A DNA stretch of 64,000 bases from Flavobacterium sp. (GCA_021740105.1 JAIPAM010000010.1:1-64000), one strand, 5' to 3'. Shown: positions 1 to 64,000, numbered from the stretch's first letter. Notes: generated by a model from the sequence alone, not told the origin. A program made the numbers and translations.

Positions 1-2
1 AA

Positions 3-1037
3 TCTAAGGGCCAATATTTATTGTCAAATTCTGAGGGTATTTTTGAGTTTTTTGAAAATCAAGATTTAACCATACAATGCCTTGGATATAACTCTTTAGA
101 ACTACAATATAAAGACTTAATTTCTAAAGACACAATATATATGCAACCTAAAATTTTTGAAATGGAGGAAGTTGTTATAGTTGCGGAAGATGTTTATCAG
201 AAAATGGTAAAGACAATCTTATCTGAATATGCTTTAGAACCACATTCTGAAAAATTTTATTTACGAGTTGTAGTAAAAAGAGATGAAGAACTATACAAAA
301 TAATTGATTTTTCTGGATATGTTGAAAAGCAAACTCTTTTTGGAACTTCTCAAAAACCTTATCCAAAGAATAATTATAAAGTTCAAATTAATAATGTGCG
401 TAAAGTGGGCAAGGAGGACAGAACAATTGATTATGCATTATATAATTTTAATGAGTTCTTTACTGTAATTGCTGCTATCGTACTAAAACCTGATATTAAT
501 AAGTTAAAATATGAAATAAGTGATGACAACACAATTTCTAAAATTGTTGCTAGACCAAAAGAACCAGAAAATAATTTTACAAGTGGTTTCTATATATTGA
601 ACGAAGATAATACAATTGGAAATGCTCAAATAACTTCAAATTGGATTTCTTCTCCATATTTAAAAATTGGCAAAACAAAACATAGAACTACGCATTATTA
701 TAAAAACACTAGTTTTGAAAGAAATGCGGTTAGTAATAAAATGCAATTAAATAAATCAATAATTAAAGCAATCACAGAGGTAATAACAAAAGACGAAGAA
801 AAGCAAGTTTTTGAAGCAACTTATTTTTATTATTCCAATCCTGTTCAAGATATAGTTGTAAAAGACAATGTAAATTTGAAAAAGGATATTTTTAAGATTA
901 ATATGAATTACAATGAAGATTATTGGAAACAGATTGATAAAATCTTGCCATTAACAAAAGAAATGCAAGAATTTGTATATAAAATTAACTTAGAACAGAA
1001 AAATAAAGAATTTAGAGCCATAAGTAATTTTAAATAA
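3..1037 (+). CDS. 5'-truncated protein; N-terminal part resembles a carboxypeptidase-like regulatory domain
   Basis: Frame is open to the window edge (…SKGQYLLSNSEGIFEF…). 'IQCLGYNSLELQYKDLISKDTIYMQPKIFEMEEVVIVAED' resembles the CarboxypepD_reg-like motif (…L…LeeVvV). Confidence 0.6.
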   Translation, partial: SKGQYLLSNSEGIFEFFENQDLTIQCLGYNSLELQYKDLISKDTIYMQPKIFEMEEVVIVAEDVYQKMVKTILSEYALEPHSEKFYLRVVVKRDEELYKIIDFSGYVEKQTLFGTSQKPYPKNNYKVQINNVRKVGKEDRTIDYALYNFNEFFTVIAAIVLKPDINKLKYEISDDNTISKIVARPKEPENNFTSGFYILNEDNTIGNAQITSNWISSPYLKIGKTKHRTTHYYKNTSFERNAVSNKMQLNKSIIKAITEVITKDEEKQVFEATYFYYSNPVQDIVVKDNVNLKKDIFKINMNYNEDYWKQIDKILPLTKEMQEFVYKINLEQKNKEFRAISNFK

Positions 1038-1200
1038 TCATTTCTGCCAACAGACGTTTGGAAAGATTAGCAAAGTTTCGTGTTTTTAAATTATATCTCT
1101 AAAGTGCTCATTCCTTCAAATAGATGATTTTCCGCTTGTAGAAAATCAGAACCATCAATAAAGCAAAACCGCTGAAGTTATTTGTTAGATATTAAAACAA

Positions 1201-1518
1201 TTATTTGACTTTTTTTAATAAGTCGTTATAATCTTCTAATAGTTTTAAATATTTATTTTTCCAATAATCTTCTTCCTTTAAGTAATTTGGGAAAGGCTCA
1301 TTTAAGGTGGGAGTTTGTGAATTTAACCCTTCAATTTCATTTGAAAAATTATAATGGATAATTATCCCAATTTGGAGAATAATATCTATGGACACAGTAG
1401 GATTTTCAAAAAGCAAATACACCCATCTTCTGCTTTTGCCCATTCTTTTGGCTAATTCCGTTATTGGATACCCACTTTTATAAATTGCCTCTTTTATTAT
1501 TTCACCTCTATGTTGCAT
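1201..1518 (-). CDS. XRE-like helix-turn-helix protein
   Basis: N-terminal 'GEIIKEAIYKSGYPITELAKRMGKSRRWVYLLFENPTVSIDIILQIGIII' fits an HTH_3-type fold; C-terminal coiled coil. Confidence 0.8.
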   Translation of the reverse strand: MQHRGEIIKEAIYKSGYPITELAKRMGKSRRWVYLLFENPTVSIDIILQIGIIIHYNFSNEIEGLNSQTPTLNEPFPNYLKEEDYWKNKYLKLLEDYNDLLKKVK

Positions 1519-1561
1519 ATTTCAAAATTATGCACTTTTGTGTGTACATAAATACACGTAT

Positions 1562-1583
1562 ATTATACACAAATGTGTATAAT
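1562..1583. promoter_or_regulatory. Perfect dyad ATTATACACA-aa-TGTGTATAAT upstream of the HTH gene; candidate operator
   Basis: 10-bp arms with 2-nt spacer. A second dyad, GTGTA-cataaa-TACAC, lies at 1542-1557, closer to the HTH start at 1518. Confidence 0.55.
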
Positions 1584-1710
1584 ATGTTTACTTTATGTAA
1601 AAAATGTGAAATATTTTATTAAATTTGTGAAGTTAATTATCACAGTGTATGATAATTAATAAGAATCTAACGAATTAAAGAATCTAATTAATGTAAATAA
1701 ACTTCAAACT

Positions 1711-3516
1711 ATGAAAACAAAACTCTACTATTTATTGCTGACACTACTATTCTTAGGATACAATCAAAATTCTTTTTCACAAGATACCGAATTATCAAAT
1801 AGTTTAATGAATCAGATGAATGAGGTTACTAATCAGACAAATAAAAGCGTTGGGTTAAATAAGCCTATAACAAGAAATTGCATAACCTCTATTTTACTCG
1901 AAGCCAAAAAAAATTGGGATAAGTTAACACCACAAGCTATATCTTTATTTAGTCCCTATATCGCAAGACCTGTTATTACAAATGAACAAATAGGTTGCTC
2001 AACAAACTTTTGTTTTCATTATACACTTAGTGGAGCAGATGCAGTACCGTCTGTTGATACAAATAGTAATGGTTTTCCAGATTATGTAGATCAAATGGCT
2101 AGTGTTTTTGAAAATGTATGGACGCAATATCAAACAAGAAGTTATACAATGCCTCCTTTGGATGGTACAGCAGGAGGTTCAAATAAATACGATGTATATA
2201 TTATTAACTTGGGTTCGGGTAGATATGGTTCGGTAACCCCTGATATTTTAATTGGTAATAATCCTCAATCATCCAGTTTAACAGAAGTTGATGCTTATAC
2301 TAGTTTTATGAAAATGAATAATAACTATTCGTGGGCAACACCAATAACTACAGATAATGCAATAAAAGTAACTGCAGCACACGAATTTTTTCATGCTGTT
2401 CAATTAGGTACTTCATCCTCAAACACCAATTTTATTATGGAAGCTACTGCGGCATGGTCAGAGGATGAAATTTACCCTGGAATTGATGATAATTTTCAAT
2501 ATTTGAGAGATATTTTTTCAACTCCAGATATAGCTTTAAATTATAACAGTTCTAGTTTTGATGGAAATGGGGCAACATATAACGGACATTGGTATGGAGC
2601 ATGGATTTTCTTCAGATATTTATCTGAAAAAACTAATCCGGATATAATAAGACAAATTTATAATAATACAATAAATTTGTACGAAATACCAGCTATTAAT
2701 GATGTGTTAACATCGAATTATAGTTCTAATTTTAATACAATTTTAAAAAATTATCTTACATCTATTGATGTTTTAAGTTCAACTGCTACATATGCACCAT
2801 ACACATATAATAGAGCAACAGCATATAAAAATTATTTAACAAATTGCACAGGATGTTATGGAGGTGTCTATTATGAGAAAGCTTTTAATTTCTCAGGGAG
2901 TCAATTACTTCATTCTAGTATTACAACAACTTCAACAACTTCAACATTTGGTAATGGAAGGTTAATGAGATTAGGCGCTGACTACTTTGATATCACTACC
3001 AATCAAAATTTTAAAGTGAGATGTTTGCCAACTTTGGCGGGTTCTCCTATTCAAACAATACTCTTAAAATATAACTTGACTACAGGTATAGTTTCAAAAG
3101 TAGAAGGGCAATTGATTGGTGGTTACATTGAAACCTCAGTAGGAGATTTCCAAAATTACAATGCTTACACTTTAATAGTTTATAGACCTGATTATGTTGC
3201 TAATAACCAAAACAATTTAAACTCAGAGCAATATGTATTTGACATTACACAAAATATATTATTAAATGATTCTTTTAATGAGGATAATATTGTTTTGTTT
3301 CCAAGTCCATGTAATTCTGAATTTTTTATTCAAGGAAAATCTTTCAATAATTACCAATTAATAAATTCTTTAGGTCAAATTGTTAAAAATTCAAAACTTG
3401 ATGAGAATCTTGAAACTCAGAAAATTTCAGTTTTAGATTTGAGCGAAGGTATTTATTATTTAAAACTATCTGGATTAAATGGTGTTTCAAATAAAAAAAT
3501 TGTAGTTAAGAGATGA
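1711..3516 (+). CDS. Secreted putative zinc metalloprotease (MXAN_6640-like) with T9SS C-terminal sorting domain
   Basis: Signal peptide; HEFFH motif followed by EATAAW; C-terminal 'IVLFPSPCNSEFFIQGKSF…LDLSEGIYYLKLSG…KKIVVKR' is typical of type A T9SS CTDs. Confidence 0.75.
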   Translation: MKTKLYYLLLTLLFLGYNQNSFSQDTELSNSLMNQMNEVTNQTNKSVGLNKPITRNCITSILLEAKKNWDKLTPQAISLFSPYIARPVITNEQIGCSTNFCFHYTLSGADAVPSVDTNSNGFPDYVDQMASVFENVWTQYQTRSYTMPPLDGTAGGSNKYDVYIINLGSGRYGSVTPDILIGNNPQSSSLTEVDAYTSFMKMNNNYSWATPITTDNAIKVTAAHEFFHAVQLGTSSSNTNFIMEATAAWSEDEIYPGIDDNFQYLRDIFSTPDIALNYNSSSFDGNGATYNGHWYGAWIFFRYLSEKTNPDIIRQIYNNTINLYEIPAINDVLTSNYSSNFNTILKNYLTSIDVLSSTATYAPYTYNRATAYKNYLTNCTGCYGGVYYEKAFNFSGSQLLHSSITTTSTTSTFGNGRLMRLGADYFDITTNQNFKVRCLPTLAGSPIQTILLKYNLTTGIVSKVEGQLIGGYIETSVGDFQNYNAYTLIVYRPDYVANNQNNLNSEQYVFDITQNILLNDSFNEDNIVLFPSPCNSEFFIQGKSFNNYQLINSLGQIVKNSKLDENLETQKISVLDLSEGIYYLKLSGLNGVSNKKIVVKR

Positions 3517-3971
3517 TGAGATTTATTTATATTATCTTTTTGGCAATATTCTGTTTCTCTTGTAGCTCTATTAGAAAAGCCTCATCTATAAACAATATTT
3601 TGATATCATACGAGAGTGGTTCTTGTTATGGTAAGTGTGAAGTTTATAAGTTTAATTTAAATGAAAATAAAACTATTGAATATGAAAGTCTTAAAAATGC
3701 TGAAATAACTGGAAAGTATAGAGCTGAAATTTCAGTATATGATTTTAAAGAAATTAATAAATTGATAGATGGTTTAGATTTAAAAAGTTTAGATACAGTC
3801 TATACTTCAAATTCAACGGATTTACATTTAAGAGTGTTAAATTTAAAACAGAAAAAACTAAACAAAAAGATATTATTATTAGATAATGTTCCTTTTGAAT
3901 TAAAGCAAATTGAAAACAAAGTTTTTTACATAATTGAAAAATATAAATCTAATTTTTTGAGAGAATTATAA
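3513..3971 (+). CDS. Putative lipoprotein, DUF6438-like
   Basis: Lipobox FCFSCSS; 'ILISYESGSCYGKCEVYKFNLNENKTIEYES'; ATGA overlap with the upstream stop codon. Confidence 0.6.
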   Translation: MMRFIYIIFLAIFCFSCSSIRKASSINNILISYESGSCYGKCEVYKFNLNENKTIEYESLKNAEITGKYRAEISVYDFKEINKLIDGLDLKSLDTVYTSNSTDLHLRVLNLKQKKLNKKILLLDNVPFELKQIENKVFYIIEKYKSNFLREL

Positions 3972-4011
3972 CATTATTGAACTGAAAATAAAACAAATAA
4001 ACATTAAAACC

Positions 4012-5163
4012 ATGAATATGTCTAAAATAAAATTGCTCCTTTCACTTATAGTTTTAACTATTGTAGGGTGTTCTTCAAATGACCCAATTGCCCCAGAAGT
4101 AGTGCCTCAAACTCCATCAAGTTTAACAGGGGTTCTTATTAATAATCAGGTTAATTTAACTTGGGTTGATAATTCCACGAATGAAGTGGGCTTCAAAATA
4201 GAACGAAAATTAAGCACAAGTAGTTTTAGTGTAATTTATACAGCGGCTGCAAATAGTACAAGTTATAGCGATACGTCAGTTTTGGCGGGGCAAACCTATA
4301 TTTACAGAGTTAACTCTTTTAATGGCACTGGTAACTCTGCTAACTATACCAATGAGATTACAATTTCTATTCCAAATGCAGTAGTATTACCAACAGTTCA
4401 ATCTACGGCAATTTCCTCTCTACTAACCACTTCTGCCGTATCTGGTGGAAATGTTACTGCAGATGGAGGGGCAACTGTAACTGCAAGGGGAGTGGTTTGG
4501 AGTACTTCATCAAATCCAACAGTCGCATTGGCAACAAAGACAGTTGATGGAACAGGAACAGGAACAGGAAGTTTCACAAGTAATATAACTGGTTTAACTG
4601 CTAATACAGCTTATTACGTTCGCTCTTATGCTACAAATAGTGCAGGAACTAGTTATGGAAATGAAATTAGTTTCACTACAATGCCAACTATTGGACAAAG
4701 TTATCAAGGAGGTGTTGTTGCGTATATTTTGCAACCAGGAGACCCAGGTTATGTTGCAGGTGCCTATAAAGGATTTGTAGCAGCAGTGTCTGATCAAGTA
4801 ATTAATATCACTTGGGGTAATGGCAGTAATTTACAAGTTGGTGCTTCTGGGACAGCTATTGGCACTGGACTTACAAACACAAACACTATTGTTAATGTTT
4901 TAGGAACAGGAAGTTATGCTGCAAAACTTTGTTTTGATTTAGTTTTAAATGGATATAGTGATTGGTATTTGCCAAGTAGAGATGAAATGGCTAAAATGAT
5001 ATTAAATAAAAATGCTATTGGTGGGTTTTCAAGTGCAAATTATTGGAGTTCAACGGAATATGATATTACTACTGCCTATTACTCAAATTTCACCAGTGGT
5101 TCAGCTAATTTAGTTGGTTCAAAAAATTCTGTTGCTAATGTAAGAGCCGTTAGATCTTTTTGA
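4012..5163 (+). CDS. Lipoprotein with fibronectin type III-like modules and a C-terminal DUF1566/Fibrobacter paralogous-type domain
   Basis: Lipobox IVGCSS; FN3-like motifs ('PSSLTGVLINNQVNLTWVDNSTNEVGFKIERK'); C-terminal 'DWYLPSRDEM…YWSSTEY…VRAVRSF'. Confidence 0.75.
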   Translation: MNMSKIKLLLSLIVLTIVGCSSNDPIAPEVVPQTPSSLTGVLINNQVNLTWVDNSTNEVGFKIERKLSTSSFSVIYTAAANSTSYSDTSVLAGQTYIYRVNSFNGTGNSANYTNEITISIPNAVVLPTVQSTAISSLLTTSAVSGGNVTADGGATVTARGVVWSTSSNPTVALATKTVDGTGTGTGSFTSNITGLTANTAYYVRSYATNSAGTSYGNEISFTTMPTIGQSYQGGVVAYILQPGDPGYVAGAYKGFVAAVSDQVINITWGNGSNLQVGASGTAIGTGLTNTNTIVNVLGTGSYAAKLCFDLVLNGYSDWYLPSRDEMAKMILNKNAIGGFSSANYWSSTEYDITTAYYSNFTSGSANLVGSKNSVANVRAVRSF

Positions 5164-5190
5164 TTTAAAGTTGTCTTAAATTAATTAATA

Positions 5191-5219
5191 AAAAAGACTA
5201 CTCTTAGGGTAGTCTTTTT
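5191..5219 (+). terminator. Intrinsic terminator
   Basis: aaaaagactac…gtagtcttttt hairpin with T tract, downstream of the 5163 stop. Confidence 0.75.
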
Positions 5220-5364
5220 TATTACTACTTATTAATTTTATTATAAATGATACAATTTGTCTAAATACGTTAAATAAGAAATAACGACGATAACTAATTA
5301 TCATTAGCGTAGTTACAAATAATAATATATATTTGATTATACATATTAACATTAATAAATAAAC

Positions 5365-6000
5365 ATGAAAACAAAATATTTTATTTTTATTGTAGCAATA
5401 TTATTTAGTGCTTTTACCGCTCAGAGTCAAGATTCTACAAAAATTGAAATGATTTCCAAATATGACTCCCCGGAATTTGGTTCAAATGAATTTATTATTC
5501 AACAATTTCAGGGTATTGAAAAACTAAATATTAGTTTCTTAAATTCTGAAAAACTGAAAGACAAGAACTTTAAGATTATTATTCGTAAATACAAAAACGG
5601 AAAAATAGAAATTGAAAAAAATGTTATTGATACTAAAACTGAGGGGCTTCCAAAAATTGGAAAGAACTTTAACTTTTCTATTGTTGCCCAACATTTAGTT
5701 AACAAAGAAAAAATCGCTTTCTTTTTCCCTAACTTTTTCAATAAACAGATTTTTGATATTAATAAAAAATTTAAAGATGGAACTTTTTTGCTACGAGATG
5801 TATGTGGTAATGAATCTGAAAAAGTTGATTTTGAAATTGGTAAAGAAATACAAATTGGACTTATTACGCCACCAAACGACAACCCCGAAAAAGGAAATCT
5901 AGGTTATTGCGAAGTATCTAAAGGGAATATTGATGTTGAGAAGTGGTACAATCAATATAAGATTTCTGAATTTTTCTTGTTGTATTTGATAATTGAATAA
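5365..6000 (+). CDS. Exported hypothetical protein
   Basis: N-terminal signal peptide (MKTKYFIFIVAILFSAFTAQSQ); no family recognised. Confidence 0.55.
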   Translation: MKTKYFIFIVAILFSAFTAQSQDSTKIEMISKYDSPEFGSNEFIIQQFQGIEKLNISFLNSEKLKDKNFKIIIRKYKNGKIEIEKNVIDTKTEGLPKIGKNFNFSIVAQHLVNKEKIAFFFPNFFNKQIFDINKKFKDGTFLLRDVCGNESEKVDFEIGKEIQIGLITPPNDNPEKGNLGYCEVSKGNIDVEKWYNQYKISEFFLLYLIIE

Positions 6001-6171
6001 ATAGAACTGCTACTAAAAGCCGTTTTGCCAGATTGCAATTTTTATGATAAATTCACGTTTGGGTTACGTAAGAATTTTATTTTAGTTAAAAATAATCAGT
6101 TACAAAGTTCATAATCTTGCCAAGTGACTGATGTATGGACACAATTTAAAATAGCACCTTAAAAACCAATT

Positions 6172-7587
6172 ATGGCAATAAATATGAATTATCGAATAGT
6201 AATGTGTTTTATTCTAATAACACTTTCGACAAAAATGTTTTCTCAAGATAACGCACCGCGTTTAAAAGGCAAAGTGAACATATCGATAAAAGAAGGAACG
6301 TTTGAATGTGACTTAACCCTAAGTAATATTCCTAGAATTAAAGATTACTTAATTCGTTTAAATTCTGGGATGAATTTATTGCATATTAGAAGTAAAAAAC
6401 CCAATAATTTTGTGCTCGGTTATGATAAATCGGATAAAGATTCAACTTCAACAGGAGAATCATCTGCTTATTATTTTCCCGGAAATGCAAAAAATACTAA
6501 ATTTTTACCAGAAGAGTTACAATTTCGGTATGTTGGTAAATTTCCAGTAGCAAACGATACTATAGATAACTTCTCTAAACAAGATTGGAAAGGGAATATT
6601 GCATTTAATGGTATGTCAGTTAGAAGCGATGGAAGTCAAAGTGCTTGGTATCCGATTATATATGATGCCAAAAAAGATATTGCTTATGATAGAGTGGTTT
6701 ATGACATTGAATTTAATTGTACTGATTGTTCAACAATTTATGTAAACGGTAATAAACCTGTAAGTTCAAATTCGGCACATTTATTAAGCAATGAACCACA
6801 AGAAATGGCTCTATATTGTGGAAATTACGATGTTGTAGATGATGGCAATATTGCTATATTAAATCCTAAATTCCCTGATGAAAAAATCAAACAATTTTCA
6901 ATACTAGTCTCTAGTTATAAAAAATATTACGAGCAGAAATTAAATATAAAGTTCAATCAAACCCCAACATTTATCAATACAACTCCAACTTCGAAAAAAA
7001 ACGGTTGGTTATTTGTTTCTTATCCAACAATTATGGGAATAGGTTGGGGGAGATTCGGTTTAGCAGGAATATTTGAAGAGAAATCTCAGAAATTCTATAA
7101 ACCATTAATAGCACACGAATTAGGGCATTATTATTTTGGAACTGTAAAAGTATTCAATTCAGAATTAGGAGATATGATGTCAGAGGGTTTTACTGAATAC
7201 ATGTCCTTGAAATTGACTGAAGATATTCAAGAAGTAACAGCATATAATGAAGTATTAGAAAAAAAATACAAAAACCTAAAAGACTTTAAGCCTAACCCTT
7301 TATCGATGATTAAATCTATAACAGATATAACTGATAGAGAAACTTTCGTTTACGATTACGCCCCAATAATTTTTATTGCAATTGAAAAAGAAATTGGTAA
7401 AAAGAAAATGTGGGAATGGTTGAAAAACATTTTAGAAACAAAAGCTGAGTTTACTAACTATGACTTTTTGGTTTTCACTTTAAAGAACACATTGAAGAAT
7501 GATAAAAAATTAGAATTGATTATTAATGACTATTTTAATAATGTTAATTCAACCCAAAATGCAATTAAAAAAATAACCGAAAAATAA
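6172..7587 (+). CDS. Exported M1-like (gluzincin) metallopeptidase
   Basis: 'HELGHYYFGTVKVFNSELGDMMSEGFTEYMSL' matches HExxH…E of M1-type peptidases; signal peptide. Confidence 0.7.
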   Translation: MAINMNYRIVMCFILITLSTKMFSQDNAPRLKGKVNISIKEGTFECDLTLSNIPRIKDYLIRLNSGMNLLHIRSKKPNNFVLGYDKSDKDSTSTGESSAYYFPGNAKNTKFLPEELQFRYVGKFPVANDTIDNFSKQDWKGNIAFNGMSVRSDGSQSAWYPIIYDAKKDIAYDRVVYDIEFNCTDCSTIYVNGNKPVSSNSAHLLSNEPQEMALYCGNYDVVDDGNIAILNPKFPDEKIKQFSILVSSYKKYYEQKLNIKFNQTPTFINTTPTSKKNGWLFVSYPTIMGIGWGRFGLAGIFEEKSQKFYKPLIAHELGHYYFGTVKVFNSELGDMMSEGFTEYMSLKLTEDIQEVTAYNEVLEKKYKNLKDFKPNPLSMIKSITDITDRETFVYDYAPIIFIAIEKEIGKKKMWEWLKNILETKAEFTNYDFLVFTLKNTLKNDKKLELIINDYFNNVNSTQNAIKKITEK

Positions 7588-7664
7588 TAATACTAATTTT
7601 TTAACTTCATTTGTTTTTTGAATTTCGGCTTTTTAAAAATAAGTAGACTCCTATTGTGTTAGTT

Positions 7665-8672
7665 ATGAAAACCTCACTTTACCTTTTGATATTAATTTTG
7701 GCAACACAAGTTTTTGCTCAAAAAAACAAACCAGAGGACTTCGGATTCAGACATTTGACAACAACTTTTAAAGGGGATAATATCGATATTTTGATAAAAT
7801 CAAAAAAAGGAGAAGAACTAAAGCGAAAGCCAATTTTTCTATTTTGTCAAGGGAGTTTGCCTCAACCTTTAATTAAAAAGGATGGAGATAAAACCTATAG
7901 TGTTTTCCCATTTAAAACCGATAGTTTAGAAATCGATTATCATATTGTAATAATTAGTAAACCATTTGTTCCTTTAGTTGTAGAAGCAAAAACATTGGAA
8001 CGTAATTTTGTTTATCAAGACCCAGAAACTGGCAAAATACCGAAAGAGTACTCCAACAGAAATATACTTGACTATTATGTAGAGCGAAATTTAAAGGTAA
8101 TTGATTATTTAGAAAAACTCCCTTATATTGACAATTCAAAATTAATAGTAGCTGGACATTCAGAAGGAAGTACAATTGCAGCAAAACTTGCAGTGAAGTG
8201 TAAAAAAATAACTCATTTAATTTATTCAAGCGGTTGTCCATTAGGTAGGATAATGGCAATGATAAGCCAAGACAGAGCCACAGAATCCGACACAGATAGT
8301 AAAAGATATGGAGAAAGTGAGTTTGATTATTGGGAGCAAGTTGTAAATGATAAAAGCAATATGGACGACACTAACGGAGATACTTTCAAAGCAACTTATG
8401 ACTTTTCTATTCCACCGATTCACTATTTAGAAAAATTGACAATTCCTGTTTTGGTAAGTTATGGTACAAAAGATTGGAGTGCTCCTTACAATGATTATTT
8501 ACGTGTGGAAATGATACGACAAAAGAAAAGGAATTTTACTTATAAAGCCTATATTGGTTTAGAACATAATTTTTTTCCACTAACAACAACTGGGCAACCC
8601 AACTTTGATATATTCAACTGGGATAATGTAGCAAACGATTGGGGGAAATGGATAAAACTTCCAAAAAAATAA
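7665..8672 (+). CDS. Secreted alpha/beta hydrolase
   Basis: 'LIVAGHSEGSTIAAKLA' nucleophile elbow; signal peptide. The ATG at 7665 is preferred to the GTG at 7656. Confidence 0.75.
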   Translation: MKTSLYLLILILATQVFAQKNKPEDFGFRHLTTTFKGDNIDILIKSKKGEELKRKPIFLFCQGSLPQPLIKKDGDKTYSVFPFKTDSLEIDYHIVIISKPFVPLVVEAKTLERNFVYQDPETGKIPKEYSNRNILDYYVERNLKVIDYLEKLPYIDNSKLIVAGHSEGSTIAAKLAVKCKKITHLIYSSGCPLGRIMAMISQDRATESDTDSKRYGESEFDYWEQVVNDKSNMDDTNGDTFKATYDFSIPPIHYLEKLTIPVLVSYGTKDWSAPYNDYLRVEMIRQKKRNFTYKAYIGLEHNFFPLTTTGQPNFDIFNWDNVANDWGKWIKLPKK

Positions 8673-8892
8673 TATTTTCTTACAGAGCTCTGATTGCCAA
8701 ATTTTAAAATAATTGGATAATTAAATTGTACTTTTTTTAGGTACATTTTTGGAGTAAATTTCTTTTAAAAGACAATACAAATTCCTATTGTTTTTGTTTA
8801 TTAGTTTCTATTAGTTGTTTAAATAAGTTTTGCCGAATAGTTATCCAATAATAAATCATTGAGCCATCATAAATTATAGAAACAAATAAATA

Positions 8893-9003
8893 GGTTTACT
8901 CAGGTATACCTCACGTTTTTCTGGAGTTTCTGTAAGATTTCTCCCAAGTAAACCAAAAATAAAAAGTAAAGAAATACGTTAGGTTTAGCTTACAGAAACC
9001 TAA
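8893..9003. repeat. Cluster of nested inverted repeats downstream of the integrase
   Basis: AGGTATACCT palindrome (8902-8911); GGTTTACT (8893-8900)/AGTAAACC (8947-8954); GTTTCTGTAAG (8926-8936)/CTTACAGAAAC (8989-8999); hairpin TTAGGTTT (8979-8986)/AAACCTAA (8996-9003). Confidence 0.7.
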
Positions 9004-9090
9004 GGTTTATTTATATTTTTTACGATGTTTTTTATTGATAATTTAGTTAATGTTTTTATAGTATTTTATGAACTACAATTCCATTAAAGT

Positions 9091-10455
9091 TTATTCTAGT
9101 AAATGGGAATAATCTTCTGGTAGTTCTGCATCAATATCCCTCAAATACAATTCAAGAGCAGACATTGTTGAGTGGCCAGTAATATTCATCAAAATACTTT
9201 TGGCTTCAAATGGAGAATAGGATTTGCGAAGTTCTCTATAAAGTTTGGTTATAAAAGTATGTCTAAAACTATACATTCCATAATCGGAACCCAATCCAAA
9301 ATGATCTTTTACAATTGACTTGAATCGTTTGGAAAAATGGTCTCTGCGATTGTTTTCTGTAGCAATCCATTGACCACCTATTTTAGTTGGAGTGAATAAA
9401 AAATCTTCTTTATTCATTTGGGTTAAATCAGGTAAATCTTTAATTAAGATTTCAGGTATGATTTTGATTTTAACAAGTTTATTTTTCGCTCTAACATATA
9501 GTTTTTTGTCCTTAACATCCAAGTCACCTACTTTTAATCGACAAACCTCCACAGGACGTAAAAAATTATAGGAAATAAATTTTATAAAAAGTAGGAGTAA
9601 AGCATCGTTTTTCTCAAGATAGGAGTAAATGGTTTCCTGCATATCTGGAGTGTAGGTTTTGTTTCGCTGAGGTTTAGTTTTTAGGGTGTTTATTCTTTTT
9701 ATGAAATTCTCGGTTATGATTTCGTCATTGGCTAATACTTCAAATAAAGAGCTTAAGTCTATTCGGGTATTATTTCGATTACGGGCACTTGTGGTTTCTA
9801 AAATACTATTTAGATATTCGTTAGTTTGTTTGCGATTCAGTGAGGTAATTGGAGCATTTTCATCCAATGCTTTTTTGAATCGATTAATTCTTCCTTCAAA
9901 GTTCATATAAGAGGTATCGTTTAGCGATTTTTTCTTAATCTTTAAAGCGTAGGCAAAAGCTTCTTTAATAGACAAAACGGGTTCAATTATAACTGGTTTT
10001 ACTGGCTGAGGAATTACCGCAACTTTAGTATCATTTGAAGCAGAAGCAACAACAACCATTTTATTTTTCTTTGGAGGTGCTTGTTCTAATTCAAGCAAAC
10101 TAGTGTCGGAATCTGAATAAGGGTTCAAACCTTTTTCCAATAGATATTCAAGAGCATCTCTTAATTGAGTTAATACCAACAATCGCTCTTTTTTAGTTTT
10201 ATATCTATTACAGCCACCTTTTATATTAGGCATACGTTTTAGATTTCCAGTGGTGGAATCGATAAATTTATAATAGATATACCAATCTTTAGAAAGGGCT
10301 TGTTTTTGCTCTTCTTTGGAAAGTTCATTCCATAAAGTGATATCCACACCACCGGTGTAAATTTTGGGTACAGAAAAATTTTTTTTATCCAAAGAGTGTC
10401 TGTTTTGGTGTACGTTTTGGTGTACTCTTTGTAAAAGTAATAAAATATTCGACAT
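9091..10455 (-). CDS. Tyrosine-type site-specific integrase
   Basis: Catalytic motifs: R in 'NFLRPVEVCRLKVGDLDV', HxxR-like 'YSFRHTFITKLYREL', 'TGHSTMSALELYLRD'. Starts about 54 bp from the 3' end of the tRNA. Confidence 0.92.
   Translation of the reverse strand: MSNILLLLQRVHQNVHQNRHSLDKKNFSVPKIYTGGVDITLWNELSKEEQKQALSKDWYIYYKFIDSTTGNLKRMPNIKGGCNRYKTKKERLLVLTQLRDALEYLLEKGLNPYSDSDTSLLELEQAPPKKNKMVVVASASNDTKVAVIPQPVKPVIIEPVLSIKEAFAYALKIKKKSLNDTSYMNFEGRINRFKKALDENAPITSLNRKQTNEYLNSILETTSARNRNNTRIDLSSLFEVLANDEIITENFIKRINTLKTKPQRNKTYTPDMQETIYSYLEKNDALLLLFIKFISYNFLRPVEVCRLKVGDLDVKDKKLYVRAKNKLVKIKIIPEILIKDLPDLTQMNKEDFLFTPTKIGGQWIATENNRRDHFSKRFKSIVKDHFGLGSDYGMYSFRHTFITKLYRELRKSYSPFEAKSILMNITGHSTMSALELYLRDIDAELPEDYSHLLE
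10390..10431. repeat. Inverted repeat CAAAGAGT/ACTCTTTG flanking a perfect 12-bp tandem duplication (GTTTTGGTGTAC x2) inside the integrase 5' coding end
   Basis: Direct reading of the sequence; encodes the VHQN-VHQN segment. Confidence 0.8.
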
Positions 10456-10462
10456 AAAAAAA

Positions 10463-10486
10463 GCGGTTTAGTGTACACTAAACCGC
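10463..10486 (-). terminator. Perfect 24-bp palindrome plus U7 tract; terminator-like for the tRNA transcript
   Basis: gcggtttagtgtacactaaaccgc, followed on the minus strand by TTTTTTT and then the integrase ATG. Confidence 0.65.
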
Positions 10487-10508
10487 AGTTTCATTGAATT
10501 TTCTTTTG

Positions 10509-10582
10509 TAGCGAGAGAGAGATTTGAACTCTCGACCTCAGGGTTATGAATCCTGCGCTCTAACCGACTGAGCTACCTCGCC
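10509..10582 (-). tRNA. tRNA-Met (anticodon CAT; elongator vs tRNA-Ile2 not resolved)
   Basis: Minus strand GGCGAGGTAGCTCAGTCGGTTAGAGCGCAGGATTCATAACCCTGAGGTCGAGAGTTCAAATCTCTCTCTCGCTA folds as a cloverleaf with a TTCATAA anticodon loop. Confidence 0.93.
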
Positions 10583-10733
10583 ATTTACGGTTATTTGCAT
10601 TTATCAATGCGGGTGCAAATATAAAACATAAATCAGATGTTGCAAATATATATTGAAGAAAATAAAATATATTTTAATTTGCTTTTTTATTAGTTATTTA
10701 ATCTATATATTTCACAAAATTTTTCAGCAAGTC

Positions 10734-11126
10734 ATGAATACAAAAGTAAAATACGAATTAGAATTTCAATTGAATTCTTCACCCCAATTATTGTATCAAT
10801 ACATATCAACTCCTTCAGGACTTTCGGAATGGTTTGCTGATAATGTAAATTCGCGTGGTGAGTTTTTTACTTTTATTTGGGATGGATCCGAAGAAAAAGC
10901 GAGATTGACTGCGAGAAAATCCGATGAAAAAGTTAAATTCCGTTGGATAGATGAAGATAATAAAGACACCGATTATTTTTTTGAATTGCGAATTTTAGAG
11001 GATGAAATTACTAAAGACGTTTCGCTAATGGTAACTGACTTTGCTTTTGAGGAAGATTTTGATGAGGTGAAATTGTTATGGGAATCTCAAATTTCCGATT
11101 TAAAACATGTAATTGGTTCTGTTTAG
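10734..11126 (+). CDS. START-like/SRPBCC domain protein
   Basis: 'YELEFQLNSSPQLLYQYISTPSGLSEWFADNV' AHSA1/START-like fold. ATG at 10734 preferred to the ORF-track start at 10653. Confidence 0.8.
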   Translation: MNTKVKYELEFQLNSSPQLLYQYISTPSGLSEWFADNVNSRGEFFTFIWDGSEEKARLTARKSDEKVKFRWIDEDNKDTDYFFELRILEDEITKDVSLMVTDFAFEEDFDEVKLLWESQISDLKHVIGSV

Positions 11127-11151
11127 TTTTTCCATTTTTAAACTTATATTT

Positions 11152-11177
11152 GTCACGCCTAAAGCGTGACTTTTTTT
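11152..11177 (+). terminator. Intrinsic terminator whose U7 tract abuts the next gene's ATG
   Basis: gtcacgc-ctaaa-gcgtgac-ttttttt-ATG. Confidence 0.75.
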
Positions 11178-12017
11178 ATGATAAATTTTAACGGTACAAT
11201 TACTACTTCAGAAACCAATTTATTGGTGAACAATCGCGCCTTTCTTTATGGAGATGGTGTTTTCGAATCTATGAAAATAGTAGATCAAAAACTTCTATTT
11301 CTTGAAGATCATTATTTTAGATTAATGGCTTCAATGAGAATTGTGAGAATGGAAATTCCAATGAATTTCACCATGGAATTTTTTGAAGAACAAATTCTTA
11401 GTTTGGCTAAAGCGAATAATTGCGCCGAATCTGCTAGAGTTAGAATTACAGTTTATAGAAATGAAGGCGGGAACTATTTGCCTAAGCAAAGATCCGTTTC
11501 GTATTTAATCAATTGTACCCCCCTTGAAAATAAGTTGTATTCGATTGATTCTAAAGCCTATGAAGTGGATTTGTACAAAGATTTCTATATTGCCAAGCAA
11601 TTACTTTCTAATTTAAAAACCACCAACAAAATTCTTAATGTAACCGCAAGTATTTATGCCGATGAAAATGGTTTGGATAATTGCTTACTACTAAATGAAA
11701 GTAAAAATGTTGCAGAGGCTTTGCAGGGTAATATTTTTATGGTTTTAAATGGAAAGTTAATTACTCCGCCTTTATCCGAAGGCTGTTTGAACGGAGTAAT
11801 GCGCAAGCAAATTCTGAATTTAGCATCAAAAGTGGAAGGTTTACAAGTGGAAGAAAGTGAAATTTCTCCTTTTGATCTTCAAAAAGCAGATGAATTATTT
11901 ATATCCAATGTGATAAAAGGAATTCAGCCCATAAGTAAATACCGTAAAAAAGAATTTGGAACCATTTTAGTGACCAAGTTAGTTGCTCTTTTGAATGCAC
12001 AAATCAGGTTAACTTAA
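11178..12017 (+). CDS. Aminotransferase class IV (PLP-dependent; IlvE/PabC-like)
   Basis: 'NNRAFLYGDGVFESMKI', 'NESKNVAEALQGNIFMVLNGKLITPPLSEGCLNGVMR' are characteristic of the family. Confidence 0.85.
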   Translation: MINFNGTITTSETNLLVNNRAFLYGDGVFESMKIVDQKLLFLEDHYFRLMASMRIVRMEIPMNFTMEFFEEQILSLAKANNCAESARVRITVYRNEGGNYLPKQRSVSYLINCTPLENKLYSIDSKAYEVDLYKDFYIAKQLLSNLKTTNKILNVTASIYADENGLDNCLLLNESKNVAEALQGNIFMVLNGKLITPPLSEGCLNGVMRKQILNLASKVEGLQVEESEISPFDLQKADELFISNVIKGIQPISKYRKKEFGTILVTKLVALLNAQIRLT

Positions 12018-12574
12018 TTCCAAAAAGGGTTTTCAGGGGCGTTGGCCCAAAGTAAATAATCACCACCCAATTCTTGGATTTCCTCTTTCCAAAAATCACT
12101 TGCTTCTTTGCTTAGAATATCGTTTTTGTAATTATTTTCTATTACAATCCAATATTTAGAAACTATCTCGTCTTCTAATTGATCAATTTCCCAACCTGAA
12201 TAACCTAGAAAAAACCGAATGTTGTCTTTCTTGATGGTTCCGTTGCTGATTTCAGTAATGGTATTTTCAAAATCACCACCCCAAAATATACCTGGGGCTA
12301 TTTCTATACCACCACTGATAATTTCGGGAACATTATGAATAAAGTAGATGTTTTCTGGGCTTACAGGTCCGCCATAAAAGACTGAAAATTCTGCAGTTAT
12401 TGTTGGAATTAAATCATTAATAGAATAGTCAAGCGGTTTGTTAATGATAAACCCTACCGTTCCTTCTTCATTGTATTCAGTTAAAAGTACTACAGATCTA
12501 TTGAATGGCTGATCATAATCCGAGGAGGGTTCAGCAATTAGTAAATTTCCTTTATTTATTTTTAATGAAGACAT
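12014..12574 (-). CDS. YqgE/AlgH family protein
   Basis: 'KGNLLIAEPSSDYDQPFNRSVVLLTEYNEEGTVGFIINKPL', 'YGGPVSPENIYFIHN', 'FLGYSGWEIDQLEDEI'. Confidence 0.92.
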   Translation of the reverse strand: MSSLKINKGNLLIAEPSSDYDQPFNRSVVLLTEYNEEGTVGFIINKPLDYSINDLIPTITAEFSVFYGGPVSPENIYFIHNVPEIISGGIEIAPGIFWGGDFENTITEISNGTIKKDNIRFFLGYSGWEIDQLEDEIVSKYWIVIENNYKNDILSKEASDFWKEEIQELGGDYLLWANAPENPFWN

Positions 12575-12609
12575 TTTAGACTATTATTACTGCAAAAGTA
12601 TTCAAAAAA

Positions 12610-12632
12610 AAAGCCACGCTTGGCGTGGCTTT
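12610..12632 (-). terminator. Intrinsic terminator for the HU gene
   Basis: aaagccacgc-ttg-gcgtggcttt, T-rich on the minus strand. Confidence 0.85.
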
Positions 12633-12651
12633 AATTTATTTTGGTAAATTA

Positions 12652-12924
12652 TTAGTTTACAGCTGATTCTAATTCAGCTCCAGCTTTAAATTTAACAACT
12701 TTTTTAGCAGCAATTTTGATAGTTGCTCCAGTTTGAGGGTTTCTTCCGTCTCTAGCTGCTCTTGCAGATACTGACCAAGATCCGAATCCTACTAAAGATA
12801 CTCTACCACCTTTTTTCAAAGTACCACTTACGTTTCCTAAAAATGATTCTAAAGCTGATTTTGCAGCTGCTTTAGTAATTCCTGCGTCAGCAGCGATTGC
12901 GTCAATTAATTCTGATTTGTTCAT
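12652..12924 (-). CDS. HU family DNA-binding protein
   Basis: 'MNKSELIDAIAADAGITKAAAKSALESFLGNVSGTLKKGGRVSLVGFGSWSVSARAARDGRNPQTGATIKI'. Confidence 0.97.
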   Translation of the reverse strand: MNKSELIDAIAADAGITKAAAKSALESFLGNVSGTLKKGGRVSLVGFGSWSVSARAARDGRNPQTGATIKIAAKKVVKFKAGAELESAVN

Positions 12925-13099
12925 AATAATAGATATTAAATGTTGGTTAAAATTTCATTACGTTAACAAAATTAATAGGAATTCATTACCGTGCAAGTGT
13001 TTTTTTAAAAATCTGCCGCTTTTGTTGATAACTTACTACTTTTGTTGATAAAGACGTCGATTTTGGTCTTTTTTTAATTAGATTTAACGCTTCAACACC

Positions 13100-14047
13100 C
13101 TATAAAACCAAGGCTTTGTCTGAAAATGTCATCCCGTTTAAAAGTTCTGATGCCGTCATTTTTTTCTTTCCTGGGAATTGTAAACTCAAAATTTGAATAA
13201 ACCCATTAGATACAGCAACTTTTATTTCTTTTTTAGTAGTTATAATTGTACCAATAGCTAATTCATGATTTTCACTATTAATTTTAGATTCATAAATTTT
13301 TATATTCCACTCTTGATTTTGGTCTTTAACATAGCACCATGCCACTGGATAAGGGGAAAGTCCTCGAATTTGATTGTGAATTTCTGTTCCCGATTTGCTC
13401 CAATCTATTTTGCAATTGTCTTTGTCTAGTTTGTAGGCTGTTTTAATTTCTGAATGGTCTTCTTGAATAATAGGCTTTACTTGTCCAGTTTCAATTAATT
13501 TTAAAGTTTCTAACACGGTTTGACTTCCTAAAACCATTAATTTATCGTGAAGTTGTCCTGCATTTTCATTTGGATCAATTGCTATTTCCGAACTTAATAT
13601 CATTGCACCCGTATCTATTTTGTCATCTATATAAAAGGTAGTAACACCAGTTTTAGTTTCCCCATTTATTACTGCCCAATTAATTGGTGCTGCTCCACGA
13701 TAATTTGGCAACAAAGAAGCATGCAAATTAAAGGTTCCATATTTAGGCATTTCCCAAACTAATTTAGGTAACATTCTAAAAGCGACAATGATCTGTAAAT
13801 TGGCATTTAATGCTTGTAATTCTTCTAGAAAGTCGGGGTCCTTTAGATTTGTAGGTTGTAAAAGTGGAAGATTTTTTTCTAATGCATATTCTTTAACGGC
13901 TGAATATTTTATTTTTTGACCCCGACCAGCAGGTTTGTCTGCAGCAGTTATTACTCCTACTACTTCATAATTATTCTTAATTATAGTATCCAAAATGCCA
14001 ACAGCAAATTCTGGAGTTCCCATGAAAACGATTCTCAATTTATCCAT
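13100..14047 (-). CDS. fmt: Methionyl-tRNA formyltransferase
   Basis: 'RIVFMGTPEFAVGILDTII', 'NLHASLLPNYRGAAPINWAVINGE', 'LSPYPVAWC'. Confidence 0.97.
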   Translation of the reverse strand: MDKLRIVFMGTPEFAVGILDTIIKNNYEVVGVITAADKPAGRGQKIKYSAVKEYALEKNLPLLQPTNLKDPDFLEELQALNANLQIIVAFRMLPKLVWEMPKYGTFNLHASLLPNYRGAAPINWAVINGETKTGVTTFYIDDKIDTGAMILSSEIAIDPNENAGQLHDKLMVLGSQTVLETLKLIETGQVKPIIQEDHSEIKTAYKLDKDNCKIDWSKSGTEIHNQIRGLSPYPVAWCYVKDQNQEWNIKIYESKINSENHELAIGTIITTKKEIKVAVSNGFIQILSLQFPGKKKMTASELLNGMTFSDKALVL

Positions 14048-14049
14048 TT

Positions 14050-15942
14050 CTATTTTAAGGTATATTTGTTGTTGGGTGTAATTATAACTTCTCCACTTTC
14101 TAATAAATGCTGGAGTGCAAAGATAATTGCATCGGATGACTTATCAATATGAATTTGAATTTCTCTTGAATTTAATGCTTTTGTTTTCAATAATGTGAGT
14201 ATTTGATTTCTCAAATCCTCAGTAAGATTGTCTTTATTAGATATAGAAATACAATAGGAGCAGATGCCACAATTTTCGTTGGATTGTTCCTCGAAATAAT
14301 TCAATATTAATTTGCTTTTGCAATTGGATTCGTCATTTACATATCCAATAACGGATTTTAATTGCTCTCTTTTTAATTTATTCTGAATTTCTAAATATTT
14401 TGAAATGCTGTTTATCGTGCGTTCATCTTCTCGAATTACATTAAATAATATGCTAGTATCATCACTCTTAGCATGATATTCTATTAGGCCTTTCTCTGCT
14501 AATTTCAATAACAATTCACTTACCTTATTTTCTGTAGCGTCTGATTTTTTAGCAATTAAGGTTAAGTTTATTGCTGCTGGCACCTCGTGAATTCCTGGAT
14601 AGGTTCGAAGTAAAGCTAATATTATAGGTTCCTCTTTAGTATTTAAACTCATATATCGAATAACTTCTTTCGAGGGAATAATAAATTGAACCGTAACTTT
14701 TTCTGAAAATTCTTGCGATAATGTGACTATTCCCTGTCGGTCTAGAAACTGTAACGCATTATAAGTTTTAATAATTGGAAATTGATATTTACTACAAAAC
14801 TGATTTAAATTGAAGGTAAATTGTTCCTCTATCCCTTCGCCATAAGCTATTTGAAAATAATTACACAATTTAATAAACATACTATTTAGGAATTCTTTAT
14901 CTGGTAAAACAGAAATAAACTGATTTTCTGCATTCAATTTATCATACGAACTGGTCAATAGTATAGCGTAGGCTTTTTCTTCGTTTCTTCCAGCGCGACC
15001 CGATTCTTGATAATAATTTTCTATGTTTTCTGGAAGTTGTATATGGATTACGGTTTTAACATTTGCTTTGTCAATTCCCATTCCAAATGCATTTGTGGCA
15101 ACAATAACTTGTACCTCTTCCGTCATCCAAAGGTTCATATTTTTTTCTTTTTCCTTTGCAGATAAACCTCCGTGGTAGTAGGTGGCTCGAAAACCCATAG
15201 ATTGCAGTTGTGATGAAATATCCAAACATGATTTCCTATTGCGAACATATATTATTGAAGGCTCTGGATTTTTCTTCAAAATTTGTTCCATCTTGAAAAG
15301 CTTATCTTCGGCTTCTGTTACAAAATAGGCAATATTATCTCGTTTGAATGATTTCTGAAAAACAGCAGTTTCATTTAAACCAAGTTGTAGAATTACATCC
15401 TCTTGAACTCTTTTTGTTGCAGAGGCGGTTAAGGCAATAAAGGGGATTTTTGAAAAATGCGATTTTAATTTTACTATTTTTAAATAGGCAGGTCGGAAAT
15501 CATGTCCCCATTGCGATACACAATGTGCTTCATCTATTGCAACCATAGAAATGGGCAATTGTTTTATTCGATCTAAAATCCAATCGGTTTGTAAGCGCTC
15601 AGGCGATAGATAAATAAATTTGTAATTCCCATATTGACAGTTGTCTAAAAGCACTGAAATCTCATCTGATTTTAATCCGCCAGTAAGTGCTATCGCTTTT
15701 ATATCTCGACTTTGTAAATTCTGAACTTGATCTTTTATTAAAGCCACCAATGGCGAAATCACTAAGCAAATCCCTTCTTTCATTAATGCGGGAACCTGAA
15801 AACAAATTGATTTTCCACCGCCTGTTGGTAACAAAGCAAAGGTATCTTGACCACTCAAAACAGAATCGATTATTTCCTTTTGAAGTGATCTAAACTGATC
15901 GTGTTTCCAATATTTTTGAAGAATTTCTAACGCTTTTGGCAT
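14050..15942 (-). CDS. recQ: RecQ family ATP-dependent DNA helicase
   Basis: 'LLPTGGGKSICFQVPAL', 'AIDEAHCVSQWGHDFRPAY', 'QESGRAGR', C-terminal zinc-binding Cys cluster. Confidence 0.95.
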   Translation of the reverse strand: MPKALEILQKYWKHDQFRSLQKEIIDSVLSGQDTFALLPTGGGKSICFQVPALMKEGICLVISPLVALIKDQVQNLQSRDIKAIALTGGLKSDEISVLLDNCQYGNYKFIYLSPERLQTDWILDRIKQLPISMVAIDEAHCVSQWGHDFRPAYLKIVKLKSHFSKIPFIALTASATKRVQEDVILQLGLNETAVFQKSFKRDNIAYFVTEAEDKLFKMEQILKKNPEPSIIYVRNRKSCLDISSQLQSMGFRATYYHGGLSAKEKEKNMNLWMTEEVQVIVATNAFGMGIDKANVKTVIHIQLPENIENYYQESGRAGRNEEKAYAILLTSSYDKLNAENQFISVLPDKEFLNSMFIKLCNYFQIAYGEGIEEQFTFNLNQFCSKYQFPIIKTYNALQFLDRQGIVTLSQEFSEKVTVQFIIPSKEVIRYMSLNTKEEPIILALLRTYPGIHEVPAAINLTLIAKKSDATENKVSELLLKLAEKGLIEYHAKSDDTSILFNVIREDERTINSISKYLEIQNKLKREQLKSVIGYVNDESNCKSKLILNYFEEQSNENCGICSYCISISNKDNLTEDLRNQILTLLKTKALNSREIQIHIDKSSDAIIFALQHLLESGEVIITPNNKYTLK

Positions 15943-15985
15943 TTAATTTGGCTTAAATAGTTCAGGTAATTAAAGCAATCCTGAT

Positions 15986-16519
15986 TTAAATTTTATCTAA
16001 GATAAAAAGAATTCTGTTATCTAAGCTATCTTTTGGAACTTCAATTAATTGGTAGCCATATTGTGTGTAGGTTTCAACGAGATGGTTGTGGATTAAAACC
16101 GATTGTTCGTAGTTTTCATATCGAGCCTCGTCGCTAACATAAATTTCTTTCCAAGGCGGAAGAATATATACTTCAGAATAAATATTTTCGCGACAAGCAG
16201 CATCAAAAAAAGAAGGGTAGGAGTCGCCTATATAATGCATGTAAGCCAAAACATCGGGTATTCCACGATCTATAAAAACTACTTCATGCGACTCTTTTTG
16301 AGCGTCTAGATATTGTTTTTTTCTACCTTCCAATAATAGTTCGCTGAAAAGTAAAGGTTGTTCAAGGAATAATTGGTCTATTCCCTGTTTTTTGGCTTCC
16401 ATCGTTACCTCACGGGAAATCTCGGGATAGCAACAATATCCTCGTGCTTTAAGCGCATCGATAATTGATGTTTTTCCGGTACCAGGACCGCCAATAATTA
16501 CTTTAATTTTCTTTTGCAC
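15986..16519 (-). CDS. AAA family ATPase (NadR/Ttd14-like P-loop)
   Basis: Walker A 'GGPGTGKTS'; 'EISREVTMEAKKQG', 'FIDRGIPDVLAYMHY'. Confidence 0.85.
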   Translation of the reverse strand: MQKKIKVIIGGPGTGKTSIIDALKARGYCCYPEISREVTMEAKKQGIDQLFLEQPLLFSELLLEGRKKQYLDAQKESHEVVFIDRGIPDVLAYMHYIGDSYPSFFDAACRENIYSEVYILPPWKEIYVSDEARYENYEQSVLIHNHLVETYTQYGYQLIEVPKDSLDNRILFILDKI

Positions 16520-16652
16520 CTTTAAAAAATTGGTTACAAACTTACTTAAAGAAATTGGTAATTAAAAAGATATTTTTCAAACGTCCATTTATTAGTTTTA
16601 ACCACTTTATATTTCATAATATTTACCTTATATTTGCTATATTTTATTTTTA

Positions 16653-16937
16653 ATGGACAAAAAGACAACTGATTTTTATGAAAGATTGCGCTTAGAATTG
16701 AATAATAACACTTCTTGGCCAACGAAATACTTGTTTAAATTCATAGTTCCAAACGACCAATTTAAAATTGATAAAGTTGAAAATGCATTTAACAATATGG
16801 GTGCTGTAATTGATACTAAACATTCAAAAACAGGTAAATACACTAGTATTTCGATTCATGTTCAAATGCAAGATGCACAAAATATAATAGACAAATACCT
16901 TGAAGTTTCAACTGTTGAAGGTATAATTTCCCTATAA
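16653..16937 (+). CDS. DUF493 (YbeD-like) family protein
   Basis: 'TSWPTKYLFKFIVPND…KTGKYTSISIHVQMQDAQNIIDKYLEV'. Confidence 0.85.
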   Translation: MDKKTTDFYERLRLELNNNTSWPTKYLFKFIVPNDQFKIDKVENAFNNMGAVIDTKHSKTGKYTSISIHVQMQDAQNIIDKYLEVSTVEGIISL

Positions 16938-16939
16938 TT

Positions 16940-17662
16940 ATGGAACCAAAATATCAAAAAGAGGTAGCGAATGATGTTGTATTTAATTTAGAATACAATT
17001 CAGAAAGACCCCACCTTATTATTCCTGAATACGGCCGTCATTTGCAAAAATTGATTGATCAAGCAACAGCTATCGAAGATCCAATCGAAAGAAACAAAGC
17101 CGCAAAATACATTATCCAGGTGATGGGAAGTTTAAATCCGCATCTTCGTGATGTACTGGATTTCCAACATAAATTATGGGATCAATTGTTTATTATGTCC
17201 GATTTTAAATTGAATGTTGAATCCCCTTATCCAATTCCAACCCGTGAAGTATTGCAATTAAAACCGGATGTATTGCATTACCCTCAAAACTTTCCTAAAT
17301 ATCGTTTTTATGGTAATAATATTAAATACATGATTGACGTTGCCAACAAATGGAATGAAGGTGAAATGAAATCGGCCTTAGTTAAAGTGATTGCCAACCA
17401 CATGAAAAAATGTTATTTGAGTTGGAACAAGGATACCGTTAAAGATGATGTTATTTTTGAACATTTATATGAACTCTCCTCAGGTAAAATTAATATGCTT
17501 GAAAGTTCAGAAGTGCTTTTAAATACGTCAGATTTGATGCGTACCAATAAGAAAATATCTAATAAAACAAATCCTGGAGGGCCAATTATCAAGCCCAAAA
17601 TTTCAAAAGTAGGTAAATCAAATAATCAAAATCATAAAAATAAAATTAGAAAACCATTATAA
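16940..17662 (+). CDS. DUF4290 domain-containing protein
   Basis: 'LEYNSERPHLIIPEYGRHLQKLIDQATAIEDPIERNKAAKYIIQVMGSLNPHLRD'; adjacent to murA as commonly seen in Flavobacteriia. Confidence 0.85.
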   Translation: MEPKYQKEVANDVVFNLEYNSERPHLIIPEYGRHLQKLIDQATAIEDPIERNKAAKYIIQVMGSLNPHLRDVLDFQHKLWDQLFIMSDFKLNVESPYPIPTREVLQLKPDVLHYPQNFPKYRFYGNNIKYMIDVANKWNEGEMKSALVKVIANHMKKCYLSWNKDTVKDDVIFEHLYELSSGKINMLESSEVLLNTSDLMRTNKKISNKTNPGGPIIKPKISKVGKSNNQNHKNKIRKPL

Positions 17663-17715
17663 AATAAATACTTTTTATAAGGACTCAACTATTTCAAAAT
17701 TTATTATAATAAAAT

Positions 17716-19026
17716 ATGGGAACATTTAAAATTGAAGGTGGCATTCGACTAAAAGGGGATATCACTCCACAAGGAGCAAAAAATGAAGCATTACAAATTT
17801 TATGTGCTGTACTATTAACTCCCGAAAAAGTCACTATCAACAATATTCCAGACATTATTGATGTCAATAAATTAATAACATTACTTGGGAATTTAGGGGT
17901 TAAAATTCAAAGAAACTCTCCTAGTTCTATCACTTTTCAAGCAGATGAAGTAAATGTAGGTTATCTAGAAACCGAAGCTTTTAAAAAAGAAGGTGGTTCT
18001 TTAAGAGGTTCCATTATGATTGTTGGTCCTTTATTAGCTCGTTTCGGAAAAGGTTATATTCCGAAACCTGGTGGTGATAAAATTGGTAGAAGAAGATTGG
18101 ATACCCACTTTGAGGGATTCATTAATCTTGGAGCCAAATTCCGTTACAATAGAGAAGACCATTTTTATGGTGTTGAAGCGCCAGACGGATTGCAAGGTGC
18201 TGATATGTTATTAGATGAAGCATCAGTAACAGGTACAGCAAATATTTTAATGGCTGCAGTTTTAGCTAAAGGAAAAACCACCGTTTACAATGCGGCATGT
18301 GAGCCTTATTTGCAACAGCTAAGCAAAATGTTGAACTCCATGGGAGCTAATATTACTGGCGTTGGATCTAATTTATTGACTATTGAAGGAGTTGAAAGTC
18401 TTGGAGGTTGCGAACATACTATCCTACCTGATATGATCGAAATTGGTTCTTGGATAGGACTTGCTGCAATGACCAGAAGTGAAATTACAATCAAAAATGT
18501 AAGTTGGGACAATCTTGGAATTATTCCAAATACCTTCCGAAAATTGGGAATTACCCTTGAAAAAAGAGGGGACGATATTTATATTCCTGCTCATAATGAT
18601 GGTTACGAAATAAAAACAGATATCGACGGATCGATTCTAACTATTGCTGACGCACCATGGCCAGGATTTACTCCTGATTTATTGAGTATTGTTTTAGTAG
18701 TAGCAACGCAAGCAAAAGGGGATGTGTTAATTCATCAAAAAATGTTTGAAAGCCGTTTGTTTTTCGTTGATAAATTGATTGATATGGGCGCTAAAATCAT
18801 GCTTTGTGATCCACATAGAGCAGTGGTTATGGGGCATAATTTCCAATCTCAACTGAAAGCGACTACCATGTCCTCGCCAGATATTCGTGCAGGAATTTCG
18901 TTATTAATTGCGGCACTTTCTGCAAAAGGGACGAGTACCATTCAAAACATTGAACAAATTGACCGAGGTTACGAAAGAATAGATGAGCGATTGCGAGCAA
19001 TAGGGGCAAATATAGTTAGAGCCTAG
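17716..19026 (+). CDS. murA: UDP-N-acetylglucosamine 1-carboxyvinyltransferase
   Basis: 'GAKNEALQILCAVLLT', 'KEGGSLRGSIMIVGPLLARFGKG', 'DIRAGISLLIAALSAKGTSTIQNIEQIDRGYERI'. Confidence 0.97.
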   Translation: MGTFKIEGGIRLKGDITPQGAKNEALQILCAVLLTPEKVTINNIPDIIDVNKLITLLGNLGVKIQRNSPSSITFQADEVNVGYLETEAFKKEGGSLRGSIMIVGPLLARFGKGYIPKPGGDKIGRRRLDTHFEGFINLGAKFRYNREDHFYGVEAPDGLQGADMLLDEASVTGTANILMAAVLAKGKTTVYNAACEPYLQQLSKMLNSMGANITGVGSNLLTIEGVESLGGCEHTILPDMIEIGSWIGLAAMTRSEITIKNVSWDNLGIIPNTFRKLGITLEKRGDDIYIPAHNDGYEIKTDIDGSILTIADAPWPGFTPDLLSIVLVVATQAKGDVLIHQKMFESRLFFVDKLIDMGAKIMLCDPHRAVVMGHNFQSQLKATTMSSPDIRAGISLLIAALSAKGTSTIQNIEQIDRGYERIDERLRAIGANIVRA

Positions 19027-19057
19027 AAATTATTTAGGATAGCAACAAATAGACTTA

Positions 19058-19927
19058 ATGGAAACAATTGAACAAACTGCTGTAAAAGCTACGTACTTTA
19101 GCATTTTTGGAAACACTTGTTTGGCCATTATAAAAGGGCTTGCTGGTTTTTTCGGAAATTCGTATGCTTTGATAGCCGATGCTATTGAATCCACGACGGA
19201 TATTTTTTCTTCCTTTTTAGTTTTGTTCGGAATTAAATATTCCAATCGCCCTGCTGATGCAAATCATCCTTATGGTCATGGTCGGGTGGAACCCTTAATC
19301 ACTTTTTTAGTTGTTGGGTTCTTAATTACCTCTGCTACAATTATTGCCTATGAAAGCATAGCCAATATTGGAACTCCACATGAATTACCAAAACCCTGGA
19401 CTCTAATTGTATTAGGCGCAATTATTATTTGGAAAGAATTTTCTTTTCGATTGGTTATGAAAAGAGGGGAGCAAACCAATAGTTCTTCCCTTAAAGCGGA
19501 TGCTTGGCACCATAGAAGTGACGCAATTACCTCTGTGGCTGCATTTATAGGTATTTCAATTGCTTTGTTTTTAGGGAAAGGGTATGAATCTGCAGATGAT
19601 TGGGCAGCACTTTTTGCATCAGCATTTATATTATATAATAGTTATCTTATTTTTAGACCTGCTTTAGGCGAAATTATGGATGAGAATTTATACGAAGATT
19701 TAGAAGCTCAAATCCGAAAAATAGCGGTTAGTGTGGAGGGTGTTATAGCAACCGAAAAGTGTTTCATTCGAAAATCCGGAATGAAGTTTCACATCGATTT
19801 ACATGCTATAGTTGACGGTACAATTTCGGTTAAAGAAGGGCATGATATTGCCCATTTATTGAAAGATACCTTAAGAGATACTATTGTGGAGTTGGGCCAC
19901 GTATTAATTCATATTGAACCGAATTAA
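19058..19927 (+). CDS. Cation diffusion facilitator family transporter
   Basis: 'SYALIADAIESTTDIFSSFLVLFGIKYSNRPADANHPYGHGRVEPL', 'DAWHHRSDAITS'. Confidence 0.95.
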   Translation: METIEQTAVKATYFSIFGNTCLAIIKGLAGFFGNSYALIADAIESTTDIFSSFLVLFGIKYSNRPADANHPYGHGRVEPLITFLVVGFLITSATIIAYESIANIGTPHELPKPWTLIVLGAIIIWKEFSFRLVMKRGEQTNSSSLKADAWHHRSDAITSVAAFIGISIALFLGKGYESADDWAALFASAFILYNSYLIFRPALGEIMDENLYEDLEAQIRKIAVSVEGVIATEKCFIRKSGMKFHIDLHAIVDGTISVKEGHDIAHLLKDTLRDTIVELGHVLIHIEPN

Positions 19928-19941
19928 TTTAAATTATTAAT

Positions 19942-19969
19942 AAAAAAGCGGGTTATTACCCGCTTTTTT
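19942..19969 (+). terminator. Intrinsic (bidirectional) terminator
   Basis: aaaaaagcgggt-tatt-acccgctttttt between convergent genes. Confidence 0.9.
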
Positions 19970-19984
19970 ATTTGTTTAAAACAA

Positions 19985-22471
19985 TTAGTCTATTGCATTT
20001 AGGATTTTTAATCCAATAATTACTCCATCTCCGATATACCCATTCTGATACGATCGTATGTAATCCAATCTAAAGAGTTTAAATTTTCCAAAACCTAAAT
20101 TATCAAGACCAATAGTGTATTCAGTATAGGGCTTTCTGTTTGGAACGGCCAATTCATGAAATCCAAGTACTAATGTTGATTTTAATTTGTTTAAAAGTGG
20201 GATTTTATTGGTAAAAAAACCTTGGTCATTGTGTTCTATATGGGCTTCAAAATAACTGTCATTAGTACTATTTGTGTAATAAGGCATAAAATTAAACACG
20301 TTTAAATAGCGATCAGTACCTCCAATATGAGTTTGATTACCGTTAAAATGTTTGTAGTCCATAAAAGCAATATTCGAGGCGTTAAATAATTTCCCCGCTT
20401 TTAAATTTATCCCCAGATTTCCTTTATTCCCCAGATTTAGATCGTAGAAAATACGGGTGTTTATATGTTCAAATTCATATTTTTTATCACTTCCTGCAAC
20501 TGCTTTTTCAAAACCTAAGAATAGGGTAGGATATTTATCATTTCTAAAATTGAATTTTCCGTCTGGACGTGAAAAATATTTATTTCCAAAATTTATTCTA
20601 GCATTTAATCCCAATTTTACTAAATGATGTTCTTCAAATCCTGGGTTTAAATAATCATTTTCATTTAATGGATTGTTTGAAGTGTAAGGCGAATCATTTT
20701 TTAAAATGGTAAAATCCGTGGTATTGAACAGCGGTTTTCTTTGAACGTATTCCACTTTACCATTAAGATTAATTCCGTTGGCAACATCTTGACCGTAATT
20801 AATTCGTGCAAATTCTAAATTGTACAATTTCATGTAATTACTTTTAAAGAATAGCGTACTTGTAGAATTGATAAAGGAGCTGATAGGTTCATTACTATTA
20901 AATTGTTCTACTTTACTACCTCCATTAATAGATAGATTGGCATAATTTTGATTGTTAAATTGGTGGTAGAATCGACCAGTAACTCGTAATCGATCTTCTG
21001 AAAATCCATAATTAATATCTGATCTAATTTCTGTTCTTTCTCCATTTTCTTCATTTCGCTTGTAGTAACTAAATCCCGTAGAAAAATTATAGCCTTGAAC
21101 AGTGTTGAATGTAAGGGAACTTAAATCAAGTAAACCTGCATAATTGAAGTTTCTTTTTTTGAACGAATTTTTATAGGTGTAACCAAATACAAGATTTCTA
21201 AGTTTGAATTTATTTTTTACATTGTCTATAGAATCCAAATAGGTTTTGGAGGTTCTAATTAAATAAATGCTGTCCTTTTTTGTATAATCAATAGATTCTT
21301 CTGCTGTTAATGGAATTGGTCTATTTTTATTCCAATAAACAGTATCTTTTTTATTCGCATTCTCTTCAAAACTGAGTATTTCATTGCTAAAGGTTTTCTT
21401 TTCGAATGAATTTATAAATTCGTAATTACTAAATACATAATTGAATTTTCCATTGAATTTGATTCCAAATATTCCAGCATTAAAGGACAAGCTTTGAGAA
21501 TTTTTTGCCCAAATTTTATTTTTAGAATTGTAACTGTAGTTTTGTTTTAAATTCATAACTTCTAAAAATTCATTCTTCATTCTGTAACCTTTAATATCCA
21601 AATCAACGGCGTAAATAGCCCAGCTATCGTCAACTATATAAATGTAACCTTCAAAAACAGGTTCTTTATCTCTTTTAGGAATGACTTTAATTTTACAAAT
21701 TTGTTGTCTGTTTTCATCGAAGAAAGTGCCTTCTAGTTTGTATTTGTAATAATTAAAAGCATTATTTGCTATAGGAGAAATCATGCTGTTATTAAAATCT
21801 ATTGTATTGTTATAAAAATCATATAGTGAGGATTCTGCCGTATTATAGCTAAAACCGTTATTATTCCCGCTAATTTTTGAAGCAATAATTTTCTCTTTTA
21901 AGTTATTTGGTTTTTCATAGGAAATTTTGGATACCGTTTCTGACAAGTAAATAATGCCACTTCCCGTAGAATCTATGTTTGCACCCATTTGTTCGCCAAG
22001 ATCTATTTTTTGACCAAATATTTTCTTAGGAAGGTCTTTCACTTTAAATATACCTCTTGAATAAAAATCGGCTTTGAATTTTCCAGTTTTGTCAGAGTTT
22101 TCTTTTTTACTAGAAATAGCACTTCTAATAATGGCATTGGCTGGATTTTCTTTCTGATTGATCACTACTTCATTTAAAGAGTAATTTTCTTCAATCATTT
22201 TTACATTCAATTGGTAGGGTAATTTCTCAATATCAATGGCAATTTTTTGAGTTTTGAATCCCAGATATTGAAAAACTATAGTGTGTTTTCCAATTTTTTT
22301 AATGTTCAATTCATAAATACCATTGTCATTTGAAGTAGTTCCGTTGTAGGTGTTCGATGAAAAAATAGTAACAAATGGAAGTGGATTTCCTTTTTCATCT
22401 GTTACGGTTCCTTTAACTTGTGCAAAATTTGAAATGCAGGCTAGTAATAATAAGTAAGTAATTTTTTTCAT
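19985..22471 (-). CDS. DUF5686 / carboxypeptidase-like regulatory domain outer-membrane protein
   Basis: Signal peptide, 'VKGTVTDEKGNPLPFVTIFSSNTYNGTTSNDNGIYEL', large beta-rich C-terminus. Confidence 0.82.
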   Translation of the reverse strand: MKKITYLLLLACISNFAQVKGTVTDEKGNPLPFVTIFSSNTYNGTTSNDNGIYELNIKKIGKHTIVFQYLGFKTQKIAIDIEKLPYQLNVKMIEENYSLNEVVINQKENPANAIIRSAISSKKENSDKTGKFKADFYSRGIFKVKDLPKKIFGQKIDLGEQMGANIDSTGSGIIYLSETVSKISYEKPNNLKEKIIASKISGNNNGFSYNTAESSLYDFYNNTIDFNNSMISPIANNAFNYYKYKLEGTFFDENRQQICKIKVIPKRDKEPVFEGYIYIVDDSWAIYAVDLDIKGYRMKNEFLEVMNLKQNYSYNSKNKIWAKNSQSLSFNAGIFGIKFNGKFNYVFSNYEFINSFEKKTFSNEILSFEENANKKDTVYWNKNRPIPLTAEESIDYTKKDSIYLIRTSKTYLDSIDNVKNKFKLRNLVFGYTYKNSFKKRNFNYAGLLDLSSLTFNTVQGYNFSTGFSYYKRNEENGERTEIRSDINYGFSEDRLRVTGRFYHQFNNQNYANLSINGGSKVEQFNSNEPISSFINSTSTLFFKSNYMKLYNLEFARINYGQDVANGINLNGKVEYVQRKPLFNTTDFTILKNDSPYTSNNPLNENDYLNPGFEEHHLVKLGLNARINFGNKYFSRPDGKFNFRNDKYPTLFLGFEKAVAGSDKKYEFEHINTRIFYDLNLGNKGNLGINLKAGKLFNASNIAFMDYKHFNGNQTHIGGTDRYLNVFNFMPYYTNSTNDSYFEAHIEHNDQGFFTNKIPLLNKLKSTLVLGFHELAVPNRKPYTEYTIGLDNLGFGKFKLFRLDYIRSYQNGYIGDGVIIGLKILNAID

Positions 22472-22535
22472 GGATTATTTTTTATAGGTTAACGACGATT
22501 AAAAAGGAGCTATGTTACAATTTAAACCAATTAGT

Positions 22536-22949
22536 TTACAAAAAGGACTGCAAAGCCAAATCGTAACTATTCAATCCAAAACCGATTATTACCCCTTTGG
22601 CATTAGCTGAAATAAAAGACTGATGGCGGAATGTTTCCCGGGAGAAAGTATTGGATATATGAACTTCTATTACGGGTGTTGAAATTGCTTTTACGGCATC
22701 TCCAATTCCAATTGAAGTGTGCGTGTAGGCTGCTGCGTTTAAAAGTATACCATCGTAGGTAAAACCTACTTCTTGAATTTTTGATATTAGCTCCCCTTCT
22801 ATATTACTTTGAAAATAGTCCAACTCTATACTTGGGTATTTATTTTCTAATACTGAAAAGTAATCTTCAAATGTTTGATAGCCATATATTTCTGGTTCTC
22901 TTTTTCCTAACAGATTTAAATTTGGCCCATTGATAATTATGATTTTCAT
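22536..22949 (-). CDS. aroQ: Type II 3-dehydroquinate dehydratase
   Basis: 'MKIIIINGPNLNLLGKREPEIYG', 'AAYTHTSIGIGDAV', 'VIEVHISN'. Confidence 0.96.
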   Translation of the reverse strand: MKIIIINGPNLNLLGKREPEIYGYQTFEDYFSVLENKYPSIELDYFQSNIEGELISKIQEVGFTYDGILLNAAAYTHTSIGIGDAVKAISTPVIEVHISNTFSRETFRHQSFISANAKGVIIGFGLNSYDLALQSFL

Positions 22950-23196
22950 TTTTTTTAGTAAAAATAGGAAATCTTACAGATTATAATTGTTTTAATATTG
23001 TTAAAACTATTTAAAATTTGTAAAATATAGTTAGTTGTCAGAAACCAATACACTAATTTGTTAATAACTATAAGTCACTACATCGATTGAAATTAAGTAT
23101 TGTTAATAAGTTTGTTAATAACTACATTCTTACCTAGTCAATTTTATTTTCTTAATATCTCTAATTTTACTATTATTAATTTTAAACTACACAAAA

Positions 23197-23736
23197 ATGA
23201 AAAAAATTATTTTAACTGCTGCTGCAGTATTCGCATTTAGCTTTGCTAATGCACAAGATTCAAAATCTTTTGGTTTTTCAAAAGGTGATATTATGGGAAG
23301 TGCTACTGTAAGTAGTATGAGTTCATCTGCGAGTGGTTCAAGCTCTGCTACTAGTTTAGCTCCATCAATTGGTTATTTTGTAACTGATGCTATCGCTTTA
23401 TCAGCTGGATTTGCTACAGCTAGTATGGGTGATGTAAAATCAACAGATTTTCAAGTTGGTGCTGCATATGTATTTAATGCTAAGAATCAATTTTCAACAA
23501 ACGTATCATTAGGCTTAGCATTTGGTTCTGGAACTGATGGAGGTGATTACAAAGCTATGGGACTTCAATTAGCTTATGGAGTTAATTATTTCGTATCCAA
23601 TCATTTTGCTGTAAGAGCAGATATTGCTGGTTTAAGATACGTTTCTGTAACACCTGATGGAGGAACTGCAGTAAGTACTACTTCAATTGGATTAGATATG
23701 TCTAACCTTTCTTTAGGATTAGTTTACAAATTCTAA
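23197..23736 (+). CDS. Outer membrane beta-barrel (porin family) protein
   Basis: Signal peptide MKKIILTAAAVFAFSFANAQ; alternating beta pattern ending in F. Confidence 0.82.
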   Translation: MKKIILTAAAVFAFSFANAQDSKSFGFSKGDIMGSATVSSMSSSASGSSSATSLAPSIGYFVTDAIALSAGFATASMGDVKSTDFQVGAAYVFNAKNQFSTNVSLGLAFGSGTDGGDYKAMGLQLAYGVNYFVSNHFAVRADIAGLRYVSVTPDGGTAVSTTSIGLDMSNLSLGLVYKF

Positions 23737-23757
23737 TAAAGAGATTTTAAAATTATT

Positions 23758-23785
23758 AAAACCACGCTTCAGGCGTGGTTTTTTT
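23758..23785 (+). terminator. Intrinsic terminator
   Basis: aaaaccacgc-ttcag-gcgtggtttt-ttt. Confidence 0.9.
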
Positions 23786-23810
23786 ATGAAAATAGTTTTC
23801 CTTTGTATTA

Positions 23811-24707
23811 ATGAATTGGACTACGTATATTAAAAGTTATCAATGTTATTTGAGAATTGAAAGAGGAATGTCTAAAAATACCATTGACAATTATTCTTTT
23901 GATATCGAAAGGCTTTGTCTTTTTCTTGAGGAGAATTCAATTTCCGTTTCTCCAATTACAATTAGCGAAGAGACTATTCAACAGTTCGTTTACCACATTG
24001 CAAAACAATTGAATGCAAGGTCACAAGCTAGAATAATTTCCGGATTAAAGAGTTTTTTTTCTTATTTAATTTTTGAAGATTATCGGTCAGACAATCCCTT
24101 GGAATTAATTGAGACCCCCAGAATTGGAAGAAAACTCCCCGATACCTTATCAATTGTTGATATTGACCGACTTATAGCAGCTATTGATTTAAGTTCCAAT
24201 GAAGGAGAGCGGAATAGGGCCATGCTTGAAACACTTTATGGTTGTGGATTGCGAGTATCTGAATTGGTAACCTTAAAAATATCGGATCTTTTCTTTGAGG
24301 AAGGATTTGTCAAAATAACTGGTAAAGGGAACAAGCAACGTTTTGTTCCAATTGGTTCTTATACTCAGAAATACATTGCCATTTATAAAGACAATGTGAG
24401 ATCTCATTTAAATATTCATAAAGGACATGAAGATACTTTGTTTTTAAATAGGAGAGGACGTCAATTGACGCGAGCAATGATATTTACAATTATTAAAGAT
24501 TTAGCTGTAAAAATCGATTTAAATAAAACCATTAGTCCGCATACCTTTCGACATTCTTTTGCTACACACTTATTAGAAAATGGTGCCGATTTACGATCGA
24601 TCCAATTAATGTTAGGGCATGAATCAATTACCACCACAGAGATTTATGTGCATTTAGATAGAAAACATTTGTCGGAAATTATGAATACGTTTCATCCGAG
24701 AAAGTGA
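23811..24707 (+). CDS. xerD: Tyrosine recombinase XerD
   Basis: 'MLETLYGCGLRVSELVTL', 'SPHTFRHSFATHLLENGADLRSIQLMLGHESITTTEIYVH'. Confidence 0.93.
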   Translation: MNWTTYIKSYQCYLRIERGMSKNTIDNYSFDIERLCLFLEENSISVSPITISEETIQQFVYHIAKQLNARSQARIISGLKSFFSYLIFEDYRSDNPLELIETPRIGRKLPDTLSIVDIDRLIAAIDLSSNEGERNRAMLETLYGCGLRVSELVTLKISDLFFEEGFVKITGKGNKQRFVPIGSYTQKYIAIYKDNVRSHLNIHKGHEDTLFLNRRGRQLTRAMIFTIIKDLAVKIDLNKTISPHTFRHSFATHLLENGADLRSIQLMLGHESITTTEIYVHLDRKHLSEIMNTFHPRK

Positions 24708-24754
24708 TTTGAGATTTAAGATTTAAGATTTTTGATTTCTGAATAATAAAAAAA

Positions 24755-24778
24755 GGCTTACTAATAAAATAATAAGCC
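24755..24778 (-). terminator. Probable terminator for rny
   Basis: Minus strand GGCTTAT…GTAAGCC followed by T7. Confidence 0.55.
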
Positions 24779-24800
24779 CTTGAATTATTTAATAATAAAA

Positions 24801-26366
24801 CTATTTAGCAATATTAACCGCTCTAGTTTCTCTAATTACTGTTACTTTAACTTGACCAGGATAGGTCATTTCTGTTTGAATTTTTTGTGATATTTCAAAT
24901 GATAAAGTGGCAGCATTGTCATCTGATACTTTTTCACTTTCTACAATAACACGCAATTCTCTACCAGCTTGGATTGCATAAGCGTTTTTAACTCCATTGA
25001 ATCCAAATGCAACTTCTTCTAAATCTTTTAAACGTTGGATGTAAGAATCCAATACTTGTCTTCTTGCTCCAGGGCGTGCTCCAGAAATAGCATCACAAAC
25101 TTGGATAATTGGAGATAGTAATGACTTCATTTCAATCTCATCGTGGTGTGCTCCAATGGCATTACAAACTTCTTCTTTCTCGCCATATTTCTCAGCCCAT
25201 TGCATTCCTAATAAGGCGTGTGGTAAATCGCTTTCAGCATCTGGCACTTTTCCGATATCGTGTAATAAACCAGCTCTTTTGGCTAGTTTAACATTCAAGC
25301 CTAATTCTGCCGCCATGATTCCACAAAGCTTAGAAACTTCTCTTGAGTGTTGCAATAAGTTTTGACCATAAGAAGAACGGTATTTCATTCTACCAACCAC
25401 TTTAATCAATTCTGGATGCAAACCGTGAATTCCTAAATCGATTACCGTTCTTTTACCAACTTCAATAATCTCATCATCAATTTGTTTTGCCGTTTTTGCA
25501 ACTACTTCTTCAATTCTTGCTGGGTGAATTCTACCGTCAGTAACTAATTTATGAAGTGCCAAACGAGCAATTTCTCTTCTAACAGGGTCAAAACAAGATA
25601 AAATAATTGCTTCTGGAGTATCATCAACTATAATTTCTACGCCTGTTGCCGCTTCTAAAGCTCGGATATTTCGACCTTCACGACCAATAATTCTTCCTTT
25701 TACATCGTCAGATTCAATATTGAAAACAGAAACGCAATTTTCTACCGCTTCTTCTGTACCCACTCTTTGGATAGTGTTGATGATAATTTTCTTCGCTTCT
25801 TGTTGAGCAGTTAGTTTGGCTTCTTCAATAGTGTCTTGAATTTGAGCCATCGCTTTGGTTTTGGCTTCTGCTTTTAAACCTTCAATTAGCTGGTTGCTTG
25901 CCTCTTCCGCTGATAAACCTGAAATTACTTCCAACTGGTTTAACTGGCTTTTATGCATTTTCTCAACTTCCACTTGCTTCTTGTCAAGAATTTCAATTTT
26001 TGAAGTGTATTCCACTATTTTAGCTTCAAAATCGTCATTGATTTTTTTAGCTTTGGCCAATTCATTTGAAATTTGAGATTCTTTATCACGAACTCTTTTC
26101 TCAACTTCGGCTACCTTTCTTTCTCTTCCTAGAATTACTTCTTCGTGTTCCGATTTCAATTCGATAAATCTTTCTTTAGCTTGAAGAATTTTATCTTTTT
26201 TGATGTTTTCTCCTTCTAAATTTGCGTCTTTTAAGATTGAAGCGGCTTCTTTTTTAGCATTTTGAACTAAACTAGAAACACTGCTTTTTTCCATCACTTT
26301 TGCAAGAATAAATCCTCCTGCAACCCCAACTATTCCCGAAATAATTATTATTAATGTACTGTCCAT
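24801..26366 (-). CDS. rny: Ribonuclease Y
   Basis: N-terminal TM plus coiled coil, KH '[34 protein letters not shown]', HD '[13 protein letters not shown]'. Confidence 0.97.
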
Positions 26367-26386
26367 GTTTTGTAAAATTTATATAT

Positions 26387-26555
26387 AAAAAAAGCCCACA
26401 TTAGATTTCTTGAATAAACTCGGAAATACAAGTTTTGAGCTAACTCATTGTTCAAGCTTTCACGCAGAGGTGACATGCTATAGTAATGAAGATTCGCTCA
26501 TTCTAAATTGTTAGTGTTGAGTTTACCAAATAGGAACTAATGTAGGCAGTATCTT
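26387..26555 (-). ncRNA. ssrS: 6S RNA candidate
   Basis: ~165-nt intergenic RNA between zapA and rny. 11-bp closing helix (minus strand GCCTACATTAG 26547-26537 with CTAATGTGGGC 26404-26394), second helix TAAACTC/GAGTTTA (26525-26519 / 26421-26415) separated by an 11x10 internal loop; T7 tract directly after the closing helix. Confidence 0.8.
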
Positions 26556-26575
26556 AGTTATTGTTAAGAACGTAT

Positions 26576-26869
26576 TTATTTATCGAGATAATTCGCTAAT
26601 AATTCATTTATTTTTTTAAGTCTTTCGTTCGTTTCTACATTATCGACCGACTTATCAATTTGCTTTTGTTCTAATTGAGAGGCAAACTGTAAGGCACACA
26701 TGGCCAAAACATCTTGCTTATCTCGAACCGCATAATTTTCTTCAAATTGCTTAATCATAATATCAATTTTTTTAGAAGCACTTCTAAGTCCTTCTTCTTG
26801 AGATATATCTACCGTTAACGGATATACCCTGTCTGCAATTGATAATTTAATTTTAAGCTTCTCATCCAT
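26576..26869 (-). CDS. zapA: Cell division protein ZapA
   Basis: 'KLKIKLSIADRVYPLTVDISQEEGLRSASKKIDIMIKQFEENYAVRDKQDVLAMCALQFASQLEQ'. Confidence 0.92.
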   Translation of the reverse strand: MDEKLKIKLSIADRVYPLTVDISQEEGLRSASKKIDIMIKQFEENYAVRDKQDVLAMCALQFASQLEQKQIDKSVDNVETNERLKKINELLANYLDK

Positions 26870-26875
26870 AGTTTT

Positions 26876-27166
26876 CTAATCGGACAACTGTGCTATACAG
26901 TAATCAATTTCACGGATTAATGAATTTATTTTTAGCTTCGTTTCTCTTTTATTTTCTTCACTGCCAAGTAAAGAATTAGCTATTTTGATTGAATTGTATT
27001 GCGATTTTAAAAGTTCAATCTCTGAAGATTGATTTTTAATTGTCTGTGCAGAATCGCTAATTTCTCTATTTAAAATAGTATTGTTTTTCTCTAAAGTTTC
27101 TATTTTACTAAAGAGTTTTTCAATATTACTTTCTAGAGTTTTAATTATTTCTGCAAATTCACTCAT
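26876..27166 (-). CDS. Small coiled-coil protein (ZapB-like position)
   Basis: Heptad-rich 96 aa, directly upstream of zapA. Confidence 0.75.
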   Translation of the reverse strand: MSEFAEIIKTLESNIEKLFSKIETLEKNNTILNREISDSAQTIKNQSSEIELLKSQYNSIKIANSLLGSEENKRETKLKINSLIREIDYCIAQLSD

Positions 27167-27347
27167 TATGAAACTAAATCATTACTTAATCTACAAAGTT
27201 AGTATTCCTATTTAATTAATCGTCTATTTTTGGTAATTTTTTTTGCCAATCGGATTATTATTTTTTAATAATTTGAAATTTAGTAGTTTATACTCCTTTT
27301 CTTTTTTTGATGTAAAACTTTTTTTTAATTTAGCAAAAACCTTTACC

Positions 27348-29048
27348 ATGAAATACATCCACATATTTTTACTTTTATCCGCCTCCGTTTTTTCACAAAA
27401 TAATTACCCAAAAGATTATTTTTCTAGTCCTTTAGAAATCCCAACTCAATTGTCAGGAAATTTCGGGGAATTAAGACCCAATCATTTTCATGCTGGATTT
27501 GATTATAAAACACAAAAGAAAGAAGGATTAAACGTTCGTGCAGCAGCAGAAGGATATGTTTCTAGAATAAAAATTTCCACTTTTGGTTATGGAAAAGCTA
27601 TTTACATTACTCATCCTAATGGTTTTACAACAGTCTATGGGCATTTAAGTTCTTTAAGTCAAAAAATTGATTTGTATTTAAAAACGGAACACTACAAATT
27701 GAAATCGTATGAAGTTGATTTGTATTTAAAACCTTCAGATATTCTGATTTCTAAAAATGAAATAGTTGCTTTATCCGGAAATACCGGTGGTTCTGATGGT
27801 CCACATTTGCATTTTGAAATTCGTGATTCCCAAACTGAAAAAATAATCAACCCGATTTTTTTTGGGCTTGACACTGAAATTAAAGATTCCCAAAAACCGG
27901 CTATAACTAATTTGTTTGTTTATCCTTTGGACGAAAATTCTGTTGTAAATAAATCAAAAAATCCTTTTATGATTAGTTTGTCCTTGCAAAAAGATGGAAA
28001 TTATAATTGTGATAAAATTCTGGCAAAAGGACCAATTGGCTTTGGTATCAACACCTACGATTTGTCTGATTTATCTTGGGATAGAAATGGCGTTTATAAA
28101 GTAGAAACATTCTTAAATGGAAAAACGATTTATGGATACCAATTTGACACTTATGCTTTTGATCAAATGCGATACATAAATGCTTTAATTGATTATGAAA
28201 GGTACAAGAAAACCGGTCAAAGGGTTCAAAAATTATTCATGAAAAACCCATTTCCTCTTAGTATCATAAATCAATATGAAGATAAAGGAATATTGAATGT
28301 TTCTCAAAGCACGAATCTAAATTATAGAATTGAAGTATCTGATTTTAATTCAAATAAAACAACCATTACCATTCCAATTGAATTTTCAAATCAGGAAGCA
28401 ACGGATACTCTAAAAGTTAAAAAAACCAAATTTTTTATAAAATCTGATAAAGAATACAATTTTGAAAAAGGCAATTGGTCATTTTATGTTCCAAAAGGTA
28501 CTTTCTACGATGATTTTTATTTAAACTTTGAACAAAAAGAAAATTCATTATTATTAGAAAATGAAAATATTCCCGTTCATTCTAATTTTTTAGTTTCCGT
28601 TATTGATTCTATTTCTTCCAAAGAAGACAAAGAAAAAATGTTTATTGGATCTATTGAAGACAAAAAAATTAATTTCAATTATACCAAACTAAAAGACAAT
28701 ACGTTTTCTACCTATACCAAAAATTGGGGGAAATTCTCTTTGATAAAAGATGCCGTTCCTCCAACGATTAAAACAGCGAAAAGCATTGAAGGTAAATGGA
28801 TTAGTGATAAAAAATCTATAGAGTTTACAATCAACGATGCATTATCTGGAATAAAAACATATGACGGTTATTTAAATGGGAATTGGATTTTATTCGAATA
28901 CGATTATAAAACAAAAAAAATAGTACACAATTTTGAGGATGGAATTGTTGCGGAAGGAACAAACAATTTAAAAGTAGTTGTTACCGATAATGTAGGAAAT
29001 TCTGCTATCTTTGAAACGCAATTTTTCAGAAGTCAAATAAAAAAATAA
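27348..29048 (+). CDS. M23 family metallopeptidase (LytM)
   Basis: 'GELRPNHFHAGFDYKTQKKEGLNVRAAAEGYVSRIKIS…GKAIYITHPNGFTTVYGHL…GGSDGPHLHFEIRD'. ATG at 27348 is the likely start (signal peptide). Confidence 0.92.
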   Translation: MKYIHIFLLLSASVFSQNNYPKDYFSSPLEIPTQLSGNFGELRPNHFHAGFDYKTQKKEGLNVRAAAEGYVSRIKISTFGYGKAIYITHPNGFTTVYGHLSSLSQKIDLYLKTEHYKLKSYEVDLYLKPSDILISKNEIVALSGNTGGSDGPHLHFEIRDSQTEKIINPIFFGLDTEIKDSQKPAITNLFVYPLDENSVVNKSKNPFMISLSLQKDGNYNCDKILAKGPIGFGINTYDLSDLSWDRNGVYKVETFLNGKTIYGYQFDTYAFDQMRYINALIDYERYKKTGQRVQKLFMKNPFPLSIINQYEDKGILNVSQSTNLNYRIEVSDFNSNKTTITIPIEFSNQEATDTLKVKKTKFFIKSDKEYNFEKGNWSFYVPKGTFYDDFYLNFEQKENSLLLENENIPVHSNFLVSVIDSISSKEDKEKMFIGSIEDKKINFNYTKLKDNTFSTYTKNWGKFSLIKDAVPPTIKTAKSIEGKWISDKKSIEFTINDALSGIKTYDGYLNGNWILFEYDYKTKKIVHNFEDGIVAEGTNNLKVVVTDNVGNSAIFETQFFRSQIKK

Positions 29049-29054
29049 ATTTTC

Positions 29055-31523
29055 TTGAAATTCAAAAACCTTCTTTTTTCACTCGTTTTATTCTTCATAG
29101 GAAATTTTGTTTTTGCTCAATTTGCCCGGGTAAAAGGAATTATTTTAGATGAAAATAATAATCCTGTTGAAAATGTAAATATTTCCTATCAAACGAAATC
29201 AACGATTACCAACGCCAATGGGTTTTATTCTTTGACAGTTCCAGCCAATAAAAAAATCACCCTGTTATTTACTCATATTTCTCTTAAAAAATCGAGCGCA
29301 ACATTAGAATTAAAAACTAACGAAGACTTTGAATTCAATGTTACTTTGAATAATAATGCGGAGCAAATGGGCGAGGTAATTGTTACCGCAAAAAACAGAA
29401 AAAGAATCCAAGGAATCACCACTATTGAACCCGAAATGATAAGAAAAATTCCGGGTGCCAACGCAGGAGTAGAAAATATTTTGAAAACATTACCGGGCGT
29501 AAATTCTAATAACGAATTGAGTACCCAATATGCTGTTCGTGGCGGAAATTATGATGAAAACTTAGTTTACGTAAATGAAGTGGAAGTGTATCGCCCGTTT
29601 CTAGTTCGTTCTGGTCAACAAGAAGGGTTAAGTTTTACCAACACCGATTTAGTTCAAAATGTTGATTTTTCTGCCGGTGGTTTCCAGTCAAAATATGGTG
29701 ATAAATTATCGTCTGTTCTAGACATTACCTATCGCCGACCGACAAAATTTGGTGTTGCTGCAGAAGCGAGTCTTCTAGGAGGTAGTTTTGCGATTGATGC
29801 CGTTTCGAAAAATCAAAAATGGTCCGCAATTACAGGAATTCGTTATCGAGATAATAGTTTATTGGTGAACAGCCAGCAAACAGAAACAAATTTCAGACCT
29901 ACCTTTGCTGATTTGCAAACCAATATCATTTATAATGCTTCTACAAAATGGCAATGGAGTTTTTTAGGGAACATTTCTCAAAACAAATACAATTATCAGC
30001 CCATTTCTAGACAAACTAATTTTGGAACAATTGATGAACCCATTGCTTTGCAAGTTTATTATAAAGGGCAAGAAAAAGATAAATATGACACCTTTTTTGG
30101 AGCTTTTAAAACTACTTATAAACCGTCAGATCACTTCACGCTTAAATTCATCACCTCTGCTTATCATACCTTAGAACAAGAATATTTTGACATTTTTGCT
30201 GGATATTATTTAGGCGAAGTAGATACCAATATTGGTTCTGAAACTTTTGGTGGTGTTACTTTTAGTCGTGCCATTGGTACTCAATTAAATCACGCTCGAA
30301 ACGATTTAGACGCTTTAATTGTAAATGCTGAGGTTAAGGGTTTTCACGATATTAAAAAAAATCAAGTAGAATGGGGCTTCAAATACACTCGCGAAGACAT
30401 TCGAGATCGAGTAGTAGAGTGGGAGGTGATTGACTCTGCAGGATTTTCAATTAATCCGCCGCATTTAAATTTACCCATTAACGATCAACCTTATCATCCT
30501 TATATTGGTCCATTAGTGCCTTTCCAAAATGTAAGGGCTTTGAATTTTGCCACAGTTGACAGGCTATCCGGATATGCACAATTAAACAGAAAAACAAAGA
30601 TTGGTAACCATGATTTTTGGTTTAACGTAGGAGCTAGAATGCACCAGTGGAAAGTAAATAGTGCCAGTCAAGTTGGAAAAAGCCAAATGGAATTCAGTCC
30701 TAGAGCCCAATTTGCAATAAAACCCGATTGGGAAAAAGATATCGTTTTTAGATTTTCAACCGGTTTATACGTTCAACCTCCGTCGTATAGAGAACTAAGA
30801 GACTCCTCGGGGACGGTGCTTCCCAACGTAAAAGCGCAAAAATCAATACATTTTGTGTTGAGTAGTGACTACAGTTTTAAAATGTGGAATCGTCCTTTTA
30901 AATTAGTTTCTGAGGCTTACTATAAAATTTTAAATGATGTAAATCCTTATACTTTGGATAATGTCCGAATTCGATATGCTGCCGATAATAATGCAGTAGC
31001 TTACGCCCAAGGTTTGGACCTTAGATTGAATGGCGAATTTGTTCCTGGAACCGAATCATGGTTTAGTTTTGGTTATTTAAAAACAGAAGAAAATATTGAA
31101 AATAAGGGATTTATTTCAAGGCCTACCGATCAAACATTAAAATTTGGAATCCTATTTCAAGATTATATGCCGAATCTTCCAAGTGTAAAACTATATTTAA
31201 ATTTAGTATATAACACAGGACTTCCTGGAGGATCTCCATCTTATGCTGATCCCTATTTATATCAAAATAAAATGCGGGATTATCGTCGTGCGGATGTTGG
31301 ATTTTTCAAAGTATTTACCGACAACAATAAAAATTTACCTTCAGGTCATTGGCTAAAAAAATTCAAGGATTTATCGGCTGGGTTGGAGATATTTAATTTA
31401 TTCAATAATTTAAATGCAATTACCAATACTTGGGTTCGTGACGTTTATACCAAAAATCAGTATGGAATCCCTAATTATATGACTACAAGGGTTTTCAATT
31501 TTAAAATTTCTGCAAAATTCTAA
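29055..31523 (+). CDS. TonB-dependent receptor with carboxypeptidase-like regulatory domain
   Basis: 'ARVKGIILDENNNPVENVNISYQTKST', plug 'GANAGVENILKTLPGVNSNNELSTQYAVRGGNYDENLVYVNEVEVYRP', C-terminal barrel. TTG start. Confidence 0.93.
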   Translation: MKFKNLLFSLVLFFIGNFVFAQFARVKGIILDENNNPVENVNISYQTKSTITNANGFYSLTVPANKKITLLFTHISLKKSSATLELKTNEDFEFNVTLNNNAEQMGEVIVTAKNRKRIQGITTIEPEMIRKIPGANAGVENILKTLPGVNSNNELSTQYAVRGGNYDENLVYVNEVEVYRPFLVRSGQQEGLSFTNTDLVQNVDFSAGGFQSKYGDKLSSVLDITYRRPTKFGVAAEASLLGGSFAIDAVSKNQKWSAITGIRYRDNSLLVNSQQTETNFRPTFADLQTNIIYNASTKWQWSFLGNISQNKYNYQPISRQTNFGTIDEPIALQVYYKGQEKDKYDTFFGAFKTTYKPSDHFTLKFITSAYHTLEQEYFDIFAGYYLGEVDTNIGSETFGGVTFSRAIGTQLNHARNDLDALIVNAEVKGFHDIKKNQVEWGFKYTREDIRDRVVEWEVIDSAGFSINPPHLNLPINDQPYHPYIGPLVPFQNVRALNFATVDRLSGYAQLNRKTKIGNHDFWFNVGARMHQWKVNSASQVGKSQMEFSPRAQFAIKPDWEKDIVFRFSTGLYVQPPSYRELRDSSGTVLPNVKAQKSIHFVLSSDYSFKMWNRPFKLVSEAYYKILNDVNPYTLDNVRIRYAADNNAVAYAQGLDLRLNGEFVPGTESWFSFGYLKTEENIENKGFISRPTDQTLKFGILFQDYMPNLPSVKLYLNLVYNTGLPGGSPSYADPYLYQNKMRDYRRADVGFFKVFTDNNKNLPSGHWLKKFKDLSAGLEIFNLFNNLNAITNTWVRDVYTKNQYGIPNYMTTRVFNFKISAKF

Positions 31524-32221
31524 ATTAAAATATCACTCTCAAGATCGGATTTTTCAATTTGAAAATCAAATCCCAAACGCTTTACCAGTTCAATTACTAG
31601 ATTTTTATACCAGTTTTCCGATTTTGGATGGATGTAAATTTTTTCAATCAATTGGTTGATATCGACATCAATTTTCAAACCGTTGTCAATTTTCAAATCA
31701 AATGAAGTTACATCAGTAATAATTCGTATTTCTCTTTCGTATTGAAAACTCTTTCGTTTAAATAAAAAGGGGAAAAAGGCATTGTCAAACGGGATGTATT
31801 CTTTTTTATAATCGATATAATTTACTTCGCCAATGTGTTGTTCATACGTTTTGTCCAAGTGTAAGGCCTCTTGAATTCTCCCAACGGTAGATTGGATGGC
31901 TAATCCTTCACTTTTTTGAGTGAAAATTTGCCACATTGCAAAGGATTCATATTCATTAATATGCCAACTGCTAATCACCACATTTTCACGATGTGATTTA
32001 TAATAATCTAAAAACGCCGGGTTGTTAATGGATAATTTTCGAATTTCTTCAAATGTAGGCTCGCTAAAGGTGCCTTCATATTGGTCTTCGAATTTATCCG
32101 AACGAGAAAGAAATAGTTTTTTATAAAGCAGTAAATCAACAAATTTGGACAAGTCCAAGTACTTCCACACAACAGTGTCTGGATCTTCAGGAAGCTTGAT
32201 ATTTTTGTCGTCGATAAACAT
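31520..32221 (-). CDS. DUF2971 domain-containing protein
   Basis: 'VWKYLDLSKFVDLLLYKKLFLSRSDKFEDQYEGTF…SSWHINEYESFAMWQIF'. Confidence 0.75.
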   Translation of the reverse strand: MFIDDKNIKLPEDPDTVVWKYLDLSKFVDLLLYKKLFLSRSDKFEDQYEGTFSEPTFEEIRKLSINNPAFLDYYKSHRENVVISSWHINEYESFAMWQIFTQKSEGLAIQSTVGRIQEALHLDKTYEQHIGEVNYIDYKKEYIPFDNAFFPFLFKRKSFQYEREIRIITDVTSFDLKIDNGLKIDVDINQLIEKIYIHPKSENWYKNLVIELVKRLGFDFQIEKSDLESDILI

Positions 32222-32243
32222 TTATAAAATTTAATAGGTTTAT

Positions 32244-34070
32244 TTACTCAAAACTTTGCATAGAAACTAGTTTGTTGTAAGTTCCGTTTAAGGCAATTAA
32301 CTCGTCGTGTGTTCCTTGTTCTACAATTTTACCTTTTTGTAAAACCAAAATTTTGTCTGCTTTTTGAATAGTTGAAAGTCGGTGCGCAATAACAATTGAA
32401 GTTCTGTTTTGCATCATATTTTCTAATGCAACTTGAACAAATTTTTCACTTTCGGTATCTAAAGCTGAGGTTGCTTCATCCAAAATCATAATTGGTGGAT
32501 TTTTCAAAACCGCACGTGCAATTGATAATCTCTGTTTTTGTCCTCCTGAAAGTTTGTTTCCGCTGTCGCCAATATTGGTATAAATACCGTTTGGTAAATC
32601 TTTTACAAATTCGTAGGCATTTGCGATTTTTAAAGCCGCAATAATTTCGTCATCGGTGGCATCTAATTTTCCTAATGAAATATTCGCTTTTATGGTATCA
32701 TTAAATAAAATACTGTCTTGAGTAACCAATCCCATTAAGCCTCGTAAAGATTGCAAATTCATGTCTTTAATCGCAACAGAATCAATTTCTATATTGCCTT
32801 CATTTACATCATAAAAACGAGTCAGTAAATTGGCAATAGTACTTTTTCCACTTCCCGATTGACCGACTAAAGCAACAGTTTGCCCTTTCTTTACATCCAA
32901 TGAAAAGTCTTTTAAGACGTAATCGTCTTCGTATTTAAAATTAATATTTTTGATGCTTATTTCAGATTCAAAAGTATCTTTTTCTATTGCATTTACTCTA
33001 TTTACAATAGGATTTTCTTGTTCTAATATTTCTAAAATTCGTTCCGCAGCTGCATTTCCCCTTTTGATATTATAAGAAGCTTTTGATATTGATTTCGCAG
33101 GCGTTAAGATGTTATAAGCCAATCCCATATAAGTTATAAAAGCCGCTCCATTTAAAGTATGCTCAATTAAAACCATATGTCCACCAAACCACAATAATAC
33201 GGCAATTACCATAATTCCCATGAATTCACTCAAGGGAGAGGCTAGATTTTGGCGATTACCAATGGTATTAGACAAACCAAAAAATTTATCTGTTGAATTT
33301 TGAAAAATTTTACTGAAGTATTTTTCTGAATTGTAACCTTTTACCACTTTCAATCCGCCAAGGGTTTCTTCAATGATAGATAGAAATATCCCTTGTTCTT
33401 CTTGCGCTTTTGTAGATTGTTTCTTTAATTTTTTTCCAATAAATGAAATCACCGTTCCCGATATTGGAATAAAAATAAACACAAAAATAGTCAGTTTCAC
33501 ACTAATTGTAAACATGGCAATTATGGTAAATAGAATAGTTAGTGGCTCTTTTACAATTAGTTCTAAAATCGATAAAAAAGAACTCTGCACTTCATTGACA
33601 TCTCCGGCAATTCTTGAAATGGTATCTCCTTTTCTTTTTTCTGAGAAGAAGGCCAATGGCAAATCAAGTGTTTTCTTGTACATGGCATTTCGGATGTCTT
33701 TCAAAATACCATTTCTTAGAAAAGTGATAAAAAATAAGGCCAAATAATCGGATAGATTTTTTAATAAAAATATGGTGATAATTCCTGCTACCAAAACTCC
33801 TAATGTATACCCAATTCCATAGGTATCAGTCATATTGGTTAAATAATAACTTGAATAGTCAGAGAGGTATTTTTTTAATTCCCAAATTCCCGTATAGGTT
33901 GGCTCAACATAATTTTGCTTTGCTTGACCAAACAATACATCCATCATTGGCATTAATGATATGAAAGAAAGTGTTCCAAAAAGTGCGTACAAAACATTAA
34001 AAAAAATGTTCAAATAAGCGTACTTTTTATAGGGAAGTACAAAGGGAAATATTTTTTTAAAGTTACTCAT
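32244..34070 (-). CDS. ABC transporter ATP-binding/permease (MsbA-like)
   Basis: Walker A 'GQSGSGKST', signature 'LSGGQKQRLSIARAVLKNPPIMILDEATSALD', six-TM exporter N-terminus. Confidence 0.95.
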   Translation of the reverse strand: MSNFKKIFPFVLPYKKYAYLNIFFNVLYALFGTLSFISLMPMMDVLFGQAKQNYVEPTYTGIWELKKYLSDYSSYYLTNMTDTYGIGYTLGVLVAGIITIFLLKNLSDYLALFFITFLRNGILKDIRNAMYKKTLDLPLAFFSEKRKGDTISRIAGDVNEVQSSFLSILELIVKEPLTILFTIIAMFTISVKLTIFVFIFIPISGTVISFIGKKLKKQSTKAQEEQGIFLSIIEETLGGLKVVKGYNSEKYFSKIFQNSTDKFFGLSNTIGNRQNLASPLSEFMGIMVIAVLLWFGGHMVLIEHTLNGAAFITYMGLAYNILTPAKSISKASYNIKRGNAAAERILEILEQENPIVNRVNAIEKDTFESEISIKNINFKYEDDYVLKDFSLDVKKGQTVALVGQSGSGKSTIANLLTRFYDVNEGNIEIDSVAIKDMNLQSLRGLMGLVTQDSILFNDTIKANISLGKLDATDDEIIAALKIANAYEFVKDLPNGIYTNIGDSGNKLSGGQKQRLSIARAVLKNPPIMILDEATSALDTESEKFVQVALENMMQNRTSIVIAHRLSTIQKADKILVLQKGKIVEQGTHDELIALNGTYNKLVSMQSFE

Positions 34071-35797
34071 TAATCAATCTTTAAATCCTCTAAAATTCTT
34101 ATGATTTTAGTGTCTAATTGTGCGTTTACTTCCTTAAAATCATCAACTGAATCCAAAGTGGTATTGACACTTACATAAAATTTAATTTTTGGTTCTGTAC
34201 CACTCGGTCTAGCAGCAATTTTAGAACCTTCATCAGTATAATAAATCAATACATCTGATTTTGGAATGGACATGGTTTCTTTTTCTCCAGTCAATAAATT
34301 AGTAGCAATTGAAGTTTGATAATCTTCCATCATGATAATGCGCTCACCATTAATTTCCTTCAGTGGATTGGTTCGCATGTCAACCATCATTTGTTTAATT
34401 TCTTCTAAACCTTCAATTCCTTTTTTAGTAATTGAAACTAAAAATTCTTTATAAAATCCGAAATCTACGTATAAATTTAATAACTCTTGATATACCGAAC
34501 TTCCATTTGCTTTAGCGATAGCTGCAATTTCGCAGATAAGTAGGGAAGAAGCCACCGCATCTTTATCGCGAACAGCATCTCCAACCATAAAACCAAAACT
34601 TTCTTCACCACCCCCGATGAATTCTAGGTCTGGAAAATCATTAATCATTTTTGCAATCCACTTAAAGCCGGTTAATCCCACTTTGCATTCTACGTCGTAA
34701 GCTGACGCTAATTCCATCATCATTGGAGTGGATACAATTGTAGTTCCGACAAATTGATTTCCAGTGATTTTTCCAGCTTTTTGCCATTTTTCTAATAAAA
34801 ATCCCGTCATCAAAACCATCGTTTGATTTCCGTTTAAAAGTATCATTTCACCTTCATTGTTTCTTACAGCAACTCCCAATCTATCGCAGTCTGGATCCGT
34901 TCCAATGACAATATCAGCTTGAATTTTATCGGCTAATTCCAACGCCATTTTCAAAGCTTCAGGCTCTTCAGGATTTGGAGATTTTACCGTTGGGAAATCA
35001 CCATTTGGTTCAGATTGTTCGGGAACCAAATTTACATTGGTATAACCGGCTTGTGCTAAAGTTTCAGGAACCGACATAATTGAAGTTCCATGTAAAGACG
35101 TAAAAACAATGTTCAAATCACTTTTTGCAGCAGCAGGAGTATTGAAACTTGCGTTTTCAATAGATGATTTTATAAATGCTGCATCAATTTCTGAATCGAT
35201 GAATTCTATTAATTCTTCGTTTGCCTCAAACTTAATTTCGTCGTATTTCAGTTCTTCAATTACATTAATTATTTCGGCATCTTGTGGTGGAACGAGTTGG
35301 CCGCCATCTTCCCAATACACTTTGTATCCGTTGTATTCCGGCGGATTGTGGGAGGCTGTTAAAACAATTCCAGCTTGGCAACCTAAATATTTTACTGCAA
35401 AACTCAATTCTGGTGTTGGACGCAAGTCGGAGAATAAATACACTTTTATTCCATTGGCAGAGAAAACATCAGCAACCACTTTTGCTAAAGTTTGGCTGTT
35501 ATGGCGACAGTCGAATGCAATAGCCACTTTTAAATCTTTGTTTGGAAATACTTTTCGCAGGTAATTTGAAAGTCCTTGCGTGTTTTTCCCTAGGGTGTAT
35601 TTATTGATTCTGTTGGTTCCAACGCCCATAATTCCGCGCATTCCTCCGGTTCCAAATTCTAAATTTTTATAAAAACTCTCTTCTAAATTTTTAGGTGATG
35701 AGGTCATCATTTCCTTTATTTCATCGTGAGTTTCTTTATCGAAAATAGGTGTTAACCATTCGTTTACGGCAGTTTGAATTTTGGTGGGTAGTTCCAT
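34070..35797 (-). CDS. Phospho-sugar mutase (phosphoglucomutase/phosphomannomutase)
   Basis: 'GTGGMRGIMGVGTNRINKYT', 'VLTASHNPPEYNGYKVYWEDGGQ', 'GTDPDCDRLGVAV', 'RPSGTEPKIKFY'. Confidence 0.95.
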   Translation of the reverse strand: MELPTKIQTAVNEWLTPIFDKETHDEIKEMMTSSPKNLEESFYKNLEFGTGGMRGIMGVGTNRINKYTLGKNTQGLSNYLRKVFPNKDLKVAIAFDCRHNSQTLAKVVADVFSANGIKVYLFSDLRPTPELSFAVKYLGCQAGIVLTASHNPPEYNGYKVYWEDGGQLVPPQDAEIINVIEELKYDEIKFEANEELIEFIDSEIDAAFIKSSIENASFNTPAAAKSDLNIVFTSLHGTSIMSVPETLAQAGYTNVNLVPEQSEPNGDFPTVKSPNPEEPEALKMALELADKIQADIVIGTDPDCDRLGVAVRNNEGEMILLNGNQTMVLMTGFLLEKWQKAGKITGNQFVGTTIVSTPMMMELASAYDVECKVGLTGFKWIAKMINDFPDLEFIGGGEESFGFMVGDAVRDKDAVASSLLICEIAAIAKANGSSVYQELLNLYVDFGFYKEFLVSITKKGIEGLEEIKQMMVDMRTNPLKEINGERIIMMEDYQTSIATNLLTGEKETMSIPKSDVLIYYTDEGSKIAARPSGTEPKIKFYVSVNTTLDSVDDFKEVNAQLDTKIIRILEDLKID

Positions 35798-35810
35798 TAT
35801 TTTAATGAGT

Positions 35811-36764
35811 TTAACTCAATTCTTTTGAGATTTTATATCGTTCCTCGTTGTTCTTAGTTCTTAAAATAATTTCACCTAAAAATCCGGCTAAAAATAATTG
35901 CGTTCCAATAATCATGGTGGTTAATGAAATGTAAAACCAAGGATTATTTGTTACCAATTCATAGGGCATTCCGTGATATAATTTATATAACTTAAAAACC
36001 CCAATAAATCCGGCAGCTAAAAATCCAATTAAAAACATAATTGAACCTAAAGCACCAAATAAGTGCATGGGTCTTTTACCAAAACGGGAAAGAAACCAAA
36101 TAGTAATTAGGTCTAAAAAGCCATTGATAAATCGTTCCATTCCGAATTTTGTTTCTCCGTATTTTCTCGCTTGGTGCAAAACTACTTTTTCGCCAATTTT
36201 TCCAAAACCAGCATTTTTGGCCAATACGGGAATGTATCGGTGCATTTCACCTGAAACCTCAATGTTTTTTACCACCACATTTTTGTAGGCTTTCAATCCG
36301 CAATTAAAATCATTTAGTTTTACACCAGAGGTTCTTCTTGCAGCCCAATTGAATAATTTTGAAGGTAAATTTTTAGCAAATACCGAGTCGTATCTTTTCT
36401 TTTTCCAACCAGATACCAAATCAAATTGTTGATTGGTAATTAGATCGATTAAACCTGGAATTTCTTCGGGACTGTCTTGCAGATCGGCATCCATTGTAAT
36501 TACGATATCACCTTGCGCTTTTGCAAAACCAGCATGAAGCGCCTGAGATTTTCCGTAATTTCTTAAAAAACGAATCCCTTTACTATTCGAATTTTCAGAT
36601 GACAATTGCTCAATAATATCCCATGATTTATCGGTGCTGCCATCGTCTATGAAAATAACTTCGTAAGAATAATTATTAGATTTCATAACAGAGATAATCC
36701 AATTATGGAGTTCTAGTAATGATTCTTCTTCGTTGAGAAGTGGAATAATAATGGATAAGTTCAT
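35811..36764 (-). CDS. Glycosyltransferase family 2 (DPM1/GtrB-like)
   Basis: 'LSIIIPLLNEEESLLELHNWI', 'VIFIDDGSTDKSW', 'ITMDADLQDSPEEIP', two C-terminal TM helices. Confidence 0.95.
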   Translation of the reverse strand: MNLSIIIPLLNEEESLLELHNWIISVMKSNNYSYEVIFIDDGSTDKSWDIIEQLSSENSNSKGIRFLRNYGKSQALHAGFAKAQGDIVITMDADLQDSPEEIPGLIDLITNQQFDLVSGWKKKRYDSVFAKNLPSKLFNWAARRTSGVKLNDFNCGLKAYKNVVVKNIEVSGEMHRYIPVLAKNAGFGKIGEKVVLHQARKYGETKFGMERFINGFLDLITIWFLSRFGKRPMHLFGALGSIMFLIGFLAAGFIGVFKLYKLYHGMPYELVTNNPWFYISLTTMIIGTQLFLAGFLGEIILRTKNNEERYKISKELS

Positions 36765-36768
36765 TTAA

Positions 36769-37311
36769 TTAAGCGCTATGAGGGTTTTCATTCTTTACAA
36801 ATGCTCCAATTATTAATGAAAAAATTAAACCCATAAAAGAGAACATTGCTACGGTTGCAGGAATTACAATAGCAGGATTCATGAATTTTTTCGTCATTGA
36901 AATTGCCATTTCTGCTTGTTCAGAAGTCATATTTGGATTTTGTTGTAACATTACTTGTCTCGTCTTTTTCATAATTTCTTCTACAAATTCAGGAAAAATC
37001 ATGTTGAATACAGCGCTAAAAACACCGTATATTAATCCAGCTATCAAACAAATAGTAACACCAATTTTTAAACATTCACCAAAAGATATAAAACCATTAT
37101 TTAGGTTTTTCTTGTAATTTAGGCAGCCAATTGAAATTATACTTACAGGAAACACAAGGTAATTAAGCGTATTAATAATAATTCCTGTTGTAGGATTTGT
37201 AATAGGATCTACATCCATAACGTAAACAATTACAAATTCTAAAATCATTAAAACTCCGAATAAAGCACCGTATTGTAATGCTGATTTTGAAGGTGAAACT
37301 TTCTTTTCCAT
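36769..37311 (-). CDS. DUF4199 family membrane protein
   Basis: Four TM helices; typical position beside the GT2 gene. Confidence 0.8.
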   Translation of the reverse strand: MEKKVSPSKSALQYGALFGVLMILEFVIVYVMDVDPITNPTTGIIINTLNYLVFPVSIISIGCLNYKKNLNNGFISFGECLKIGVTICLIAGLIYGVFSAVFNMIFPEFVEEIMKKTRQVMLQQNPNMTSEQAEMAISMTKKFMNPAIVIPATVAMFSFMGLIFSLIIGAFVKNENPHSA

Positions 37312-37554
37312 AATACTATTGTTTTAAATTAATTTACAAATATAACAATTCCCAATTTACCGATGTTACAATTTTCAATTTCCTTATAAATAAAAAAAAA
37401 GAAGTATTAGGTTTGATTATTGAAAAATAAGTGTAAATTTGCAGACTCAAAATAATAAAGTTACAACAAAAAGTTATAATGAGTTGATACCTTTTCCGTC
37501 AAATGAAAAGCTTCACAACAAATTATAATTGAAACAAATAAAAAAAGATTTAAG

Positions 37555-37806
37555 ATGAAAAAAGGTGTACACCCAGAAAATTACAGATTAGTTGCTTTTA
37601 AAGACATGTCAAACGAAGACGTTTTTATCACTAAATCTACTGCTGAAACAAAAGAAACAATCGTTTACGAAGGTGTTGAATATCCAGTTGTTAAAATGGA
37701 GATTTCTAGAACTTCTCATCCTTTTTACACAGGTAAATCTAAACTTATTGATACTGCAGGACGTATTGATAAATTCAAAACTAAATACGCTAGGCACGGT
37801 AAATAA
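37555..37806 (+). CDS. rpmE2: 50S ribosomal protein L31 type B
   Basis: '[36 protein letters not shown]…[25 protein letters not shown]'; lacks CXXC motifs. Confidence 0.96.
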
Positions 37807-37830
37807 TTGTTATCGCTGTTCAAATTATAT

Positions 37831-37856
37831 AAAACCTCGCTATTTGCGGGGTTTTT
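37831..37856 (+). terminator. Intrinsic terminator of rpmE2
   Basis: aaaacctcgc-tattt-gcggggtttttt. Confidence 0.8.
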
Positions 37857-37938
37857 TATATTTAAATCTTTTCCATTTTCTTGTTTATCTTTGTAACTTT
37901 GATTTTTATAGTTTTTAAATGGTTTTTTTCTTTATCGA

Positions 37939-37970
37939 ATCAACAAATAACCAAATCAACAAATAACCAA
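37939..37970. repeat. Perfect 16-bp tandem duplication (ATCAACAAATAACCAA x2)
   Basis: Direct reading; ends 4 bp before the ATG at 37975. Confidence 0.95.
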
Positions 37971-37974
37971 TTCT

Positions 37975-39150
37975 ATGAATTATATTCTTTTTGACGGACC
38001 TGCTAGAACGGCACTATTGCCCTTTACTTATACTCGCCCAGTTGCCGATATTAGAATCGGAATTTTAACAATTCGGGAAAAATGGGAAAAACATTTGGGT
38101 TCAACCACAACTACATTAACCGAAGAATATTTATCTGATAAATATCCAATGGTGGAATTGGAAGAGAATGTGATGATTAATGCTTCCTATTTGCCAAATG
38201 AAAATTTAGTAGAGATTATATCCAATTTAAAATCCAATCAAGCGGTTTTTAAAGGAAATGCGGTAATTGCTTTTTTTACTAATGATTCTCAGGAAGAAGT
38301 CGATTTTGATCAGTATGAAATTATTGAGTTTACCGATGATTGTCTTACAGTGGAGCATACTTGGGATATTTTTGCCAAAAATGATGCAGCAATTCGGGAG
38401 GATTTTGCACTTTTAACCGAGGACAGAACTTCTCAGCGCATTTCTAAAACGGTAAATGTAATTTCACCAGAAAACATTTTTGTTGAAGAAGGTGCAAAAA
38501 TGGAATTTGTGACTCTAAATGCTTCTACGGGACCAATTTATATTGGTAAAAATGCCGAGATAATGGAAGGTTCTGTAATTCGTGGTCCATTTGCATTGTG
38601 CGACGAAGCGCAAGTTAAATTAGCTACCAAAGTGTATGGTGCAACTACTGTTGGTCCGCATTGCAGAATAGGTGGTGAAATCAATAATTCGGTTTTATTT
38701 GGATATTCAAACAAAGGGCATGATGGGTTTTTAGGAAATTCAGTTTTGGGAGAATGGTGTAATATTGGAGCCGATTCTAATAATTCCAATATGAAAAATA
38801 ATTATGAAGAGGTTAAATTGTGGAGTTTTGAAACCGAGAGTTTCGCTAAAACAGGATTGCAATTTTGCGGATTGATGATGGGAGATCACAGTAAATGTGG
38901 AATAAATACGATGTTTAATACAGGAACGGTTGTGGGCGTTAGCGCCAATATTTTTGGTAGTGGTTTTCCTAGAAATTTTGTTCCTAGTTTTTCTTGGGGC
39001 GGCGCATCAGGATTTGTAACTTATCAAACCCACAAAGCCTTTGAGGTTGCAAAAAAAGCGATGATCAGAAGACAAGTTGAATTTACCGATCAAGATAAAG
39101 CTATTTTAGAACACGTTTTTGAACTATCGAAAAAGTGGAGAAATGAATAG
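37975..39150 (+). CDS. GlmU family (sugar-nucleotidyltransferase/LbH acyltransferase-like) protein
   Basis: 'YILFDGPARTALLPFTYTRPVADIRIGILTIREKWE'; C-terminal left-handed beta-helix hexapeptides. Confidence 0.88.
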   Translation: MNYILFDGPARTALLPFTYTRPVADIRIGILTIREKWEKHLGSTTTTLTEEYLSDKYPMVELEENVMINASYLPNENLVEIISNLKSNQAVFKGNAVIAFFTNDSQEEVDFDQYEIIEFTDDCLTVEHTWDIFAKNDAAIREDFALLTEDRTSQRISKTVNVISPENIFVEEGAKMEFVTLNASTGPIYIGKNAEIMEGSVIRGPFALCDEAQVKLATKVYGATTVGPHCRIGGEINNSVLFGYSNKGHDGFLGNSVLGEWCNIGADSNNSNMKNNYEEVKLWSFETESFAKTGLQFCGLMMGDHSKCGINTMFNTGTVVGVSANIFGSGFPRNFVPSFSWGGASGFVTYQTHKAFEVAKKAMIRRQVEFTDQDKAILEHVFELSKKWRNE

Positions 39151-39168
39151 TTATATTTAAATATACTT

Positions 39169-40503
39169 ATGACAGATAGAAAAAAAGTTGCTTTTTACAC
39201 CTTGGGTTGCAAACTCAATTTTTCGGAAACTTCTACAATTGCTAGAAATTTCACGGAGGAGGGTTTTGACCGTGTCGATTTTGAAGAAGTTGCGGATATT
39301 TATGTGATAAATACGTGTTCGGTGACGGAAAATGCCGACAAGCAATTCAAGCAGGTGGTACGAAAAGCGATGAAATTGAATGACAAAGCTTTTGTTGCGG
39401 CGGTGGGTTGTTATGCACAATTGAAGCCCGAAGAATTGGCAAATGTAGATGGTGTGGATTTGGTTTTAGGGGCTACAGAAAAGTTTAAAATCACCGATTA
39501 CATTAATGATTTGTCCAAAAATGACATGGGCGAGGTTCATTCTTGTGAGATTTCTGAAGCCGATTTTTACGTTGGAAGTTACTCGATTGGAGATAGAACT
39601 CGGGCGTTTTTAAAGGTGCAAGACGGTTGTGATTATAAATGTACGTATTGTACAATTCCTTTAGCACGCGGTATTTCTAGAAGTGATGCCTTGGAAAATG
39701 TGTTAAAAAATGCTAAGGAAATATCGGAGCAAAACATCAAGGAAATTGTTTTGACTGGGGTTAATATTGGTGATTATGGAAAAGGAGAGTTCGGGAATAA
39801 AAAACACGAGCATACCTTTTTGGAATTGGTTCAAGAATTGGATAAAGTAGATGGAATTGAGCGATTGCGAATTTCGTCGATTGAACCTAATTTATTGAAA
39901 AATGAAACAATTGAATTTGTTTCTAAGAGTCGCACTTTTGTTCCGCATTTTCATATTCCATTGCAATCGGGGAGTAATGAAATTTTGAAATTAATGAAGC
40001 GTCGATACTTGAGAGAAGTTTATACCGAGCGCGTAAATAAAATTCGAGAAGTGATGCCTCACGCTTGTATTGGTGTGGATGTTATTGTTGGATTCCCTGG
40101 TGAAACCGACGAACATTTTTTGGAAACTTATCATTTTTTAAATGATTTAGACATTTCCTATTTGCACGTATTTACCTATTCAGAGCGTGACAATACCGAA
40201 GCGGCAACTATGCCAGGTGTTGTTCCTGCAACTGTTCGTGCGAAAAGAAGTAAGATGTTACGTGGATTATCAGTTAAAAAACGCCGAGCTTTTTATGAAA
40301 GCCAACTAGGATCGGATCGAATTGTATTGTTTGAAAGTGAAAATAAAGAAGGATACATTCACGGATTTACAGAAAACTATGTAAAGGTAAAAACGCCTTG
40401 GAATCCGGAATTAGTGAATACATTACATCCTATAAATCTAACCAAAATAGATGAAGATGGTAGCGTTAGAATGGAGTTTATGAACGCTTCAATTACAACT
40501 TAA
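39169..40503 (+). CDS. mtaB: tRNA (N6-L-threonylcarbamoyladenosine(37)-C2)-methylthiotransferase
   Basis: 'KVAFYTLGCKLNFSETSTIAR', radical SAM 'CDYKCTYCTIPLARG', 'PLQSGSNEILKLMKRRY'. Confidence 0.95.
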   Translation: MTDRKKVAFYTLGCKLNFSETSTIARNFTEEGFDRVDFEEVADIYVINTCSVTENADKQFKQVVRKAMKLNDKAFVAAVGCYAQLKPEELANVDGVDLVLGATEKFKITDYINDLSKNDMGEVHSCEISEADFYVGSYSIGDRTRAFLKVQDGCDYKCTYCTIPLARGISRSDALENVLKNAKEISEQNIKEIVLTGVNIGDYGKGEFGNKKHEHTFLELVQELDKVDGIERLRISSIEPNLLKNETIEFVSKSRTFVPHFHIPLQSGSNEILKLMKRRYLREVYTERVNKIREVMPHACIGVDVIVGFPGETDEHFLETYHFLNDLDISYLHVFTYSERDNTEAATMPGVVPATVRAKRSKMLRGLSVKKRRAFYESQLGSDRIVLFESENKEGYIHGFTENYVKVKTPWNPELVNTLHPINLTKIDEDGSVRMEFMNASITT

Positions 40504-40777
40504 TTCCCGGAGGTAACAAGTCTTTATAAATAGAATTTTTTCTAAAAAATGTTGCTATTTTTGGTAATATTGGAACTACTTTAAGTTTTCTTTCGTAAGC
40601 AATTTCCATAATATTTTTTAGGAAATCATTTATAAACTCATCATTATCAAAATGTTCGGGAGTGTGAATTTTAGTTAGAAATATCTTTTTCTCTTGGAAA
40701 GAATATTCTAAGGAAATCAATTTACCGTCTAAAATAGTTTCAAATTGTCTTGAAAACGTATTGTCTTTAATTTCCAT
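40493..40777 (-). CDS. GNAT-like N-acetyltransferase (YidJ type)
   Basis: Short GNAT: 'ISLEYSFQEKKIFLTKIHTPEHF…VVPILPKIATFFRKN'. Confidence 0.75.
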   Translation of the reverse strand: MEIKDNTFSRQFETILDGKLISLEYSFQEKKIFLTKIHTPEHFDNDEFINDFLKNIMEIAYERKLKVVPILPKIATFFRKNSIYKDLLPPGIKL

Positions 40778-40798
40778 ATTTTGTTTAAGCCCATTTAA

Positions 40799-41512
40799 TT
40801 ATTTGGTCGGGATTTCGATAATTAGAATCGTTGCCTTTTCTAAAATTTCAATATCAATTTCATTTAAATTTGAAATTCCAATAGCATCTTTTGAAGATAA
40901 TATTTGATTGTCTATCAGTATTTTACCTTCAATGAGAAACAAATATACGCTATTATCAGTAAAGTTATTTCTATAAGAAGTTTTGCCCATTTCAAATATC
41001 CCCATATTAAAAAATGTTTTTTGGTGAACCCAAAGTGCATTTCCATCATTGGAGTCTTTTGGAGATACGATGTTTACAAAAGAATTGGTGTTTTTTTCTA
41101 AATCAAATGCTTTTTGGTCGTATCTGGGAGCAACATTTTCAGTATCTGGGAAAATCCAAATTTGTAATAATTTCAAATATTCAGTGGTACTTGCGTTAAC
41201 TTCTGAATGTTGTACTCCTGTTCCAGCGCTCATTACCTGCACTTCGCCATAAGTAATTGTACCTTCATTTCCCATGCTGTCAATGTGCTTTAAAGCGCCT
41301 TCCAACGGAATAGTAATAATTTCCATATTTTCGTGAGGATGCATTCCAAAACCCATTGCCGGTGCAATGATATCATCGTTTAAAACTCGGAGCATTCCAA
41401 ATTGAATTCTTTGAGGGTTATAATAATTAGCAAAAGAAAAAGAATAATTGGCATTTAACCAACCAAAATTAGCAGTTCCACGTTCAGAAGCTTTAAATAA
41501 TTGAGTGCTCAT
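40799..41512 (-). CDS. Pirin family protein
   Basis: 'RGTANFGWLNANYSFSFANYYNPQRIQFGMLRVLNDDIIAPAMGFGMHPHENMEIITIPLEGALKHIDSMGNEGTI'. Confidence 0.95.
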   Translation of the reverse strand: MSTQLFKASERGTANFGWLNANYSFSFANYYNPQRIQFGMLRVLNDDIIAPAMGFGMHPHENMEIITIPLEGALKHIDSMGNEGTITYGEVQVMSAGTGVQHSEVNASTTEYLKLLQIWIFPDTENVAPRYDQKAFDLEKNTNSFVNIVSPKDSNDGNALWVHQKTFFNMGIFEMGKTSYRNNFTDNSVYLFLIEGKILIDNQILSSKDAIGISNLNEIDIEILEKATILIIEIPTK

Positions 41513-41629
41513 AACTTTGTAAAATTTATTATTGGCAAAAGAATCTTTATTAAATTAAAAGATATAATTTTATGCAAATTTCGTGATAATTTTCTTTTAA
41601 TTCTTTATTATATCATTAAAACATTCTCA

Positions 41630-42286
41630 ATGGAAAAAATCTCGGTTTATTTTATGCCAGGTTTAGCTGCAAATGCTTCAATATTTGAAAGAATAGCTCT
41701 TCCTAAGGATCAGTTTGATACTTATTTTATGGAATGGGAAATTCCTTTTGAAAAAGAAAGTTTGAAGGAATATGCACAACGAATTTCCAAGAAAATAAAA
41801 CATAAAAATCCCGTTTTGGTTGGCGTTTCTTTTGGAGGAATTTTAGTTCAAGAAATGGCTCCATTTTTAAATCCTAAAAAAATTATTATCATTTCCAGCG
41901 TAAAGAGTAATCAGGAATTCCCGACAACTTTTAAATTGGCTAAATCAACTAAGGCCTATAAATTAATTCCAACAAGTTTAATCGCCCAGATTGATAATTT
42001 AGCTAAATTCACCTTTGGTGATAAGGTTAAACAGCGTTTAAAATTGTATCAGAAGTTTCTTTCTGTGCGTGATATAACTTATCTTAATTGGTCTATAGAG
42101 AAGATAATTTTATGGGATAGATTAAAAGCGGATAAAAATGTAATTCATGTTCATGGTGATGCAGATGAGGTTTTTCCGATAAAAAATATAAATAATTGTA
42201 TCGTTGTAAAAGGGGGTACTCATATTATGATACTAAGTAAATATAAATGGATCAATGTTAATTTACCTAAAATTATCATTGGCTAA
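41630..42286 (+). CDS. Alpha/beta hydrolase
   Basis: 'VLVGVSFGGILVQEMAPF', 'VIHVHGDADEVFPIKNI…GGTHIMI'. ATG at 41630 preferred to the ORF-track start. Confidence 0.85.
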   Translation: MEKISVYFMPGLAANASIFERIALPKDQFDTYFMEWEIPFEKESLKEYAQRISKKIKHKNPVLVGVSFGGILVQEMAPFLNPKKIIIISSVKSNQEFPTTFKLAKSTKAYKLIPTSLIAQIDNLAKFTFGDKVKQRLKLYQKFLSVRDITYLNWSIEKIILWDRLKADKNVIHVHGDADEVFPIKNINNCIVVKGGTHIMILSKYKWINVNLPKIIIG

Positions 42287-42323
42287 TGCATGTTAAATTG
42301 GTTTAAACTAAAAATTAAATAAT

Positions 42324-43214
42324 ATGAAAATGAATTGGTTAAATAAAGGAGTAGCACTAATCGCCATAGTTTCACTAAGTGGCCTATTTATTTTTGCTTT
42401 ATCAAATGAAGATAAAAACAAAATTACCCATGAAGGTACTTCTTATTATTTTCCTACCGAGGTTGATTTTGCAAATGAAAGGATGCCTATGGAAATACCC
42501 GATGTTAGAGAGCGTTTTGACAGAGAATTGTTGGTAAATGCCAACCTACATGCATCGACAATATTGATAATAAAAAGAGCAAATAGAGCATTTAAAATCA
42601 TTGAACCGATATTAGAAAAAAATGGTGTCCCCAATGATTTTAAATATTTAGCAGTAATTGAAAGCTCACTCATTAATGCGGTTTCTCCATCTGGAGCCAA
42701 AGGGGTTTGGCAATTTATGCCTGCTACAGCCAAGGAAATAGGGATGGAGGTTAATGAATGTGTGGATGAAAGATATCATCTAGAAAAATCAACTGAAGCT
42801 GCTTGTAAATTTTTATTGGCTGCGAAGGAGAAATTTGGTTCTTGGACTCTAGCAGCCGCTTCTTACAACGGTGGAATTACAGGAGTGAATAAGCAAATTG
42901 ACCTTCAAAAAGTTTCCAATTATTATGATTTGTTATTGAATGAAGAAACTTCAAGATATGTATTTCGAATTTTAGCTTTAAAAGAAATTATGAAGGCGCC
43001 AGAGAAATTTGGATTTGAAATTCCTAAACAGGATTTATATGAATTATATCCAACTCGTAAAATAGAAATTGACAGTTCTGTGACTAGCCTAGCTGATTTC
43101 GCAATCCGTCAAGGCGTAAATTATAAAATTTTGAAATTGTATAATCCTTGGTTAAGAGATACCAAATTGGATAATAAAACTAGAAAAAAATACTTGATAG
43201 AAATACCCAAGTAG
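42324..43214 (+). CDS. Lytic transglycosylase domain protein
   Basis: 'FKYLAVIESSLINAVSPSGAKGVWQFMPATAKEIGM', 'SWTLAAASYNGG'. Confidence 0.93.
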   Translation: MKMNWLNKGVALIAIVSLSGLFIFALSNEDKNKITHEGTSYYFPTEVDFANERMPMEIPDVRERFDRELLVNANLHASTILIIKRANRAFKIIEPILEKNGVPNDFKYLAVIESSLINAVSPSGAKGVWQFMPATAKEIGMEVNECVDERYHLEKSTEAACKFLLAAKEKFGSWTLAAASYNGGITGVNKQIDLQKVSNYYDLLLNEETSRYVFRILALKEIMKAPEKFGFEIPKQDLYELYPTRKIEIDSSVTSLADFAIRQGVNYKILKLYNPWLRDTKLDNKTRKKYLIEIPK

Positions 43215-43221
43215 TTTATTA

Positions 43222-43812
43222 CTATTTATTATTTAGGTTAAGTAAATAATTAAATACTTTATCGGTAGGCATTCCCATTACATTTGCATAGGAACCCTCA
43301 ATTTTTGAAACGCCAATAAAACCAATCCATTCCTGAATTCCATAGGCTCCCGCTTTGTCAAATGGTTGGTAATTTTTCAAATAATAGTGAATGCTTTCGT
43401 CACTTAAAGTGGAAAAAGTAACTTTAGTTATTTCATGAAAAACCGTGCTATTTTTTGATGTCTTAAAGCATACAGAGGTAATTACTTCATGTGTTTCATT
43501 GGATAGCATTTTTAATATTTGAAAGGCATCATCATAATCTTTTGGCTTCCCTAAGGCTTTATTATTGTGCCAAACGATGGTGTCGCTCGTTACTAAAATT
43601 TCATTTTCATTTAATTCTCCTTCAAAAGCATTTGCTTTAAGCAAGGCTAAATAGTCGGTGATTTCATGTGCTTTTAAGTGGTCAGGATAAATTTCTTCGA
43701 TTTCTTTTAATCGTATTTCGAAATCTAAATCTAAATCTTTGAAAAATTGTTGTCTTCTTGGAGATCCAGAGGCTAAAATCAACTTATAATTTTTTAGACT
43801 TTCTTTAAGCAT
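43222..43812 (-). CDS. maf: Maf-like nucleotide pyrophosphatase
   Basis: 'LILASGSPRRQQFFKDLDLDFEI', 'VTSDTIVWHNNKALGKPKDYDDAFQILKMLSNETHEVIT'. Confidence 0.95.
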   Translation of the reverse strand: MLKESLKNYKLILASGSPRRQQFFKDLDLDFEIRLKEIEEIYPDHLKAHEITDYLALLKANAFEGELNENEILVTSDTIVWHNNKALGKPKDYDDAFQILKMLSNETHEVITSVCFKTSKNSTVFHEITKVTFSTLSDESIHYYLKNYQPFDKAGAYGIQEWIGFIGVSKIEGSYANVMGMPTDKVFNYLLNLNNK

Positions 43813-44734
43813 TGTATCGAATATTTAAAATAATTACTAGTATTGATAAGTAACCTAAGACTAAAATCCAATTCAAAATGAGATACAAATGGCGAATCTC
43901 TTTTGGGTCATTTGCCTTGAGTATTTTAATCGAGAAATAGATTAACGGCATTACAATGAATATCAATCCGTAGATAAAACTGTATAACAATTTTGCATCA
44001 AATAGGTAAACTTTAAGATAATAAAGTACACAAAATATTGGAATTAAACTTATTACTAAAGCTACTTTTTTAGCTTTTGAAGTACCAATTACAATGGCTA
44101 AAGTGCTTAATCCTTGGCTTTTGTCTCCGTTAGTATTTTTTATATCAGAAACTAGTTCAATTAAAAAACAGATGATAAATGTAAAAATGGCATAATCAAT
44201 TAAAATGCTAAAATGAATTCCCATAACGGTTTGATTTCCTTCAAAGGTTGATGGTAATAAATCAAAGAGACCAATTATTAATAGGTAAATTGAATTTACA
44301 AATGCGATAATTATATTTCCAACCAAAATACTATTTTTCATACTTGACGCATAAAAATAGAGTGTTGAAGCAATTAGAATAAATAGAATTGCAAAATTGG
44401 GTTTTTGAATCACATTTGATAAATAAAAACCGATGGAAACACCAATAAAGGTAAACCCTGCATATAAATTATAAGCGGTATTTTCAGATATATATTTACC
44501 TATTACTTGAAATTCAGGTTGGTTTTCTGAATCTGAATCTTGTTGAAAAATAGCATTTACTATTGCTCCTCCAGCTGCTAAACATACAGTTGAAAGTACT
44601 AGTAAAAGGTATTGCCAATCGCCAAGAGACAAGGGAATATTCTGTAGCTTTAAAAAACCGAATCTAAAGATTAATTGCAGGAAAGCAAGTACTAATAAAT
44701 GGCGGTAACGTATTAATTTTAAGTAGTTTGTCAT
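43805..44734 (-). CDS. UbiA prenyltransferase, geranylgeranylglycerol-phosphate geranylgeranyltransferase-like
   Basis: Polytopic; 'GGAIVNAIFQQDSDSENQPEFQVIGKYISENTAYNLY', 'ELVSDIKNTNGDKSQGLSTLAIVIGTSKA' fit the second UbiA Asp motif. Confidence 0.82.
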   Translation of the reverse strand: MTNYLKLIRYRHLLVLAFLQLIFRFGFLKLQNIPLSLGDWQYLLLVLSTVCLAAGGAIVNAIFQQDSDSENQPEFQVIGKYISENTAYNLYAGFTFIGVSIGFYLSNVIQKPNFAILFILIASTLYFYASSMKNSILVGNIIIAFVNSIYLLIIGLFDLLPSTFEGNQTVMGIHFSILIDYAIFTFIICFLIELVSDIKNTNGDKSQGLSTLAIVIGTSKAKKVALVISLIPIFCVLYYLKVYLFDAKLLYSFIYGLIFIVMPLIYFSIKILKANDPKEIRHLYLILNWILVLGYLSILVIILNIRYNA

Positions 44735-44749
44735 TGAAATTGATCGGTT

Positions 44750-45277
44750 TTAATCGTGCTTTCCGTTATAATAAAGATGCCATTTTCCTTGAACTTTCAT
44801 CACTTGTTCAATTACATCGCGTACAGCACCTTTTCCTCCATTTACATGAGAAATATAATTGGAAATTGACTTTATTTCAGGTGCAGCATCCTGAGGGCAA
44901 GTTGGTAATCCAACCAATTGCATCACATGAAAATCGGGAATATCGTCCCCCATGTAAAGCACTTTTTCTGCAGAAATTGAATACAATTCACAATATTCTT
45001 TGAAAGTTTCTACTTTGTCAGGGGAACCCAAATGAATGTCAGTAATTCCAAGATTTTTCAACCGAATGCGAACGCCTTCATTGCTTCCGCCAGAAATAAT
45101 ACACACGTTATAGCCACTTTCAATCGCAGCTTTCATGGCATAACCATCTCGAATATTCATTTTACGAAGCATTTCACCCGTTGGGGATATGTTCACGGAG
45201 CCATCGGTTAGTACGCCATCTACATCGAAAACGAATGTGGTAATATCATTCATTATTTCCTTATAACTTTTTGCCAT
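44750..45277 (-). CDS. HAD-IIIA hydrolase, KdsC-like
   Basis: 'TFVFDVDGVLTDGSVNISPTGEMLRKMNIRDGYAMKAAIESGYNVCIISGGSNEGVRIRLKNLGI'. Confidence 0.92.
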   Translation of the reverse strand: MAKSYKEIMNDITTFVFDVDGVLTDGSVNISPTGEMLRKMNIRDGYAMKAAIESGYNVCIISGGSNEGVRIRLKNLGITDIHLGSPDKVETFKEYCELYSISAEKVLYMGDDIPDFHVMQLVGLPTCPQDAAPEIKSISNYISHVNGGKGAVRDVIEQVMKVQGKWHLYYNGKHD

Positions 45278-46034
45278 TATTTTGAATAGATTGGGTTAGT
45301 ATTTTATAAATATTTTTTTGATTTTCATCAGATAAGAACGCCAAATGTGAGTTTATAGTTTCTTCATCATTCCTTTTTGCAGGCCCTGTTTGAGCGTCTT
45401 CGGGTGATAATTGTTTAATTTTTTTTGAAGTTTCCTTGATTAAAGGCAACAGTATTTCAAATGGAATATTATTTTCTTTACAAATGTCATTTCCTATTTT
45501 GTAAAGTTGATTGGTAAAATTATTTACAAAAACTGCTGCTACATGCAACGCTTTTCGTTGATCAGAACTGATTTCATAAACCGAATCGGAAATTGAATTT
45601 GCAACTTTTTTTAATAGTTCTATATCAGCATCTTTTTCACTTTCTAAGCAAATGGGAATGGATTTAAAGTGGACAGCTACATTTTTTGTAAAGGTTTGTA
45701 AGGGATAAAAAACGCCATTTCTATTTTTGGCATTAATAGCATCTAATGCAACGGCACCGGAGGTATGAGCTACCAATTTGTTTTTAAATGGTATTTTCTC
45801 TGAAACTTCAGCAATCGCATGATCTGAAACTGCAATTAGATAGATGTCAGCTTCTTTTAATTGGTTCCATTCGGAACAGATAATAGAAGAATCCAATAGG
45901 TTGGTTAGAGCTGTTTTTTGTCTTGAAAATACGGTTGTAATTTCAATTTGAGCTCCTTCGGAAATAGAATTCTGGATAGCTACAATTAAATGTTGAGCCA
46001 CATTTCCAGATCCAATTATACCTATTTTTACCAT
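45261..46034 (-). CDS. Rossmann-like and DUF2520 domain protein
   Basis: 'KIGIIGSGNVAQHLIVAI', 'IYLIAVSDHAIAEVSEKI', 'HTSGAVALDAI', 'LHVAAVFVNNFTNQLY'. Confidence 0.9.
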   Translation of the reverse strand: MVKIGIIGSGNVAQHLIVAIQNSISEGAQIEITTVFSRQKTALTNLLDSSIICSEWNQLKEADIYLIAVSDHAIAEVSEKIPFKNKLVAHTSGAVALDAINAKNRNGVFYPLQTFTKNVAVHFKSIPICLESEKDADIELLKKVANSISDSVYEISSDQRKALHVAAVFVNNFTNQLYKIGNDICKENNIPFEILLPLIKETSKKIKQLSPEDAQTGPAKRNDEETINSHLAFLSDENQKNIYKILTQSIQNNGKKL

Positions 46035-46184
46035 TTTGCTAAATTATTGATTTTTTTTAAACTACATCCTATTTAAGAATTTAAAAAACATCACTTAAAA
46101 AATACTTAAATAAGAGTTCAAAACTAAGAATTTAACAAAATTGAATTACTTTTGTACCACTTTTGAAATAAAACCATCTCTACA

Positions 46185-49100
46185 ATGGATAAAAAAATAC
46201 TTTCTTTATTGTTTTCTACGCGATTAATGGCGTTTTTATTTTTGTCATATGCAATAGCAATGATTTGCGGAACTTTTATTGAAAGTAAATACAACACAGA
46301 TACTGCAAGAATTTGGATTTACAATGCCTGGTGGTTCGAAGCAATTATGGGTATTTTTCTAATTAATTTTGCTGGAAACATAAAAAGATACCAGCTTTTA
46401 AGAAAAGAAAAATGGGCTACTTTATTACTTCATATTTCTTTTGTTTTCATTCTTTCAGGTGCTTTTATAACTCGCTATATAAGTTATGAAGGAGTCATGC
46501 CAATTCGTGAAGGTGCTTCGGAAAATCAATTTTATTCTGATAAAATGTTTCTGACTGTTTTTGTGGATGGAGATTATCAGGGTCAAATGAGAAGACGCGT
46601 TTTTGAAAAATCTTTGTTGTTATCGCCAGTTGCCAATAATAATTTTAGCATTTCAAATAATTTTGGAGATACTCAATTTGAGATTTCCTGTAAAGATTAT
46701 TTATTGGGTGCCACCAAAACTATAAAACCTGATCCAAACGGCGTATTGTATTTTAAAATGGTAGAATCTGGTGATGGAACTCGACACGAACACTATTTGA
46801 AAGAAGGGGAGGTTCAGAATATTCACAACATGCTTTTCTCATTAAATAAATTTGTAAAAGGAGCTACTAATATTACTATAAATGAAGTTTCATCAACCAT
46901 TCAAACTCCATTTGAAGGGCAATTTATGCGAATGGCCGACCAATTTAAAGGAAGAGTAGCAAAAGATTCTGTTCAGCCCTTAATGATGCGTTCTTTATAT
47001 AATGTGGGCGGAACGCAATTTGTTTTTCCCGATCCCGCGATTAAAGGGGCCATTTCCTATGTTGCCAAAAATGATTATAAAGCAAAAACACATGAAGATG
47101 CTTTAGTGTTAAATTTGAAAGTCGGAGGTCAAAACAAAGAAGTTACATTATTGGGTACAAAAGGTTCGGTAGGGGAGTCTAAGGTGGTAAAAATTGGAAA
47201 TTTAGATTATACATTTTTCTTTGGCAGCAAAGCCTATGTCTTGCCATTTAATATCAAGTTAAACGATTTTAAAGCACTTAAATACCCTGGAACTGAGAAA
47301 AGTTATTCTGCTTTTGAAAGTGATGTAACTGTTTTAGATGGAAAATCTAAATTTGATGCAAAAATTTATATGAATCATATTTTAGATCACCAAGGTTATC
47401 GTTTTTTCCAATCTTCATTTGATCCAGATGAAAAAGGAACTATTCTTTCTGTTAATCACGATTATTGGGGAACTTTGATTACCTATATTGGTTATTTTAT
47501 GTTGTTTTTTGGGATGATGGCAATTTTATTTACCAAACATTCCCGTTTTGCTGATATAAAAAGAAAGTTGGAAGTAGTAAAATCCAAGAAATCAAAATTG
47601 GTTACGATACTTCTGTTGCTTTTGAGTTTCAATTCGTACTCACAACACAAAGATGAGCCCTTATCAGTAAAACAAATAGATTCTTTACTATTAAAGTTTA
47701 AAGTAGCTGAAGCGCATGCGGCTAAATTTGGTCGATTGGTAATTCAAGATGCTGGCGGTAGAATGAAACCTTTAAATACCTTCTCGTCTGAATTGTTGCG
47801 AAAAGTGAGTCATAAAGACACCTACAACGGAATGAATTCTGATCAAGTGTTTTTATCAATGACACAATTTCCAACGGCTTGGTATGAAATCCCGCTGATC
47901 TATATAAAATCTGGGAATGACAGTATAAGAAAAATTATTGGAATTGAAAAATCGGCTCAATATGCGCCATTTATTGCTTTCTTTGATAAAACTGGAAATT
48001 ATAAATTATCCCCTTATTTAGATGAAGCCTATAAATCGGCCAATCCAAATAATTTTGAAAAAGATTTCGTTGAAACCGATAAAAAAGTCAATTTATTAAA
48101 CCAGGCTACTTCGGGAAGTATTCTAAGAATTTTCCCCATTCCAAAAGATGAAAATAACAAATGGGTTTCTCATTTAGAGTTAAGTCACGCAGGTTTGAAA
48201 GGAATGGATTCAATTTTTGCGTCACAAATAGTGCCATTGTATCTCAATTCTTTACAAAATGCGGCATTAAACAATAATTATAAAGACGTAGATTTTTACT
48301 TAAATGGGATTAAAAAATACCAAAGTAAATTTGGGATGCAAGTGATGCCTTCAGAAGATAAAATTACCGCTGAAATCTTATATAACAAATATGACATTTT
48401 CAAAAAGTTATTTTATTTATACATGACAGCAGGGTTTTTAATGTTGCTATTTACCATTTTGAGAATATTTAAAGACAATAAGTTCAATAGCATTTCTGTG
48501 AATGTTATGCATGTTGTTATTGCCATTTTATTTGGTTTGCACACATTGGGATTAATAGCAAGATGGTATATTTCGGGTCATGCACCATGGAGTAATGCTT
48601 ATGAATCTATAATATACGTAGCTTGGGCAACCATGTTTTTCGGGTTGGCATTCGACAGAAAATCTAAATTAACGGTGGCTTCTTCTGCATTTGTTACCTC
48701 TATGATTTTGATGGCGGCCTATATGAATTGGATTGATCCAGAAATTGCCAATTTACAGCCGGTATTAAATTCCTATTGGTTAATGATTCACGTGGCAGTT
48801 ATTGTTGCTAGTTACGGGCCTTTTGCATTAGGAATGATTTTAGGATTTGTTTCTTTATTGCTTATTTTCTTTACTAATGATAAGAATAAAGAAGTCATGG
48901 CATTGAATATAAAAGAGATCACTTATATTAATGAAATGGCTCTAACCATTGGGTTGGTGATGTTAACCATCGGAAATTTCCTTGGCGGTCAGTGGGCGAA
49001 TGAGAGTTGGGGTCGATATTGGGGTTGGGATCCAAAAGAAACTTGGGCCTTAATTAGTATAATGATTTATGCATTTGTAATTCACTCTCGTTTTGTTCCT

Positions 49101-49313
49101 TTGTTTAGAGGAAAATGGGTTTTCAATTTGATGAGCATGTTTGCCTTTGTCTCGATATTATTTACTTATTATGGGGTAAATTTCCACCTGGTAGGATTGC
49201 ATTCTTATGCTAGTGGCGAGGCAACTTCACTAGATTGGATTTGGCAATCTTTATTAGCAATTACTATAATAGGATTGGTTTCGTATCCTAAATATAAAAA
49301 GTATTATAAATAG
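46185..49313 (+). CDS. ccsA: Cytochrome c biogenesis protein, ResB/CcsB-CcsA fusion
   Basis: N-terminal ResB-like region; C-terminal tryptophan-rich motif '[36 protein letters not shown]'. Confidence 0.95.
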   Translation: [1042 protein letters not shown]

Positions 49314-49451
49314 AATACAAAATAAGCATTGTTCTTCTAGAATTTTATTTTATTCTCTAATAAATAAAGGGTTTTAGTGTTATTTTCTGATGCATGGTAA
49401 TAAGTTTTTAAAAATTTTTAATTAATAATTTAGTTTTTTAATATTAATTTT

Positions 49452-49459
49452 TATATTTG
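49452..49459 (+). promoter_or_regulatory. Candidate -7 element TATATTTG of the surface-protein cluster, overlapped by palindrome GTGAAT-T-ATTCAC (49459-49471)
   Basis: Matches Bacteroidota TAnnTTTG; 28 nt upstream of the first start codon. Confidence 0.55.
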
Positions 49460-49487
49460 TGAATTATTCACATAAAATTAACTTGCT

Positions 49488-49961
49488 TTGAAAATAATTT
49501 TATTTTTATTAGTTACATTCACAGGGTTTTCCCAAACTTTACACCATCAGATGTTGTCTTCACAAGGAACTTCTACTACAGTTGGTGGTTTGAAAGTTTC
49601 TCAAACCATTGGACAGCAAAGTGTTATTGGAAATTACAGAGGAACTGACGTAACGGTTGGTCAAGGTTTTCAGCAAAGTCATTTAATGAAAACTGTAAAG
49701 GCTCCTATCATAACAGTGGTTACGACTACTTATCCAAATCCATTTATTGATCAAATCAATTTTGAGTTTTCGTCATTAGTTACCGGCCCAATTAAATTCT
49801 CTTTATATGATGTTATGGGTCGTTTAGTTGCCTCTGAGGAGAAGCTGGCTATTGATACACTATTAACTATTAACGAACTCTTTTTAGCAGAGGGACAATA
49901 TTTCGTTAAGCTAACTGCAAAAAATTACAATTATTCTACTAATTTATTAAAAACAAAATGA
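49488..49961 (+). CDS. Short exported T9SS type A sorting-domain protein
   Basis: TTG start then signal peptide KIILFLLVTFTGFSQ; 'TVGGLKVSQTIGQQSVIGNY…VGQGFQQS'; CTD 'TTYPNPFIDQINFEFSS…YDVMGRLV…LAEGQYFVKLTAKN'. Confidence 0.85.
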   Translation: MKIILFLLVTFTGFSQTLHHQMLSSQGTSTTVGGLKVSQTIGQQSVIGNYRGTDVTVGQGFQQSHLMKTVKAPIITVVTTTYPNPFIDQINFEFSSLVTGPIKFSLYDVMGRLVASEEKLAIDTLLTINELFLAEGQYFVKLTAKNYNYSTNLLKTK

Positions 49962-50575
49962 GAAAATTCTACCTATTATTAGTTGTTCTTTTGGCTTTAA
50001 CCAATTCTTATTCACAAGAAGTTTATTTCTTAACGGGAACCAATATCACCAAATATAATTTTACTAGTCAAGCAGAGCCCATGGCTACGCCACTTCAAGC
50101 GGGAACAGGGTCTTTCTATGAAATAGGATATGATTTTTCATTAAATAGTGATGCCTTGTCTTACTCAGGAGCAATAACTCTAAACGATTACAATGCATTA
50201 GCAGGTACCCCAGCGAATTCTTACAGCTGGAATACCAAATATGCTGGAGCTCAAAGTTCCTTAAATTATGTTCATAAAATCACTAAAAGATTCAAATTGG
50301 GTGTTAGAGCTGGATTGAACCTATCGAAAATGATTTATGGAAAGCAAAATCTTAATGGTGAGATTTTGGATTTAACAGATCAAAAAGAATTTTCTGGACT
50401 TTATTTTTCATATTTCGGTGGCGCAAGTGCCAACTATAAGTTAAATGATTCAGGTTATTTAAGCATCGGTTATGGTTTTGGTAATGGATTAAACACAGCC
50501 AACAGTACTCAAGAAAAAGTTATATTCAATAATTCACAAATACAATTTGGTATTCACTTCAATATCAATAAATAA
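49958..50575 (+). CDS. Exported outer-membrane beta-barrel protein
   Basis: Signal peptide 'MRKFYLLLVVLLALTNSYSQ'; beta-strand pattern ending 'IQFGIHFNINK'; ATGA overlap with the upstream gene. Confidence 0.75.
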   Translation: MRKFYLLLVVLLALTNSYSQEVYFLTGTNITKYNFTSQAEPMATPLQAGTGSFYEIGYDFSLNSDALSYSGAITLNDYNALAGTPANSYSWNTKYAGAQSSLNYVHKITKRFKLGVRAGLNLSKMIYGKQNLNGEILDLTDQKEFSGLYFSYFGGASANYKLNDSGYLSIGYGFGNGLNTANSTQEKVIFNNSQIQFGIHFNINK

Positions 50576-50583
50576 TTAGCAAC

Positions 50584-52821
50584 ATGAAAAAGATAACATT
50601 ACTTTTATTATTATTCGTTTCAACAGCATTTTATGCTCAATCTACTGGCATTAGCTATCAGGCTATTATTTATAATCCAAATGGAGAAGTAATACCAGGT
50701 TATAACAATACCAATTCACCATTGGCAAATAAGAACATTTGTCTACAATTTACAATCATTGACAGTGCTTCTTTAACAGAATACCAAGAGAAAATTACGA
50801 TTACCACCGATGAATATGGTATGGTTAACACCGTAATTGGAACTGGAATCCAAACTGGAGGTTATGCTACCTCATTTGCTAATGTTAATTGGAGCTTACC
50901 TTCAAAAAGATTGAAAGTAGGATTAGATAAGTTCGCACTTTGTACGAACTTCACAGAAATTAGTAACCAATTGTTCACCTCAGTACCGTATGCCTTTGCA
51001 GCAAATAGCGCTGAGAATGTTACTGGTGTAGTTCAAATACGTAATGGAGGAACTGGTGCAACAACAGTACTTGGAGCAAAAACCAACTTGGGATTAGAAA
51101 ACGTAGACAATACTCGTGATATCAATAAACCAATAAGTATAGCAACTCAAGCGGCATTAAACCTAAAAGAAGATTTGTCTAATAAATCGATTAGCGTTGC
51201 CACTGACGGAACTTCAAATACGAAATACCCTTCAGTAAAAGCGGTAAAAGATTTTGTAGATGCAGGAACAACAGTTGTAAATGCATCTTTAAACCTAAAA
51301 GAGGATTTAGTAAATAAATCTACAAACGTTACTGCTGATGGGGCTTCTAATACCAAATATCCAACAGTAAAAGCAATAAAAGATTATGTAGATGCTGGAG
51401 TTAATTCAGGTGGAACAGGTTTATCAAACGAAGCAACCATTAGAGCTGCAGCAGATTTGGTTTTGACGAATAACTTATTTACAGAAATTACCAATAGAAC
51501 TAACGCCGATTTATTAAAAGAAGATTTAGCAAACAAATCTTTAAATGTAAATACGGATGCTGCTTCAAACACAAAATACCCATCAGTTAGAGCAATTAAA
51601 TCTTATGTTGATGCTGCAGATGCGAATTTAACTACCAATCTAAATGCTGAAATTGCTGCAAGAATAGCTGGCGATAACTCTTTAACATTTAATTTATCAG
51701 CTGAAGTAACTAGAGCAACAGCAATTGATAATACTTTAACTAATAACTTATTACAAGAATTAATTAGAGCTACTGCAGCCGAAAGTACTTTGACTACTAA
51801 CTTAGCAACTGAAGTAACTCGTGCTACTGCAGCCGAAGCAACTAAAGAAAACCTGTCTAATAAGTCAACCAGTGTGACTACAGATGGAACATCAAATACA
51901 AAATATCCTTCAGTAAAAGCAGTAAAAGATTATGTAGATACTACTGTATCTTCAGCAACAACCCCAGATGCTTCTACTACTGTAAAAGGTAAAGTTCAAT
52001 TAGCAGGAGATTTAACAGGAACCGCTGCGTTACCAACTATAGCTGCCAATGCAGTTACAAGCGCGAAAATATTAGATGGAGATATTGTTGATGCTGATAT
52101 TTCAGCAACTGCAGCTATTGCAGATACTAAATTAGCTACCATTGCAACAGCTGGAAAAGTAAGCAACACCGCTACAACAGCCACTGCATTAAATACGCCA
52201 AATACAATAGTATTGAGAGATGGAACAGGAAACTTAGCGGCAGGAGCAATTACTGCAACTGGATTTGCAGGACCATTAGCAGGAAATGTTACTGGTAACC
52301 TAACAGGAAATGTTACAGGAAACGTAACAGGAAATGTTAGCGGAACGGCTGCTAACGTTACTGGTATAGTTGCGATTGCTAATGGTGGTACAGGTTCAAC
52401 AACTCAAAACTTTGTTGATATAACAACTGCACAAACCATTGCTGGTAATAAAACATTTACGGGTACTATTACTGCAGCAGATATAAATGCTGGAGCTGTT
52501 ACGGCAAACGCCTCAATAAGTTCTGAAATTACAGCAAACTTTACAATTAGTAATGCTAACGCCAATGATTATAAAGGTAAAGTTTTGATTTGTAATCCAA
52601 CGAGTCAAATTACAATTACGTTTAGCAGTGATTTGCCAGTAGGTTTTAACTGTATGGTACTTCAAAAGAGTGTAGATGCAAACAAAATAAATTTTGCAGC
52701 TGGTTCAGGTGTTCAATTAAAAAACAGAAACAATTATACTGCAACAGCAGGTAATTATGCTATAGCTACTATTGTAAATATTGGTGGTGGTATTATAGTT
52801 ACTGCTGGAGATATGCAGTAA
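50584..52821 (+). CDS. Exported modular fibre-like protein (tail-fibre-type repeats)
   Basis: Four 'LKEDLxNKSxxVxTDgxSNTKYPSVxAxKxYVDA' modules, four 18-aa 'LTxNLxxEvxRAtAxxxt' tandem repeats, 'GNVTGNLTGNVTGNVTGNVSG' run, 'IANGGTGSTTQ' motif. Confidence 0.82.
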   Translation: MKKITLLLLLFVSTAFYAQSTGISYQAIIYNPNGEVIPGYNNTNSPLANKNICLQFTIIDSASLTEYQEKITITTDEYGMVNTVIGTGIQTGGYATSFANVNWSLPSKRLKVGLDKFALCTNFTEISNQLFTSVPYAFAANSAENVTGVVQIRNGGTGATTVLGAKTNLGLENVDNTRDINKPISIATQAALNLKEDLSNKSISVATDGTSNTKYPSVKAVKDFVDAGTTVVNASLNLKEDLVNKSTNVTADGASNTKYPTVKAIKDYVDAGVNSGGTGLSNEATIRAAADLVLTNNLFTEITNRTNADLLKEDLANKSLNVNTDAASNTKYPSVRAIKSYVDAADANLTTNLNAEIAARIAGDNSLTFNLSAEVTRATAIDNTLTNNLLQELIRATAAESTLTTNLATEVTRATAAEATKENLSNKSTSVTTDGTSNTKYPSVKAVKDYVDTTVSSATTPDASTTVKGKVQLAGDLTGTAALPTIAANAVTSAKILDGDIVDADISATAAIADTKLATIATAGKVSNTATTATALNTPNTIVLRDGTGNLAAGAITATGFAGPLAGNVTGNLTGNVTGNVTGNVSGTAANVTGIVAIANGGTGSTTQNFVDITTAQTIAGNKTFTGTITAADINAGAVTANASISSEITANFTISNANANDYKGKVLICNPTSQITITFSSDLPVGFNCMVLQKSVDANKINFAAGSGVQLKNRNNYTATAGNYAIATIVNIGGGIIVTAGDMQ
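51628..51843 (+). repeat. Four tandem 54-bp/18-aa repeats
   Basis: LTTNLNAEIAARIAGDNS / LTFNLSAEVTRATAIDNT / LTNNLLQELIRATAAEST / LTTNLATEVTRATAAEAT. Confidence 0.9.
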
Positions 52822-52857
52822 TATGAATTATATTAAACTCTTTAAAATCCCTCAAAA

Positions 52858-54309
52858 ATAAAAAAATTATTATTAGTTACATTTCTATTCTTGGCTTTAA
52901 GCTTTCAAAGTCAAGCAAATAATTTGGTAGTTGGTACTCCAACAATTAGTGGAAGCACTGTAACATTTACTATTAAATGGGACAACAGTTGGTATGTTAC
53001 CACTGGTCCATCAAATTGGGATGCAGTTTGGATTTTTGTTAAAAGACAATCTTGCGTTAGTGGAGCTATTAGCCCTTGGTTGCATGCTCAATTATCACCA
53101 ACTGGTCAGTCTGTGACTGGTTCAATACTTCAGGTAGATACTGTTTCAGATAATGCTGGAGTTTTTATTAGAAGATCGGCATCTGGAATTGGAAATATTA
53201 CTCAAGAAACCATAACATTAACTTTAGCTAGCCCAGTTGGCGGAGATAATATTGGGGTGTTTGGTATGGAAATGGTGAATGTACCAGAAGGTCAATTTTA
53301 CATCGGTGACGGAGGATATAATAGTTATCAAGTGTTTGGTGATGCTACTAATCAACCTGTTCAAATTACAGCAGCAACTACTAGTTTAACAAAAGCTCAA
53401 TATGGTAATCAACAGCAATTAGGATCTTCGGTAACATTACCAAGTACTTATCCTTTTGGTTACAGTCGTTTTTATTGTATGAAATATGAAATTACGTGTG
53501 CTCAATATGTGGCATTTTTGAACTCACTGAGCTACGAACAACAACTTCGTAAGCAACAAGATATGAATTTTAACACTACTCCACCAACTTCTCCGGCAGG
53601 AACAGCATTTATGAATAGTTGGAATTATAGAATAGAAATTAAAACTCCAGGAGTATCAACTACCACATTAACTCCTGCTGTTTATGCTTGCGAGGCAAAT
53701 AACAATGGTGTTTACGATGAAGACTGTGATGGTTTAGGACTTCCTGTTTCATTAAGACAAGAGCATTGGTTATCCTATTTGGAATGGGCGGCTTTAAGAC
53801 CAATGTCTGAATTTGAATATGAAAAAGCTTGTAGAGGTCCACTTGCGCCTGTTAGAGGAGAATATTCATGGGGAACTACGGATATTTTTCAAATGCAATT
53901 TACCAATGCAAATTGGGGCTGTTCTACAGATATTCAAACCGTTTTTGCTTTAGGCCTTTGTAATTGTTGGACAGGACGTATGTATAGAGCTGGTAGTTCT
54001 GCTTCTTCAAATACCGATAGAGTTCATGCTGGAGCTACTTATTATGGTATAGCTGATATGACAGGTGGTACTTATGAGCGTAGTGTAGGAGGTTGGAATT
54101 ATGATTATTCTACTTTTACTACTGCTAATGGAGATGGAAATATCAATGCGGATGGTACTTGTGGTAATACAATTTGGAACAATATGCAATATTGGAATAG
54201 AGGTGGTTCTGTACAAAATCCTAACTCTGCACAAGTTTCATCTAGAAATTATGGAAATGATGCAAGTTATGGTCAAGGTCAAGCTGGTAGAGGTGTTAGA
54301 TCTTATTAA
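52858..54309 (+). CDS. Exported formylglycine-generating-enzyme (SUMF1/FGE-sulfatase) family protein; start codon abnormal
   Basis: 'GMEMVNVPEGQFYIGDGGYNS', 'YCMKYEITCAQYVAFLNSL', 'LRPMSEFEYEKACRGP', 'WNRGGSVQNPNSAQVSSRNYGNDASYGQGQAGRGVRSY'. Reading frame encodes signal peptide (I)KKLLLVTFLFLALSFQSQA from 52858, but codon 1 is ATA; first usable near-start in the track is TTG 52891. Confidence 0.8.
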   Translation: MKKLLLVTFLFLALSFQSQANNLVVGTPTISGSTVTFTIKWDNSWYVTTGPSNWDAVWIFVKRQSCVSGAISPWLHAQLSPTGQSVTGSILQVDTVSDNAGVFIRRSASGIGNITQETITLTLASPVGGDNIGVFGMEMVNVPEGQFYIGDGGYNSYQVFGDATNQPVQITAATTSLTKAQYGNQQQLGSSVTLPSTYPFGYSRFYCMKYEITCAQYVAFLNSLSYEQQLRKQQDMNFNTTPPTSPAGTAFMNSWNYRIEIKTPGVSTTTLTPAVYACEANNNGVYDEDCDGLGLPVSLRQEHWLSYLEWAALRPMSEFEYEKACRGPLAPVRGEYSWGTTDIFQMQFTNANWGCSTDIQTVFALGLCNCWTGRMYRAGSSASSNTDRVHAGATYYGIADMTGGTYERSVGGWNYDYSTFTTANGDGNINADGTCGNTIWNNMQYWNRGGSVQNPNSAQVSSRNYGNDASYGQGQAGRGVRSY

Positions 54310-54319
54310 TTTTATTTAA

Positions 54320-54826
54320 GTGTTAAAAAAAGTAATAATTATAGTCCTATTTTGTTTAGTACAAAATACTTTTGGACAAATTGTGCTTCCTTCTATGCGT
54401 GGGGTATTCAATTCAAAAATACCTTCTACTATGTTTTCAGGAGGAAAAGGATATGGTTCTTTTCAGCAAAGTTTGTCGCAAAACGTTTGTCCTCCTCAAA
54501 TTGTTGAGTCCATTTTTTATGGAGGAATCGGATATGGTGATCAGCAAAAAATTATAGTACAAAATTTTTGTACTCCTGTATTTGTTGAGTCTATTTTTTA
54601 TGGAGGAATCGGATATGGTGATCAGCAAAAAGTAATAGTTCAAAATGTTTGTACTCCTGTAGCAGTTGAATCTATTTTTAATGGTGGTATTGGTTATGGA
54701 GACCAACAAAAAATAGCAATTCAAAGTGTTTGTTTAGCTCCAGCTGTAGAATCTATTTTTAGTGGTGGAACAGGTTATGGAGACCAACAAAAAATAGTAA
54801 TTCAAACACCTTGTTATCAGTTATAG
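54320..54826 (+). CDS. Exported protein of five 27-aa single-cysteine repeats
   Basis: GTG start, signal peptide; VESIFxGGxGYGDQQKxxxQxxCxPx units. Confidence 0.82.
   Translation: MLKKVIIIVLFCLVQNTFGQIVLPSMRGVFNSKIPSTMFSGGKGYGSFQQSLSQNVCPPQIVESIFYGGIGYGDQQKIIVQNFCTPVFVESIFYGGIGYGDQQKVIVQNVCTPVAVESIFNGGIGYGDQQKIAIQSVCLAPAVESIFSGGTGYGDQQKIVIQTPCYQL
54422..54823 (+). repeat. Five 81-bp coding repeats (first degenerate)
   Basis: Units at 54422, 54503, 54584, 54665, 54746; units 2 and 3 nearly identical at DNA level. Confidence 0.9.
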
Positions 54827-54841
54827 TAAGTAAGATAAACT

Positions 54842-54873
54842 AAATCTCAATGCTTAAGCATTGGGATTTTTTT
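54842..54873 (+). terminator. Intrinsic terminator closing the cluster
   Basis: aaatctcaatgc-ttaa-gcattgggattttttt. Confidence 0.85.
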
Positions 54874-55011
54874 TAAATACCCATATTTTTTTATTGTATT
54901 TGTAAATTTAACTTTTATTATAAAATTACTTTAACGTTTGTTGATTTTCAATTATATCTAATTTTATATTTTACTTCAGAACTTTATAAGTAATTTTATA
55001 AAAAAATAATC

Positions 55012-55557
55012 ATGAAAAATAATTTACTACTGTTTATAATATTCATCTTAACCTCGTTTTCTGTTAGTGCTCAGAGTAACAACTCAATCTATCAATTTAA
55101 AGTAGAAGATTTATCAGGGAATACCTTTGATTTCGCTTCGTTAAAAGGAAAGAAGATTTTAATTGTAAATACCGCTTCAAAGTGTGGTTATACCCCCCAA
55201 TACGAGCAATTAGAAGCGATATATAAAAAATATAAAAACCAAAATTTTGTAATCATTGGTTTTCCTGCTAATAATTTTATGTGGCAAGAGCCAGGAACCA
55301 ATGCTGAAATAGCCACTTTTTGCCGAAGTAAATACGGGGTAACTTTCCCAATGATGGCAAAAATATCTGTTAAAGGAAAAGACATGCATCCTATCTATCA
55401 ATTTCTAACCCAAAAGAAATTAAACGGAGTCTTAGATTCTAAAGTAGAATGGAATTTTCAAAAATACTTAATCAACGAGAAAGGACAGTTAGAACAAGTT
55501 TTTATGTCTGGTGTGAAACCCAATGATGAGAAAATAATAAACTGGATAGAAAGGTAA
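55012..55557 (+). CDS. Glutathione peroxidase (exported)
   Basis: 'LKGKKILIVNTASKCGYTPQYEQLEAIYKKY', 'IIGFPANNFMWQEPGTNAEIATFC', 'VEWNFQKYLI'. Confidence 0.95.
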   Translation: MKNNLLLFIIFILTSFSVSAQSNNSIYQFKVEDLSGNTFDFASLKGKKILIVNTASKCGYTPQYEQLEAIYKKYKNQNFVIIGFPANNFMWQEPGTNAEIATFCRSKYGVTFPMMAKISVKGKDMHPIYQFLTQKKLNGVLDSKVEWNFQKYLINEKGQLEQVFMSGVKPNDEKIINWIER

Positions 55558-56055
55558 TTATTTCAATAGCAATTGCATAAATACCGAATCCAACCAACGG
55601 TCAAATTTATACCCTGATTCCTTTATTATTCCAACGGTTTTAAAGCCAAATTGCTCGTGAAAAGAAATACTACTTTTGTTTTTGGAATCAATAACGCCAA
55701 TCATCGTATGTAAGCCTTGTGCTTTTGCTAAGGCAATCAATTCTTTTAGGATCAATTTGCCAATGCCTTTGCCCATTTCGTCTGGGGAAACATAAACCGA
55801 ATGTTCAACGGTAAATTTATAAGCTTCCCGAAATCGAAATTCACTGTACATCCCAAAACCAACCAACTTACCATCGGATTCAGCAACGATTACCGGAAAT
55901 CCTTTTTTGATTTTTTCCTCTAACATCCTTTTTTGATCATCAAAATTCCGAGTTTTATAATCGTATAATGCCGTCGAATTTATAATATTATAATTGATAA
56001 TATCTAAAATGGATTGGGTGTCTTTTATTTCGAAGGATCTGATTTGAACTTTCAT
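55558..56055 (-). CDS. GNAT N-acetyltransferase (phosphinothricin acetyltransferase-like)
   Basis: 'IRSFEIKDTQSILDIINYNIINSTALYDYKTR', 'VSPDEMGKGIGKLILKELI', 'HEQFGFKTVGIIKESGYKFDRWLDSVFMQ'. Confidence 0.93.
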   Translation of the reverse strand: MKVQIRSFEIKDTQSILDIINYNIINSTALYDYKTRNFDDQKRMLEEKIKKGFPVIVAESDGKLVGFGMYSEFRFREAYKFTVEHSVYVSPDEMGKGIGKLILKELIALAKAQGLHTMIGVIDSKNKSSISFHEQFGFKTVGIIKESGYKFDRWLDSVFMQLLLK

Positions 56056-56152
56056 TAGGGAATTTTGTTTTTCAAAAATAATAAATCTATTTGTAGTTTC
56101 TAGTATAAACCTTTACAACTTTGTACCTTTGCATTTTAATTTGAACCGAATA

Positions 56153-57814
56153 ATGATTTATCCAAAAATACCCTTAGCGCAAAGCATAAACGAAATTTGT
56201 CTCGCTCAAGGAGTAACCCATATCGTTATTTCTCCCGGTTCAAGAAATGCACCACTTACAATTGGATTTGTAAACAATCCAAAATTTACTTGTTATAGTG
56301 TTGCAGACGAAAGAAGTGCTGCCTTTTTTGCATTAGGTATAGCGCAGCAAACAAAAAAACCAGTAGCTTTAGTTTGTACATCTGGATCGGCAGTATTAAA
56401 TTATTACCCAGCTATAGCAGAGGCTTTTTATAGTCAAATCCCTTTGGTGGTAATTAGTGCCGATCGTCCTTCAGAAAAAATTGATATCGGGGACGGCCAA
56501 ACTATTCGTCAAGAGAATATATTTCAAAATCATTCCTTATACAATGCCAATTTAGTTGAGGGAGCTTCATTTGAAAATGATCTAAAAATTACCCAAGCTA
56601 TTCATTGTTCTATAATTAATAAAGGACCAGTTCATATTAATGCTCCTTTTGAAGAACCGTTGTATGAAACTGTAAATGCACTTTCAATTAAGGTAAATAC
56701 TTCCGCTATTGCAAATAGAACTCCTGCCGTTGAATTGCAAAATACGTCCAAATTCGCAACTATTTGGAATACAACAAAAAAGAAATTAGTACTTGTTGGA
56801 GTGAACGATCCAAATTCAATTGATGCATCAATTATTGATTTTTTAGTAAATGATCCTTCCGTAGTCGTGATGACGGAAACTACTTCCAATTTACATCATC
56901 CTAGTTTTATTAATAACATTGATTCTATAATTACCCCGTTTTCAACCTCTGATTTTGAGTTTTTTCAACCAGAAATACTCCTTACTTTTGGTGGAATGGT
57001 GGTGTCAAAAAGGATAAAAGCGGCTTTGCGCAAAAACCAACCAAAACACCATTGGCATATCGATTCGCTTAGAGCCTATAATACTTATGGTTGTTTAACC
57101 GAGCATTTTCAAATTAATCCAAATGACTTTTTCAATCAAATTATCCCATTATTAAAACCAATAGAAAGTGACTATTTTGCACACTTTGAAGTGATAAATC
57201 AACTTCGAAAAGTAAAAACAGCAACCTATTTATCTAAAATCCCTTTTACGGATTTTAAAGTGTTTGAAAAAATAATTCAAAGTTTACCTGTAAATTCTCA
57301 ATTGCAAATTGGCAACAGTTCTGCTATTCGGTATGCTCAATTAATAGATATTCATCCTTCAATTGAAGTCTTTTGCAATAGGGGAACAAGCGGAATTGAC
57401 GGAAGTACATCTACAGCAATTGGTGCTGCAGTAGCTAATAATAAACCAACTATTTTGATTACTGGAGATATCAGTTTCTTTTATGATTCTAATGGATTAT
57501 GGAATAACTATATTCCAAAGAATTTCAAGATTGTCTTAATTAATAACGGAGGAGGTGGTATCTTTAGAATTTTACCCGGACATGATGAAACTCCCGTTTT
57601 TAATACCTTTTTTGAAACTTCTCATTGCTTGACAGCGGAAAAATTAGCCAGCATGTACAATTTTGATTATGCAATAGCAAGTGATGAAACGAGCTTGACT
57701 GCAGGAATTGACCAGCTTTATGCTAATAATAATAAGCCCTTTATTTTAGAAGTTTTTACACCAACTCGTGAAAACGATAAAGTATTACTTCAGTTCTTCA
57801 AAGAGTTGGTATAA
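56153..57814 (+). CDS. menD: 2-succinyl-5-enolpyruvyl-6-hydroxy-3-cyclohexene-1-carboxylate synthase
   Basis: 'VTHIVISPGSRNAPLTIGF', 'VALVCTSGSAVLNYYPAIAEAFYSQIPLVVISADRP', 'NRGTSGIDGSTSTAIGAA'. ATG at 56153 preferred. Confidence 0.96.
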   Translation: MIYPKIPLAQSINEICLAQGVTHIVISPGSRNAPLTIGFVNNPKFTCYSVADERSAAFFALGIAQQTKKPVALVCTSGSAVLNYYPAIAEAFYSQIPLVVISADRPSEKIDIGDGQTIRQENIFQNHSLYNANLVEGASFENDLKITQAIHCSIINKGPVHINAPFEEPLYETVNALSIKVNTSAIANRTPAVELQNTSKFATIWNTTKKKLVLVGVNDPNSIDASIIDFLVNDPSVVVMTETTSNLHHPSFINNIDSIITPFSTSDFEFFQPEILLTFGGMVVSKRIKAALRKNQPKHHWHIDSLRAYNTYGCLTEHFQINPNDFFNQIIPLLKPIESDYFAHFEVINQLRKVKTATYLSKIPFTDFKVFEKIIQSLPVNSQLQIGNSSAIRYAQLIDIHPSIEVFCNRGTSGIDGSTSTAIGAAVANNKPTILITGDISFFYDSNGLWNNYIPKNFKIVLINNGGGGIFRILPGHDETPVFNTFFETSHCLTAEKLASMYNFDYAIASDETSLTAGIDQLYANNNKPFILEVFTPTRENDKVLLQFFKELV

Positions 57815-57824
57815 ATTCAATTTT

Positions 57825-59177
57825 TTATTTGATTGGCATTGGGAAAACAGGCAAACTAGCATGCCCTAATTCATCTATAGATTGTACCGAAAAGAGATAA
57901 TTATCTTTTGAATAGGGGATTTCTGCCTTGGTATCTTTTACAAAAATGGTTTTCTCCCAATGGGTAGCCGAAGTTTCTCTAATTAAAATGGTATAACCAT
58001 AAACGGACTTTCCTTCTGGTTTATCCCAAACTAAAGTGGAGAAATTAGAAAGCTCTTTTACTTCAATACCAACATTTTTAGGAGCTTTTGGCGACCAAGC
58101 AAGGTTACTCAAAGTGGCTAGGTTGGAACAAGCTACTTTTCTTAGGTAGTCAAAATCCATAAATTCAGGAAGATCTCCATATTGAATTCCGTTTTCTTTT
58201 CTAACCGTTTGATGTTGGTGGTCAAAATTTTCGTTCATTTCGCAAAAACGAATGGCGGTAAATCCATTTTGACTGAACGGCGTGTGATCGCCCCCACGTA
58301 AAAAACGATCATTTCTATAAACTAACTTTATATCTAATTGTTCCACATATTGATTGGTTACAGTTTTAATGTAACGCGCCAATTGTCTCGAAGGACTATC
58401 ATTTTCTCTATTGGTTGCTTTTCGTACTTTAGCTTCAGCCTCCGTTTCTAGATAAGGAATGGCTTCACTAAATACGCGTACTTGTCTGTTGTCTCTTAAT
58501 TGAGTGCCACTGGACAAGCTATTTCCAATCATATCATTGTTAATCATAGCAATTACATTCCATTGCTGTTCTTTGGCTTTATCGGCTAAATATTTTGCGC
58601 CATACAATCCTTGTTCTTCGCCTACAACAGCAACAAATACTATTGTAAACGGAAATTCTCTTTTACTCATAATTCTCGCCAATTCCATCATTGCAGCTAC
58701 TCCCGATCCATCATCATTCGCCCCAGGCGCATCAATTGTACTGTCCATAACATCGGTAGCTCTAGAATCTAAGTGGCCGCTAATAATTAAAACACGATCG
58801 TCAGTAGCGTCAGTTCCTTTTAAAGTCGCCATCACATTACCCAATTGGCTGTCATTTTTAATTCGTCTTCCATCGGCTTTAATAGTAAAATAATCAATAA
58901 TAGAAGTCAATCTCCCATTGGAAGCCAAAGCATAATTGTCAAATTCTGATTTTACCCAGCGTTGAGCTGCTCCAATTCCTCGTGTGGAACTTTTGGTATC
59001 ACTTAAAGTATGTCGGGTTCCAAAAGATACTAGTTTCTTTACTGTTGCTTCCATGTTCTCCGATTTAACCTCGGATATCATTTTTCTTATTTCAGGGTCA
59101 TTCACAGTAATTTGACCAAAACTTGTAGAAACTGAAAATAGTAACAATAGGATTCTTAGAATAAAAGTTGGTTTCAT
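57825..59177 (-). CDS. M28 family metallopeptidase with C-terminal FN3-like domain
   Basis: 'VLIISGHLDSRATDVMDSTIDAPGANDDGSGVAAMMELARIM', 'VAVVGEEQGLYGAKYLA', 'GGDHTPFSQNGFTAIRF'. Confidence 0.94.
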   Translation of the reverse strand: MKPTFILRILLLLFSVSTSFGQITVNDPEIRKMISEVKSENMEATVKKLVSFGTRHTLSDTKSSTRGIGAAQRWVKSEFDNYALASNGRLTSIIDYFTIKADGRRIKNDSQLGNVMATLKGTDATDDRVLIISGHLDSRATDVMDSTIDAPGANDDGSGVAAMMELARIMSKREFPFTIVFVAVVGEEQGLYGAKYLADKAKEQQWNVIAMINNDMIGNSLSSGTQLRDNRQVRVFSEAIPYLETEAEAKVRKATNRENDSPSRQLARYIKTVTNQYVEQLDIKLVYRNDRFLRGGDHTPFSQNGFTAIRFCEMNENFDHQHQTVRKENGIQYGDLPEFMDFDYLRKVACSNLATLSNLAWSPKAPKNVGIEVKELSNFSTLVWDKPEGKSVYGYTILIRETSATHWEKTIFVKDTKAEIPYSKDNYLFSVQSIDELGHASLPVFPMPIK

Positions 59178-59341
59178 TTTTTTATCTTTTTTACTTTAAA
59201 TTATTTCGTAAGGATTCAAATATACAAATTATTCACAACGAATTTTTGTATCCTAAATTATAGACAATTAAAAATCCAAAACTATAAATCTATTTCTATA
59301 GCTTTCAATTTTGTACCTTTGGCCATTAGAAAAGTAGAATA

Positions 59342-60196
59342 ATGATTGAAATAGGAAAATACAATACGCTCACCATATTACGAGATACTAAAGTTGGTTT
59401 ATTTTTAGGAAATCCTCAAGAAGATCCTGAAGGGATAAATGACATTCTTTTACCCAATAAATACGTGCCTAATAATTTTGAAATTGGTGATGAATTAACG
59501 GTTTTTGTTTATTTAGATCATGAAGAACGACCAGTTTCCACTACACTTGAACCCTACATTCTATTAAATGAGTTCGCCCTTTTACGTGTTAATTATGTAA
59601 ATCAAATTGGTGCTTTCATGGATTGGGGAATGGAAAAAGACATTTTAGTCCCTTTTAAAGAACAAGCACGTCCTATGGAAAAAGGGAAACGCTATTTGGT
59701 TTATCTCTATATGGACGAAAAAACAAATCGATTAGTAGCCTCCAGCAAAACCAATCAATTTTTGAACAACGATCATTTAACAGTTGAAAAAGGGGAGGAA
59801 GTAGATTTGATTGTTTCGCATATTACAGAAATAGGAATCAATGTAATTATAAACGAGCAACATAAAGGGTTGATTTATAAAGATGAAGTTTATGATGATA
59901 GTATTCGAACAGGGGATCGATTACGTGGTTATATAAAAACGATACGTCCCGACAATAAAATAGACGTTGCCCTGCAAATACAAGGTTACCAAAGTATTGA
60001 GCCGAATGCACAATTAATATTAGAAGAACTAAAAGCTAGTAGAGGTTTTTTGAGATTGACCGATAATTCTCACCCTGAGGATATTAAAACAGTTTTAAAA
60101 ATGAGCAAAAAAACATTTAAAAAAGCAATTGGTTCACTTTACCGTGAGAAAGTAATTGAAATTAAGGAAGATGGAATTTACTTGATTAAAGAATAA
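59342..60196 (+). CDS. S1-like RNA-binding protein, CvfB family
   Basis: 'GLFLGNPQEDPEGINDILLPNKYVP', 'GAFMDWGMEKDILVPFKEQARPMEKGKRYLVYLYMDEKTNRLVASSK', C-terminal winged helix. Confidence 0.92.
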   Translation: MIEIGKYNTLTILRDTKVGLFLGNPQEDPEGINDILLPNKYVPNNFEIGDELTVFVYLDHEERPVSTTLEPYILLNEFALLRVNYVNQIGAFMDWGMEKDILVPFKEQARPMEKGKRYLVYLYMDEKTNRLVASSKTNQFLNNDHLTVEKGEEVDLIVSHITEIGINVIINEQHKGLIYKDEVYDDSIRTGDRLRGYIKTIRPDNKIDVALQIQGYQSIEPNAQLILEELKASRGFLRLTDNSHPEDIKTVLKMSKKTFKKAIGSLYREKVIEIKEDGIYLIKE

Positions 60197-60212
60197 TTTT
60201 TCTATAATTAAA

Positions 60213-60644
60213 TTACAACACTACAATATTGGGATTTATTCTCAGCAACTCTTCAAGAAAAATAGCTTCCTGATTGGGAGAAATATAGATGTCATCATAG
60301 CTATTGTAATAGACAATTAGTCCCTTGGTATTCAAAGCAGGTTTATACGTTACTGGAACTATTAAACCAGAATGATGTTCAATTTTTCTGATGGAATTAA
60401 TAGTAATTTTTCCTCGAAAGGGTCCTGAATAAAAATACAAGATTTCCTCTTTGATACTGTACTTTGTATCTAACAAAATCCAAATTAACATTGAAATAAT
60501 TCCAATAATAATTGTATTAAAAATAAAAAGGGGTGGCGATTCTGCTTCCGGCTTTTCAATAAATAGTATTATTAGAAGCCCAATAGCTATTATCCATAAA
60601 ATCGCATAGGAAAAGCCATTTTTTGAAGAAGCAAACGTTTTCAA
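60213..60644 (-). CDS. PH domain-containing membrane protein
   Basis: Two TM helices then 'YSIKEEILYFYSGPFRGKITINSIRKIEHH…DDIYISPNQEAIFLEELLRINPNI'. Confidence 0.75.
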   Translation of the reverse strand: MKTFASSKNGFSYAILWIIAIGLLIILFIEKPEAESPPLFIFNTIIIGIISMLIWILLDTKYSIKEEILYFYSGPFRGKITINSIRKIEHHSGLIVPVTYKPALNTKGLIVYYNSYDDIYISPNQEAIFLEELLRINPNIVVL

Positions 60645-60645
60645 A

Positions 60646-62370
60646 TTAGAAAGATTTTGTTAGCGATAAGGTGACACCGCTGCTTGGAGGTACAAATCGG
60701 CAGATTCCACCAGCACAAACTAAACCGCCACGTTGTCTTCCATAGCTTAACGCAATTCTTGAACTTCCTTTGGTATAAGCACTTCCTATGTTGTAAAAAT
60801 GAATTTTAAAATGATCGCTTACATCATCAATCAAATTGGAATTTTTATCAAATCCATAGTTGTACATGTCAGAAACGTAAAACGACCAGTTTAAATTATG
60901 ATTGTATTCTACCATTAAAGCAGCCCAATTTTTTCTATCAGAATCAGTCCACATATGTTCTGCAGCAATCCTAACAGATTTTGTTGGGGTTAATTTGTAG
61001 GATATTTCTGGAGCAATGATAAATGAATTAACTTCAATTCTCAATGAAGCTGCTATTAATCGGTGATTGTAAAATTGATTAATAAATACTACGCTTCCCT
61101 GTAAATTGGAATTGAATTTTTTTGAAATTTCAAGATTGTAATCCGAAAAATATTTTTCCCCTGTTGCAAAAAAATCGGTTTTATAATCGGGTGGATATAA
61201 AGTATAATCACCATTTAGGTTAAACCAATTCGAAGCATTTATGGCTATTTTTGTCCCGTATTTTCCTCCAAGAGCTGAGCCTTTTTTGAATTCATAGAAA
61301 AAATCAATTTGTCCTCCAATTTCTCCAGCTTTAGCAATTCCATTATCAGAAACGATACTTACACTTTTTTGAGCCTGAAAAACGTAGATATTTGCTAAAT
61401 TAGAATGGTGTTGTTTGGTTAAACTTGGAACAAAATTCATCATCCGATCATTAAAGGCCAAACTAGTTTGTTCTGGAGAAAACACTTCAGGATTTCTTTC
61501 GGATAGAAAATTCATGTTTTCAATTCGCCTAAGTGATACGTCTAAACCAACTCCTTTTTTAGAATATCCAAAATTGGTAAGTAGCGCACTTCCCGACTTT
61601 ACAAATGTATTACTTACAGTTATAGGATATAAAATAGCATCTTCAGATATATAGTTGTACTCTGAATTTATATAAAAAGAGTCGTGACTGTAATTAATTC
61701 TCCCTGCAAATGAATTGGTAAGTTCCTCAAAATTTGGATTTTCAATGGTTGTTTTTTCATCTCTTCCAACGTAGGAGAATCCAACAGAGACATCCGAACT
61801 TTCCATTTTTAAAATTCCAGAAAGATTGATATCAGAGTTAAAACCGTAAATAGTTCCTTTGGCAACATCAAATCCTGTTCGTTGATTTCCGTATAATCCA
61901 GTAAATGATAAATTTTCTGAAGGTCGCAAAACTATTTTTCCTCCTCGAATAGCATTATTTATTCCTAACGAACGATCTTCCCAGCTTCTTAATAATAAAC
62001 CACTTCCAAATTGTTCGTAAAAATATCCTGCAGTGACGTCTATTTTTTCAGTTTTATAATTCAGAAAATAAGTTCCTAAATTGGTTTTTTCATATTTTGG
62101 ATTGAAATTCAAAAGCGGTTTTGGAGCGTAGGATTCCGCTTGGATTCCAGCTGTCCATTTGCCATAATTGTAGTTTAATAAAAGGTAATTGTTTGATCTA
62201 ATAGGTTGCTCAGGGTGATTTATTCCTCTTTCAACATCGTTTAAATACCATTGTGAATTGGATTCGAAACCACCAAATAGTCTGCCTTTAGCCTTTTCAA
62301 CGTTTGAGGTAGTTTGAGAAAATACTGATATCGAACTGCAAATTGCTATAAAAAACAGATACTTCTTCAT
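60646..62370 (-). CDS. DUF6029 family outer-membrane protein
   Basis: Signal peptide; beta-rich; 'KGRLFGGFESNSQWYLNDVERG', 'YFYEQFGSGLLLRSWEDRSLGINNAIRG'. Confidence 0.8.
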   Translation of the reverse strand: MKKYLFFIAICSSISVFSQTTSNVEKAKGRLFGGFESNSQWYLNDVERGINHPEQPIRSNNYLLLNYNYGKWTAGIQAESYAPKPLLNFNPKYEKTNLGTYFLNYKTEKIDVTAGYFYEQFGSGLLLRSWEDRSLGINNAIRGGKIVLRPSENLSFTGLYGNQRTGFDVAKGTIYGFNSDINLSGILKMESSDVSVGFSYVGRDEKTTIENPNFEELTNSFAGRINYSHDSFYINSEYNYISEDAILYPITVSNTFVKSGSALLTNFGYSKKGVGLDVSLRRIENMNFLSERNPEVFSPEQTSLAFNDRMMNFVPSLTKQHHSNLANIYVFQAQKSVSIVSDNGIAKAGEIGGQIDFFYEFKKGSALGGKYGTKIAINASNWFNLNGDYTLYPPDYKTDFFATGEKYFSDYNLEISKKFNSNLQGSVVFINQFYNHRLIAASLRIEVNSFIIAPEISYKLTPTKSVRIAAEHMWTDSDRKNWAALMVEYNHNLNWSFYVSDMYNYGFDKNSNLIDDVSDHFKIHFYNIGSAYTKGSSRIALSYGRQRGGLVCAGGICRFVPPSSGVTLSLTKSF

Positions 62371-62372
62371 AG

Positions 62373-62852
62373 TTATAAACTTTTTAATTTTTCAAAAAAC
62401 TCACTTTCACCACCCGGAGAATGACCATTTTGCACATATACTATTTTATTGTTTTTAACCACAACAGTATAAGGAACGTTTGCAATTGATAAACTTCTTT
62501 TGAATTCTTGATTGGTATCCAATAAAACAATGTATTCCCAGCCTTTACCATTTACCATTGGTTTTACTCTTTTTTCAGTTCTAGAATCATCAACAGAAAC
62601 AGCAATTAATTCAATATTTATTTTTTGTTTCCAATTTCCATATACTTCACTAATTGCATCTAATTCCTGTACACACGGGGCGCACCATGTTGCCCAAAAG
62701 GAGTAGACATATACAACATCTTTTTTCTGAAAATCTAAATTAGAATTCACTAGCTCCCCTTTTAAATTTTTCAGTTTGACATTTGGAAGTTGGTTTTGAG
62801 AGTATGTTATAAAGTGTATTAAAGTAAATAGTACTAAAAGTGTTTTTTTCAT
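62373..62852 (-). CDS. TlpA-like thiol-disulfide oxidoreductase
   Basis: 'VYSFWATWCAPCVQELDAI' (WCAPC), signal peptide from ATG at 62852. Confidence 0.92.
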   Translation of the reverse strand: MKKTLLVLFTLIHFITYSQNQLPNVKLKNLKGELVNSNLDFQKKDVVYVYSFWATWCAPCVQELDAISEVYGNWKQKINIELIAVSVDDSRTEKRVKPMVNGKGWEYIVLLDTNQEFKRSLSIANVPYTVVVKNNKIVYVQNGHSPGGESEFFEKLKSL

Positions 62853-62960
62853 GATATTTTGAATATTAAAAAAATTATCAATGCAAATAAAGAATAAATA
62901 TTGCATTTATTTAAAAAAAATTAGTTTATTTGTAAAGTAAAATAATTTAAACATCTAAAT

Positions 62961-64000
62961 ATGAAAAAATTACATTTTTTATTTGCTCTTTTAACTTTCG
63001 GATTATTTATTTCTTGTAGCAAAGAGGATAACAATTCTGGAGGATCAGCAATACAGTCCATAACCATTACAGCAAATCCAGCTGAAGCATACGTGGGAGA
63101 TAACATTCAATTTACAGTTAAGGGAAATAACAATGTCGATGTTACTGGAACCGCTGTTATTTATGTAAATACTTCTCCAATTGTAAATAATTTCTATACA
63201 GCTAATGCAGCCGGTACACTTTCGGTTTATGCCGTATATCAAGTTTCTAGTACCGTTTCAATAACCTCACCAACAATTCAAATTCCCGTAATACAAGGTA
63301 TTAATTTCAATAAGAGAGTATTAGTTGAAGATTATACGGGTACTTGGTGTCAATATTGTCCTCGTGTATCTTATGCGATTAGTCAAGTCCGTTTGCAAAC
63401 TTCTGATGCCGTAATTGTTGCAATTCACAGAGGAAATGATCCTTATAATTTTAGTGCAGCTTCTGTATTAGAAAATATGATTGGCCTTACAGGATATCCA
63501 ACAGGAATGCTTAATAGAAAAACAGATTGGACTTATCCAGAGAATAATAATGTTGCACAAGTAGTTAATTTAACTTCTGGAACCAACCCTAGAATTGGAT
63601 TAGCAATGACCAATTCAGTTAATTCAGCTAATGGTAATGTAACTGTTCAAGTTAATGTTAAATTTGGTAAAAATTTCTCAGGTCTTAAATTAGTAGTCTA
63701 TGCATTAGAAGATAATTTACTATACAATCAAACGAACTCTACAAGTTTTTATGGAGGGGTAAATCCTATTGCAAATTTCAATCACAAAGATGTATTGAGA
63801 GCATTTTTAACTACAAGTATTTTAGGTGATGATATCACTGGAGCAACTACAGTAAATAATGTTTTCACAAGAACGTTTGTTTATAATTTGGGTGGAGCAC
63901 AAGCTTCTAATATCCACTTTGCAGCTTTTGTTGTTGATGCAGCAGGTAATGCATTAAATTCTAGAGATGCTTCAACTAATGTAACTCAAACTTTTGAAGT
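62961..64000 (+). CDS. Omp28-related lipoprotein (3'-truncated by window end)
   Basis: ATG 62961; MKKLHFLFALLTFGLFISCSKEDNNSGG lipobox; 'KRVLVEDYTGTWCQYCPRVSYAISQV' matches the Omp28 thioredoxin-like motif; frame open to the window edge. Confidence 0.85.
   Translation, partial: MKKLHFLFALLTFGLFISCSKEDNNSGGSAIQSITITANPAEAYVGDNIQFTVKGNNNVDVTGTAVIYVNTSPIVNNFYTANAAGTLSVYAVYQVSSTVSITSPTIQIPVIQGINFNKRVLVEDYTGTWCQYCPRVSYAISQVRLQTSDAVIVAIHRGNDPYNFSAASVLENMIGLTGYPTGMLNRKTDWTYPENNNVAQVVNLTSGTNPRIGLAMTNSVNSANGNVTVQVNVKFGKNFSGLKLVVYALEDNLLYNQTNSTSFYGGVNPIANFNHKDVLRAFLTTSILGDDITGATTVNNVFTRTFVYNLGGAQASNIHFAAFVVDAAGNALNSRDASTNVTQTFE

Follow-up and report, generated by a model that had tools for sequence, protein, structure and literature searches.

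The window is the whole 64,000-nt stretch of DNA that was analyzed here, and the genome that carries it is 2.19 Mb in size and of Flavobacterium type. On the plus strand of the window, where these genes, their parts, the promoter box, and the terminator described below lie, five co-directional open reading frames (g1 to g5) follow each other with junctions of −4, 8, 36, and 10 bases. The first, g1 (49488..49961, TTG start), encodes a short exported protein with a type A T9SS C-terminal sorting domain at residues 82–150; g2 (49958..50575), which overlaps g1 by 4 bp, encodes a 205-aa exported protein that, judging by its sequence, is a putative outer-membrane beta-barrel; g3 (50584..52821) encodes a 745-aa protein of the trimeric-fibre type; g4 (52858..54309) encodes an exported protein with the fold of the FGE family; and g5 (54320..54826, GTG start) encodes an exported 168-aa protein with 27-aa GGxGxG...C repeats. 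An original prediction had described this stretch as one directional five-gene block, and all five reading frames were found as placed, in an order whose conservation extends well outside the closest strains. Its characterizations of four of the products also agreed with what we found: the T9SS-sorted short protein is g1, which matched Por_Secre_tail in Pfam (1.1e-9) and TIGR04183 in NCBIfam; the tail-fibre-like modular protein is g3, which matched DUF5907 (1e-11) and, among the phage tail-fibre PHROGs, the tail fibre phrog_35419 (4.6e-7); the SUMF1/FGE-family protein is g4, which matched the Pfam family FGE-sulfatase (2.8e-7); and the Cys-repeat protein is g5, in which about four 81-bp repeats stand in tandem with one Cys in each.

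The predicted boundaries and export signals were retained in part. A candidate Bacteroidota-type promoter element, the TATATTTG box, is present at 49452..49459, but the evidence for it as a promoter is weak because the TANNTTTG pattern is no commoner in the window than expected by chance (120 occurrences vs. 114 expected). The intrinsic terminator (54842..54874), a 12-pair hairpin at 54842–54869 followed by a T run, is convincing by eye, but terminator sites in the scan as a whole were no more numerous than in shuffled sequences. Signal peptides had been claimed for every product; those of g1, g2, g3, and g5 have cleavage sites that, as read from the sequence, agree with the Q-rule for Bacteroidota signal cleavage described in PMC5837995, whereas g4 has a signal peptide only when translated from an in-frame ATA (52858), a position at which relatives have ATG. 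The first ordinary start of g4 is a TTG at 52891, the use of which deletes most of the signal peptide. With ATA in place of ATG, production of g4 may be poor in the strain of the window, which we counted against the fibre reading developed below.

The cassette g1–g5 is, with near certainty, real and conserved. The complete order g1-g2-g3-g4-g5 was found at seven loci, six in Flavobacterium and one in a Crocinitomicaceae MAG (the window, L013, L015, L016, L019, L210, and L211). A search of GTDB contigs with g4 returned ten relatives at 54–83% identity, all ten with g5 downstream and the g3 tip upstream; g1 and g2 were also in place in four of these (L013, L015, L016, and L019), the contigs of another four end before the g1/g2 region (L010, L011, L012, and L018), and two carry a different g1 and no g2 (L014 and L017). 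When 250 genomes of the genus were searched with the g3 tip only, strong matches were obtained in four, each with g4 and g5 directly downstream: two of these were new (G873 and G962) and both hold the complete g1–g5 set (L210 and L211), and the genome from which L011 derives (G039) has g3-g4-g5 on a contig that is cut upstream. Three genomes with weak tip matches (G611, G941, and G1021) lacked g4 and g5. The genus members sampled and the named cassette matches are Flavobacterium. In G873, the neighbors of the cassette are those found around it here, namely ccs, followed by GPx, GNAT, and menD, which are chromosomal housekeeping genes, and an AraC-type regulator lies upstream of it that the window does not have. 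Since the five-gene set is in place beside the same neighbors and strong matches occur in only 4 of 250 genomes, we regard the cassette as an old chromosomal unit of patchy presence. Co-occurrence and gene order had been named in the original prediction as the means of checking it, and the cassette passed on both, including in the prospective search with the g3 tip. The five-gene block is also modular, with one module consisting of g1 and g3 and the other of g4 and g5.

The g3 product is very likely a fibre protein. It comprises an N-domain (g3N; residues 1–142, 50584..51009) that is the probable anchor end, a variable shaft (residues 143–636, 51010..52491) with four NKS..TDG.SNTKYPSVKAVKDYVD repeats at residues 213, 257, 330, and 439, and a C-terminal tip (g3C; residues 637–745, 52492..52818) that is the probable docking end for a head. 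The median pairwise identity of the seven complete g3 proteins was 58% in the N-domain, 39% in the shaft, and about 79% in the last 109 residues; with L014 and L017 counted in, the proteins were 431 to 1536 residues long. The modules of the shaft change from locus to locus, being tail-fibre repeats in the window, Collagen in L014 and L017, YadA_head in L016 and L019, BppL_N additionally in L014, and virion proteins in L015. We take Collagen, YadA_head, BppL_N, and the tail-fibre shaft modules to be modules of trimeric fibres; an extended shaft of trimer-forming modules, as in Lcl-type adhesins, was thus found both in the window (tail-fibre repeats) and in its relatives (Collagen, YadA_head, and BppL_N), and g3 would accordingly form a trimer. 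The original claim of a fibre within an exported, conserved cassette therefore stands, with a protein of the trimeric-fibre type whose shafts swap modules. Profiles of g3N and of g3C had no significant match among PDB sequences.

The affinities of the shaft raise the question of whether a phage tail-fibre region was captured here, or whether the cassette is a piece of a tailocin or other contractile injection system. Residues 143–212 of g3 match phage tail proteins at up to 71%, and stretches of the shaft resemble proteins of phage tails and virions at E-values down to 2.3e-63 (in L015). We consider this origin highly improbable; a phage tail or tailocin identity is largely refuted by the Sec signal peptides on all products, by the housekeeping neighbors from ccs to GPx and menD at a conserved chromosomal site, and by g4, for which searches of phages and viral contigs returned nothing and whose model had no viral structure among its Foldseek matches.

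The anchor module reaches far beyond the cassette. The g3N domain was present in 155 of 247 Bacteroidia genomes, with up to 17 copies per genome, and a T9SS cargo of the g1 type adjoined the g3N fibre at 14 of 20 fetched loci; no g1 adjoined the fibres of L191, L193, L197, L202, and L204. The window's own genome holds a second g1-g2-g3N set (C15:1-2700), which ends at the contig end. The g2 gene, for which searches of protein families and of the sequences of solved structures gave no match, was kept at the same place in L013, L015, L016, L019, L185, L186, L187, L210, L211, and L213. Behind these same anchor genes, the place of g4-g5 is taken by a beta-helix protein in L187 and by other secreted proteins in L213. 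Strong g3C matches occurred solely where g4-g5 follow; other g3N fibres end in matches to Lcl_C, Fib_succ_major, or Peptidase_S74, mostly near or below the Pfam cut-off, and the Pfam search that found Lcl_C in those fibres did not find it in the g3 of the window. We read the g3N family as a single anchor-and-shaft scheme with exchangeable heads, in which the head of the window is encoded in trans: because many fibres with the same N-domain elsewhere, beside which a g1 lies, end in a fused Lcl_C or related lectin-like head, the window looks like a lollipop adhesin of the Lcl type whose head is a separate product.

The genome encodes the T9SS component SprA (2813 bits), and C-terminal sorting domains of this system were found on g1 and on several relatives of g5. 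The T9SS substrate that the original prediction had placed in the filament is thereby upheld for g1, but the family search found no T9SS signal on the g3, g4, and g5 of the window, which we counted against the reading of a surface fibre. Given this, g1 and g2 are candidates for getting g3–g5 displayed.

The fold of g4 is well defined. An AlphaFold2 model built from a 71-sequence alignment (pLDDT 88.8, pTM 0.91) has a beta-sandwich N-domain at approximately residues 21–133, followed by an FGE-like domain at approximately residues 138–483; its best Foldseek match was an FGE (6xtp, 1.2e-6), with EgtB at 1.3e-5, and the g4 profile (alignment A6) matched SUMF1 at 1.4e-10. Of 395 Bacteroidia genomes, 72 contained relatives of g4 (E-values up to 1e-20). 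No NCBIfam model of GldK or GldJ matched g4 up to an E-value of 1, and its similarity to PorK reached an E-value of only 0.013. Past the RGG motif, no conserved Cys was found in the last 43 alignment columns of the 71 g4 proteins, and the residues that follow the motif are variable. From knowledge of the family, we take the copper-binding catalytic Cys pair of FGE to follow the RGGS motif; with no conserved Cys past RGG, the canonical FGE reaction by g4 is unlikely, and g4 is likely a non-enzymatic binding head.

Within this C-terminal region, a patch at residues 441–476 (54178..54285) has 13 nonsynonymous vs. 8 synonymous codons between L010 and L011, compared with 14 vs. 50 elsewhere in the gene (Fisher p 0.001), and it is the window of highest pN in the pair L012/L013 as well. 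The FGE-family fold of the original prediction is supported, and g4 combines it with a C-terminal patch that evolves fast in the clade of the window. The patch is not fast in the pairs L016/L019, L015/L017, and L068/L071, which we counted against g4 as a fibre head. FGE-type lectin folds are known targets of diversity-generating retroelements (DGRs), and a patch that is fast in two pairs could be read as a C-terminus diversified by reverse transcription; the original prediction had drawn an analogy to DGR systems. For this genome, we regard that reading as refuted and its likelihood as negligible: the genome has no RVT_1, no template repeat was found, and the changes are not A-specific but extend to other positions (e.g., GGT to TCT and GCA to TTT).

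The partner of g4 is g5. A g5 HMM matched the gene directly downstream of g4 at 40 of 77 g4 loci, compared with 1 of 53 genes upstream of g4 (a gene that itself follows another g4) and 1 of 849 other open reading frames. By genome, 16 of 40 that carry g4 also had g5, nearly always adjoining g4, and none of 40 that lack g4 had it (p 5e-6). Outside the cassette clade, 32 g5-type proteins remained. Several of the g5 proteins in other lineages carry Por_Secre_tail, and the GG repeats form the N-terminal part of these T9SS-sorted proteins; in L020 and L119, the g5 repeats precede Ig_7/PKD stalks. The g5 profile had no significant match among PDB sequences.

So close a pairing with an FGE fold would also be expected if g4 were a modifying enzyme, either of the FGE type or a relative of it, with the Cys-rich repeats of g5 as the substrate that it matures and the fibre being incidental. 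In keeping with this, the repeat regions of g5 contain 189 Cys, of which 59 stand before x-Pro, reminiscent of the FGE motif CxPxR. That motif itself, however, occurs in none of the 41 g5 repeat regions; the repeat Cys is not universal, and the pairing persists although 14 of the 41 regions hold at most one Cys; no sulfatase is associated; and g4 proteins lack conserved Cys where FGE keeps its copper cysteines. We therefore judge an enzymatic role of this kind to be improbable.

Across the class Bacteroidia, g4 and g5 stand side by side mostly without the fibre tip of the window, and therefore g4 is not a dedicated fibre tip. This distribution favors the alternative that g4 and g5 make up a surface module of their own, such as a sensor-controlled pair that binds a nutrient or a polymer, and only happen to adjoin a fibre operon in these lineages. 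The regulators upstream vary, being AraC (L015, L016, L019, L210, and L211), hybrid sensors, LytTR pairs, or of the NtrC type, as read from the sequence in loci without a family scan, and the two-component, LytTR, or hybrid sensor genes that adjoin several loci are unlike the AraC-type gene of the cassette. Against a chance association, the g3 tip lies directly upstream at every locus whose g4 exceeds 50% identity, g4-g5 directly follows the tip in all four genomes with strong g3C matches, and within g3 conservation is highest at the tip, as it should be if the tip is a docking surface. We thus hold an independent module to be unlikely, if less so than an enzyme.

The reading that we favor, and that we think rather probable, is that the cassette encodes a cell-surface adhesive fibre whose receptor-binding, lectin-like head is supplied in trans. 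Under this proposal, g3 would form a homotrimeric fibre, anchored by its conserved N-domain, extended by an exchangeable shaft, and ending in its conserved tip; g4 would be a non-enzymatic, C-type-lectin-like head of FGE fold; and g5 would be a repeat adaptor that accompanies g4, the two docking on the g3 tip. The T9SS cargo g1 and the putative barrel g2 would belong to the anchor end, g2 perhaps as the anchor itself, and would likely be needed for display. The putative ligand of the head would most likely be a glycan or a cell surface. Formation of the trimer, docking of g4 and g5 on the tip, ligand binding by the head, and the passage of g3–g5 across the outer membrane are the inferred parts of this proposal. 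The original assignment of g4 as the fibre tip accordingly survives in part, being favored by the g3 tip upstream of g4 in the cassettes but not by the deepest partnership of g4, which is with g5 and is mostly found without a fibre tip.

The principle of a lollipop adhesin is already known from Lcl of Legionella, in which the Lcl_C head is C-type-lectin-like and trimeric and binds glycosaminoglycans, and Lcl homologues have been reported in Bacteroidota (PMC11162425). Lcl consists of an N-helix, a collagen stalk, and a DUF1566/Lcl_C head; the cassette has the same exported lollipop layout, and in other Bacteroidia, fibres related to that of the window show shafts of collagen and matches to Lcl_C at the C-terminus. 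The window differs in having a shaft of the phage tail-fibre type and, at the end of g3, a conserved domain other than Lcl_C; its lectin-like protein is encoded apart, by an FGE-family gene that has g5 as a repeat partner. With the FGE/SUMF1 family (PF03781, which includes EgtB, SUMF2, and PvdO), the C-terminal domain of g4 shares both fold and sequence, but g4 lacks the copper cysteines, has the additional beta-sandwich N-domain, and is paired class-wide with g5, which lacks the FGly substrate motif. Reuse of the FGE fold for a non-enzymatic role in Bacteroidota has parallels in GldK/PorK and GldJ, which are parts of the T9SS and of the gliding track (PMC12421860, PMC12635249); unlike these, g4 is not a lipoprotein, stands in another gene context, and matches no GldK/GldJ model. 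T9SS cargo adhesins with Ig_7/PKD stalks (SprB-like, fibrillar) resemble the many g5 relatives that combine GG repeats with Por_Secre_tail and, in some, a stalk, whereas the g5 of the window is short, without stalk or sorting domain, and the stalk is a separate trimeric fibre. Neither the cassette nor the g4-g5 pair was found to be described in the open-access literature searched, in which an FGE-family head that is encoded separately and has a conserved partner with GG repeats thus appears to be undescribed.

Hundreds of exported proteins on the surfaces of Bacteroidota are unexplained, and two anonymous groups of them are here linked into units that can be tested, one pairing a fibre gene with the small T9SS cargo beside it and the other pairing an FGE-fold protein with its GG-repeat partner. 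If our reading is true, it would provide an example of a lectin-like head supplied in trans and a function for non-enzymatic proteins annotated as "SUMF1", and it would raise the question of the route by which proteins that carry no T9SS signal come to lie on the surface beside a small T9SS cargo.

A broader version, which we offer tentatively and consider somewhat doubtful, is that g4-g5 constitutes a hitherto undescribed, class-wide, two-part head module, an FGE-fold lectin-like protein with a GG-repeat adaptor, for which Bacteroidia use stalks of more than one kind, all carrying it in trans: in some lineages Ig/PKD stalks that are T9SS-anchored, and here a phage-tail-like trimeric fibre. 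Lineages would exchange such heads without regard to the anchor genes. Comparison of the phylogenies of g4 and the anchor genes makes head exchange between lineages likely, though short of proven, because the anchor-gene trees clearly rejected only the strict pair of the window and L013; the wider group of the window, the C15 copy, L013, and L186 was compatible with these trees. In the g4 tree, the window groups with L010–L013 (100/100), and a single Flavobacterium clade is rejected (p-AU 4e-98).

The g1-g2-g3N cassette (short T9SS cargo, putative outer-membrane beta-barrel and N-domain of the trimeric-fibre-type protein), the proposed anchor of a surface fibre, is followed at L187:2929-8930 and L213:5781-10963 by other secreted proteins in place of g4-g5 (a 1049-aa beta-helix protein in L187, short fibre pieces in L213), suggesting that these are alternatives to the proposed head, the exported FGE-fold protein g4 with its GG-repeat partner g5. 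The window's own genome holds another anchor cassette, about 50-53% identical and interrupted by the end of contig C15 (C15:1-2700), and its assembly contains only one g4 copy. In that copy the first codon is ATA (window 52858-52860), where relatives have ATG, and it is either a rare start, a mutated start codon or an assembly error. The g4 genes of L010 and L011 are near-identical over the first 200 codons and diverge in the remainder, which looks like recombination within the gene. In L063, g4 is immediately followed by a g5-repeat protein of >2750 residues (L063:10743-19001).

Upstream of the five-gene cassette (g1 to g5), a divergent AraC-type regulator is present in five Flavobacterium loci (L210:2955-4130, L211:2920-4077, L015:2752-3957, L016:4085-5263 and L019:5304-6512) and absent from the window. 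Just upstream of the L016 cassette (L016:1-4042), a large secreted protein precedes what looks, by eye, like a PorP/SprF-type partner. Elsewhere, GC skew peaks (0.26) at window 38001-40000, over ordinary-looking nucleotidyltransferase-like and MtaB-like genes.
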